From an uncultured Thermomonas sp. (GTDB lineage: Bacteria > Pseudomonadota > Gammaproteobacteria > Xanthomonadales > Xanthomonadaceae), in contig CAMLJA010000045.1 in NCBI GenBank assembly GCA_946480065.1, positions 1 to 10,518 on the forward strand: DNA of 10,518 nt, given 5' to 3'. The translations under genes were made by a program, and so were the position numbers. Positions 1 through 10,518 of the stretch are shown piece by piece. The notes under the pieces are model-generated. The model saw nothing but the letters and a program-made list of their open reading frames with translations, was not told the origin of the DNA and made no database searches. Within the stretch, counting starts at the first letter, position 1, and the number at the start of each line of letters is the position of its first letter.

Positions 1-1608
1 CTGCCGGCGCCGCTGCTGCGCTGGCGCGAGGGCACCACCGTCACCCTGCGGGTGGCCAACGCGCTGCCGCCCGGGTCCACGCACGGCGACCGCACCTCCA
101 TCCACTGGCACGGCATCCTGCTGCCGGCCAACATGGACGGCGTGCCGGGCCTGAGCTTCGACGGCATCCGCCGCGGCGAGGCCTACCGCTACCGGTTCGA
201 GGTGCGGCAGGCGGGCACGTACTGGTACCACAGCCACTCGATGTTCCAGGAGCAGGCCGGCCTGTACGGCCCGCTCATCATCGACCCGCTGGAACCCGAA
301 CCCTTCGCCTACGACCGCGACTACGTGGTGATGCTCTCCGACTGGACCGACCTGGATCCGGCCAGGCTCTACGCGCGGCTGAAGAAGAGGCCGGGCTACG
401 ACAACCTCCACCGGCGCACGGTGGGCGATTTCCTGCGCGACGTGCGCGAGGACGGGCTTACCGACACCCTCGCGGACCGCGGCATGTGGGGACGGATGCG
501 GATGACGCCCACCGACCTGTCGGACGTCAACGGCCACACCTACACCTACCTCTTGAACGGCACCACCTCGCTGGGCAACTGGACCGGCCTGTTCCGGTCC
601 GGCGAGAAGATCCGGCTGCGCTTCATCAACGGCTCGGCGATGACCCACTTCGACGTCCGCATCCCGGGCCTGAAGATGACCGTGGTCGCTGCCGACGGCC
701 AGTACGTGCACCCCGTGACGGTGGACGAATTCCGCATCGCCACCGCCGAGACCTTCGACGTGATCGTCGAACCGACCGGGCAGGATGCCTTCACCGTGTT
801 CGCGCAGGACATGGGCCGCACCGGCTTCGTCGCCGGCACCCTGGCGGTCCGCGAGGGCCTGCGCGCGCCGATCCCGCCGGTCGACCCGCGGCCGATCCTG
901 ACCATGGCCGACATGGGCCACGGCGGCACGGGCCACGGCATGCCCACGATGGCCGGGATGCAGGCCATGAAGGGCATGGAGGGCGGTTGCGGTGCCAGCA
1001 TGGGCATGGCCATGCCCGCCGCCGCCGCGCAGGCCCACGCCGGCCATGTCGCGCCGATGCCGGGCAGGGACCACCCCGGCGGCATGCAGGCGCACCCGCC
1101 CAGCGAGGCCGGCAACCCACTGGTCGACATGCAGGCGATGGCACCGGTGCCGAAGCTGGACGACCCGGGCATCGGCCTGCGCGGCAACGGCCGCAAGGTG
1201 CTCAGCTACGCCATGTTGCGCAGCGCGTTCGAGGACCCGGACGGGCGCGAGCCCGGGCGCGAGATCGAGCTGCACCTCACCGGGCACATGGAGCGGTTCG
1301 CCTGGGGCTTCGACGGCCGCCCGTTCGCGGACGCCGAGCCGCTCCGGCTGACCTACGGCGAGCGCCTGCGCATCGTCCTGGTCAACGACACCATGATGAC
1401 CCACCCGATCCACCTGCACGGGATGTGGAGCGACCTGGAGGACGAAGCGGGCCGCTTCCAGGTCCGCAAGCATACCGTCGACATGCCGCCGGGCAGCCGC
1501 CGCAGCTACCGCGTGCGCGCCGACGCGCTGGGCAGCTGGGCCTACCACTGCCACCTCCTGTACCACATGGAGGCTGGGATGATGCGGACCGTGAGGGTGG
1601 ACGAATGA
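1..1608 (+). CDS. copA: Copper-resistance multicopper oxidase CopA/PcoA type, 5' end outside window
   Basis: Periplasmic multicopper oxidase of the copper-resistance family, thought to oxidise or sequester Cu(I). The frame is open from base 1, so the native start and signal peptide (usually a Tat signal) lie upstream; 535 residues are visible against about 600 in the family. All four copper-ligand motifs are present: HWHG at 103-114, WYHSH at 223-237, HPIHLHG at 1402-1422, and a C-terminal HCH at 1546-1554 followed by His (1564) and the axial Met (1579) of the type 1 site. Between the second and third cupredoxin domains (about 904-1140) is a Met/His/Gly-rich stretch with MxxM and GHxM spacings typical of extra Cu(I) binding. 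The stop TGA overlaps the copB ATG by four bases, so the two are probably co-translated. This gene is distinct from the copper ATPase that is also often called CopA. Family assignment is very secure; the symbol is conventional. Confidence 0.96.
   Translation: MPAPLLRWREGTTVTLRVANALPPGSTHGDRTSIHWHGILLPANMDGVPGLSFDGIRRGEAYRYRFEVRQAGTYWYHSHSMFQEQAGLYGPLIIDPLEPEPFAYDRDYVVMLSDWTDLDPARLYARLKKRPGYDNLHRRTVGDFLRDVREDGLTDTLADRGMWGRMRMTPTDLSDVNGHTYTYLLNGTTSLGNWTGLFRSGEKIRLRFINGSAMTHFDVRIPGLKMTVVAADGQYVHPVTVDEFRIATAETFDVIVEPTGQDAFTVFAQDMGRTGFVAGTLAVREGLRAPIPPVDPRPILTMADMGHGGTGHGMPTMAGMQAMKGMEGGCGASMGMAMPAAAAQAHAGHVAPMPGRDHPGGMQAHPPSEAGNPLVDMQAMAPVPKLDDPGIGLRGNGRKVLSYAMLRSAFEDPDGREPGREIELHLTGHMERFAWGFDGRPFADAEPLRLTYGERLRIVLVNDTMMTHPIHLHGMWSDLEDEAGRFQVRKHTVDMPPGSRRSYRVRADALGSWAYHCHLLYHMEAGMMRTVRVDE
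1062..1069 (+). other. KOPS-type octamer pointing right
   Basis: Exact GGGCAGGG (consensus GGGNAGGG), inside copA, oriented towards the dif-like site at 6154-6181. It could be chance in GC-rich DNA. Confidence 0.35.
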
Positions 1609-2657
1609 ACGCATTGCACCGGACCACCCGCACCCTGCTGGCGCTGGCCCTGCTGCTGCCCGCCGTTGGCCAGGCCCAGCACGCCGGGCATGCGGCCACG
1701 CCGGTCCCGCCCGAGACGGCGGCGGAGGCGAAGCCCCGGGAGCACGTCACGACGGATCACTCGGCGATGGACCACTCGACGATGGACCACTCGACGATGG
1801 ACCACTCGGCGATGGACCACTCGGCGATGGACCACTCGACGATGGACCACTCGACGATGGACCACTCGACGATGGACCACTCGACGATGGATCAATCGAC
1901 GATGGAGGATCACCGGGCGATGGACCACCCGGCGATGCCACGGGCGCCGCGCGAACCGATCCCGATTCTCACCGACGCCGACCGCGCCGCGGCGTTCCCG
2001 TTGCCGGATCCGCATCTCCGGCACGCTTCCGGCACGCACAGCTTCTGGTTGCTCGACCGGTTGGAAATGACCGATGCCGGCGGGGGCGGGGGACTGGCCT
2101 GGGAAGGATCGGCCTGGGTCGGAGGCGATATTCGCAGGCTCTGGCTGCGCAGCGAGGGCGAAGCCCGCAACGGAGGCGTGGAATCCGGCAGCCTGGAGGT
2201 GCTCTACGGGCGGGCCGTCACGCCCTGGTGGGACGTCGTGGCGGGCCTGCGCCACGATATCGGCGAGGGGCCCTCGCGCAACTGGGCGGCACTCGGCGTG
2301 CAGGGCATGGCGCCCTACAAGTTCGAAGTCGCAGCGACCGCCTACCTGGGCCCGGCGGGCCGCACCGCCGCGCGACTGGAGGCGGAGTACGAAACCCTGC
2401 TCACCAACCGCCTGGTCCTGCAGTGGGGGGCGGAGGCCAACCTGCACGGTCGGGCCGACCCCGCGCTGGGCGTGGGCGCGGGCCTGTCGACGGTGGAAGC
2501 CGGGGCCCGGCTGCGCTACGAGGTCACCCGCCGGGTCGCCCCGTACCTGGGCATCGAGCGCGAGCGCGCCTTCGGTGCCACCGCGGGTCTTCGCACAAGC
2601 GCGGGCGAGCCCCGCGCCGACACGCGCCTGGTGGCCGGCGTGCGCCTTTGGTTCTGA
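1605..2657 (+). CDS. copB: Copper-resistance outer-membrane protein CopB with His/Met repeat
   Basis: 350-residue CopB-family (PcoB-like) outer-membrane protein that accompanies CopA. Residues 1-24 look like a signal peptide (LALALLLP core, cleavage after GQA). A low-complexity region follows: about ten tandem copies of a DHS[T/A]M pentapeptide at residues 51-100, then two degenerate copies (DHRAM, DHPAM). These suit Cu(I) binding by Met and His. From about residue 145 to the end the protein has alternating aromatic/hydrophobic strands of a CopB-type beta-barrel and finishes with a terminal Phe, the usual outer-membrane assembly signal. The start is the ATG that overlaps the copA stop; AGGG at 1594-1597 is seven bases upstream. 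An open frame continues far upstream inside copA, but that part is an out-of-frame shadow. Repeat copy number is likely to vary between strains. Confidence 0.94.
   Translation: MNALHRTTRTLLALALLLPAVGQAQHAGHAATPVPPETAAEAKPREHVTTDHSAMDHSTMDHSTMDHSAMDHSAMDHSTMDHSTMDHSTMDHSTMDQSTMEDHRAMDHPAMPRAPREPIPILTDADRAAAFPLPDPHLRHASGTHSFWLLDRLEMTDAGGGGGLAWEGSAWVGGDIRRLWLRSEGEARNGGVESGSLEVLYGRAVTPWWDVVAGLRHDIGEGPSRNWAALGVQGMAPYKFEVAATAYLGPAGRTAARLEAEYETLLTNRLVLQWGAEANLHGRADPALGVGAGLSTVEAGARLRYEVTRRVAPYLGIERERAFGATAGLRTSAGEPRADTRLVAGVRLWF
1755..1904 (+). repeat. 15-bp in-frame tandem repeat in copB (about 10 copies)
   Basis: Ten consecutive 15-bp units of the type GAYCACTCGRCGATG, each coding for Asp-His-Ser-Thr/Ala-Met. 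Copies differ mainly at one base (ACG or GCG for Thr/Ala), and the last copy has CAA for CAC. Two decayed copies follow to 1937, the first with an extra Glu codon. The unit is a multiple of three, so gain or loss of copies by slippage would keep copB in frame and change the number of metal-binding residues. Near identity at DNA level points to recent expansion or homogenisation. Confidence 0.95.
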
Positions 2658-2670
2658 CAGGAGAAACGAC

Positions 2671-3255
2671 ATGCACATCCCTACCGACCGCGTGCTGTGC
2701 GCCACGATGCGCTTGGCGTTGCCCCTGCTGCTGGCGGCCTGCACGCAGGGTCCCGCTGCTGCCGAAGCCGGCACCATTGCACCGGCACTGACACCCCGCG
2801 AAGCCCCCTCTCCACCGCGGGGCGCAGCGCCCGCCACCGCCCCTCCGGGCAGGCGCGCGGCACTGCCGTTGGCCGTGGTCCACAAGAGCCCGACCTGCGG
2901 TTGCTGCGGCGCGTGGATCGACCACCTGCGGAAGCACGGCTTCCGGGTCGAGGTGCGCGAGGAGGTAGACCTTGGCCCCACCAAGGCGCGCCTGGGCGTC
3001 CCGGCCGGCAAGGCCTCCTGCCACACCGCCGAGATCGGCGGCTACCTGGTGGAAGGGCATGTGCCGGCCGCCGACATCGAGCGCCTGCTGCGCGAGCGAC
3101 CCAAGGCGCGCGGCCTGGTGCTGCCCGGGATGCCGGTGGGGTCGCCGGGCATGGAGGTGGAGGGCGTCGCCGCGCAGCCATACACGGTGGAGCTGGTCAC
3201 GGAGGCCGGCGACACGCTGCCGTATGCCCATCACCCGGTTGGGGAGGCCCCTTGA
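2671..3255 (+). CDS. copG: DUF411 / CopG-type copper-binding protein, probable lipoprotein
   Basis: 194-residue DUF411 protein, the family that includes CopG of heavy-metal islands, which binds a copper cluster through cysteines. The N-terminus has a hydrophobic run ending in LLAAC (Cys24), a plausible lipobox, followed by an Ala/Pro-rich linker to about residue 65. The conserved domain then carries CGCC at residues 76-79, SCHTA with Cys117-His118, GHVP, and a GLVLPGMPVGSPGME block. AGGAG at 2659-2663 sits seven bases before the chosen ATG. An internal ATG at codon 13 has no ribosome site. The gene starts 13 bases after copB, so it belongs to the copA-copB transcript. It likely acts in the periplasm, attached to a membrane, handling Cu(I) with CopA and CopB. 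The TGA stop is part of the -35 hexamer of the following MerR-type promoter. The family is certain; the symbol is by analogy. Confidence 0.9.
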   Translation: MHIPTDRVLCATMRLALPLLLAACTQGPAAAEAGTIAPALTPREAPSPPRGAAPATAPPGRRAALPLAVVHKSPTCGCCGAWIDHLRKHGFRVEVREEVDLGPTKARLGVPAGKASCHTAEIGGYLVEGHVPAADIERLLRERPKARGLVLPGMPVGSPGMEVEGVAAQPYTVELVTEAGDTLPYAHHPVGEAP

Positions 3256-3283
3256 CTCTGGACTAGAGTCCAGGTTGCACACT
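3252..3283 (+). promoter_or_regulatory. MerR-type promoter/operator with 20-bp spacer
   Basis: A -35 hexamer TTGACT (3252-3257) and a candidate -10 CACACT (3278-3283) are 20 bp apart, the stretched spacing that MerR-family activators correct. The spacer holds a dyad: CTGGACT (3258-3264) and AGTCCAG (3267-3273) are exact inverted repeats around two bases. The outer bases extend it to an imperfect 22-bp operator like the heavy-metal MerR consensus (ACTCTGGA-type halves). It lies 31 bp before the regulator gene and would control regulator and ATPase together. The -10 is weak on sight. Confidence 0.8.
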
Positions 3284-3313
3284 CCCTGCAACTCATACGG
3301 GCAGGTGGCGGCG

Positions 3314-3712
3314 ATGAAGATCGGCGAACTCGCGCAGCGCTCCGGTGTCGGCATCGACACGGTGCGCTTCTACGAACGGGAGGGACTCTTGCCCAAGGCG
3401 CAGCGGCTGGCGTCGGGGTATCGCGTGTACGCGCCCGACGACCTCAAGCGGTTGCGATTCGTCCGGCGTGCCAAGGCGCTGGGCTTCACGCTGCCGGAAA
3501 TCCGCGATCTGCTGGCCCTGTCGGGCCAGCGCGCGGGCGACATGGCTGCCTTGCGTTCGCTGGCCGCCGACAAGCTCGCAGGCGTGGACGCCAGGATCGC
3601 CGAGCTGCAGCGGGTACGCGCGGGCCTGCAAGCGCTGGTGGCGGCGTGCCCGGGCCACGGCGCCCTGGCGCACTGCCCGATCCTCGATGCCCTGTCCGGA
3701 GACGACGCATGA
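3314..3712 (+). CDS. MerR-family heavy-metal regulator, CueR-like
   Basis: 132-residue MerR-family activator. The N-terminal winged helix-turn-helix (residues 1-40, with [11 protein letters not shown] and GYRVY) binds DNA, residues about 75-110 form the dimerisation helix, and a C-terminal loop has two cysteines, Cys112 and Cys121, followed by PILDAL. This matches the two-Cys metal loop of CueR, although the spacing is Cys-x8-Cys rather than x7. Ungapped alignment with E. coli CueR places Met77 at the Ser77 position that distinguishes Cu+/Ag+ sensors from the Cys of divalent-metal sensors. The ATG at 3314 follows AGGTGG (3303-3308), and the longer open frame upstream is a shadow. The promoter in front of it suggests autoregulation. 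The stop overlaps the ATPase ATG, so the target exporter is directly downstream. Copper or silver sensing is inferred from context and residues; mercury sensing is unlikely because the third Cys is missing. Confidence 0.92.
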
Positions 3713-6159
3713 ACATCCACTCCCAATCCGCAGGCAACGGCAACGCAAACGCCGGCACAGGCCAGCGGCACGACCACGCGCCAGGGGCGCACGCGGCGGG
3801 GCAGGCCCACGCCTGCTGCGGTGCCAGCGGTGGCCAGGACTCCGCCGCGGCAGCACCCGCGACGACCGACCCGGTCTGCGGCATGCAGGTCGATCCCGCG
3901 ACCACGCCGCACCACGCCACGCACGCCGGCCGCGACTACCATTTCTGCTCGGCGCGCTGCCGCGACAGGTTCGTCGCCGACCCGGACAACTACCTCGCGC
4001 CAGGCGACGCGGGCCCGGCCGAGCCGGCGCCGGCAGGCACCGTGTACACGTGCCCGATGCATCCAGAGGTGCGCCAGGTCGGACCCGGGACCTGCCCATT
4101 CTGCGGCATGGCGCTGGAACCGGAGATGCCGGCGCTGGACGACGGCGAGAACCCGGAACTGGTGGATTTCAGCCACCGCTTCTGGTGGACGCTGCCGCTG
4201 ACCGTGGCGGTGCTGGCGCTGGCGATGTTCGGCCACCGCCTCGGCGCGTGGCTGTCCACGGGCGTGCGCACCTGGACGGAGCTCGCGCTCAGCGCCCCGG
4301 TGGTGCTGTGGGCCGGCTGGCCGTTTTTCCAGCGCTGGGTGCAGTCGGTCCGCAACCGCAGCCCGAACATGTGGACCCTCATCGGCACCGGCGTGGCCGC
4401 GGCGTTCGGCTACAGCGTGGTCGCCACGCTGGCGCCCGATCTCTTCCCGGCGTCGTTCCGGGAACACGGCCGCGTGGGCGTCTATTTCGAGGCGGCGGCG
4501 GTCATCGTCTCGCTGACCCTGCTCGGCCAGCTCCTGGAACTGCGCGCCCGTTTCAAGACCTCGGCCGCGATCAAGGCCCTGCTTGGGCTGGCGCCGAAGA
4601 CCGCCCGCCGGCTGCGCGACGACGGGGGCGAGGAGGACATCGAACTGTCGCACGTGCACGTCGGTGACCGCCTGCGCGTGCGTCCCGGCGAAAAAGTACC
4701 GGTGGACGGGGTGGTCCTTGAGGGTCGGTCCAACCTCGACGAGTCCATGCTCACCGGCGAGCCGGTGCCGGTGGAGAAGGGCGTGGGTGACAGCGTGATC
4801 GGCGCCACCCTCAACGGCACCGGCAGCCTCGTGATCCGCGCCGAGAATGTGGGCGCGGAGACCGTGCTGGCGCAGATCGTGCAGATGGTGGCGCAGGCGC
4901 AGCGCTCGCGCGCGCCGATGCAGCGGATGGCCGACCGGGTGGCGTTCTGGTTCGTGCTGGGGGTGCTGGCGGCGGCGGTGGCCACCTTCCTCGCCTGGGG
5001 CCTGCTCGGCCCGGAACCCGCTTGGACGTATGCGGTGCTCAACGCGGTGTCGGTGCTGATCATCGCCTGTCCCTGCGCGCTCGGGCTGGCCACGCCGATG
5101 TCAATCATGGTCGCCACCGGGCGCGCCGCGCAGGCCGGCGTGCTGTTCCGCGACGCCGAGGCGATCGAGCATTTCCGCCGCATCGACACCTTGGTGGTCG
5201 ACAAGACCGGCACCCTGACCGAAGGCAAGCCGGCGTTCCGCGAGGTCGTGGCGCACGGCGGGTTCGGCGAGGACGAGGTGTTGCGCCTGGCCGCCAGCCT
5301 GGACCAGGGCAGCGAACACCCGTTGGCGGACGCCATCGTGGCCGAGGCCCGCCGCCGCGGGCTGGCGCTGGAGTCCGCGGAAGGATTCGAATCCGCCACG
5401 GGCACCGGCGTGCGCGGCACGGTCGGCGGGCGCCGGCTGGCGATCGGCAACACGGCGCTGATGCGCGAGGAAGGCGTGGACACCGCGCCGCTGCAGGCGA
5501 GGACCGAGGCGCTGCGGGGGCAGGGGGCCAGCGTGATGCACCTGGCGGTGGATGGCACCCTCGCGGGGTTGCTGGCGGTGGCCGACCCGATCAAACCGTC
5601 GACGCCCGAGGCGATCAAGGCCCTGCAGGCAGCCGGGTTGCGGATCGTGATGGCCAGCGGCGACGCCTCCGCCACCGCGAAGGCGGTAGCCGGGGCGCTG
5701 GGCATCGACGAGGTGCACGGCGAGGTGCGGCCGCAGGACAAGGTGGCCTTGGTGGAGCGCCTCAAGGCCGAGGGCCGCAAGGTGGCGATGGCCGGCGATG
5801 GCATCAACGACGCCCCGGCGCTGGCCGCGGCCGACATCGGCGTGGCGATGGGCACCGGTACCGACGTGGCCATGTCCAGCGCGCAGGTGACCCTGGTCAA
5901 GGGCGACCTGCGCGCGCTCCTGCGCGCCCGGGCGCTGTCCGAGGCCACCGTGGCCAACATGAAGCAGAACCTAGGCTTCGCCTTCGTCTACAACGCGCTG
6001 GGCGTGCCGATCGCCGCCGGCGTGCTGTATCCGTTCACCGGGCTGCTGCTCAGCCCCATGATCGCGGCCCTGGCAATGAGCCTGAGCTCGGTCTCGGTGG
6101 TGGCCAACGCGCTGCGGCTGGGGCGCCGCCGAATCGCCGGAGACGCCCCAGCCTTATAA
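3709..6159 (+). CDS. Cu+/Ag+-exporting P1B-type ATPase with YHS and HMBD N-terminal domains
   Basis: 816-residue inner-membrane pump that drives monovalent copper or silver out of the cytosol (CopA/SilP/CopF group). In order: a His-rich lead (residues 20-40), a YHS domain (DPVCGM at 54-59, Cys80 and Cys84), and a heavy-metal-binding domain with CPMHP (Cys115, His118) and CPFCGM (129-134). Then come four membrane helices (about 157-280), the actuator TGE at 349-351, helix 6 CPC at 454-456, the phosphorylation motif DKTGT with Asp498, the nucleotide-domain HP at 537-538, and GDGIND at 696-701. Two final helices carry YN (761-762) and MxxSS (790-794), the signature of Cu+ pumps. No classic HMA domain with CxxC is present. 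The start is the ATG overlapping the merR stop, six bases after GGAGA (3698-3702). The last Leu codon and the TAA stop lie inside a dif-like Xer site. Confidence 0.96.
5518..5525 (+). other. KOPS-type octamer pointing right
   Basis: Exact GGGCAGGG inside the ATPase gene, about 630 bases from the dif-like site and oriented towards it. It could be chance. Confidence 0.35.
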
Positions 6160-6181
6160 CATAATAGACATTATGCGAAGT
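6154..6181 (-). other. dif-like XerC/XerD recombination site
   Basis: On the + strand: TTATAACATAA (6154-6164, XerD-type arm), TAGACA (6165-6170, centre) and TTATGCGAAGT (6171-6181, XerC-type arm). Read on the minus strand it matches the 28-bp E. coli dif at 22 positions, including CGCATAATGT and TATTATGTTA; the differences are one base in the centre and five near the ends. The inner arms form the inverted repeat CATAAT/ATTATG. It also differs by one base from the 15-bp core I recall for Xanthomonas dif and its filamentous phages (TATACATTATGCGAA). It is a short AT-rich island in otherwise very GC-rich DNA. It overlaps the ATPase stop and lies between two convergent genes. It is either the chromosomal dif or an attachment-type copy at the end of an integrated element. 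Confidence 0.85.
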
Positions 6182-6206
6182 ATTGGCGGGTAGACCGCTC
6201 TCACCC

Positions 6207-6620
6207 TCACTGGGCCTGATTCAGTTCGCAGGCCCGTAGCCCTGCCTCCAGTCGCCTGAGCAGCGGGATGTCGCGGTTGTGGCGGGCATCTTGCTGGGTC
6301 CGCTCGTATCGGGCGCGCAGGCTTCGGCACCGACGCGTCACCGGGTCGGTGCGCGGCCTGCGGCTGCCCAGCCGAATGCCGGCCCGCGGTGGCGGAAACG
6401 CCACGGCATCGGCCAGCGCCGGACGCGCGGTGGCCGGGTTCGCCCTGATCGGCGGCGCGACCGGTTCGCGCCAGACGCGCTCGGGGGTACCCGCGCACGG
6501 ATGGGACTGGTATGCCGCATGGCCGGCGGCGTCGCGGCATTTGTAGAACGTCATCGCCTGGCCGCGTGCCGGGCCGGCGGCGAGCAACACGATGGCCAGG
6601 AAACCTCCGACTCCACGCAT
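6207..6620 (-). CDS. Secreted DUF4124-type protein of unknown function
   Basis: 137-residue small protein with a signal peptide (hydrophobic FLAIVLLAA, cleavage near residues 20-22). A short motif follows, YKCRDAAGHAAYQSHPC, which is the DUF4124 pattern (Tyr-x-Cys-x-Asp-x-x-Gly ... Tyr ... Pro-Cys) with Cys28 and Cys42. The C-terminal half is Arg-rich, probably helical, and carries Cys98 and Cys131, so two disulphides are possible. The start is the ATG at 6620, where the signal peptide begins, with GGGAG five bases upstream; the open frame before it is not coding-like. The gene converges on the copper ATPase with only the dif-like site between them, and is divergent from crcB. The function of this family is not known. 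It is probably periplasmic. Confidence 0.82.
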   Translation of the reverse strand: MRGVGGFLAIVLLAAGPARGQAMTFYKCRDAAGHAAYQSHPCAGTPERVWREPVAPPIRANPATARPALADAVAFPPPRAGIRLGSRRPRTDPVTRRCRSLRARYERTQQDARHNRDIPLLRRLEAGLRACELNQAQ

Positions 6621-6745
6621 GGCATCTCCCGTTGGCGATCCGCAGGCGCCGCACGGGCGCGTACACTCGGGCGGCGGTCGCGCCCGGCGCAGGCCGTGAC
6701 GGCGACAACAGCATGCGACTCGGAGGCGGCGTGGCCTATCCGGCA
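6621..6745. other. Divergent intergenic region between the DUF4124 gene and crcB
   Basis: 125 bases that must hold the promoters of both divergent genes. TACACT at 6662-6667 could be a -10, but I see no convincing -35. GGAGG at 6722-6726 is the best ribosome site for crcB. Nothing resembling a fluoride riboswitch was seen. Confidence 0.4.
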
Positions 6746-7135
6746 ATGGTGGTGAACGGGGTCGGGATTTCCCTCGGCGCGGCGCTGGGCGCCCTGCTGC
6801 GCTGGCAGCTGGGTCTGTGGCTGAACCCGGTACTGCCGGCGCTGCCGATGGGTACGCTGGCCGCGAACCTGGCGGGCGGCCTGCTGGTCGGGCTGGTGGT
6901 CGAATCCACCGCGCTCGATCCCGCCTTCCCGCCGGTCCTGCGGCTGGCGGTGGTCACCGGCTTCCTGGGCGGCCTGACCACGTTCTCCACGTTCTCGGCG
7001 GAGAACGTCGACCTGCTGCTGCGGCGGGAATACGGCTGGTCGCTGGCGCACATCGGCGCCCACCTGCTGGGGTCGCTGGGGCTGACCGCGCTGGGCATCC
7101 TGATCGTCCGCCTGTTCGCCGCGCGGCCCGCCTAA
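6746..7135 (+). CDS. crcB: Fluoride ion channel CrcB (Fluc)
   Basis: 129-residue CrcB/Fluc protein, a small dual-topology membrane protein whose dimers let fluoride leave the cytosol. Four hydrophobic helices are visible. Family signatures are GAALGALLRW near the N-terminus, GTLAANLAGG with the conserved Asn in helix 2, and GGLTTFSTFSAE in helix 3, the phenylalanine/threonine pore segment. The start is uncertain: ATG 6746 gives the family's usual ten residues before the first Gly motif. GTG 6731 is five codons earlier and only four bases from GGAGG (6722-6726). ATG 6713 is also in frame but has no ribosome site. The gene is the only + strand gene right of the dif-like site and converges on rarA with 32 bases between them, where I see no clear terminator. 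Confidence 0.92.
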   Translation: MVVNGVGISLGAALGALLRWQLGLWLNPVLPALPMGTLAANLAGGLLVGLVVESTALDPAFPPVLRLAVVTGFLGGLTTFSTFSAENVDLLLRREYGWSLAHIGAHLLGSLGLTALGILIVRLFAARPA

Positions 7136-7167
7136 GACGACTTGCCACGCCCCAGGCGGGAGGCGGC

Positions 7168-8538
7168 TCAGCCCTGGGCGTCGCCCTGCCCCGCCCGCGC
7201 TTGGCGGCGCGCTTCGCGCAGGGCGTCCAGCTTCTCCTTCAGCCGGCCCTCCATGCCGCGCGCCGTGGGCGCGTAATAGACCTTCTCGCCCAGCGCGTCC
7301 GGGAAGCCGGTCTGGCCCAGCGCCACGCCGCCGTCCACGTCGTGGTCGTACTGGTATTCGCGCCCGTAACCGAGCGACTTCATCAGGCCGGTCGGCGCGT
7401 TGCGGATGTGCAGCGGCACCTCGAGGCTGCCGTGCGCGTCCACGTCGGCCCGCGCCGCCTTCCAGGCCACGTAGCCGGCGTTCGACTTGGCGGTGCTGGC
7501 CAGGTACAGGGTGAGCTGCGCCAGCGCCAGGTCGCCCTCCGGCGAACCCAGGCGGTCGTGCGCCTGCCAGGCCTCGATCGCCATCTGCAGCGCGCGCGGA
7601 TCGGCCAGCCCGATGTCCTCTACCGCCATTCGCGTGAGCCGGCGCGCCAGGTAGGACGGATCCGCGCCGCCGTCCAGCATCCGCGCCAGCCAGTAGAGCG
7701 CGGCGTCGGGGTTGGAGCTGCGCACGCACTTGTGCAGCGCCGAGATCTGGTCGTAGAAGCCGTCCCCGCCCTTGTCGAACCGGCGGGTGCGGTCGGCCAG
7801 CACCTGGTGCAGGGTGTGCTCGCCCACCAGCCCGCCCTCGCCCGCCGCGATGTCGGCCGCGATTTCCAGCAGCGTCAGGGCGCGCCGCACGTCGCCATCG
7901 GCGGCCGCGGCGATGTCGCGCAGCGCCGCCGGCGAGACCTGGAGGCCGCGCCCGCCCAGCCCGCGTTCCGCGTCGTCCAGCGCACGCGCCAGCGCGCGTT
8001 CGATGTCCGCGGCAGAGACCGCTTCCAGCACGTGCACGCGGCAGCGCGACAGCAGCGCGGAATTGAGCTCGAACGACGGATTCTCGGTGGTGGCGCCGAC
8101 GAACAGGATGCTGCCGCGCTCGATGTGCGGCAGGAACGCGTCCTGCTGGGTCTTGTTGAAGCGGTGCACCTCGTCGACGAAGAGCACGGTGCGGCGGCCG
8201 GCCTCGAAGCGCGCCTGCGCCTGCGCCAGCACCTCGCGCACCTGCGGCAGGCCGGACAGGACCGCGGAGATCGCCACGAACTCGGCGTCGGCATAGCGCG
8301 CCAGCAGCAGGGCCAGCGTGGTCTTGCCGCAGCCGGGCGGCCCCCACAGCACCATGGAATGCACGTGGCCGCGCTCGATGGCGCGGCGCAAGGCGGAGTC
8401 GGGAGAGAGGAGGCGACGCTGGCCGACGATCTCGTCCAGCGACTGCGGCCGCATGCGCTCCGCCAGCGGACGCAAGGCCGCGGATTCGGCGCTGCCTGCG
8501 AGCAAGTCGGGGGTCGGGGTGCTGCGGGGCCTGGCCAC
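7168..8538 (-). CDS. rarA: Replication-associated recombination protein RarA (MgsA), AAA+ ATPase
   Basis: 456-residue AAA+ ATPase of the RarA/MgsA/WRNIP1 family, related to clamp-loader ATPases and acting at stalled replication forks. Visible motifs: PLAERMRPQSLDEIVGQ near the N-terminus, Walker A GPPGCGKT (residues 66-73), Walker B LFVDEVH (119-125), sensor 1 ATTENP (149-154), an SRC arginine-finger segment (164-166), and sensor 2 around GDVRRAL. The C-terminal MgsA tetramerisation domain contains DPSYLARRLTRMAVEDIGLADP and the SNAGYVAW and YGREYQYDHD blocks. The start is GTG at 8538: an in-frame TAG lies just upstream, and the next Met (codon 29) would cut into the conserved N-terminal motif. 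The ribosome site is weak. It is 23 bases downstream of the preceding minus-strand gene, so probably in an operon with it and lolA. Confidence 0.96.
   Translation of the reverse strand: MARPRSTPTPDLLAGSAESAALRPLAERMRPQSLDEIVGQRRLLSPDSALRRAIERGHVHSMVLWGPPGCGKTTLALLLARYADAEFVAISAVLSGLPQVREVLAQAQARFEAGRRTVLFVDEVHRFNKTQQDAFLPHIERGSILFVGATTENPSFELNSALLSRCRVHVLEAVSAADIERALARALDDAERGLGGRGLQVSPAALRDIAAAADGDVRRALTLLEIAADIAAGEGGLVGEHTLHQVLADRTRRFDKGGDGFYDQISALHKCVRSSNPDAALYWLARMLDGGADPSYLARRLTRMAVEDIGLADPRALQMAIEAWQAHDRLGSPEGDLALAQLTLYLASTAKSNAGYVAWKAARADVDAHGSLEVPLHIRNAPTGLMKSLGYGREYQYDHDVDGGVALGQTGFPDALGEKVYYAPTARGMEGRLKEKLDALREARRQARAGQGDAQG
7184..7191 (-). other. KOPS-type octamer pointing left
   Basis: CCCTGCCC on the + strand, so GGGCAGGG on the minus strand, within the 3' end of rarA. 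It lies on the far side of the dif-like site and is also oriented towards it. Confidence 0.35.
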
Positions 8539-8561
8539 CCGCGGATTCTAGCGTGCGCCGG

Positions 8562-9254
8562 TCAGCGGGCGGCCAGGGCGTTGCCGCTGTCGACCACGTC
8601 GAAATCGTACTGCGGGTCCAGCCAGCGTCCGGCCGCATGGTCGTACAGCGCGCGCACAGTGACCGGCACGCGGTCGGCACCGTCGAACACCGCGGTGCCG
8701 CGGGCCTGGACAACGTAACGGCTGCCGTCGTCGTCCACGATCCGGGCCTGGCCCAGGCTCACGTCGACGGCGTTCGACTGGAATTCGGCATCCATCGCCG
8801 AATCCACCGCCTTGCGCAACGCGGCCAGCGGCAGCGCGTCGGCCGAGCGGACCTGCGCCAGGTTGGCGCCAAGGGTCATGTGCGGGCTCTCCACCACCAT
8901 GGCGCTGGTGTCGTAGAGCGCCTCGAAGCGGACCGGCAGCCAGGACTGCGCGCCCTCGAAGCGGATCTTCGCCTCGCCCTGCAGCGACAGGTCGCGCAGG
9001 CTCACGCGCTGGCTGCGCACGTCGCCGAGCTGCAGTTCGATCTTCTGCCCTTCGAAGCGCGACTGCAGCGCCCCGATCAGCGCCGCGGCAGTGGCGGCAT
9101 CGATCTGCTGCTGGGCCTTCAGGTCCTCCACCAGCGCGGCCGGCGCGGCCGCCGGGGTCGCCTTGCCTACCACCAGCACCGGGGCGTCGGTACCCGCCAC
9201 CACCGAGCCGGCAACAACGGATCCCAACAGCGTGGCGAGCATCAGGCGGTGCAT
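8562..9254 (-). CDS. Secreted protein of unknown function with internal duplication
   Basis: 230-residue protein I do not recognise. Residues 1-21 form a signal peptide (MLATLLGSVVAGSVVAG), followed by an Ala/Pro-rich segment and a helical stretch (residues 40-65). Two similar beta-rich units follow: residues 67-115 and 158-205. Both begin Phe-x5-Asp/Glu-Val/Leu-x-Leu-Gly, both contain a PV-x-x-x-ALYD ending (VRFEALYD at 108-115, VTVRALYD at 198-205), and they align with a one-residue gap. No cysteines and no membrane segment beyond the signal are present, so it is probably periplasmic. The ATG at 9254 has GAGGAA six bases upstream; the longer open frame that overlaps lolA is a shadow. Its place between lolA and rarA suggests co-transcription but does not reveal a job. 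Confidence 0.85.
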   Translation of the reverse strand: MHRLMLATLLGSVVAGSVVAGTDAPVLVVGKATPAAAPAALVEDLKAQQQIDAATAAALIGALQSRFEGQKIELQLGDVRSQRVSLRDLSLQGEAKIRFEGAQSWLPVRFEALYDTSAMVVESPHMTLGANLAQVRSADALPLAALRKAVDSAMDAEFQSNAVDVSLGQARIVDDDGSRYVVQARGTAVFDGADRVPVTVRALYDHAAGRWLDPQYDFDVVDSGNALAAR

Positions 9255-9273
9255 GGCGCGTTCCTCGTGGAGT

Positions 9274-9300
9274 ACGGGGCCAGCATCCCGCAGGCCCCGT
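9274..9300 (-). other. Stem-loop upstream of the duplicated secreted protein gene
   Basis: A perfect 8-bp inverted repeat, ACGGGGCC (9274-9281) and GGCCCCGT (9293-9300), with an 11-base loop. On the minus strand it lies between lolA and the next gene, close before that gene's ribosome site. No T-run follows, so it is more likely an RNA stability or attenuation element than a classic terminator. Its function is inferred only from position. Confidence 0.35.
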
Positions 9301-9315
9301 CGAGCGCGCGTGACA

Positions 9316-9341
9316 GCGGCGGCCGCAGCCTGAACCGCCGC
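9316..9341 (-). terminator. Possible GC hairpin after lolA
   Basis: Inverted repeat GCGGCGG (9316-9322) / CCGCCGC (9335-9341), 7 bp with a 12-base loop, 11 bases after the lolA stop. No T-run follows, and repeats of this composition arise easily in such GC-rich DNA, so the call is weak. Confidence 0.22.
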
Positions 9342-9352
9342 CGACCGCCGGC

Positions 9353-9970
9353 TCAGCCGCCGATCACGTCCACGCCCTTGCCCGGCACGAACACGAAGGT
9401 GTTCCTGGCGAACGTCGGGTTGCGCTTCCAGCCGCTGAACGCGATCACGGTGCGGCGGCCCAGGGCATCCACGTATTCCATGCGCGCCAGGCCGGCGTCG
9501 CCAAAGCCCAGGCGCGCGCTCCTGAAGCCCGCCTCCGGGTCGCGCGGCGCGATCTGCAGCCACTCCAGGCCGGAGGCCGTGCCCGCTTCCTTGACCACGA
9601 AGTCGCGGTCCAGGCGCGAGGGATCCAGCAGCACCGCCAGCGGGCTGTTGGCCTCTTCCGCGCCCTGCGGGCGGCGGCTGGCCTGCTTCAGGTCCGGGTC
9701 GTACACCCAGACGGTCTTGCCGTCGGCCACCACCACCTGGGGGTACGGCTTCACGTATTCCCAGCGGAACAGGCGCGGCGCGGAGACCGCCACGCGGCCG
9801 GTCGAGGCCTCCTTCTGCCTGCCCCGCGCGTCGAACACCTGCTGGCTGAACTGGCCGTCGAGACCCTTCAGGCCCTTGGTGAAGGCGGCCAGGTCATCGC
9901 GCGCGCCGGCGGAGGCGAGGTTGCTGGCCAGCAGCAGCGCGGTGGACAGCACGGTGGGGACGATGCGCAT
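9353..9970 (-). CDS. lolA: Outer-membrane lipoprotein carrier protein LolA
   Basis: 205-residue periplasmic chaperone that accepts lipoproteins from LolCDE and carries them to LolB at the outer membrane. The signal peptide is residues 1-21 (LSTALLLASNLASA, cleavage after ASA). The mature protein shows the LolA fold signature: LDGQFSQQVFDARGR, a GRVAVSAPRLFRWEYVKPYPQ block with the conserved Phe-Arg-Trp-Glu-Tyr, VADGKTVWVYDPDLKQ, and the C-terminal FVFVPGKGVDVIGG. Length is normal. The ATG at 9970 is preceded by AGGAG at eight bases. It lies 110 bases downstream of ftsK on the same strand, an arrangement widespread in gammaproteobacteria. That gap has several overlapping GC-rich inverted repeats but no promoter I can support. 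Confidence 0.96.
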   Translation of the reverse strand: MRIVPTVLSTALLLASNLASAGARDDLAAFTKGLKGLDGQFSQQVFDARGRQKEASTGRVAVSAPRLFRWEYVKPYPQVVVADGKTVWVYDPDLKQASRRPQGAEEANSPLAVLLDPSRLDRDFVVKEAGTASGLEWLQIAPRDPEAGFRSARLGFGDAGLARMEYVDALGRRTVIAFSGWKRNPTFARNTFVFVPGKGVDVIGG

Positions 9971-10080
9971 CGGAAAGGCTCCTGGATCGGTATGCGCCGC
10001 AGTGTCGCGCGGGAAAGCTGAATGCGTCGCGACGATGCGTCCCCACGCGTCGCGGGGAGGCGTCCTGCGTTGCCGCGGAT

Positions 10081-10518
10081 TCAGGGGCGCGGCGGCGGCG
10101 GCGCTAGCACCGTGCGGTCGCCGTTGTGCTCCGGCGTGCTGACGATGCCGGCCGCTTCCATCGCCTCGATCAGGCGCGCGGCGCGGTTGTAGCCGATCTT
10201 CAGCCGGCGCTGCACGCCGGAGATCGACGCACGGCGGGTCTCGGTGACGATCTGCACCGCCTGGTCGTACAGCGGGTCGGCCTCGGGGTCGTCGCTGGCG
10301 GCCGCCTCGGGCAGCCCGTTCGCGCCCACGCTGCTGCCGTCGTACAGGGTCTGCGCCTCTTCCAGCACGCCTTCGATGTAGTCCGGCCCGCCCGACTGCT
10401 TGAGGTTCTCGACCACCCGGTGCACTTCCTCGTCGGACACGAAGGCGCCGTGCACGCGCTCCGGCATCGCGGTGCCGGGCGGCAGGTAGAGCATGTCGCC
10501 GTGGCCCAGCAGGGTTTC
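10081..10518 (-). CDS. ftsK: DNA translocase FtsK, C-terminal part only
   Basis: The last 145 codons of FtsK; the rest lies beyond the right edge, and the frame is open to base 10518. The segment begins at the end of the RecA-like motor ([15 protein letters not shown], then [19 protein letters not shown]) and continues through an acidic linker into the winged-helix gamma domain ([45 protein letters not shown]), which reads KOPS motifs and contacts XerD. It ends in a Pro-rich tail. In the cell it pumps chromosome termini towards the septum and activates XerCD at dif. That is notable because a dif-like site is about 3.9 kb away in this window. Confidence 0.97.

What the first reader, a model, noticed from the sequence alone, without database searches (positions are those of the whole stretch)
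6154..6181. A dif-like XerCD site at the edge of a copper-resistance block
The 28-bp stretch matches E. coli dif at 22 of 28 positions on the minus strand, with both 11-bp arms and a 6-bp centre recognisable. The copper genes end at it and housekeeping genes begin after it. Elements that use the host XerCD enzymes instead of their own integrase leave exactly such a boundary. A copper-resistance block at dif with no visible integrase would be a cargo worth describing. Alternatively this is simply the chromosomal dif with copper genes beside it.
Basis: partly seen in the sequence, partly recalled or inferred. Interest (0 to 1): 0.85.

Follow-up and report, generated by a model that had tools for sequence, protein, structure and literature searches.

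The report
Chromosomal dif beside a copper-gene slot
The 28-letter site is very probably the bacterium's normal chromosome-untangling site (dif), and in this bacterial family the ground beside it is a place where different copper-resistance gene clusters often turn up, with no sign so far that the dif enzymes put the one in this window there.

Summary
The dif-like site at 6154-6181 (minus) is real and is, by all evidence from relatives, the chromosomal dif of a Lysobacteraceae bacterium. 196 of 247 family genomes carry one such site (51 gave no match), as do 25 of 25 in the nearest genus. FtsK-orienting octamers switch polarity at it (746 of 767 point to dif in 94 regions; 3 of 3 in the window). 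A copper element inserted by XerCD is not supported: no half-dif flanks the copper block in the window or any of 35 relatives with copper within 10 kb of dif; the window block's far end is out of view. The address is unusual. CopB lies within 10 kb of dif in 22 of 104 carriers (0.8 expected), against 0 of 20 for ChrA and 0 of 26 for HsdM. Several copper lineages occupy the gap between dif and F6-ppsR-ppsA (11 of 24 genomes not picked for copper). CopF and RarA trees disagree, pointing to horizontal transfer. In passing: a recombinase/coiled-coil pair beside dif, with anti-phage genes nearby in 9 of 16 genomes.

The parts
6154..6181 (-). chromosomal dif: XerC arm 6171-6181, centre TGTCTA 6165-6170, XerD arm 6154-6164
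1..1608 (+). copA, copper-resistance multicopper oxidase (5' end outside the window)
   Evidence: Cu-oxidase domains and TIGR01480 on residues from position 52
1605..2657 (+). copB, copper resistance protein B with a DHS[TA]M repeat
   Evidence: PF05275; repeat read
2671..3255 (+). DUF411 protein, copper-cluster partner
   Evidence: PF04214
3314..3712 (+). MerR-family metal regulator
   Evidence: PF13411/PF09278; no NCBIfam equivalog cut-off reached
3709..6159 (+). copF, copper P1B-type ATPase with YHS and HMBD domains; last codon and stop lie inside dif
6207..6620 (-). DUF4124-like small protein, immediate XerC-side neighbour of dif
   Evidence: PF13511 just under cut-off; a family of similar look beside dif in G099, G223, G255, G257
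6731..7135 (+). crcB
   Evidence: PF02537
7168..8538 (-). rarA (mgsA); reads toward dif, as in all 18 regions (window included) with it within 10 kb
   Evidence: PF12002
9353..9970 (-). lolA
   Evidence: PF03548
10081..10518 (-). ftsK, 3' end only
1062..1069 (+). KOPS-like octamer GGGCAGGG in copA, pointing to dif
5518..5525 (+). KOPS-like octamer GGGCAGGG in copF, pointing to dif
7184..7191 (-). KOPS-like octamer GGGCAGGG in rarA, pointing to dif

Best explanation
The site is the host's chromosomal dif, where XerC/XerD, brought and activated by FtsK running along KOPS, resolve chromosome dimers. The block copA-copB-DUF411-merR-copF on its XerD side is a horizontally acquired copper-resistance cluster in a recurrent cargo slot of Lysobacteraceae: the gap between dif and a conserved gene set (F6, ppsR, ppsA). 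The copper genes act as usual: oxidase and outer-membrane binding by CopA/CopB, Cu(I) export by the P-type ATPase, regulation by the MerR protein (established for these families, not tested). Shown in relatives: dif identity, enrichment of copper clusters at dif, several lineages in one slot, discordant trees. Inferred: that the window's block fills the same slot; that clusters arrive by ordinary recombination or transposition into a tolerant terminus gap, not by XerCD; and that only cargo whose KOPS point to dif persists, because wrong-way KOPS would misdirect FtsK.
For: One dif per relative: 196 of 247 family genomes, reversed-pattern control 0, and 25 of 25 genus genomes. The published Xanthomonas campestris dif (PMC2731167, passage), turned to this strand, is ATTTCGCATAATGTATATTATGTCAGGA: same XerC core and ATTATGT. 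KOPS-like octamers: 746 of 767 point to the site in 94 regions, against 71-81% for four rearranged octamers; 45 of 45 inside copper-gene matches within 10 kb of dif; window 3 of 3. GC skew is higher on the XerC side in 75 of 82 regions. CopB within 10 kb of dif in 22 of 104 CopB genomes, expected 0.79; within 100 kb in 56, expected 7.8. Copper between dif and F6/ppsR/ppsA in 16 of 30 genomes; 11 of 24 without six fetched for copper or comparison (second count by hand). Two copper layouts, plus copA-copB without a regulator in view (G255), on the XerD side in the nearest genus, and a third layout in the window. Window CopF is nearest G077 (80%; RarA 76%), while RarA is nearest G001 (86%; CopF 74%). 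A 16.4 kb copper island 98.25% identical in G101 and G023 ends 2.5 kb from dif in G101; in G023 it lies on another contig than dif.
Against: The window's own genome is not held, so its second copper edge, skew and replichores were not seen; in the window itself KOPS are no more frequent than in shuffles (3 against 2.9). Part of the enrichment is inherited: one CopA clade (13 of 30 sequences, all reading away from dif) may be an old resident of the spot, so genomes are not independent and the Poisson values are too strong. 8 of 94 regions have copper on the XerC side, and in 5 of 30 genomes the F6/ppsR set is on the XerC side. 31 genomes have CopB only on another contig, where the distance is unknown. 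The KOPS filter is inference: KOPS polarity is chromosome-wide.
Confidence: 0.78

Rival explanations
1. The copper block is (or was) an IMEX: a circular element with a dif mimic that XerCD inserted at dif, regenerating a full dif at one end and leaving a half-site at the other.
For: The ATPase frame ends inside dif, with its stop codon supplied by the XerD arm, while the sister gene in G077 stops a few codons after the shared motif. Insertions with half-sites do occur at this dif in relatives: 12 exact XerC-arm-plus-centre copies on the XerC side and 4 centre-plus-XerD-arm copies (13-15 of 15) on the XerD side, all direct; G244 has inverted ones besides.
Against: No half-site in the window. 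Of 35 relatives with copper within 10 kb of dif, 5 have a half-site (G008, G202, G145, G136 on the XerC side with copper on the XerD side; G057 the other way round), and in none does copper lie between dif and a half-site. Old half-sites could have decayed, and flanks held were only about 10 kb in many.
Confidence: 0.12
2. Plain ancestral synteny: copAB has sat beside dif since the family's ancestor, and inversions around the terminus shuffled it; nothing is acquired at dif.
For: One CopA clade of 13 sequences from several lineages always reads away from dif, 12 of 13 on the XerD side. rarA also stays near dif and reads toward it in 18 of 18 regions. Copper is widespread: CopB in 104 of 120 genomes.
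Against: CopF and RarA distances correlate weakly (r = 0.23, 252 pairs). The window's CopA falls in another clade than the dif-side clade of the nearest genus. Two species share a copper island at 98.25%.
Confidence: 0.25
3. General terminus accumulation of accessory genes, nothing specific to copper or dif. (The rivals are not exclusive; odds do not sum to 1.)
For: RND-efflux-like and mer-like genes (named by eye) also occur there; terminus regions are known to gather accessory genes (recalled).
Against: In the same 40 genomes ChrA is within 10 kb of dif in 0 of 20 carriers and within 100 kb in 2; HsdM within 100 kb in 0 of 26; CopB within 10 kb in 7 and within 100 kb in 23 of 38 (counted by hand; matches on other contigs count as not near). 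CopB density falls steeply with distance from dif. Only two control families were tried.
Confidence: 0.3

Closest known systems
Chromosomal dif / XerCD-FtsK dimer resolution (E. coli, Xanthomonas campestris; PMC2731167 and PMC3025954, passages seen)
   Same: 28-bp site, two 11-bp arms, 6-bp centre, single copy, KOPS polarity switch
   Different: Outer bases of the XerD arm vary widely among the 92 relatives' sites tabulated (sites were found by pattern, which favours the core); copper genes abut it
IMEX such as the gonococcal genetic island, VGJphi, EludIMEX-1 (PMC5357621 and PMC9765430, passages seen)
   Same: Cargo sits directly at dif with no own integrase in view
   Different: No dif mimic or half-site seen at the copper clusters; several layouts in the same place
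Chromosomal copper islands of Xanthomonas, e.g. the ~85 kb copLABGF plus mer island near the replication terminus of X. euvesicatoria pv. perforans A2-1 and C1-1 (PMC12864420, section 18 and passages seen)
   Same: Copper cluster near the terminus in the same family
   Different: The main text has no 'dif site' and no 'XerC'; that island is flanked by prophages and matches a megaplasmid region
Filamentous phages integrating at dif in Xanthomonas (Cf, phiLf: PMC2731167 passage; XacF1: search listing)
   Same: Use the host's dif; zot matches lie within 10 kb of dif in 4 of 40 genomes, 6 genes in all
   Different: No copper cluster was seen between dif and a half-site; prophage gene content was not examined further

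Membership tests
chromosomal dif | 28-bp site with XerC arm, 6-bp centre and XerD arm | tested here: met
chromosomal dif | single copy per chromosome | tested here: inconclusive
   met in relatives: at most one per genome among 247, one in each of 25; with another pattern G002 shows a full site plus a partial copy 5.3 kb away. The window's genome is not held
chromosomal dif | lies at the switch of KOPS polarity and GC skew | tested here: met
   relatives. Window: 3 of 3 octamers and a small skew sign change, few data
chromosomal dif | bound and recombined by XerC and XerD | not testable with these tools
   needs purified proteins
IMEX (integrative mobile element exploiting Xer) | second dif-like or half-dif site at the other end, same centre | tested here: inconclusive
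   none in the window or enclosing copper in 35 relatives, but the far end of the window's block is not in hand
IMEX (integrative mobile element exploiting Xer) | empty dif with otherwise same flanks in a near relative | tested here: inconclusive
   G246 has rarA on the XerC side and F6 1.9 kb away on the XerD side without copper, but genes between rarA and dif differ; G001 has dif reversed relative to rarA
IMEX (integrative mobile element exploiting Xer) | excised circular form | not testable with these tools
   needs PCR or reads

The most novel reading that the evidence does not exclude
In Lysobacteraceae dif is a polarised cargo harbour. Different copper clusters are repeatedly taken up into one gap, mostly on the XerD side, while a second slot, mostly on the XerC side, holds a tyrosine recombinase plus coiled-coil pair with its own inverted-repeat core that carries interchangeable anti-phage systems. 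FtsK/KOPS polarity acts as the gatekeeper that decides which way round cargo may stay. That would make chromosome segregation a selector of gene acquisition.
Probability: 0.3. Interest if true: 0.78.

Novelty: new variant of a known kind. Interest (0 to 1): 0.55.

Why it matters
If copper clusters really collect beside dif, the chromosome-dimer site is more than a phage docking point: it marks a niche where adaptive genes are gained and swapped. It gives a simple place to look for metal-resistance (and, on the other side, anti-phage) variation in Xanthomonas relatives, and it makes testable the idea that FtsK polarity filters the orientation of new DNA near the terminus.

Tried and rejected
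Second dif or half-dif in the window: none at 13 of 15 or better. The site as a known phage attachment site: no phage record matches the 96 bp around it at E 0.1, a weak test because a 28-bp match alone would hardly pass. The copper block as plasmid cargo: of 119 plasmid records with a match none covers 80% of it; the 15 listed match copF alone, the best at about 77-78% in Xanthomonas plasmids. Mobile ends of the 16.4 kb G101/G023 island: no transposase or integrase recognised by eye (no family search was run on it). The early impression that most relatives lack dif near rarA held only for the 10 kb flanks and was put right by whole-genome searches: rarA is often tens of kb away.

Results that do not fit: G244 has three XerC-type half-sites on the XerD side and one XerD-type half-site on the XerC side, all inverted, with two zot genes within 10 kb of dif. 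G123 has a weak half-site (13 of 15). Two of the 12 CopA sequences in the window's clade read away from dif. 21 of 767 KOPS-like octamers point away. The XerD-side against XerC-side preference (16 to 5 genomes among 71 with both flanks held, p = 0.027) ignores kinship. Trees were FastTree runs, midpoint-rooted, support values not shown. The 94 dif regions include nine fetched because copper was near (G007, G008, G202, G250, G066, G093, G057, G147, G136) and G023 for comparison; and the 11-of-24 count leave these out, searches do not.

Full report
What is there. The 28-mer at 6154-6181 (minus strand) reads ACTTCGCATAATGTCTATTATGTTATAA; it matches E. coli dif (letters recalled) at 22 of 28 positions and is the only dif-like site in the window, with a match in 0 of 200 shuffles. 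On its XerD side lie copA, copB, a DUF411 gene, merR and a copper P-type ATPase gene; on its XerC side a DUF4124-like gene, crcB, rarA, an unnamed gene, lolA and the end of ftsK. The ATPase stop codon is inside the XerD arm.

It is the chromosomal dif. The window's genome is not held, so I used relatives. RarA is 87% identical to that of a Lysobacterales MAG, UWPOB_THERMO2, here G001. A dif pattern with up to 3 mismatches finds one site in 196 of 247 genomes of that family, never two, and the reversed pattern finds none; 51 genomes gave no match. In the MAG's genus, 25 of 25 genomes have one. That the window belongs to this genus is inferred. In 11 of 20 nearly complete single contigs the site lies at 0.48-0.58 of the contig; in the other 9 it lies elsewhere, and where these contigs start is unknown (counted by hand). 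The X. campestris dif in the literature has the same XerC core and ATTATGT (PMC2731167, passage). KOPS-like octamers GGGNAGGG (motif recalled from E. coli) flip polarity at the site: 746 of 767 in 94 regions point to it, while four rearranged octamers do so in 71-81%. In the window all three such octamers point to it, though three are no more than shuffles give. GC skew is higher on the XerC side in 75 of 82 regions.

Was the copper block put there by XerCD? Elements that use XerCD leave a half-site. Such copies exist beside dif in relatives: 12 exact XerC-arm-plus-centre copies, all on the XerC side and direct, at 1.2-9.2 kb, and 4 centre-plus-XerD-arm copies (13-15 of 15) on the XerD side at 5.3-6.9 kb. 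G244 is an exception with four inverted copies. Zot, a filamentous-phage family, is found in 4 of 40 genomes, 6 genes, all within 10 kb of dif, so many of the 5-9 kb cases are probably filamentous prophages (inference; not examined gene by gene). No half-site occurs in the window. Of 35 relatives with copper within 10 kb of dif, 5 have a half-site somewhere and none has copper between dif and a half-site; the flanks held range from about 10 to 49 kb, less where a contig ends.

Copper clusters and dif. CopB (PF05275) was searched in two batches, 40 and 80 genomes; all 120 had a located dif. 104 have CopB. It is within 10 kb of dif in 22, 50 kb in 44 and 100 kb in 56, against 0.8, 3.9 and 7.8 expected for uniform placement; in 31 genomes CopB is only on another contig. 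Controls in the same first 40 genomes: ChrA, 20 carriers, none within 10 kb and two within 100 kb; HsdM, 26 carriers, none within 100 kb; CopB, 38 carriers, 7 within 10 kb and 23 within 100 kb (these counts by hand). Of regions fetched without regard to copper, 17 of 58 family genomes and 9 of 25 genus genomes have CopA, CopB or CopF within 10 kb of dif; full 9 kb flanks were held for 55 and 16 of them. In the genus all nine are on the XerD side; in the family set 12 have copper on the XerD side, 6 on the XerC side, 1 of them on both.

A slot. Where dif and the conserved genes F6, ppsR or ppsA are in view within 20 kb (30 genomes; 25 on the XerD side, 5 on the XerC side), copper genes lie between them in 16; leaving out six genomes fetched because of copper or as comparison (G057, G008, G136, G093, G202, G023), it is 11 of 24 (second count by hand). 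In the genus set two layouts occur, merR-copF divergent from copA-copB, and merR-copA-copB (G257), plus copA-copB alone in view in G255; the window has a third, copF-merR-DUF411-copB-copA going out from dif. The window ends before F6/ppsR, so its place in the slot is inferred.

Horizontal transfer. CopF and RarA distances correlate weakly (r = 0.23, 252 pairs). The window's CopF is closest to G077 (80%, RarA 76%), whereas RarA is closest to G001 (86%, CopF 74%). G101 and G023 share a 16.4 kb copper island at 98.25%. On the other hand a CopA clade of 13 of 30 sequences always reads away from dif, so part of the association is probably old and inherited.

KOPS and cargo. Inside copper-gene matches within 10 kb of dif, 45 of 45 KOPS-like octamers point to dif: 37 on the sense strand of genes reading toward dif and 8 on the antisense strand of genes reading away. 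This fits selection against wrong-way KOPS, but KOPS polarity is chromosome-wide, so it does not prove a filter at dif.

Beside the point asked, but beside dif: a divergent integrase and coiled-coil pair lies within 13 kb of dif in 19 of 94 regions (a twentieth, G263, is cut by a contig end), the integrase always reading away from dif, with PADLOC anti-phage families beyond the integrase in 9 of 16 genomes examined and 0 of 10 control proteins across dif. The window shows no such pair.

Literature. Searches with dif, XerC/XerCD, copper resistance, genomic island, replication terminus and heavy metal terms showed me no paper naming copper clusters at dif; for most only titles and abstract starts were seen, the term 'dif' without a whole-word match is too loose to be useful, and only open-licence papers are held. 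The nearest is PMC12864420 (section 18 and passages): an ~85 kb copper and mercury island near the replication terminus of two X. euvesicatoria pv. perforans strains.

Verdict. Ordinary site, uncommon address. The dif claim is close to certain. The copper slot is well supported as a pattern in relatives. How clusters enter it is not shown.

Noticed in passing
G-handle dif regions, e.g. L290, L301, L289, L286, L133; plasmid loci L307-L310: A divergent pair, tyrosine integrase (~360 aa, PF00589) and coiled-coil protein (~307 aa; 'KfrA-like' is recalled, no family search run), lies 1-13 kb from dif in 19 of 94 regions, 15 on the XerC side, 4 on the XerD side, integrase reading away from dif in all 19 (a cut twentieth in G263). 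An inverted repeat CGATAA-N7-TTATCG lies between the two genes in all 9 copies compared, 5 beside dif and 4 on plasmids. A search of 60 whole genomes, which included these 19, found no other copy at E<=1e-60. It also occurs on Xanthomonas and Rhodanobacter plasmids. Resembles the TnpS/TnpT pair of Tn4651 (recalled).
   Followed up: partly
L289, L301, L292, L296, L140, L286, L128, L133, L238, beyond the integrase: PADLOC anti-phage families beyond that integrase in 9 of 16 genomes (20 proteins tested, 10 clear matches): Pycsar, CBASS (5 genomes), IetS, PDC-S39, Qat; a tenth genome (G123) is weak. Across dif, 0 of 10 control proteins matched (10 of 12 listed candidates used; one protein per genome, so not fully matched).
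   Followed up: partly
L001, L029, L138, L155, L258/L259, L303: Very short stretches (1.2-1.6 kb) lie between an exact XerC-type half-site and dif in six genomes; they may be remnants of filamentous prophages or tiny satellites.
   Followed up: no
L001 and L288 against the window; L286, L287, L291, L293: Relative to rarA and crcB, dif is reversed in the nearest relative G001 and in G148, and a DUF4124-like neighbour sits on the XerD side in G099, G223, G255 and G257 but on the XerC side in the window: local inversions at dif seem common.
   Followed up: no
L228/L229 (G126, around dif): A fragment of the CopF C-terminus (83% over 64 residues) lies about 0.45 kb beyond dif, with a full copF ending just on the other side, hinting at a duplication across dif.
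   Followed up: no
window about 1750-1900: copB carries nine tandem DHS[TA]M units and a variant tenth, a likely metal-binding repeat (read).
   Followed up: no
window 3252-3281: Inverted repeat CTGGACT-AG-AGTCCAG just after a TTGACT box, upstream of merR, looks like a MerR-type operator (by eye; motif recalled).
   Followed up: no
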